This document shows positions 1-12,565 of a DNA stretch of 12,565 nt, in pieces. Source of the stretch: Candidatus Aenigmatarchaeota archaeon (GTDB lineage Archaea; Aenigmatarchaeota; Aenigmatarchaeia; CG10238-14). Made by a program: the position numbers and the translations under genes. Position 1 is the stretch's first letter. The number at the start of each line of letters is the position of its first letter. The notes under the pieces are model-generated. The model had not been told where the DNA came from, did no database searches, and saw only the letters and a list, made by a program, of their open reading frames with translations. Location of the stretch: contig JANXDN010000004.1 in the NCBI GenBank assembly GCA_025058005.1, positions 1 through 12,565 on the forward strand, written 5' to 3'.

Positions 1-1670
1 TGGGAAGCGGACTGTTTGTTGATGTAGCTACAACAGTAGTTTGGTATCCTCAAAATGTTATGAAATTTTCATTAAATTTTTTCAATCACTTTGGCAATAT
101 TATAGACCCAGATGAAATTAACTTAACGGTTTATGATCCTGCAGATAATGTATATTTCTTTGTAAATAAAAACAGCCTCACGAAACAAAGCATTGGTTTT
201 TACACATACAACTATGCTATGCCGTTAAATTCCTCTACAGGAGCTTATAGAGCTGTGGTGACTGCAAGAAAAGATAATTTTGTGACGAGAGATGTATTTC
301 CGTTTAGAGTTGCTGCGGGTGGACCTTATGATGTTCGTTTAGAACTACTTAAAACCGAAGTGCCTATTGGAGATTATTTAGACTTTAATTTGATAATAGA
401 AAACAAGGGCGAAACATCTCAAGATGTTGATGTGGAGTATTGGATTAGTGATAGTTCTGGAAATATATATTATTATAATTCAGAAGCATTATACACTCCT
501 GCCTATAGCAACCAAACATTTCCAAGAAGGGCTTTTGTTTTTAGTACACAACAAACTGGTATGTATTGGTTAAATGTAAAAGTAACTTATGATTTAGTTC
601 AACAACCGATAAAGAAAAATGTAACATTTTTAGTTATACCTGCTGTTACAACTACTATACCCCCTGTTATGCCTGGTTTACCTGGCGTGCCACCTGCTCC
701 TGAAGTGCCTCCACTCGCTCCTGTAGTAGAAGAAGAAGCAATAAGCAAAATATCTATAGTGGAATATCCGATAGAAATAGGTGTGGAGAGTGGATGGTCG
801 AGATATCCAACAATTAAAGTAAAAAATATTGGAAACACTGTCCTGCATAATATAAAAATTTTAATTACTGGTATACCGAAAAAATGGTTTTTAATAGAAC
901 CAGAAGTGATAGATAGCTTAAGACTTAACGAAGTAGCGATATTTTCTTTGAGGATTACTGTCCCAAGTGGAGAAAAGACGAGAGAATATCCGTTTAAGAT
1001 AGTGGCGATAAGTAATGAGACGATTGATGAAAAAACAAGCGTTCTTTTTGTTTTCTCATCAAGAGAAGAATTACTTTGGTATGAATTGGAAAAGGTGAAG
1101 AGAAGTTATGAAAATTTGGTTAATAAAACTGAAGAAGCTAAAAAGGAGGGAAAAGATGTTTCTTCTGTGTTGCTGATTTTAGGTGAAGCAAAAAGAAACA
1201 TAGATGAAGCTGAAGATTTGCTTAAAAGAAAGGATTATGATAATGCTTTGGAAAAGATAATGGCTGCTAGTAATTTGATTGATAGAGCAAGAGAAATGTT
1301 ACCGAAATTGCCAAAAGCAAAACCTATGGTTTTACCTGGATTACCACTATCAACCTTTTTTGGCATATTAATAGTTTTAATTTTAGTTAGCGCAATAATA
1401 GTGTTTATGATAAGGAAAAAGATAATTGACTTGAAGAAACTTTTCAAGAAGGAAAAGAGTGAAACTGAAATGATTGCCGAAGCTCTGAAAAAAGAAGCGC
1501 CTGAAAAACAAGCATTGTTAGAAGAAAAAGAAAAGATTAACAAGGTTATAGCTTTATTGGATGCTGAAGTGAAAGAGGGAATTATATCAAAAGAAGCTTA
1601 TGATGAGTTGAAGAAGAGAAACTTGGAAAAGCTTGAAGAAATTGAAAGAAAGTTGGAAAAAATGAAATGA
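1..1670 (+). CDS. Surface-exposed single-TM protein, 5' truncated
   Basis: The reading frame is open from base 3, before the first ATG at 60, so the gene starts outside the window and 555 residues are visible. Two beta-rich, Ig-like stretches come first: about 300-640, resembling CARDB-type archaeal surface domains, and about 740-1065, with the 'KVKNIGNTVLHNIKI' look of a NEW3/CARDB fold. A Pro-rich linker lies between them (about 640-730, repeated PGLPGVPP-like text). A charged helical stretch follows (1070-1310), then a hydrophobic membrane segment at about 1340-1412 (FFGILIVLILVSAIIVFMI) followed by Lys/Arg, giving an outside-in topology. The cytoplasmic tail is a coiled coil ending in a short SHOCT-like helix pair (LDAEVKEGIISKEAYDELKKR). 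Domain names are from appearance only; the function is unknown, probably cell-surface. Moderately sure of architecture. Confidence 0.75.
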   Translation, partial: GSGLFVDVATTVVWYPQNVMKFSLNFFNHFGNIIDPDEINLTVYDPADNVYFFVNKNSLTKQSIGFYTYNYAMPLNSSTGAYRAVVTARKDNFVTRDVFPFRVAAGGPYDVRLELLKTEVPIGDYLDFNLIIENKGETSQDVDVEYWISDSSGNIYYYNSEALYTPAYSNQTFPRRAFVFSTQQTGMYWLNVKVTYDLVQQPIKKNVTFLVIPAVTTTIPPVMPGLPGVPPAPEVPPLAPVVEEEAISKISIVEYPIEIGVESGWSRYPTIKVKNIGNTVLHNIKILITGIPKKWFLIEPEVIDSLRLNEVAIFSLRITVPSGEKTREYPFKIVAISNETIDEKTSVLFVFSSREELLWYELEKVKRSYENLVNKTEEAKKEGKDVSSVLLILGEAKRNIDEAEDLLKRKDYDNALEKIMAASNLIDRAREMLPKLPKAKPMVLPGLPLSTFFGILIVLILVSAIIVFMIRKKIIDLKKLFKKEKSETEMIAEALKKEAPEKQALLEEKEKINKVIALLDAEVKEGIISKEAYDELKKRNLEKLEEIERKLEKMK

Positions 1671-1848
1671 TTTAGTTTTTGAATGAACGATTAAAAAGCT
1701 TGTATCGGTTTTTATAAAATTTTATTGATATTTGCCAATTAATGAAATTGGTTGTGTGTACAAAATTGTTTAGAATATCATAAATAGTTGGGATCGGCGT
1801 TTTTCTTTGGAAAAAATCGGAAATAAAAGAATTAGAGAAATATTGTAA
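1671..1848. other. Non-coding A+T-rich spacer
   Basis: No convincing gene is visible. A small inverted repeat, CCAATT (1735-1740) with AATTGG (1746-1751), could form a 6-bp hairpin, too weak to call a terminator. The stretch may include the decayed N-terminal part of the adjoining pseudogene, but stops in all forward frames prevent recognition. Confidence 0.4.
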
Positions 1849-2117
1849 GGGGATTTAGAAAAAAATACTTGTATTATGTTCACGTGCGTAGATTCCGATG
1901 ATAATGAAAACCAAGAGATATCTACATCAAAAGTAGTGTAACCTATACTGACCAAAATGGGGTCACAATAACAGTTTATGATGAATGCGCAAGAAATAGC
2001 CAACAACTAAATGAAATGTGGTGTTATGAAAGTCCTACAGGTTCTGTTAATTATGTCCCTAGGGTATTTGTGTATAATTGTTCCGAAGGCTGTTTAGATG
2101 GAGCGTGTAAAGGATAA
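1849..2117 (+). pseudogene. Frameshifted remnant of a Cys-rich archaeal surface domain
   Basis: Two forward frames join into one recognisable domain. Frame 1 (1849 to about 1917) reads ...TCVDSDDNENQEI and then hits TAA near 1939. Frame 3 from about 1920 to the TAA at 2115-2117 continues YIKSSVTYTDQNGVTITVYD, ECARNSQQLNEMWCYES and YNCSEGCLDGACKG. The pattern C-x-D-S-D-x, Y-x-K, D-x-C, L-x-E-x-x-C, C-x-x-G-C-x-x-G-x-C is one I associate with repeat domains at the C-termini of secreted or surface proteins of DPANN archaea. One base gained or lost at about 1915-1923 breaks the frame, and no start or signal peptide is visible upstream. It may be a relic or a sequencing error in a small gene; the upstream stop at 1846-1848 favours decay. 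Confidence 0.55.
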
Positions 2118-2161
2118 AATTTTACTATAGCTTTTTTAGTAGATTGAAGCAAATTCTCATA

Positions 2162-4822
2162 CTATTCTAAATAAATACCTGGCTTGCCAAACTTTGCCCT
2201 TTTAGCCTTACCTTCAGGATCATACTCTGCCTCGGATGATTTAAAGACGACAACTTTTTTAAAACCAAACTCTTTCTTCAAAAAATCCTTTGCCTCGTTG
2301 TAATAGTCAAACTCTTTTGGTGAAGCCACATACAAATATAAATTGTCTTTCTTTCCAGCAAGCTTAATAACCTCATTTAAATCTTCGCAGAGGTTTTTCA
2401 CAAACTCTTCTAACTGTAATACCTCTTTATCTATTTCTCTATCACTCTTCGGCCACTCGGATATAGAAACAAATTCTTTTTTTCCCATCGTTTGCCACAT
2501 TTCCTCACAAATGAAAGGTGTAAATGGGGAAAAACATTTGACCAAAACTTCAAGCGCATAATTTAATGCCTTACCAGGTTTTGTTCTTCTTAAATACCAC
2601 TGAATGTCGTTAATCATTAAATGTAACACTGTCACAGCCGACTTTGTTTTTAGATTTTCCAAATTCTCTGTAATTGTTTTTATGTGCTCCTGCATCCTTG
2701 AAGTTAACCATTTATCTAATATAGTCTCAGCTTTGCCTTTGTTATAGTTTTCTTTCAATATTTTGTAGATGTTATCAAGTTTATTTTTCCATACCAAGGT
2801 GGCTTTTTCTGTCCAATCCGGATCGTCCATACCTTCAGTAGAATCCATTAGAGTGATGCGCATTGCATCAGCACTATATTTATCTATAGCCTCTTGTATG
2901 GTAATGTAATTGCCTTTACTCTTAGACATTTTTTGACCATACATTTGTTGCATACCGTTTATGGTATAAGCTTTCGGCCATTTTTCAACATCATCAGACC
3001 AGATAGCTACATGATGAAAGATAGAGAAAGTAAGGTGATTAGGTATAAGCTCTTTTGCAGAACCGCGCATGTCTTGGCCATACCAATATTCAAATTCTTC
3101 TCTCATTTTCAAAAGCAAATCCTTGGTAATACCTTTGTTTGCTATTTTTTCAGGATTACCAACACCAAAGAAAACATAATCGAATATTTCATCTTTCAAA
3201 TAGTGCGACTCTATCTTATGCTCATTAATGTAGTGAGCAATAGTGTAAAATGCCATATAGATGACGCTATCCGATAATGTTTCAACGATCCACTCAGGGT
3301 CCCACGGTAGTCTTGTACCTAATCCGGACTTGCGTGCACAAGCCTTATCCTCCAACCACTCAACAACTTCTTCAAATTGTTTTCTTGCTTCTTCTGGATA
3401 AAATTTCATTTGATCAATACATTTTTTTGCAAGTTTTTTCCACTCAAAATCAGAAAACTTTAAAAACCACTGATTTTCTAAGATTTTTACATGGGTCTCA
3501 GTAGAACATCTGCAAACTACTTTGCCTGTTAATTCCCATATAGAAGACGCTATACCTTGATTTTTAAAATCATGAGCTAATTGTTTTTTACAACTACTCA
3601 CTTTTAAATTAGCATAGTTTTTTGTGTTTTCATTCAACACACCTTGATGAAACTCTTTCCTGTAAAGTTCATTTGTCGCTTTATCTAGTTGCTCTTTATC
3701 AAGCTGGCTTTGTACACCAAACTGCTTACAAAACTCTTCTGCTGGTATGCCCATTATGCTTGACGTGTTAATAATCTTTATAGGTTCGATTTTTTCTATA
3801 TCACTCAGCTTTATCCCATATTCTTTCTCGATCGCCTTTGTTTTTTTCAAATCTTGTAGTGCAATCCAGTCGTAAGGAGCGTGAGCTGGAACTGACATGA
3901 CAACTCCTGTAGCATTGTTCAAATCCACAAAGGAAGCAGGTAGTATTATTATTTCTTTTCCTGTCACAGGATTTTTGGCATATTTTCCCACCAAACTCCT
4001 GCCTTTAATTTTGTCTTTCACTTTAACATGATGTAATTGGTCTTTTAACTTCTCTATAGCCGTAGGAGTAATTATCCATTCTTCACCATCTACTTCTGCA
4101 ACTATATATTCGCTATCAGGCCTTATCCAAATATTAGTGACTCCAAAAACTGTTTCTGGTCTCAAGGTAGCTGCGGGTAAGATCTTGTCGTCAAACCTAA
4201 ATTTTATAATTACATACTCTATTGGACTTTCGCCCTCACCGACAAGCCTGTCATGATCACCTGTTGGACTCTGGCAGTGAGGACACCATACCACAGGATG
4301 AGTTGCTTGAGTAATATAACCTTTTTTTTTCAAATAGTTATATTGCCACTCTATAAAGCGGTTAAAAGTTGGGTCAATAGTTGTAAACTTTCTTCTCCAA
4401 TCAACAGATAAACCCAAGTTTTTGGCATCGTTTTCTATCCTCTTTTGCCAAAATCTAACAATGTATTTTGGGTCTTTGAATTTTTCTATTTCATCTTCAG
4501 AAATACCCTCTCTTAGTAATATCTGTTTTTGAGCATCATCACCTTTTTTTAGTCTTTCGGCCACGCCAAGTATTGGCTCTCCTGTAGCATGGAAACCAAA
4601 AGGAAATAGCACATTAAATCCTTGCATTCTTTTGAATCTTGCATATACATCTACTCTTGTTGCAGTAAAACTATGACCTAGATGTAAAGGGCCATTAACA
4701 TATGGGAAAGGAAATGTCACAAAACATTTTTTTCTTTTAGTTGGATTTGCTTCAAAAATACCTTTATTTAACCATCTCTTTTTCCATTTGTCCTCAATAG
4801 ACTTGTAATCAACAATAAACAT
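2162..4822 (-). CDS. leuS: Leucyl-tRNA synthetase, archaeal type
   Basis: Cytosolic class I enzyme that charges tRNA-Leu with leucine using ATP. The 886-residue product has the archaeal/eukaryotic arrangement: Rossmann fold with HLGH at 47-50 (HIGH signature), CPHC at 180-183 (likely zinc site), an editing (CP1) domain with the Thr-rich TLRPET at 219-224 and Asp318 in VPAHAPYDW (the conserved editing Asp), a second Cys cluster near 437-439, KMSKS at 631-635, then the helical anticodon-binding domain and a C-terminal domain ending KPGIYLE. It is somewhat shorter than the 950-plus residues I recall for Pyrococcus-type enzymes. The editing domain looks intact, so hydrolysis of mischarged tRNA is expected. 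It is divergent from tRNA-Arg, with only 50 bases between ATG and tRNA. The ATG is supported by the usual N-terminal sequence preceding the HIGH region. Confidence 0.97.
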   Translation of the reverse strand: MFIVDYKSIEDKWKKRWLNKGIFEANPTKRKKCFVTFPFPYVNGPLHLGHSFTATRVDVYARFKRMQGFNVLFPFGFHATGEPILGVAERLKKGDDAQKQILLREGISEDEIEKFKDPKYIVRFWQKRIENDAKNLGLSVDWRRKFTTIDPTFNRFIEWQYNYLKKKGYITQATHPVVWCPHCQSPTGDHDRLVGEGESPIEYVIIKFRFDDKILPAATLRPETVFGVTNIWIRPDSEYIVAEVDGEEWIITPTAIEKLKDQLHHVKVKDKIKGRSLVGKYAKNPVTGKEIIILPASFVDLNNATGVVMSVPAHAPYDWIALQDLKKTKAIEKEYGIKLSDIEKIEPIKIINTSSIMGIPAEEFCKQFGVQSQLDKEQLDKATNELYRKEFHQGVLNENTKNYANLKVSSCKKQLAHDFKNQGIASSIWELTGKVVCRCSTETHVKILENQWFLKFSDFEWKKLAKKCIDQMKFYPEEARKQFEEVVEWLEDKACARKSGLGTRLPWDPEWIVETLSDSVIYMAFYTIAHYINEHKIESHYLKDEIFDYVFFGVGNPEKIANKGITKDLLLKMREEFEYWYGQDMRGSAKELIPNHLTFSIFHHVAIWSDDVEKWPKAYTINGMQQMYGQKMSKSKGNYITIQEAIDKYSADAMRITLMDSTEGMDDPDWTEKATLVWKNKLDNIYKILKENYNKGKAETILDKWLTSRMQEHIKTITENLENLKTKSAVTVLHLMINDIQWYLRRTKPGKALNYALEVLVKCFSPFTPFICEEMWQTMGKKEFVSISEWPKSDREIDKEVLQLEEFVKNLCEDLNEVIKLAGKKDNLYLYVASPKEFDYYNEAKDFLKKEFGFKKVVVFKSSEAEYDPEGKAKRAKFGKPGIYLE

Positions 4823-4872
4823 CGCCTTTATAAATTATTTCAATTTAAAATTTAAAATTTATTAGCAAAATT
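4823..4872. promoter_or_regulatory. Shared divergent promoter of leuS and tRNA-Arg
   Basis: The 50-base gap is almost all A/T and contains a near-palindromic repeat of TTTAAAATTT (about 4844-4860). Read on + it sits at TATA-box distance from the tRNA 5' end at 4873; read on - it sits about 25-30 bases from the leuS ATG, which would give a leaderless or very short-leadered mRNA. A further TTTATAAA lies at 4827-4834. Inferred from composition and spacing only. Confidence 0.4.
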
Positions 4873-4947
4873 GGACCCGTAGCTCAGCTTGGATAGAGCG
4901 GCTGCCTTCTAAGCAGATGGTCGAGGGTTCAAATCCCTCCGGGTCCA
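4873..4947 (+). tRNA. tRNA-Arg (anticodon UCU)
   Basis: Complete cloverleaf. The acceptor stem is GGACCCG (4873-4879) with CGGGTCC (4940-4946) and discriminator A at 4947. The D arm is GCTC...GAGC. The anticodon arm has stem CTGC/GCAG and loop CTTCTAA, giving anticodon TCT, which reads AGA. The T arm is GAGGG-TTCAAAT-CCCTC. The top pair of the anticodon stem (27-43) is G·A. No intron is seen, and CCA is not encoded (CCTC follows A73), so it must be added by CCA-adding enzyme. Convergent with the small zinc-ribbon gene 32 bases downstream. Confidence 0.97.
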
Positions 4948-4979
4948 CCTCTTAGAAATAAAAGACTGCCCTGACAACA

Positions 4980-5141
4980 TTAAAACTTTTTGTGTTTCTG
5001 GTAGCATTCTCTACAATATACAGGCCTACCTTCCTTTGGTTTAAAAGGAACTTGGGTTTCCTTTCCACAATCAGAGCATGTCGCTCTGTGCATTTTTTTA
5101 GCACCAAATCTACTCTGCCCTAATTTTTTGTTAAATACCAT
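4980..5141 (-). CDS. 53-residue CxxC...CxxC zinc-ribbon protein
   Basis: The minus strand encodes 53 residues starting MVFNKKLGQS and ending YQKHKKF. Two CxxC pairs (C22/C25 in TCSDCGKE and C43/C46 in VYCRECYQKH) flank a VPFKPKEGRPVYC segment. This matches a small family of zinc-binding proteins I recall from DPANN archaea and also CPR bacteria, usually annotated only as zinc-ribbon domain; the function is unknown, with nucleic-acid or ribosome binding as guesses. The ATG at 5141 is preceded, 8 bases upstream, by GGGTGA, a good archaeal Shine-Dalgarno, which decides the start over two in-frame GTGs just upstream. It is too short for ordinary ORF thresholds. Confidence 0.85.
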   Translation of the reverse strand: MVFNKKLGQSRFGAKKMHRATCSDCGKETQVPFKPKEGRPVYCRECYQKHKKF

Positions 5142-5165
5142 CTTCACATTCACCCTTTTTGTTTA

Positions 5166-5206
5166 TTAAGAAAGAGTGTTAGCAAAAGCTAAAGCCTCTT
5201 TCTTTA
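5166..5206. repeat. Strong stem-loop in the divergent spacer
   Basis: TAAGAAAGAG (5167-5176) is the exact reverse complement of CTCTTTCTTA (5196-5205), and inside it TTAGC (5179-5183) pairs with GCTAA (5188-5192) around an AAAA tetraloop, leaving a TG/AGC internal loop. It lies upstream of the zinc-ribbon gene (- strand leader) and of the rnp4 operon promoter (+ strand). It could be a structured 5' leader, a small RNA or a terminator; no K-turn, C/D or H/ACA signature is visible. Confidence 0.6.
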
Positions 5207-5228
5207 GAATATATTGTGTGGGTTTGCA

Positions 5229-5242
5229 ATTATAAATATATG
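5229..5242 (+). promoter_or_regulatory. Probable TATA box of the rnp4-UPF0147 operon
   Basis: ATTATAAATATATG is a good archaeal TATA-like element. Starting 25 or so bases downstream would give a leader of about 30-35 bases before the rnp4 ATG at 5295; no clear Shine-Dalgarno precedes that ATG. Inferred. Confidence 0.4.
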
Positions 5243-5294
5243 TTTTTGGTAAACAATTTAGCAATCATAAAAATTTGTCTTTACTAAAAATTAA

Positions 5295-5627
5295 ATGGTG
5301 AAAAGAGGTAAAAAACCACGCTGGCAAATAGAAATAGCCAAAGAAAGGATAAAAATCTTGTTTAATTTAGCAAAATCTAACGTAGATGCTCACCCTGAGA
5401 GAGCAAGAAGATATATAGAGATTGCGAGAAAAATAGGGTTAAGATACAACATAAGGTTTGATAGGCAAAAGAAAAAAAGCTTTTGCAAAAAATGCAACAC
5501 ACCTTTTATTGTTGGTAAAACATGCATTTATAGGCTTGATAGTAAGAGAAAAACGCTAAATATTATATGTAAAAATTGCGGTAATATTATAAGAAATCCT
5601 TACAAAGGTAGGAAGAATGGAAAGTAA
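5295..5627 (+). CDS. rnp4: Ribonuclease P protein component 4 (Rpr2/Rpp21 family)
   Basis: Protein subunit of archaeal RNase P, the ribonucleoprotein that removes 5' leaders from pre-tRNAs; in the family it works as a pair with Rpp29. The 110-residue product has the expected layout: a basic N-terminal helical half (RYIEIARKIGLRYNIRF) and a C-terminal zinc ribbon with C64/C67 (FCKKCN) and C92/C95 (ICKNCG). Length is normal for the family. It is first in a long co-directional operon of translation genes and overlaps the next gene by 11 bases. Confidence 0.95.
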   Translation: MVKRGKKPRWQIEIAKERIKILFNLAKSNVDAHPERARRYIEIARKIGLRYNIRFDRQKKKSFCKKCNTPFIVGKTCIYRLDSKRKTLNIICKNCGNIIRNPYKGRKNGK

Positions 5628-5868
5628 TGTAAATATTAAACTAATTCTTTTCGGGTTGGCTGTAGTGTTTATTGCTGTGTTTGTGTTGGTTTACATATTT
5701 GATAACCTTTACAAGATAAAAATTCTATGTGAAAAGAATGGGGTTAATGTATGTAAAATAAATACTTTTCATCTAATAATTTTGATGTTATTGCTCATAG
5801 CCGGTGGTTTAGTTATAGTAGTTTCGACTACTGCATACATACTGCTGTCGGGGAGAAAAGAGGTGTAA
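5617..5868 (+). CDS. Small two-TM protein of unknown function
   Basis: 83 residues with two hydrophobic segments, about 8-29 (KLILFGLAVVFIAVFVLVYIF) and about 53-77, joined by a loop of about 20 residues with two Cys (LCEKNGVNVCKI). Short charged ends. I do not recognise it. The start ATG overlaps rnp4 and has AGGAAG just before it, and the stop lies three bases ahead of the rps19e GTG, so it is embedded in the operon and translated with it. The spacing and clean codon structure argue that it is a real gene although soluble translation factors surround it. Confidence 0.75.
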   Translation: MESNVNIKLILFGLAVVFIAVFVLVYIFDNLYKIKILCEKNGVNVCKINTFHLIILMLLLIAGGLVIVVSTTAYILLSGRKEV

Positions 5869-5871
5869 TAA

Positions 5872-6300
5872 GTGAGGAAATTGATAATGCAAGTAAAAAG
5901 TCAAGACTTTGTTAAAAAGTGTTCTGAAGAATTGAAAAAAATTAAAGAAATAAAAATGCCAGAATGGGCGAAATATGCTAAAACTGGATCTCATAGAAAA
6001 TATCCGCCGCACCAAGAAGACTGGTGGTATATAAGGGCTGCTTCATTACTTAGAAGAATTGCTTTGGATGGTCCTGTTGGTGTCTCAAGGCTTAGAACAT
6101 TTTACGGAGGTAGGAAGGAGAGGGGACACAAACCAGAAAAATTTAGAAAAGCCGGAGGAAATGCTATAAGAAAAATATTACAACAACTTCAAATGGCTGG
6201 ACTTGTAGAGCAAAGTAAACAAGGCAGAAAAGGTAGGGTGTTAACAGAAAAAGGGAAAAGATTTATTGCTAAGATGATAGAGGAAATAAAAAATGTCTGA
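5872..6300 (+). CDS. rps19e: 30S ribosomal protein S19e
   Basis: Small-subunit protein found only in archaea and eukaryotes. The 142-residue product contains the family signatures PEWAKYAKTGSHRKYPP, DWWYIRAASLLRRIA, GPVGVSRLRTFYGG and the basic GRVLTEKGKRFI C-terminus of a winged-helix-like fold. The GTG start at 5872 is placed 6 bases after AGGTG (5861-5865), typical Shine-Dalgarno spacing; an in-frame ATG at 5887 is possible but lacks this. Overlaps the next gene by 8 bases. S19e next to a PDCD5-family gene is a common archaeal arrangement. Confidence 0.97.
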   Translation: MRKLIMQVKSQDFVKKCSEELKKIKEIKMPEWAKYAKTGSHRKYPPHQEDWWYIRAASLLRRIALDGPVGVSRLRTFYGGRKERGHKPEKFRKAGGNAIRKILQQLQMAGLVEQSKQGRKGRVLTEKGKRFIAKMIEEIKNV

Positions 6301-6553
6301 ATTGGAAGATATTGAGAAGATTAAAGAAATGGAGAGGGTTAAAAAGATTATCTTAGGTAGAATTCTAACTAAGGAAGCAAGTGAGAGATTGGCGAGGCTA
6401 AAAATTGTAAAGCCAGAACTAGCTAACCAACTAGAGATATATCTTGTGAAGCTTTACCAAGCAGGTCAAATAAAAAGAGTTATAGATGATAATCAAATGA
6501 AAAATATATTGTCGCAAATTTCCGAAAGGAAAGAATTTAGAATTAGGAGATGA
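6293..6553 (+). CDS. DNA-binding PDCD5-family protein
   Basis: 86 residues, largely helical and basic at the C-terminus. The family signature is clear: LTKEASERLARLKIVKPELANQLEIYLVKLYQAGQI followed by RVIDDNQMKNIL (quoted in parts; about residues 25-70). Archaeal members bind double-stranded DNA; their cellular role is poorly known. It is slightly short at the N-terminus, where many members have a longer acidic/basic extension. Begins inside the 3' end of rps19e with GAGG upstream, and its stop overlaps the start region of rpl37ae, indicating coupled translation. Confidence 0.93.
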   Translation: MSELEDIEKIKEMERVKKIILGRILTKEASERLARLKIVKPELANQLEIYLVKLYQAGQIKRVIDDNQMKNILSQISERKEFRIRR

Positions 6554-6555
6554 AT

Positions 6556-6786
6556 ATGGGGAGAACAAAAAAGGTAGGTGTTACTGGTAGGTTTGGAGCG
6601 AGATATGGGGCAAGAATAAAGGAAGATGTGAGGGAAATAGAAAAATTGCAAAAACAAAAACATGAATGCCCTAGTTGCAAAAAAAAGGCTTTGAAGAGAG
6701 TAGCTGCTGGTATATGGCAGTGTAAAAGATGTAAAATAAAGTTTGCTGGGGGAGCTTATTTACCAAGAAAAGAGGTGGTTGTATGA
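6556..6786 (+). CDS. rpl37ae: 50S ribosomal protein L37Ae
   Basis: Zinc-ribbon large-subunit protein of archaea and eukaryotes (L43e). From the chosen ATG it has 76 residues: MGRTKKVGVTGRFGARYG at the N-terminus, then C38/C41 (HECPSCKK) and C56/C59 (QCKRCK) with the family motif FAGGAYLP. An upstream in-frame ATG at 6550 overlaps the preceding TGA, but GGAG (6546-6549) abuts it; the ATG at 6556 lies 6 bases after GGAG and gives the standard MGRTKKV start. Ends in an ATGA overlap with rpoP. Confidence 0.95.
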   Translation: MGRTKKVGVTGRFGARYGARIKEDVREIEKLQKQKHECPSCKKKALKRVAAGIWQCKRCKIKFAGGAYLPRKEVVV

Positions 6787-6911
6787 GTTATAAATGTTTA
6801 CAGTGTAAGAAAACTGTTGAAAAAATAGAAGGAAGGGTTAGATGTCCTTATTGCGGATATAGAATATTTGTCAAAACAAGACCAAAAATAGTGAAAAGAG
6901 TAAAAGCTTGA
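6783..6911 (+). CDS. rpoP: DNA-directed RNA polymerase subunit P (Rpb12-like)
   Basis: 42-residue subunit of archaeal RNA polymerase. It reads MSYKCLQCKKTVEKIEG, then RCPYCGYRIFVKTRP and a basic tail. C5/C8 and C21/C24 form the zinc ribbon and the YRI/RP C-terminal motif is characteristic. Length is normal. ATG overlaps the rpl37ae stop (ATGA), so the two are translationally coupled. The rpl37ae-rpoP-pcc1-pfdB order is a widely conserved archaeal cluster. Confidence 0.95.
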   Translation: MSYKCLQCKKTVEKIEGRVRCPYCGYRIFVKTRPKIVKRVKA

Positions 6912-6943
6912 TTTTTTAAATTAATTTTGGATAAATAGTAATA
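6912..6943 (+). promoter_or_regulatory. Possible internal TATA box ahead of pcc1
   Basis: The largest gap inside the operon (32 bases) begins TTTTTTAAATTAATTTT. Its centre is about 25 bases before the pcc1 ATG at 6944, the spacing expected for transcription starting at the ATG, and no Shine-Dalgarno is present. A leaderless internal transcript is an inference; the T-run could equally be a weak terminator after rpoP. Confidence 0.35.
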
Positions 6944-7159
6944 ATGAAAGTAATATTGGAAATTGCATCAAAAAATGCTGAAAGCATAAGAAAAAGCCTA
7001 GAGCCTGACGCAAAAAGCAATGAAAACGTGAAAATAAAATTCAAAAATAGAAAAGATAAACTGCTAATAGAAATAGAAGGAGATAAAATAGGGCATATAA
7101 AGGGAATAATAAATTCTTATTTAACCTTAATAAATGTGTTAAAGGAAATGGGTGAATGA
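6944..7159 (+). CDS. pcc1: KEOPS complex Pcc1-like subunit
   Basis: 71-residue small alpha/beta protein: MKVILEIASKNAESIRKSLEPD, NVKIKFKNRKDKLLIEIEGD, then a C-terminal helix (INSYLTLINVLKEMG). This is the size and layout of archaeal Pcc1, the dimerisation subunit of KEOPS, which makes the t6A37 modification in ANN-decoding tRNAs with Kae1, Bud32 and Cgi121. Position between rpoP and pfdB is the usual one. The GGTGA before its stop serves the next gene. Assignment rests on layout and context more than on a hard motif. Confidence 0.85.
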   Translation: MKVILEIASKNAESIRKSLEPDAKSNENVKIKFKNRKDKLLIEIEGDKIGHIKGIINSYLTLINVLKEMGE

Positions 7160-7488
7160 ATGTGAATGAAGATGTTTCAAGTTTAATAAACCAGTATCAA
7201 TTGCTTCAACAGCAGCTTCAAGCTATCTTAATTCAGAAAGAGAATAGCAAATTAGAGTTAATTGAAAGTGAAAAGGCGTTGGAAGAAATTAAAAAGAGTG
7301 AGATAAAAGAAGTCTACAAAATAGTTGGTCAAATAATGGTGAAAAAAGATGTAGAGGATGTGAAAAAAGAACTGGAAGAAAAGACAAGTGACTTGGAGGT
7401 GAGATTGAGCGCAATTGAAAAAACTGAACAAAAAATTAGCGAAAAATTAAAAGAATTAGAACCAAAAATACAAAAATTATTGGGGTAA
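7156..7488 (+). CDS. pfdB: Prefoldin subunit beta
   Basis: Subunit of the jellyfish-shaped archaeal chaperone (two alpha, four beta) that hands unfolded proteins to the thermosome. 110 residues: N-terminal coiled coil (INQYQLLQQQLQAILIQKEN), a hairpin centre with EVYKIVGQIMVKKDVEDVKKEL, the beta-subunit signature, and a C-terminal coiled coil ending EPKIQKLLG. ATG at 7156 directly follows GGTGA (7151-7155) with no spacer; an in-frame GTG at 7162 lies 6 bases after it and may be the true start. Overlaps pcc1 by 4 bases. Confidence 0.95.
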   Translation: MNVNEDVSSLINQYQLLQQQLQAILIQKENSKLELIESEKALEEIKKSEIKEVYKIVGQIMVKKDVEDVKKELEEKTSDLEVRLSAIEKTEQKISEKLKELEPKIQKLLG

Positions 7489-7501
7489 AGGTGTGAGAAA
7501 T

Positions 7502-7771
7502 ATGAAAAAGGATACTCGCGAGAAAAATGTGGATTCTATTGTAAAACTGCTTACTGAAATAGTTGAAGATAGGACAGTTCCTAGAAATATAAGAGCATCT
7601 GTAGAAGAAGCTAAGAAAAATCTTACTCAAGATGACGGGAGAGATTGGGATGTAAGGGTAAGTGCGGCTATATCTATTCTTGATGAAATCACCAATGACC
7701 CAAATATACCATCTTATACAAGAACGCAAATATGGAATATAGTGACGATGATGGAAATGATAAAGAGTTGA
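7502..7771 (+). CDS. UPF0147 family protein
   Basis: 89 residues from the chosen ATG (KKDTREKNVDSIVKLLTEI...), all-helical, with family text VEDRTVPRNIRASVEEAK, DVRVSAAISILDEITNDPNIP and TRTQIWNIVTMME. UPF0147 is a conserved archaeal family of unknown function commonly found after pfdB. A GTG at 7493 is in frame, but GGTG at 7490-7493 is correctly spaced for the ATG at 7502 (8 bases) and overlaps that GTG, so I prefer 7502. Last gene of the operon. Confidence 0.93.
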   Translation: MKKDTREKNVDSIVKLLTEIVEDRTVPRNIRASVEEAKKNLTQDDGRDWDVRVSAAISILDEITNDPNIPSYTRTQIWNIVTMMEMIKS

Positions 7772-7783
7772 AAAGGAACTAGT

Positions 7784-7846
7784 TTAAATAAGATCAAATA
7801 TAAATATTTTGACAGTTTTATAATTATGCAAAAAATATTTAAATTA
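7784..7846 (+). promoter_or_regulatory. Probable promoter region of the 23S unit
   Basis: Several TATA-like elements sit here: TTTAAATA (7784-7791), ATATAAATATTTT (7798-7810), TTTTATAATTA (7816-7826) and AAATATTTAAATTA (7833-7846). The last, with an A-run as possible BRE, is centred about 26 bases before 7868, the 5' end of the predicted leader C/D sRNA, so a transcript starting there would begin with the sRNA and run into pre-23S. Inferred from spacing. Confidence 0.45.
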
Positions 7847-7867
7847 CATCCAACAAAAATTAAATCG

Positions 7868-7931
7868 CGAGGCTATGATATTCGAACTGTCTCTCTGAAT
7901 AAATGAAGAGATGGACACCTTTTGAGCCTTG
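7868..7931 (+). ncRNA. C/D box sRNA in the 23S leader, guides for U2552 and A2600
   Basis: Predicted 64-nt dual-guide 2'-O-methylation RNA. The terminal stem is CGAGGC (7868-7873) with GCCTTG (7926-7931). Box C is ATGATAT (7875-7881) and box D is TTGA (7922-7925); the K-turn closes with G·A, A·G and U·U, and box C A5 (7880) pairs box D U1 (7922), a compensated G-C to A-U change. D' is CTGA (7895-7898) and C' is TGAAGA (7904-7909). The spacers are 13 and 12 nt, normal for archaea. The D' guide CGAACTGTCTC (7883-7893) pairs fully with 10713-10723 of the 23S, and the five-nucleotide rule selects A10716 (A2600). The D guide TGGACACCT (7912-7920) pairs with 10665-10673 and selects U10668 (U2552). 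By simple counting an 11-mer match in about 2.9 kb is not expected by chance. Confidence 0.85.
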
Positions 7932-7950
7932 ATAAAAATTTTAAAATGCA

Positions 7951-7974
7951 GCTCGCCAGTATTAATGGTCGAGC
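7951..7974 (+). repeat. Hairpin in the pre-23S leader
   Basis: GCTCGCCA (7951-7958) pairs with TGG and CGAGC (7966-7974, one bulged T at 7969) around loop GTATTAA. It lies between the leader sRNA and the 23S processing stem. A second weaker inverted repeat, AACGT (7986-7990) with ACGTT (8003-8007), follows. Probably leader structure for rRNA folding or processing; no box motifs seen. Confidence 0.45.
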
Positions 7975-8013
7975 AAAGAGATTTGAACGTCGCGTTAATA
8001 GTACGTTATGAAT

Positions 8014-8047
8014 CATCATAGGCTACTAACGGCAATAATTCAGGCCT
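8014..8047 (+). other. 5' half of the 23S processing stem with BHB
   Basis: CATCATAGGCTACTAAC (8014-8030) pairs perfectly over 17 bp with 11047-11063. GGCA (8031-8034) pairs with 11040-11043, ATA (8035-8037) is a 3-nt bulge, and ATTCAGGCCT (8038-8047) pairs with 11030-11039. With the AAA bulge on the other strand this is the canonical 3-nt bulge, 4-bp helix, 3-nt bulge target of the archaeal tRNA-splicing endonuclease. Predicted cut between 8036 and 8037. Confidence 0.93.
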
Positions 8048-9178
8048 ATTCACCCTACTTGGTGGATGGCTTGGCTAGAGTACCGAAGAAGGACGTGGTA
8101 AGCTGCGAAAAGCTCGGGGTAGGCGCACGCAGCCTTTGAACCCGAGATTTCCTAATGGGAAATCCCTTTATATTCCCGTATGGGAAGGGCTACGCGGGGA
8201 ATTGAAACATCTTAGTACCCGCAGGAAAAGAAATCAAACGAGATGCCGTGAGTAACGGCGAGTGAAAGCGGCATAGGGCAAACCGAATGTTCTGCGAAAG
8301 CATGAACAGATGTGGAGTTTTGGACTTGGGTCCACCTTCGCTTGCCGACTCAAAGTCGGCTGAAACGCCGCGCCATAGAGTGTGATAGCCACGTAGAGGA
8401 AGGCAAGAAAGGTGATGCCAAGTATCCAGAGTACCTGTCCTTGAATTTGGATAGGGAAAACGGGTGTCATTGACATCCAACCCTAAATATAACTCTAGTC
8501 CGATAGCGAACGAGTATCATGAGAGAAAGCTGAAAAGTAGGTTTAACGACCGGTGAAAAGAGCCTGAAGCCAAGTAGGTATAGTCTGGTGCGGCTCCAAA
8601 GCAACAGCAGAGTTGCACCGTCCGTTTCGAAGAATGGGTCAGGGAGTTTATCCGAGTGGTGAGCCGAAAGGCGCAGCGAAAGCGAATAGCCCGTAGCTAG
8701 CAGTAGCGTGGGGCTGGGTGCGAATAGCGCCCGAAATCACTCGGATAAGACCCGAAGCCGGACGATCAAACCCTGGGCAAGGCAAAGTCTGGCGAAAGCC
8801 AGATGGAGGCCTGCTACCGATGCTGAGGACCAATCGCTCGGGTGACCTGGGGTTAGGGGTGAAAAGCCAATCGAGTCCGGCAATAGCGGGTTCCTCCCGA
8901 AATGTACCTCAGTACAGCATAGCCGGAGACGGACAGGGGGGTAGAGCTACTGATTGGACAGTCAAGGGCCGAAAGGCTCAGCTGCCCTGTCAAACTCCGA
9001 ATCCTCTGTCGTCGTAGATGGCTATAGTGAGGATATCGGGGTAAGCTCGGTATCCGAGAGGAAAACAGGCCAGACCAAGGTTAAGGTGCCTAAATGTTGG
9101 CTAAACGATGAAAGATGTCTGAACCCTTAGACAGTGGGGAGGTGGGCTTAGAAGCAGCCATCCTTTAAAGAGTGCGTA

Positions 9179-9261
9179 AGTGATAGTGTTTTATGAAAAT
9201 AGGACGGTCATCTGAAAAGATGAAGATTAAGCCATTATTTGATAAACACTATCACCGCAAA
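9179..9261 (+). other. 23S rRNA intron spliced at a bulge-helix-bulge
   Basis: The conserved GCGUAACAGCUCACC is split after GCGTA. At the junction TGCG (9173-9176) pairs with CGCA (9256-9259), with 3-nt bulges TAA (9177-9179) and AAA (9260-9262) and a 12-bp intron helix GTGATAGTGTTT (9180-9191) with AAACACTATCAC (9244-9255). Only one pair (G9172-C9263) supports an exon-side helix, so this is a relaxed BHB. Cutting after the second base of each bulge and ligating gives exactly the conserved sequence. The insertion lies between E. coli A1095 and A1096, inside the L11-binding, elongation-factor-contacting domain, so splicing must precede function. The 83-nt intron has no homing-endonuclease gene. 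The excised product is expected to be circular, as for known archaeal rRNA introns. Confidence 0.92.
9180..9255 (+). ncRNA. Intron-encoded C/D box sRNA, guides for C1920 and U1971
   Basis: The whole intron reads as a dual-guide methylation RNA. The intron helix is the terminal stem. Box C is ATGAAAA (9193-9199) and box D is TTGA (9239-9242): sheared G·A and A·G pairs plus A9197-U9240 and A9198-U9239, an all-compensated K-turn, with one extra U at 9243. D' is CTGA (9212-9215) and C' is TGAAGA (9221-9226), identical to the leader sRNA and with the same 5-nt separation. Both spacers are exactly 12 nt. The D guide TTAAGCCATT (9227-9236) pairs over 10 bp with 10093-10102 and selects U10095 (U1971). 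The D' guide GACGGTCA (9203-9210) pairs over 8 bp with 10041-10048 and selects C10044 (C1920 in helix 69). Box C is non-consensus, which is the main weakness. Confidence 0.75.
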
Positions 9262-10692
9262 ACAGCTCACCCACCGAGGGTTCAGGCTCTGAAAATGGAA
9301 GGCACTAAGCCAACTACCGAGACCTTGGACCTCGAAAGAGGTGGTAGGGAGGCGTCCCGGATGAGCAGAAGCATGATCGTAAGATCGTGTGGATCGTCCG
9401 GGAATGAAAATCCTGACACTAGTAGCAGCATAGCTGAGTGAGAACCTCAGCCGTCTAAAGGGCAAGGGTTTGCCAGCAATGTTGATCAACTGGCAGTTAG
9501 CCGATCCTAACCACAAGCGTTAACATAGCTTGGGGAAAGGGAAATCCGTTAATATTCGGATGCTGTGGGGATACGCGCGGCAACGCAAGTCAAGGATCAG
9601 ACCCTTGGGGATAAGCTGACGTAAGTTAATCATCCAAGCCTGGGGAGTCTCGTTATGAGGAGAACCAGGTGAAAATGAGATGAGCTTGGCTTAAGCCAAG
9701 TTCAGCTTATTCCTTGAGGCCATGAAAATGGTCCTTGAAAGGATTCCTCACACTCGTACCGAGAACCGCCACAGGTGCCCTCGCTGAGAAGGCGAAGACG
9801 TGCTAGGCTACTCCGGGTTAGGGAAATCGGCAATCCAGCCCTGTATCTTCGGTAGAAGGGGTGCCTATGCTCCTCACAGGGAGCGTAGGTCGCAGTGACA
9901 AGGAGGAAGCGACTGTTTAACAAAAACATAGGGGACCGCTAGACAGAAATGTTGTGTATGGTCCCTGAGGCCTGCCCAGTGCCGGTGTGTGAAACCCGAG
10001 TCCAATCGGGCTAAGCCCCGGTAAACGGCGGCGGTAACTCTGACCGTCGTAAAGTAGCGTAATCCCTTGCCGTTTAATTGACGGCCCGCTTGAATGGCTT
10101 AACGACTTCCTCGCTGTCCCAACCCGGAACCTAGTGAACCTGCCATTCTGGTGAATAGGCCAGAGACCACCAACGGGAAGCGAAGACCCCGTAGAGCTTT
10201 GCTGTAGTCTGGCGTTGCATTACGGCTGAGGATGCAGAGTGTAGGTGGGACCCGCTTGTAGGTTAGGCTTCCGGGTCTAACTGAGGGGCTGTTGGAACAC
10301 CACCCTTTCTTAGCTGTAATGCTAACCGCGACAGCGGGACACCGCTTGATGGACAGCTCGGCTGGGGCGGTACACCCTTGACAATAGATCAAGGGTGCCC
10401 AAAGGTCAGCTCATCCCGGTCGGAAATCGGGAGTAGAGTGCAAACGCAAAAGCTGGCCTGACTGGATTCTGGCCAACAAGGAATCCAGCCGCGAAAGCGT
10501 GGGTTAGCGATACATCGGTTGCTCTCAATGGGCGCCGGTGGTATCAGAAAAGCTACCTCGGGGATAATGGGGTCGTAGCTTCCGAGAGTCCATATCGACG
10601 AAGCGTGTTGCTCCGTCGCTGTCGGCTCCCCCTCACCTGGCTGTGCAGTAGCAGCCAAGGGTACAGGTGTCCACTGGTTAAAAGGGGACGTT

Positions 10693-10726
<34 letters not shown>

Positions 10727-11029
10727 GGTATCTGTTGGTGGTGCTTGCCGTCTGAGGGGAAGGTCGGGTGAGTACGAAAGGAACGCCCGATCGCGGCCTC
10801 TGGTGTATCGGTTGTTCATGCATTGCCGAGTAGCTACGCCGTAGTGGATAACCGCTGAAGGCATCTAAGCGGGAAGCCACCCCTAAAAAGAGACGGCAAT
10901 TTGCATCGCTGCTTGGCAACAAGCGGTGATGTGACGAGGGCTCCCATAGACGATGGGGTTGATAGGGCGGAGGTGTAAGCATCAAGGGTGCGCCCGAGAT
11001 GTTCAGCCTACCGCTACTAATCGCCCGAG

Positions 11030-11063
11030 AGGCCTGAATTGCCAAAGTTAGTAGCCTATGATG
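11030..11063 (+). other. 3' half of the 23S processing stem with BHB
   Basis: AGGCCTGAAT (11030-11039) is the inner helix, TGCC (11040-11043) the central helix, AAA (11044-11046) the bulge, and GTTAGTAGCCTATGATG (11047-11063) the 17-bp outer helix, partner of 8014-8047. Predicted cut between 11045 and 11046, giving a circular pre-23S of 8037-11045 and, if the flanks are ligated, a leader-trailer product that carries the rpl31e reading frame. Confidence 0.93.
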
Positions 11064-11093
11064 AAAATCATTTTCTTTGTGTGAGATGAGTGT

Positions 11094-11348
11094 ATGGCTG
11101 AAAAACTGTTTATAATAAGCATTAGAAAGAATGTTTTAGAAAAACCAAGGTGGGAGAAAAGTAAGCATGCGATTAAATTTGTGAGAGAGTTTTTGAGGAA
11201 AAAGATAAAAAGTGATAAAATAAAGATTGATAATTCCATTTCTCATAGGATTTGGAAAATGGGTGGAAGTAAAACCATTAACAAGATTAAAGTGAAAGTT
11301 GAAGAAGAAAATGGTGTGTTTGTAGCTAAAGCAATTGAGGAAATTTAG
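11094..11348 (+). CDS. rpl31e: 50S ribosomal protein L31e
   Basis: 84-residue archaeal/eukaryotic large-subunit protein: ISIRKNVLEKPRWEKSKHA, then VREFLRKKIKSDKIKIDNSI, HRIWKMGGSKTINKIKVKV and an acidic tail. Family motifs RWEKSKHA and WKMG are evident, length normal. The ATG lies only 30 bases after the 23S processing stem, preceded by GAGATGAG (possible Shine-Dalgarno), so it may be co-transcribed with the 23S and released by rRNA processing. More usual archaeal neighbours of this gene (L39e, TIF6) are absent. Confidence 0.95.
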   Translation: MAEKLFIISIRKNVLEKPRWEKSKHAIKFVREFLRKKIKSDKIKIDNSISHRIWKMGGSKTINKIKVKVEEENGVFVAKAIEEI

Positions 11349-12551
11349 ATGGTTAAAAATCCAAACAAAGCTTTAAAACACGTTTTTATTATAATACTCC
11401 TTTTTGGAATAATTAGCTTGCTTGGAGATATCATTTATGAAGGTGCACGAAGTGTTAATGGTCCTTACTTGAAACTATTAGGAGCTAACGCTGCTATTAT
11501 TGGCTTTATCGTTGGGATAGGAGAGTTGTTAGGTTATTCTATAAGATTACTGGTAGGGTATGTCTCAGATAAAACAAAAACTTATTGGCTATTTACTATT
11601 TTAGGCTATAGTCTGCTTGTTTCCATACCTTTACTGGCATTAGCAGGGAATTGGCAACTTGCTGCTCTGTTGATAGTCTTGGAAAGAATCGGGAAAGGAA
11701 TTAGAAGTCCTGCAAGAGATACGCTTGTCTCTCAAGTCACAAAAAAAATCGGAACCGGCATAGGATTTGGTATAACAGAATTCTTAGATCAAATCGGTGC
11801 ACTAATAGGGCCTTTGATATTTGTGGTTTTGTTTGCAGCTACACAAGAAAAGACAATAATAGATTATCAAAGAGCATATAGCATTTTCTGGATACCATTT
11901 ATAGCCTTAATGGTTGTGTTGTTTATTGCATTTTTAAAATTTGAAAGCTATAAAAGAGTAAAAGTTGGTGAAGAAAGAGTTTCTGAAAACCCTAAGGTTT
12001 TTTGGTTGTATTCGGTTTTTACATTTTTTACTGCTTTAGGATTTATCAACTTTGCAATTGTCGGCTATCATTTAAAAACTAATAAAATTGTGCCTGATAT
12101 GCAAATTCCTCTTTTGTATGCCTTTGCAATGGTAGTCGATGCTATCGCCGGTTTAATAATTGGAAGAATGTATGATAGAATGAAAGTTAAACACAAATAT
12201 GCTGAACTATCGTTGCTTTTAATCGTGCCTATGTTTAGCATAGCAACACTTTGGATAATTTTTTCACCTACCTTAGGATTAGTGTATCTAGCAATGTTCT
12301 TTTGGGGAATTGTATTAGGCGCACACGAAACGATAATGAAAGCTGCTATTGCAGATATTACCTCGATTAATAAACGTGGAAGGAGTTATGGCGTGTTCAA
12401 TGCTATATATGGGTTGGCGTTGTTTATCGGAAGTTTTGTTGCGGGGTATTTGTATGAGGTGTCGATATCTTGGATGGTTTTGGTTTTAACAAGTGCTGAA
12501 GTTGTCTCGATTATAATGTTTTTCTTATTGAAAAGGGAAGTTATAAGGTAG
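11349..12551 (+). CDS. Major facilitator superfamily transporter
   Basis: 400-residue polytopic inner-membrane protein with about 11-12 hydrophobic segments in two halves separated by a charged loop (KFESYKRVKVGEERVSENPK). MFS motif A-like loops follow TM2 in both halves: GYVSDKTKTYW (about residue 69) and GRMYDRMKVKH (about residue 270). A further conserved stretch is LERIGKGIRSPARDTL at about 111-126. Substrate cannot be told; drug, sugar-phosphate or other efflux/uptake are all possible. ATG follows the rpl31e TAG with no gap, so the two form an operon. Confidence 0.9.
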   Translation: MVKNPNKALKHVFIIILLFGIISLLGDIIYEGARSVNGPYLKLLGANAAIIGFIVGIGELLGYSIRLLVGYVSDKTKTYWLFTILGYSLLVSIPLLALAGNWQLAALLIVLERIGKGIRSPARDTLVSQVTKKIGTGIGFGITEFLDQIGALIGPLIFVVLFAATQEKTIIDYQRAYSIFWIPFIALMVVLFIAFLKFESYKRVKVGEERVSENPKVFWLYSVFTFFTALGFINFAIVGYHLKTNKIVPDMQIPLLYAFAMVVDAIAGLIIGRMYDRMKVKHKYAELSLLLIVPMFSIATLWIIFSPTLGLVYLAMFFWGIVLGAHETIMKAAIADITSINKRGRSYGVFNAIYGLALFIGSFVAGYLYEVSISWMVLVLTSAEVVSIIMFFLLKREVIR

Positions 12552-12565
12552 CTAAAATATGGCCC

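Follow-up and report, generated by a model that had tools for sequence, protein, structure and literature searches.

A BHB intron in an archaeal 23S rRNA gene with the features of a box C/D guide RNA for its host rRNA

The window analysed here is a stretch of 12,565 nucleotides from contig JANXDN010000004.1 of a Candidatus Aenigmatarchaeota archaeon, whose 511-kb assembly has a completeness of 74%. The window contains a 23S rRNA gene at 8037–11040 on the plus strand (Rfam RF02540 LSU_rRNA_archaea, 2602.6 bits), which hosts an 83-nt intron (9179–9261, plus strand) and both of the sites that the intron is predicted to target. The intron is located after E. coli A1095; E. coli numbering follows the K-12 rrlB record, with window positions matched by eye. 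The splice sites form a BHB motif, in which the exon strand UGCG (9173–9176) pairs with the intron strand CGCA (9256–9259) to give a central helix of 4 bp flanked by 3-nt bulges, read from the sequence as UAA (9177–9179) and AAA (9260–9262). Cuts at UA/A and AA/A would restore the host RNA; the resulting junction, GCGUA/ACAGC, is the uninterrupted sequence type of relatives, and the exact empty site occurs in three of them (G006, G001, and G002). The intron coordinates given in the original prediction are correct. The intron contains no homing endonuclease gene and has no room for one.

The predicted fold closes the intron by a terminal stem with arms at 9180–9191 and 9244–9255. The fold of exon plus intron is better than that of shuffled sequences (z −3.08), one of 200 shuffles being equally good or better. 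Minimum-energy folds also close part of the intron interior, which in the window takes the form of a hairpin across D′ and C′; kink-turns, which are beyond the reach of the method, do not appear in these folds.

Between the arms of the stem, the intron is laid out as box C, 12 nt, box D′, 4 nt, box C′, 12 nt and box D. Box C (AUGAAAA, 9193–9199) departs from RUGAUGA and box D (UUGA, 9239–9242) departs from CUGA; box D′ (9212–9215) reads CUGA and box C′ (9220–9226) reads AUGAAGA. The spacer before D′ (9200–9211) carries a helix-69 guide, the core of which (9203–9210) pairs over 8 bp with 10041–10048. The spacer before D (9227–9238) carries a helix-71 guide with a core (9227–9236) that pairs over 10 bp with 10093–10102. 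All of these elements are on the plus strand, and the two targets are separated by 51 nt. The nucleotide methylated by a C/D guide is picked by the N+5 rule, which here designates C10044 and U10095 as the predicted 2′-O-methylation sites; their counterparts in E. coli K-12 rrlB are C1920 and U1971. The boxes, both spacers, both pairings and the two selected nucleotides had been proposed beforehand, and all were recovered, the pairings and nucleotides at the positions proposed. The accompanying suggestion that the ACCGUC helix-69 stem is peculiar to this organism is wrong: ACCGTC is present in 17 of 18 genomes of the order and ACTGTC in G022, a count made with a script that printed only stretches resembling the query. 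An Rfam search of the intron gave no C/D family match at E up to 0.5.

Relatives were searched in sets of 12 (family), 36 (order) and 156 (class) genomes. The 23S stretch was matched in seven of the 12 family genomes, four of which contain the intron (the window's genome, G007, G009, and G003); the other three readable sites are the exact empty sites mentioned above. The same intron is present in the public Candidatus Aenigmatarchaeota contigs JAOAJH010000006.1 (isolate SKW179) and JAHLMN010000008.1 (isolate DRTY-7_1_bin_34), taken as G009 and G007, respectively; three bacterial matches in the same search were taken as chance. The homologous introns known number only four, three of them from a single genus. 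Alignment of the homologous introns, which had been suggested as a check of the prediction, showed that the boxes, the 12-nt spacers and the guides are kept in the three relatives.

The columns invariant among the four introns amount to seven of seven in C′, nine of 12 in each spacer, three of four in D′, five of seven in C, and three of four in D, and all eight spacers are 12 nt long; exon identity between the window and G003 is 74% across 2360 columns. In the introns of the window, G007 and G009, the three covered by this count, pairing with the window's 23S extends over 8–9 bp for the D′ guide and 10–11 bp for the D guide; G003 was missed by that script, and its spacers and targets were read separately. 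Box D′ is CUGA in three of the four introns and CGGA in G003, C′ is one change off the consensus in all four, and box C takes the form AUGANNN. The terminal D box departs from the consensus in every intron (UUGA, UGGA, UCGA, and UGGA). Inspection by eye indicates that a GA/GA core and an A–U pair replacing C–G are kept in all four.

The stem is conserved as pairing. Four of 11 stem pairs change on both sides, one of them between exon and intron, and 100% of the cells are paired; in G003, a G–C pair of the BHB central helix is replaced by A–U across exon and intron. Three of the seven outer stem pairs compared in the four introns change on both sides. Slid controls gave at most one both-side pair, and among 500 shuffles, 37 attained four both-side pairs and three attained the covariation score. 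An unrooted tree of 23S places G006, which has no intron, with the window's genus, and G003 with G001 and G002, which also lack it; the split has a support of 1.00 and the order inside it 0.55. This distribution implies that loss or transfer of the intron has occurred.

The odds of such an arrangement arising by chance were estimated from 20,000 dinucleotide shuffles of the intron. Any C/D-like unit was found in 3102 shuffles, two units in order in 76, one unit with at least 10 bp in nine, and two units each with N+5-anchored pairing of at least 8 bp to 23S in a single shuffle. The 10-bp helix-71 match was attained in 0.27% of 3000 spacer shuffles; the 8-bp match by itself is weak evidence. 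The box definition used in the shuffle test is loose and was fixed after the data were seen, and the relatives therefore carry more weight.

The helix-69 guide also recurs outside 23S, in five genomes. A pattern consisting of a box, 12 nt containing GACGGTC, and a box was found in eight of the 36 genomes of the order, with one match for the control, and in nine of the 156 genomes of the class versus three control-pattern matches. The nine genomes comprise the four with 23S introns, three with free-standing RNAs (G012, G013, and G031) and two with tRNA-Thr introns (G035 and G132). The four intron-bearing genomes have one pattern match each, namely the intron, and the intronless G006, G001 and G002 have no helix-69 guide by this box-spacer pattern. 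A model built from the intron core sequence and run against the 36 genomes of the order recovered the four introns at E values of 5e-17 to 8e-15, followed by G012 (1e-6), G035 (5e-6), G031 (1e-5) and G013 (0.004); in all, 23 of the 36 genomes gave at least one match with an E value no higher than 1. Ten of the loci matched by the model were read, of which four are guides described here and six are weaker and contain no guide by eye. A looser helix-69 pattern, which misses G003 and G031 with their different D′ boxes, gave 12 matches, seven of them RNAs described here, with one match for the control. Matches in G065, G131 and G132:C76 (coding-like) and in G096 (16S-like) were discarded by eye. 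A match in the 23S of G125 was also rejected as a helix-69 guide; it sits in a small insert that closely follows helix 69, has no C box by eye, and resembles neighbouring inserts. This G125 23S region (L107, minus strand) has several short inserts with arms resembling TGAC-N-GC and GC-N-GTCA. It contains seven hairpins with exact 6-bp arms versus 0.1 in shuffles, one of which comprises helix 69 and the insert just downstream with GACGGTC, CTGA and ATGAAGA.

The free-standing copies in G012 and G013 are near-canonical C/D RNAs located outside rRNA and tRNA, and G031 is a weaker candidate for a free-standing guide RNA. The G013 copy scores 32.3 bits against snoPyro_CD, under the cut-off of 45. 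By eye, the second guide of the G012 RNA matches the 16S stretch AGGATTAGATAC, which we take to be conserved, and that of the G013 RNA matches 23S GACTGTTTA, a sequence present in the window near 9911. An apparent tandem C/D RNA cluster occupies L070 of G012 around 1440–1526 on the minus strand, where the helix-69 guide RNA is followed by a second C/D-like unit with an sR14 match of 20.7 bits, below the cut-off. In G035, the guide lies in the 54-nt intron of a tRNA-Thr(UGU) gene (L073, 1451–1579, plus strand; Rfam tRNA 61.7 bits) and in G132 in the 74-nt intron of another (L082, 1440–1589, minus strand; 60.6 bits). The two genomes belong to distant families, and in G132 a G-to-U change in the target is matched by a C-to-A change in the guide. 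In their linear form, neither of the tRNA-Thr introns has a complete unit besides the helix-69 one. Completion of a second unit by circularisation was considered for these introns; in G132, an exact 12-nt spacer would run across the junction, but its pairing to the 23S-bearing contig is 7 bp only, and no second guide is claimed. The helix-71 guide was found in the four introns only among the 156 genomes, apart from one match in G113 that was put down to chance by eye; the control gave one match.

The 1095 site accommodates other introns as well. Those in G026, G021, G129 and G087 are likewise BHB introns, in which the scan found no C/D unit, and they resemble the guide intron, by eye, only in the splice-site sequence. 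On this comparison by eye, they are not counted as homologues that have lost the guide, and the site accepts guideless introns. In G125 (L085), the intron at this site is long and contains an ORF of LAGLIDADG type (PF14528, E 2.5e-11). The presence of other introns, including one of the LAGLIDADG type, suggests that the site takes mobile introns, one of which may have been domesticated to become the guide intron. Two further kinds of insertion were noted. In G132, G144, G149 and G146 (L086, L087, L089, and L090), a different insertion with long complementary arms follows CCTTTAA a few nucleotides upstream of 1095. In G018 and G026 (L020 and L011), an insertion follows GTAGCGTAA just downstream of helix 69.

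A fibrillarin gene was identified in all 12 genomes tested, the match in G035 being short only. The splicing endonuclease (PF01974) was identified in 11 of the 12, including G003, G007 and G009; the one genome in which the search missed it is that of the window, with its completeness of 74%. From the sequence features described above, we infer the following pathway. The intron would be transcribed as part of pre-23S, and its two kink-turn motifs would be bound by L7Ae, Nop5 and fibrillarin. Cleavage of the BHB by the splicing endonuclease would follow, the exons would be joined, and the intron would be set free, probably as a circle of 82–86 nt, at a presumed stoichiometry of one guide per 23S. 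The D′ guide would then pair with helix 69 and direct 2′-O-methylation of C1920, and the D guide would pair with helix 71 and direct 2′-O-methylation of U1971.

The intron, its BHB motif, the boxes, the guides, their conservation, the empty sites and the related guides outside 23S are direct observations on the DNA. A C/D guide RNA in the 23S intron is well supported by these sequences, most strongly for helix 69. The central idea of the original prediction, that the intron serves as a C/D guide RNA for the 23S in which it lies, gains support from the three homologous introns and from the helix-69 guide in C/D-type RNAs outside 23S. The intron is very probably a genuine dual-guide box C/D sRNA gene within 23S, with C1920 and U1971 as its predicted methylation sites. 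Weighing against this reading are the deviant boxes C and D, the negative Rfam C/D search, the partly closed interior of the predicted folds, the endonuclease missed in the window's genome, the patchy occurrence of the intron (four of seven readable family sites), the small number of introns, and the 37 of 500 shuffles that equal the count of both-side pairs. The opposite extreme, an ordinary BHB intron with boxes and guides that are coincidence or relics, would account for the non-consensus boxes C and D, for the four other introns at the site without a C/D unit, and for the three relatives that do without the intron. It is nevertheless highly improbable, given the single shuffle in 20,000 that reproduces the arrangement, the preservation of guides, spacers and C′ in four introns across exons as divergent as those of the window and G003, and the same guide in C/D-type RNAs elsewhere.

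The RNA might instead be C/D-like in form and act as a folding chaperone, pairing with helices 69 and 71 and not directing methylation at both. Retention of both 12-nt spacers and of both the D′/C′ and D/C units argues against such a role, as do the near-canonical boxes of the free relatives in G012 and G013 and the presence of fibrillarin; the degenerate boxes C and D, the 51-nt separation of the targets and the mere 8 bp of the window's helix-69 guide pairing are in its favour, and we regard it as quite improbable. It is also conceivable that function is confined to the helix-69 (D′) guide, with the helix-71 match as a passenger. The terminal D is the most degenerate box, the linear tRNA-Thr introns show a helix-69 unit and no other, and the class-wide search for the helix-71 guide led back to the four introns, bar the one chance match. 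Against this stand the rarity of a 10-bp match among spacer shuffles and the nine invariant columns of 12 in the helix-71 spacer, and a passenger guide is unlikely, though it deserves some weight.

A more tentative scenario, which we hold at somewhat less than an even chance, is that a methylation guide took over a selfish 23S intron site. The 23S gene would then make its own C1920/U1971 guide with each transcript, and the guide would have moved among 23S introns, tRNA-Thr introns and free genes, perhaps via circles. As transcription reaches the intron ahead of the two target sites, the guide could possibly act in cis and co-transcriptionally. If the intron is spliced out, an rRNA gene carrying its own modification guide would link guide supply to ribosome output, and some of the means for modifying the ribosome would be encoded, in certain very small archaea not yet in culture, within the ribosomal gene itself. 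rRNA introns, usually regarded as selfish, would gain a plausible use. The sharing of one guide by a 23S intron, tRNA introns and free genes, three different hosts, makes guide mobility testable.

Archaeal methylation hotspots include helices 68, 69 and 71 (PMC4644070). The closest known system is the pre-tRNA-Trp intron of the sR50 type, a C/D sRNA within a BHB intron that guides methylation of the RNA hosting it (PMC7994747); circular tRNA-Trp introns are reported in the archaea that another study reanalysed (PMC12558985). The 23S intron shares with the tRNA-Trp intron guides complementary to the host RNA, here both guides and the 23S host. It differs in that host and target are 23S rRNA, and the guides of the two systems are unrelated, compared by target only. 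In N. equitans, another DPANN archaeon, a C/D sRNA in a tRNA-Met BHB intron was detected by RNA-seq (PMC3491384); the host there is a tRNA and the excerpt states no target in the host RNA (PMC3491384), whereas the host here is 23S. As intronic hosts of C/D genes, the excerpted text of a 2021 review, which covers genomic context, gives tRNA introns and no rRNA introns (PMC7994747); in the excerpts of a review on rRNA introns of archaea, the only ORFs that appear are those for endonucleases (PMC3608112). No C/D guide inside an rRNA intron was found in the titles and abstract openings returned by text searches of an open-access library. The finding would extend the self-guiding intron from tRNA to rRNA. 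Among the relatives described here, the free-standing RNAs of G012, G013 and G031 have the same helix-69 guide but no intron, with near-canonical boxes in the former two. The tRNA-Thr(UGU) introns of G035 and G132 are of BHB type at the anticodon and carry the same guide, the predicted target of which is rRNA and not the tRNA host. Archaeal 23S homing introns are also BHB introns in 23S, but in the intron described here guides are present instead of an endonuclease gene.
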